Part shown: piece after piece, positions 1 to 5,047 of the stretch
How the letters are laid out: every line of letters begins with the position of its first letter
How positions within the stretch are numbered: position 1 is the first letter of the stretch
From: JAFGIT01 sp016929465 [NCBI: Candidatus Coatesbacteria bacterium]
GTDB taxonomy: Bacteria; B130-G9
DNA length: 5,047 bases
Assembly: GCA_016929465.1 (NCBI GenBank)
Contig: JAFGIT010000199.1
Span: 1-5,047, forward strand
Direction of reading: 5' to 3'
Notes under the pieces: generated by a model
What the model saw: the letters and a program-made list of their open reading frames with translations, nothing else
The model's database searches: none
Told to the model about the DNA's origin: nothing
Position numbers and translations under genes: made by a program

Positions 1-4
1 GATA

Positions 5-79
5 TGGTAGGCACGGGCGGCTTCGAACCGCCGACCTCTACCGCGTCAAGGTAGCGCTCCACCCCTGAGCTACGTGCCT
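5..79 (-). tRNA. tRNA-Val (anticodon GAC)
   Basis: A full cloverleaf reads on the minus strand. The 7-bp acceptor stem pairs 79-73 with 15-9. The D stem is GCTC/GAGC (70-67 with 59-56). The anticodon stem is CTACC/GGTAG (54-50 with 42-38) around loop TTGACGC, so the anticodon GAC lies at 47-45 and reads GUC (valine). The variable loop is five bases, and the T stem GGCGG/CCGCC encloses TTCGAAG. Discriminator A (base 8) and an encoded CCA (7-5) follow. A73, A35 and C36 agree with known valine identity elements. One oddity is G at position 37 next to the anticodon, where valine tRNAs usually carry A. The gene is codirectional with the caspase-like gene 145 bp upstream but has its own promoter-like sequence. 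Confidence 0.96.
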
Positions 80-134
80 ACATGACTTACGCCCCTCAAA
101 AGAGAGAATACATCAGTTGTATCAATCAGCGGCA

Positions 135-163
135 ACCATAATACCACCTTTCAGCTGAGTCAA
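135..163 (-). promoter_or_regulatory. Sigma70-type promoter for tRNA-Val
   Basis: On the minus strand a -35 box TTGACT (163-158) is followed after exactly 17 bp by a -10 box TATGGT (140-135). Five of six and four of six bases match consensus. Transcription would start near base 128, leaving a leader of about 48 nt before the tRNA 5' end at 79, for RNase P to remove. That leader holds a small inverted repeat (ATACA/TGTAT). Assignment is by sequence only. Confidence 0.6.
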
Positions 164-180
164 GCGACTCTCGATTTTTT
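157..180 (+). terminator. Weak hairpin plus T-run, possible plus-strand terminator
   Basis: GAGTC (157-161) and GACTC (166-170) form a 5-bp stem around AAGC, followed by four bases and then six Ts (175-180). This could stop rightward transcription that would otherwise run antisense through the caspase-like gene. The stem is short and separated from the T-run, so it is a weak candidate. It overlaps the -35 box of the tRNA promoter on the other strand. I found no convincing terminator for the leftward caspase-like gene between 223 and the tRNA, so read-through into the tRNA is possible. Confidence 0.22.
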
Positions 181-223
181 CTGGCGAGCGGGACCATCCA
201 TGCTTTCCGCTTTGGGTCGCACC

Positions 224-2074
224 CTACGGAGCGGAATTGGCTTCGCGATCCCGTTCCTTCATGACCAGGCGGAATCCGAGCGCGCTTCGTCTCTTCTCTG
301 GGGGATTACTTCCCCTATCGGCTGACCTGCAGTTCCAGGCCCAGGCCCAGTAACTGCCGCCTCGAACTACGCGTGCCGTTCCTGCAGTTGGACCTGTCGG
401 ATTATACATCGCGTGGCTCTTATACGCGTCGGCGGAATACCAGTCATAGCACCCTTCCACAACATTTCCTGCCATGTCGTGCAGCCCAAATGCGTTTGGC
501 AAGAACTTGCCAACCGGAGCTGTCACGGCATATCCATCGTCGAGGTCTGCGTGGTTCGGATGCGTCGGATGGCTCTTATCAGCCAGATTTACGTATCGCA
601 CATCGATCTTATCGCCCCAGTAGTACCTGGTCTTCGTCTTGGCGCGACACGCATACTCCCACTCGGCCTCCGTCGGAAGGCGAAATTCGTATTTGCCGGC
701 ATGAATTGCGGAAAGGTGTTTGGCGAATGCCATCGCATCCGCCCAGCTCACGAAGACCACTGGCTGGTCCGGTTCGTTGCGAGTGAAGCCGTGGTAGCTT
801 CCGCTGTTGTGTTCGGGACGGAAGGTGCGATATTCAGCATTCGTCACCTCGTATTTCCCGATCCAATAGCCATCCAAACAGACCTCATGAACCGGACCTT
901 CATCCTCGTCGCGGGCATTGTCGCTGAGAGGGCTGCCCATCTCGAAGCAATCTCCAGGAATCCACACGAATTGCATCCCGGTATTTGGCTCAGTCCATTC
1001 AGTGCGGACGTCCGGAACTGCGCAAGGAGCATCCGGGACCGGCCCGACGAGCTCCTGCGATAGTTTTTCGATTCTTGACTCCAACTCGGCAAGTTTCTTC
1101 TTTTTCTGCTCGATTCTGGCCTGTCTCTCGTCGTCCAGGGCTTTAATTCTTGCTTGTTTCTTTTCCAGCGTCGCAAGCGTCTGCTGCTTTTTCTCGATCA
1201 TCCGGTCGAGCTCATCAAGTTCCCTTTGAAGACCGCACACGAAGACAAAGGAGCCGCCGAGCTCGCTTCCGGTCCCGGCAATTGTCTCGAGGCCAATCCC
1301 ACCAACTATGCCCTTTGCTCCAAGATCCAGCCTAATCCCGTCATAGAGCTCAGAAGATAGGAGGTAAGGCTGTTTGTTCTGGTTCAGGATTCTCATCAGG
1401 GAATTCCCGAATATTGATAGGCCATCAGAGCCCTTTTTGTCGGAAAGCGACCCACTGTGTGTGATAACCTCTCGACTCGTCCTGTCGAATGTCTCCCGCC
1501 TGTCGGCTGCACTGATATTGATTGGGGCCGAGGCAGACGTTGAGATGTCATTTTCGGAGAAACACGAGTCGCAGATGACCAGGACATGCCTCGCTGGCAT
1601 CGCCTTGAGTATGCCCCTGAGCCACTCCCCTTCGACCAACCGGCTTCGGTCCCCACGTTTTGCATCCACCGGCACCCAGGCTTCCATTCCGGTCAGCTCA
1701 TCGAATGAGCAATGACCGCCAAAATAGACGAGTAGCCAATCCTCGGGACGAAGCTTCTCGACCGACTTACGGAATGCGTCTTTGATTGCGCCCTCGGTGG
1801 CGTCCGAGTTGTAAAGCTTGACCAGGTGCTGGGAGCCAAAGCCGTAGCGATCGAGAAGAACCTCCGCAAGCGCATCGGCATCCGCGACGGATGTATTCAG
1901 TCGAGGCCAATGAGCGTAGTCGTCTATCCCGATGCAGAGAAGATGATAATCGCCTAAGAAAGGCCAATCACCAGCGGCGTTCTTTAGCTCTACCGCTCTC
2001 GTGCCAATCTCGGACGTCAGGCCCATGATAAGGCACATCATCAGGCTCAGCGAAAGGAGCCGAAAGGACCTCAT
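224..2074 (-). CDS. Secreted caspase-like protease fused to an FGE-sulfatase-like (C-type lectin fold) domain
   Basis: Encodes 616 residues when started at ATG 2074, which has GGAG seven bases upstream and opens a signal peptide (MRSFRLLSLSL then a hydrophobic run, possible cleavage after Ala27). An upstream in-frame GTG at 2134 would spoil the signal and has no ribosome site. Residues about 43-280 are caspase-like (peptidase C14, orthocaspase type): an N-terminal strand HLLCIGIDDY, catalytic His121 in YFGGHCS, catalytic Cys171 in VICDSCFS, and a downstream SREVITHSG segment. Residues 283-343 are a charged coiled coil. Residues about 360-605 are a formylglycine-generating-enzyme-like domain with FVWIPGDCFEMGS, RLPTEAEWEYACRA, AGNVVEGCYDWY and RGGSY...GFRLV. 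The paired copper-binding cysteines of true FGE are absent, so this part is probably a ligand-binding lectin-like fold. Family knowledge: orthocaspases cleave after Arg or Lys. Inferred: an exported protease whose C-terminal domain senses or binds something outside the inner membrane. Substrate unknown. Confidence 0.9.
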   Translation of the reverse strand: MRSFRLLSLSLMMCLIMGLTSEIGTRAVELKNAAGDWPFLGDYHLLCIGIDDYAHWPRLNTSVADADALAEVLLDRYGFGSQHLVKLYNSDATEGAIKDAFRKSVEKLRPEDWLLVYFGGHCSFDELTGMEAWVPVDAKRGDRSRLVEGEWLRGILKAMPARHVLVICDSCFSENDISTSASAPINISAADRRETFDRTSREVITHSGSLSDKKGSDGLSIFGNSLMRILNQNKQPYLLSSELYDGIRLDLGAKGIVGGIGLETIAGTGSELGGSFVFVCGLQRELDELDRMIEKKQQTLATLEKKQARIKALDDERQARIEQKKKKLAELESRIEKLSQELVGPVPDAPCAVPDVRTEWTEPNTGMQFVWIPGDCFEMGSPLSDNARDEDEGPVHEVCLDGYWIGKYEVTNAEYRTFRPEHNSGSYHGFTRNEPDQPVVFVSWADAMAFAKHLSAIHAGKYEFRLPTEAEWEYACRAKTKTRYYWGDKIDVRYVNLADKSHPTHPNHADLDDGYAVTAPVGKFLPNAFGLHDMAGNVVEGCYDWYSADAYKSHAMYNPTGPTAGTARVVRGGSYWAWAWNCRSADRGSNPPEKRRSALGFRLVMKERDREANSAP

Positions 2075-2081
2075 TCCCAAT

Positions 2082-2085
2082 CTCC
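2082..2085 (-). promoter_or_regulatory. Ribosome binding site fixing the caspase-like gene start
   Basis: GGAG on the minus strand lies seven bases before ATG 2074. The alternative in-frame starts (ATG 2098 and GTG 2134) lack such a site. Together with the signal peptide that begins at this ATG, it decides the start. Confidence 0.7.
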
Positions 2086-2184
2086 ATGCAATTCCCATTG
2101 ATTCGAAGCATTGGCGCAAGAAGCACAACGCCACATTATGCTGTATCGGAGCTTTTGAGGTATTTTCTTAATTCGGCACAATCC

Positions 2185-2214
2185 GGCCACCCAATTGGCG
2201 GCCCTTGGTGCCAA
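2185..2214. repeat. Clustered small inverted repeats, operator-like
   Basis: GGCC (2185-2188) and GGCC (2200-2203) can pair, with a mismatch and two further pairs, enclosing the perfect palindrome CCAATTGG (2191-2198). Immediately after is TTGG-TG-CCAA (2205-2214). Sitting between two divergent genes, they could be regulator sites, but I recognise no known operator. Confidence 0.25.
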
Positions 2215-2287
2215 ACCAACCCGTAAAATCCACCCATTGTCAAGCAGAGCAGCTCTTGTGGATTCCCATCTGCCACCGGTTCGATCT

Positions 2288-2317
2288 TTCGCATTGCCCC
2301 CTGCTGTGTGATATGAT
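2288..2317 (+). promoter_or_regulatory. Extended -10 promoter for the ligase operon
   Basis: The -10 box TATGAT (2312-2317) is preceded by TGA (2309-2311), giving the TGn extension typical of extended -10 promoters. A partial -35, TTCGCA (2288-2293), lies 18 bp upstream. Transcription would start near 2324, about 63 nt before ATG 2387, and would include the heptamer array in the leader. Prediction from sequence only. Confidence 0.45.
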
Positions 2318-2364
2318 GCTTCGTGAAAATGATTCGGCCATTTTACGGCCATGCGGGCTCCAAG

Positions 2365-2413
2365 CCTCAACCTTGAACTTTGAACTATGAACCTTGAACT
2401 CCGAACCATGAAC
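2365..2413 (+). repeat. Heptanucleotide tandem array, 7 units of NNTGAAC
   Basis: Seven consecutive 7-base units read CCTCAAC, CTTGAAC, TTTGAAC, TATGAAC, CTTGAAC, TCCGAAC and CATGAAC. GAAC recurs at exactly 7-base spacing from 2375 to 2413, with the first unit degenerate (CAAC). The array crosses the start of the downstream ligase gene: both candidate ATG codons, 2387 and 2408, are ATGAAC parts of repeat units, and the in-frame TGA at 2381-2383 is another unit. Similar TTGAAC-type heptamer arrays occur between genes in various uncultured bacteria, as I recall. Their role is unknown to me. Confidence 0.85.
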
Positions 2414-4756
2414 AACCGAGTTCCTGATCTCTTACAGAAGACCATATTGCTCTGCATTATCGTGGTCCTCCCTTTCATCGCGATTCCGGAGGCCCTCGAT
2501 GGCTTCATTCTACCGAAGTGGTTCGCGATCAAGCTCGCTGCACTTTTACTTCTCATCATCTCGCTGATCGATGGCTGCCGTAAGACTCCTCGTTTCATGG
2601 CTCTGCCTTTGGACCTCGGGGCCATCCTCCTAATCCTGTCCTTCGGGATCGCATGGACCAGGTCTCTTGGAAACTGGACCGGGCTCCATACGCCATCTCA
2701 GCTGCTTGCTCTCTGGATAATCTACCGAGCGATTGCCGCCTATTCTTGGGACCACCGACTCAAGATATTGGCTGCCTGCGTTATTCCCGGCGTGGTACTA
2801 TTCTCTCTTGCCATCTTGTCGGTCCTGGGCGGTCCCTATGTGAAATCTGGATGGCTGGTTGCGGCCCAGCTTGGTCATGGAAACTATGCCGGGCAGTGGG
2901 CGATACTCATAGCACCCGTCGTCGCTGCGTTCTTCTTCACTGCAAGAGGGCGGCTTTGGAGAGCATTTTTCGCCGTCCTGCTTGCGCTTTCCGCTTGCTA
3001 TCTTCTCATCTCGAACTGCCGCGGCGCGTGGGTGGCGCTCGCAGTGGCGACCGGGGTGGTCTGGCTCGTTCGGCGTCGGTCGGGCTCGTCTTCTGTTACA
3101 AGGCGTTCGCTGGTGCCTGTTCTCATGATATTGGTCCTTGCGGTGGCTCTGTTATGGCAGACTGGCTCCTTTAAGGAGCGGATCCTCACGAGCTTCGGGA
3201 GGGACGATACCGGCTTGAGCTTCCGCCGCCTTGCCTGGGGCAGCACGCTGAAGATGATCTCGCACGAGTCGGTTCTCGGCACTGGTTCCGGGAACTTCGC
3301 GGCGTTTTACCCCCGCTATCGGACCTCCGAGGAGAGGGCCTTGTTCCCGCAGAGACGGTTCGTCAGCAATCCACACAATAGCTACCTCCTTGCGGCAGCG
3401 GAGGCAGGACCGCTTGGTCTTGCCGCGATCATATTTTTCGTCCTCGCAGCGCTTAGATTGGCTCTCGAACGGGCCAGACCGGACCGCGGGGGTGGGGATA
3501 TATTCGACGCTGCATTGGCAGTCGGCGTCGTCGCCACCATTTTGCATACGGTGGTCAGCTTCAATCTCGAGAAGCCGGTCTCCGCATTCTACTTCTGGGC
3601 ATTCGCCGGAGTCTTGTCGATGAGGTCCCGGTCGGGTGGTCATGGTTGGGGAGTCTCAGGTCTCAGAAGAACGGTCCGGATATCTCTTTCGACACTGGCC
3701 GCGTCCCTTCTAATAGTAGTTCTTGTCGCAGACTGCAGGGAGATAATGGCTTCGGTCCACTCCCCCAGGGGATCGATGTATAAGCGGGAAGGGAATCTCG
3801 CCGAGGCCGAGCGCGAACTGCGGGCGGCAGTTGAATTGTGGCCGGAGGGGGCAACAAACTCTCACCTTCTGGGGCGCATAATGCTGCAGAAGGGCGACTT
3901 GAGGAGCAGTGAGAAGCTCAACGAGATGTCGCTTTCTATCTGGCCATATTTCCGCGATGCGCTCGTGGACCTCGGGATCATCAAATGGCGTCAGGGCGAT
4001 TTGAGGGCTGCGGAGAGATTCCTGGTGGCGGCAATTGACATTGACCCAGAGTTCTCCAGGGGTAGGATAGCCCTTGGGAACCTCTATGCGGCACACTCGG
4101 AATACGACGCCGCCATCGAGCAGTATCACCACGCTGAGGCAAGGAGATCATCGCGAGAATCCGCCCGGTACTACATCGCAGCGGTTCACGCTGCGCGCGG
4201 GAGATTGGATGAAGCCCTCGATATTGTGGAGGACCTTATCTCGCTGAAGCACATGTATCTCGATTCGGAGCTCAGCATCGGCCTGACAGCGGATTATCTC
4301 ATTGATGTTATCGGGTGCGGAGAGTGGCCTTTTGAGGTGGTTGCCAGAGACGGTGATTTGTGGCCTGTCTGGAGGGGCGAGAAGGTCGGACGGATGGCGA
4401 TAAGGAGGCAGGCTCCGAGGATAGCGCTGTTAGCCGATGGAGAAGGCGTCGAAATGAGAGTGTCTTCCGATGGTGAGCGCTTGCATATAAGGTTCATCAG
4501 AGCACCCGATTCGAGGGCTCACGTGTATTCTATCGTCGTCGAGACACCATCTCTATTTAGGTCATTCGACCTTCTCGCGGACGCGGAGCTTCATTCCAGG
4601 ATACTGATGCTCTATGCGGAGATACTCGACTCGCTTGGCAGGCATCAAGAAGCGCAGCAAATGCGCTCCGAAGCGCTGGTGTTGAATCCGAGAGCTTCAA
4701 CAGCCCCAATTCGCTATTCTGAAACAGATCAAATCAACTCAACGGATTCTGAGTAG
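2387..4756 (+). CDS. O-antigen ligase/polymerase family (Wzy_C) membrane protein with C-terminal TPRs
   Basis: Encodes 789 residues. About ten to twelve hydrophobic segments run from residue 18 to about 450, followed by a soluble tail. Family marks: SNCRGAW with Arg212, the RRLAWGSTLKMI segment (Arg280/281, Trp284), a large extracytoplasmic loop, and NPHNSYLLAAAEAGPLGL with His330, matching the conserved Arg and His positions of WaaL-type ligases. Residues about 463-620 hold three to four TPR-like repeats, then a strand-rich stretch (640-735) and a last TPR-like helix pair (736-768). Known for the family: transfer or polymerisation of lipid-linked glycans at the periplasmic face of the inner membrane; some members instead glycosylate proteins, so the acceptor is open. 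The start is uncertain: ATG 2387 or in-frame ATG 2408, both inside the heptamer array and without a ribosome site; an in-frame TGA at 2381 excludes anything earlier. It is followed 18 bp later by a paralogue in the same frame. Confidence 0.88.
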   Translation: MNLELRTMNNRVPDLLQKTILLCIIVVLPFIAIPEALDGFILPKWFAIKLAALLLLIISLIDGCRKTPRFMALPLDLGAILLILSFGIAWTRSLGNWTGLHTPSQLLALWIIYRAIAAYSWDHRLKILAACVIPGVVLFSLAILSVLGGPYVKSGWLVAAQLGHGNYAGQWAILIAPVVAAFFFTARGRLWRAFFAVLLALSACYLLISNCRGAWVALAVATGVVWLVRRRSGSSSVTRRSLVPVLMILVLAVALLWQTGSFKERILTSFGRDDTGLSFRRLAWGSTLKMISHESVLGTGSGNFAAFYPRYRTSEERALFPQRRFVSNPHNSYLLAAAEAGPLGLAAIIFFVLAALRLALERARPDRGGGDIFDAALAVGVVATILHTVVSFNLEKPVSAFYFWAFAGVLSMRSRSGGHGWGVSGLRRTVRISLSTLAASLLIVVLVADCREIMASVHSPRGSMYKREGNLAEAERELRAAVELWPEGATNSHLLGRIMLQKGDLRSSEKLNEMSLSIWPYFRDALVDLGIIKWRQGDLRAAERFLVAAIDIDPEFSRGRIALGNLYAAHSEYDAAIEQYHHAEARRSSRESARYYIAAVHAARGRLDEALDIVEDLISLKHMYLDSELSIGLTADYLIDVIGCGEWPFEVVARDGDLWPVWRGEKVGRMAIRRQAPRIALLADGEGVEMRVSSDGERLHIRFIRAPDSRAHVYSIVVETPSLFRSFDLLADAELHSRILMLYAEILDSLGRHQEAQQMRSEALVLNPRASTAPIRYSETDQINSTDSE
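2490..2635 (+). repeat. Long direct repeat, copy 1 (within first ligase gene)
   Basis: Aligns without gaps to 4902-5047 at an offset of 2412 bp. By hand count about 15 of 146 bases differ, all before 2594; 2594-2635 is identical to 5006-5047. The repeat continues beyond the window on the right. It reflects tandem gene duplication. Confidence 0.9.
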
Positions 4757-4763
4757 GGCCTGC

Positions 4764-4769
4764 GGAGGA
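4764..4769 (+). promoter_or_regulatory. Ribosome binding site implying a TTG start
   Basis: GGAGGA is well placed for TTG 4775 (six bases between GGAGG and the codon) but is 17 bases from the first ATG at 4787. It therefore favours the TTG start for the downstream paralogue. Confidence 0.6.
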
Positions 4770-4774
4770 AGTCT

Positions 4775-5047
4775 TTGACCACGATCATGTCATACTTCTC
4801 GAGAGACAATCCCGAAAATCATCGCAATAGTAAGACGGACCTATTCAGGCTCTTACTTGTTCTGGCTTGTCTCTCAATCATTCCCCTCCTTGCCTTGCCT
4901 GAAGCCCTGGATGGGTTCATTCTGCCGAAATGGTTCGTGATCAAGCTCGCGGCGCTCTTTCTTCTCATCATCTCGCTGATTGATGGCTGCCGGAGGACCC
5001 CTCGCTTCATGGCTCTGCCTTTGGACCTCGGGGCCATCCTCCTAATC
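4775..5047 (+). CDS. Partial tandem paralogue of the Wzy_C ligase-like protein (N-terminus)
   Basis: The first 91 codons of a gene cut off by the window end. The start is taken as TTG 4775 because of the strong GGAGGA upstream; ATG 4787 is the alternative. The N-terminal 45 or so residues differ from the upstream gene, while the stretch from LPEALDGFILPKWF to the window end matches residues 33-83 of that gene at 47 of 51 positions. It shows two to three hydrophobic segments, as in the upstream protein. No catalytic motif is visible because they lie further downstream, so the function is inferred from the paralogue. Only 18 bp separate it from the upstream stop codon, so the two are probably cotranscribed. 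Confidence 0.85.
   Translation, partial: MTTIMSYFSRDNPENHRNSKTDLFRLLLVLACLSIIPLLALPEALDGFILPKWFVIKLAALFLLIISLIDGCRRTPRFMALPLDLGAILLI
4902..5047 (+). repeat. Long direct repeat, copy 2 (within second ligase gene)
   Basis: Partner of 2490-2635, truncated by the window end. The final 42 bases are identical to copy 1, including synonymous positions, whereas the preceding 104 bases are about 86% identical by hand count. Confidence 0.9.

Follow-up and report, generated by a model that had tools for sequence, protein, structure and literature searches.

The window, the 5,047-nt stretch of DNA analysed here, carries an array of seven heptamers (2365–2413, + strand) over the start region of a gene for a membrane protein, and arrays of the same kind recur through the source genome and in many other bacterial groups. 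On balance, we take the window array to be one member of a dispersed, strand-polar heptamer family that took over the leader of this gene, with any effect on expression being incidental. The first-pass annotation had read it as an expanding repeat that replaced the initiation region and whose copy number could tune or switch expression of this gene. Its placing of the array over the start, and its view that initiation was remade, have held up; an array specific to this gene and a dedicated switch have not.

The window array and the start of the Wzy_C gene

The seven units, of NNTGAAC type, read in order CCTCAAC, CTTGAAC, TTTGAAC, TATGAAC, CTTGAAC, TCCGAAC and CATGAAC, the first ending in CAAC and the sixth in CGAAC. 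Tandem Repeats Finder calls periods of 7, 14 and 21 inside 2369–2413, and the best lag-7 match of the whole window (30/42) starts at 2357. None of 1,000 first-order resamplings of the window attained a match of 30, the resampled maximum being 26, so a chance origin of the repeat is excluded. As originally described, ATG codons from unit 4 (2387–2389, +) and unit 7 (2408–2410, +) lie 21 bp apart in one frame, with a TGA in frame with both inside the array (2381–2383, +).

The ORF counted from the first of these codons (2387–4756, +) encodes a product with a Pfam match to Wzy_C (O-antigen ligase; E 2.9e-17) plus TPR repeats, and the earlier label of a membrane glycan enzyme is a fair one. A tandem paralogue follows (4775–5047, +, extending past the window end), with GGAGG ahead of its TTG start at 4775 in place of an array, the strong ribosome site that had been reported there. 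On the other side, and divergent from the array-bearing gene, lies a gene with a C-terminal FGE-sulfatase domain (227–2134, −); another FGE-sulfatase gene (C112) also has an array at its start.

The closest two orthologues of the window gene, in G001 and G003 (46–47% identity), have no array upstream, and the initiation region has therefore been replaced or re-made. Both orthologues have 37 residues ahead of a conserved PKW and the paralogue has 46–50, compared with 35 from ATG 2408 and 42 from ATG 2387. By this measure ATG 2408 is slightly favoured as the start rather than proven, and with the longer N-terminus of the paralogue in view 2387 is also a possible start. In the search for relatives, the N-termini of the window protein and its orthologues do not align with each other. 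The frame from 2387 stays open solely because unit 6 supplies CGA (at 2402) where the common unit supplies TGA, and in a standard array a unit-made ATG would, from the sequence, run into TGA five codons later. The argument that gain or loss of a unit would frameshift initiation at 2387 is thus a weak one.

Neither ATG is preceded by an SD-like tetramer, as had been noticed, and this is not unusual for the source genome. Among 77 long ORFs from an unselected sample, an SD-like site accompanies the first possible start in 26 and some start within the first 40 codons in 48 (the latter a figure without a matched control), and the rate at single internal start codons is 191/1372. Folding of the leader does not differ from that of shuffled sequences (z −0.56), which leaves an unstructured leader unsupported as an explanation. 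At the Rfam gathering score, the array matches no known RNA, the sole match in the window being a tRNA gene at 8–79 (−).

A family of arrays in the source genome and beyond

The array had been treated as particular to the window gene, but its region matches 32 further places in the source genome, and the genome-wide map that the first-pass annotation had proposed gave 37 arrays of at least three units on 29 fetched stretches, the window array being one of them, with TGAACYT as the predominant word. The exact three-unit pattern has 78 matches there (44 forward, 34 reverse), whereas its reversed control has none, and the YT form with up to three mismatches has 140 against 17. By trimmed count, 36 arrays comprise two of three units, 18 of four, nine of five and seven of six or more, and 124 of 137 interior units have YT at the two free positions. 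A general richness of the source genome in heptamers was rejected: period-7 repeats are rare in 137 kb of unselected sequence, in which Tandem Repeats Finder reports two period-7 rows at a score of at least 30 and none at 40 or above, where it reports two of period 14.

The pattern is present in 5 of 31 genomes, the source included, two of them with different letters at the free positions. Within the genome collection, the four-unit pattern occurs on at least 117 stretches of other genomes. The groups among the 80 matches listed include Bacteroidetes, Verrucomicrobia, Acidobacteria, beta-, gamma- and deltaproteobacteria, Chlorobi, Chloroflexi, Armatimonadetes, Nitrospiria, candidate phyla and others; these are taken from record titles, mostly of metagenome bins, and single cases may be misbinned. 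A further 60 stretches with the pattern come from the viral collection. None of six 15–16-base forms of the array appears in the literature searched, a body of mostly non-subscription journals, and the papers listed there for TGAACTT or TGAACCT as repeats include nothing on this word.

Among the loci returned for three genomes of one family, the free positions are CT, TT or AT in 17 of 17 units in G027 (6 arrays) and 20 of 21 in G032 (9 arrays), and the word nevertheless differs in G031, with CA or TA in 31 of 38 interior units (8 arrays). The variant word of G031, TGAACYA, places an ATG in most units (loci L298–L318). Each of the four genomes compared keeps to one word, which is unexpected under independent slippage at each site. 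We therefore favour dispersal or upkeep across the genome, by REP-like copying or by a word-recognising protein, over slippage acting separately at each place.

Gene edges, polarity and pairing

In the source genome, gene starts and gene stops are found at array edges about equally. The final units contain or directly precede an ATG start at four genes: the window gene, a NUDIX gene (C32), a nucleotidyltransferase gene (C37) and truA (C214). The truA start matches that of its array-free orthologue in G002. Four further cases, with a TTG start inside the last unit (C49, C98, C112, C357), were kept off this firm list because later starts are possible. At gene ends, one array begins 5 nt past the ftsK stop, the position of which is the same in three relatives, all without an array, and TGAACTA units provide the TAG with which related propeller-like genes end (C48, C249, C300), probably also at C197, at a contig end. 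With truA, ftsK and an aconitase-family gene among those adjoined, the arrays are not confined to contingency-type genes. Twenty edge or neighbour proteins were scanned, and Pfam families match 17 of them at E 0.001, in some cases weakly; these fall into many classes, with no function common to the 20.

Another way to view the arrays is by their orientation, as the TGAACYT strand tends to run toward a gene edge, whether start or stop. With genes taken from a simple ORF caller, the 3' end lies closer to a gene than the 5' end in 17 of 22 two-neighbour gap arrays of the source genome, and the same holds for 49 of 67 such arrays from the genome collection. Stops were used for the test of polarity because starts are possibly biased, the forward strand having TGA in every frame. 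Pooling the source genome, the genome collection and the viral collection, gene stops lie 0–20 nt past the array 3' end in 44 cases and past the 5' end in 6 (p 3e-8), a limit that was picked after the lists were seen; the counts by data set are 3 and 3, 24 and 1, and 17 and 2, respectively. At the preset wider limit of −35 to 20 nt the pooled counts are 63 and 28 (p 3e-4), and polarity at that limit is not significant for the source genome alone (9 against 4, p 0.27) or for the viral collection alone (26 against 17).

Arrays internal to ORFs were left out of the stop test (5/36 in the source genome, 25/119 in the genome collection and 20/133 in the viral collection). In the source genome 8 of 36 arrays fall inside called ORFs; for the genome collection the figure is 40 of 119, and 36 of those 40 lie on the opposite strand of the ORF, where the array has no stop. 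For other heptamer words in the two collections, a stop lies near the 3' end of the C-rich strand in 23 cases and near its 5' end in 10 (p 0.035), a post hoc comparison that gives a hint of the same kind.

Of 44 pairs of opposite arrays within 80 nt of each other, 43 face head to head (16/17 in the genome collection and 27/27 in the viral collection), and the source genome has no such pairs. A hairpin or terminator was rejected for this reason, and additionally because the arms elsewhere often differ, by eye, at the free positions. On some contigs of the viral collection, L223, L228 and L249 among them, the head-to-head pair recurs in several gene gaps, once inverted and mostly as four plus four units separated by about 28 nt whose sequence is similar from copy to copy, and there the arrays behave as a dispersed REP-like element. 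The recurring two-array element is seen on the IMG/VR contigs L228 (1117–7769), L223, L249, L232 and L233. REP and BIME elements are short, dispersed, intergenic and often arranged as inverted pairs; TGAACYT arrays share this short, dispersed, intergenic and paired character, whereas single TGAACYT arrays have no palindrome.

Synteny breaks at arrays prove nothing. At truA, ftsK and the window gene, the genes that adjoin the arrays stand next to other genes in G001 and G003, and four more arrays (two on C70, one on C349 and one on C32) gave no conserved junction, partly at genes without a DNA match. On an unselected contig taken as a control, 4 of 11 adjacent gene pairs were kept, 3 were broken and 4 were indeterminate, so the loss of synteny at arrays is uninformative.

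Origin of the arrays and related repeats

We envisage that TGAACYT arrays, mostly of four or five units, occupy mainly gene gaps with the 3' end reaching a gene edge. In the source lineage, one such array would have come to adjoin the window gene and taken over its leader. Translation would now begin inside the array, probably at ATG 2408 and without Shine-Dalgarno pairing, ATG 2387 would be a by-product of the array sequence, and an effect on expression, if any, would be incidental and not that of an evolved switch.

In this the window array resembles, by analogy, two kinds of reported repeat. TAACTGA direct repeats in Candidatus Maribeggiatoa (Beggiatoaceae) and others form mostly intergenic heptamer sets that run forward toward start codons and overlap the ribosome site, SD sites being few; SD-independent initiation has been proposed for these genes, and in Flexibacter litoralis one set stands reversed directly after a stop (excerpts of PMC4679880). 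Both are tandem heptamer sets dispersed through the genome, but the word here is TGAACYT rather than TAACTGA. Moreover, the TAACTGA sets lie mostly at starts, with two to six units, and have a limited phylogenetic range in the same excerpts, whereas TGAACYT arrays also lie at stops, mostly have four units and span many groups. The GGGAATC and GGGGA(C/T)T heptamers of Xanthomonas and Nostoc are dispersed intergenic arrays, four units being preferred, and hold the same polarity to ORF edges irrespective of ORF direction, at general-function genes (excerpts of PMC4692102). TGAACYT arrays share their edge polarity and modal four units in the pooled data, the source genome being weak in this respect. 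However, the GGGAATC type is described there as G-rich and quadruplex-forming, whereas neither TGAACYT nor its complement has a G-run beyond GG. Since TGAACYT shows the same edge polarity without quadruplex potential, a quadruplex is unlikely as the general cause.

A putative regulator of several genes, binding tandem TGAACYT in DNA or in RNA, would fit the single word per genome, the modal four units, the paired geometry and the start-proximal arrays without SD sites. Regulators have been proposed for the TAACTGA repeats (PMC4679880, excerpts) and for Geobacter metallireducens, where heptamers with the words GGGACCG and MTYCTGA stand four or five in tandem in many copies, some as pairs on opposite strands, and were assigned, untried, as putative regulator sites (excerpts of PMC2700814); the words differ from TGAACYT and the tandem and paired layout is similar. 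We consider this explanation doubtful, however, as arrays on the stop side are the reverse complement, so that one RNA-binding protein cannot account for both, and the 20 scanned proteins share no function.

Independent local slippage, each array being made in place by a polymerase with a seven-base register, has been offered as a guess for heptamer excess (PMC4692102, excerpts), and it agrees with the whole-unit changes described below and with how common other heptamer words are near arrays in the two collections (135 intergenic ones, compared with 31 of period 8). It is nonetheless improbable: it predicts neither one word per genome nor the same word across many groups, nor does it predict polarity and head-to-head pairs, and other heptamers are rare in unselected DNA of the source genome.

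Phase-variable simple repeats are tandem repeats at the 5' end of surface-related genes, a position that the window array shares. Its site at a start codon, the glycan-related gene and whole-unit changes in such arrays elsewhere would all suit a contingency locus, in which a change in unit number adjusts the translation of a surface-glycan gene or turns it on and off. Unlike phase-variable repeats, however, TGAACYT arrays are short, degenerate and found at many gene classes, and in near-identical contigs from outside the source genome their unit number can change but mostly does not. A comparison of 318 arrays, each with 200 nt of flank on either side, gave 50 cross-contig pairs in which at least 100 nt of each flank aligned, and the array was identical in 34 of them. 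L247 and L254 differ by one unit (4 against 3) with both flanks 100% identical, and the three units of L261 and L266 correspond to four in L271; in the rest, neighbouring arrays are compared out of register, or the two arrays agree in unit number and differ by substitutions. Given this general constancy, and the presence of arrays at housekeeping genes and at gene ends, a dedicated switch at the window gene is unlikely, and with imperfect units and a 2387 frame held open only by a substitution, we rate the contingency locus as quite improbable. Highly improbable is a dedicated telomerase-like enzyme adding a genome-specific heptamer to 3' DNA ends, by which a gene-bearing piece with (AAGTTCA)n at both 3' ends would give arrays aimed at genes on both sides, head-to-head pairs at piece junctions, one word per genome and a processivity of about four units.

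Heptamer arrays have so far been reported from single lineages, with no agreed origin. TGAACYT is a third word with the edge polarity known for two unrelated ones, and it spans many bacterial groups. Their origin can now be tested through word, polarity and pair geometry across complete genomes, together with a search for a trans-acting factor, and the arrays are natural examples of start and stop codons within repeat DNA. Two minor observations concern array surroundings: three consecutive arrays with 12-nt spacers lie within a called ORF (L054, 1486–1596), and the 5' side of several arrays in L052–L080 carries further recurring phrases, such as CGCAGATTTTCGCAGATT and CCTTCGTGTCCTTCGTGG-like strings.
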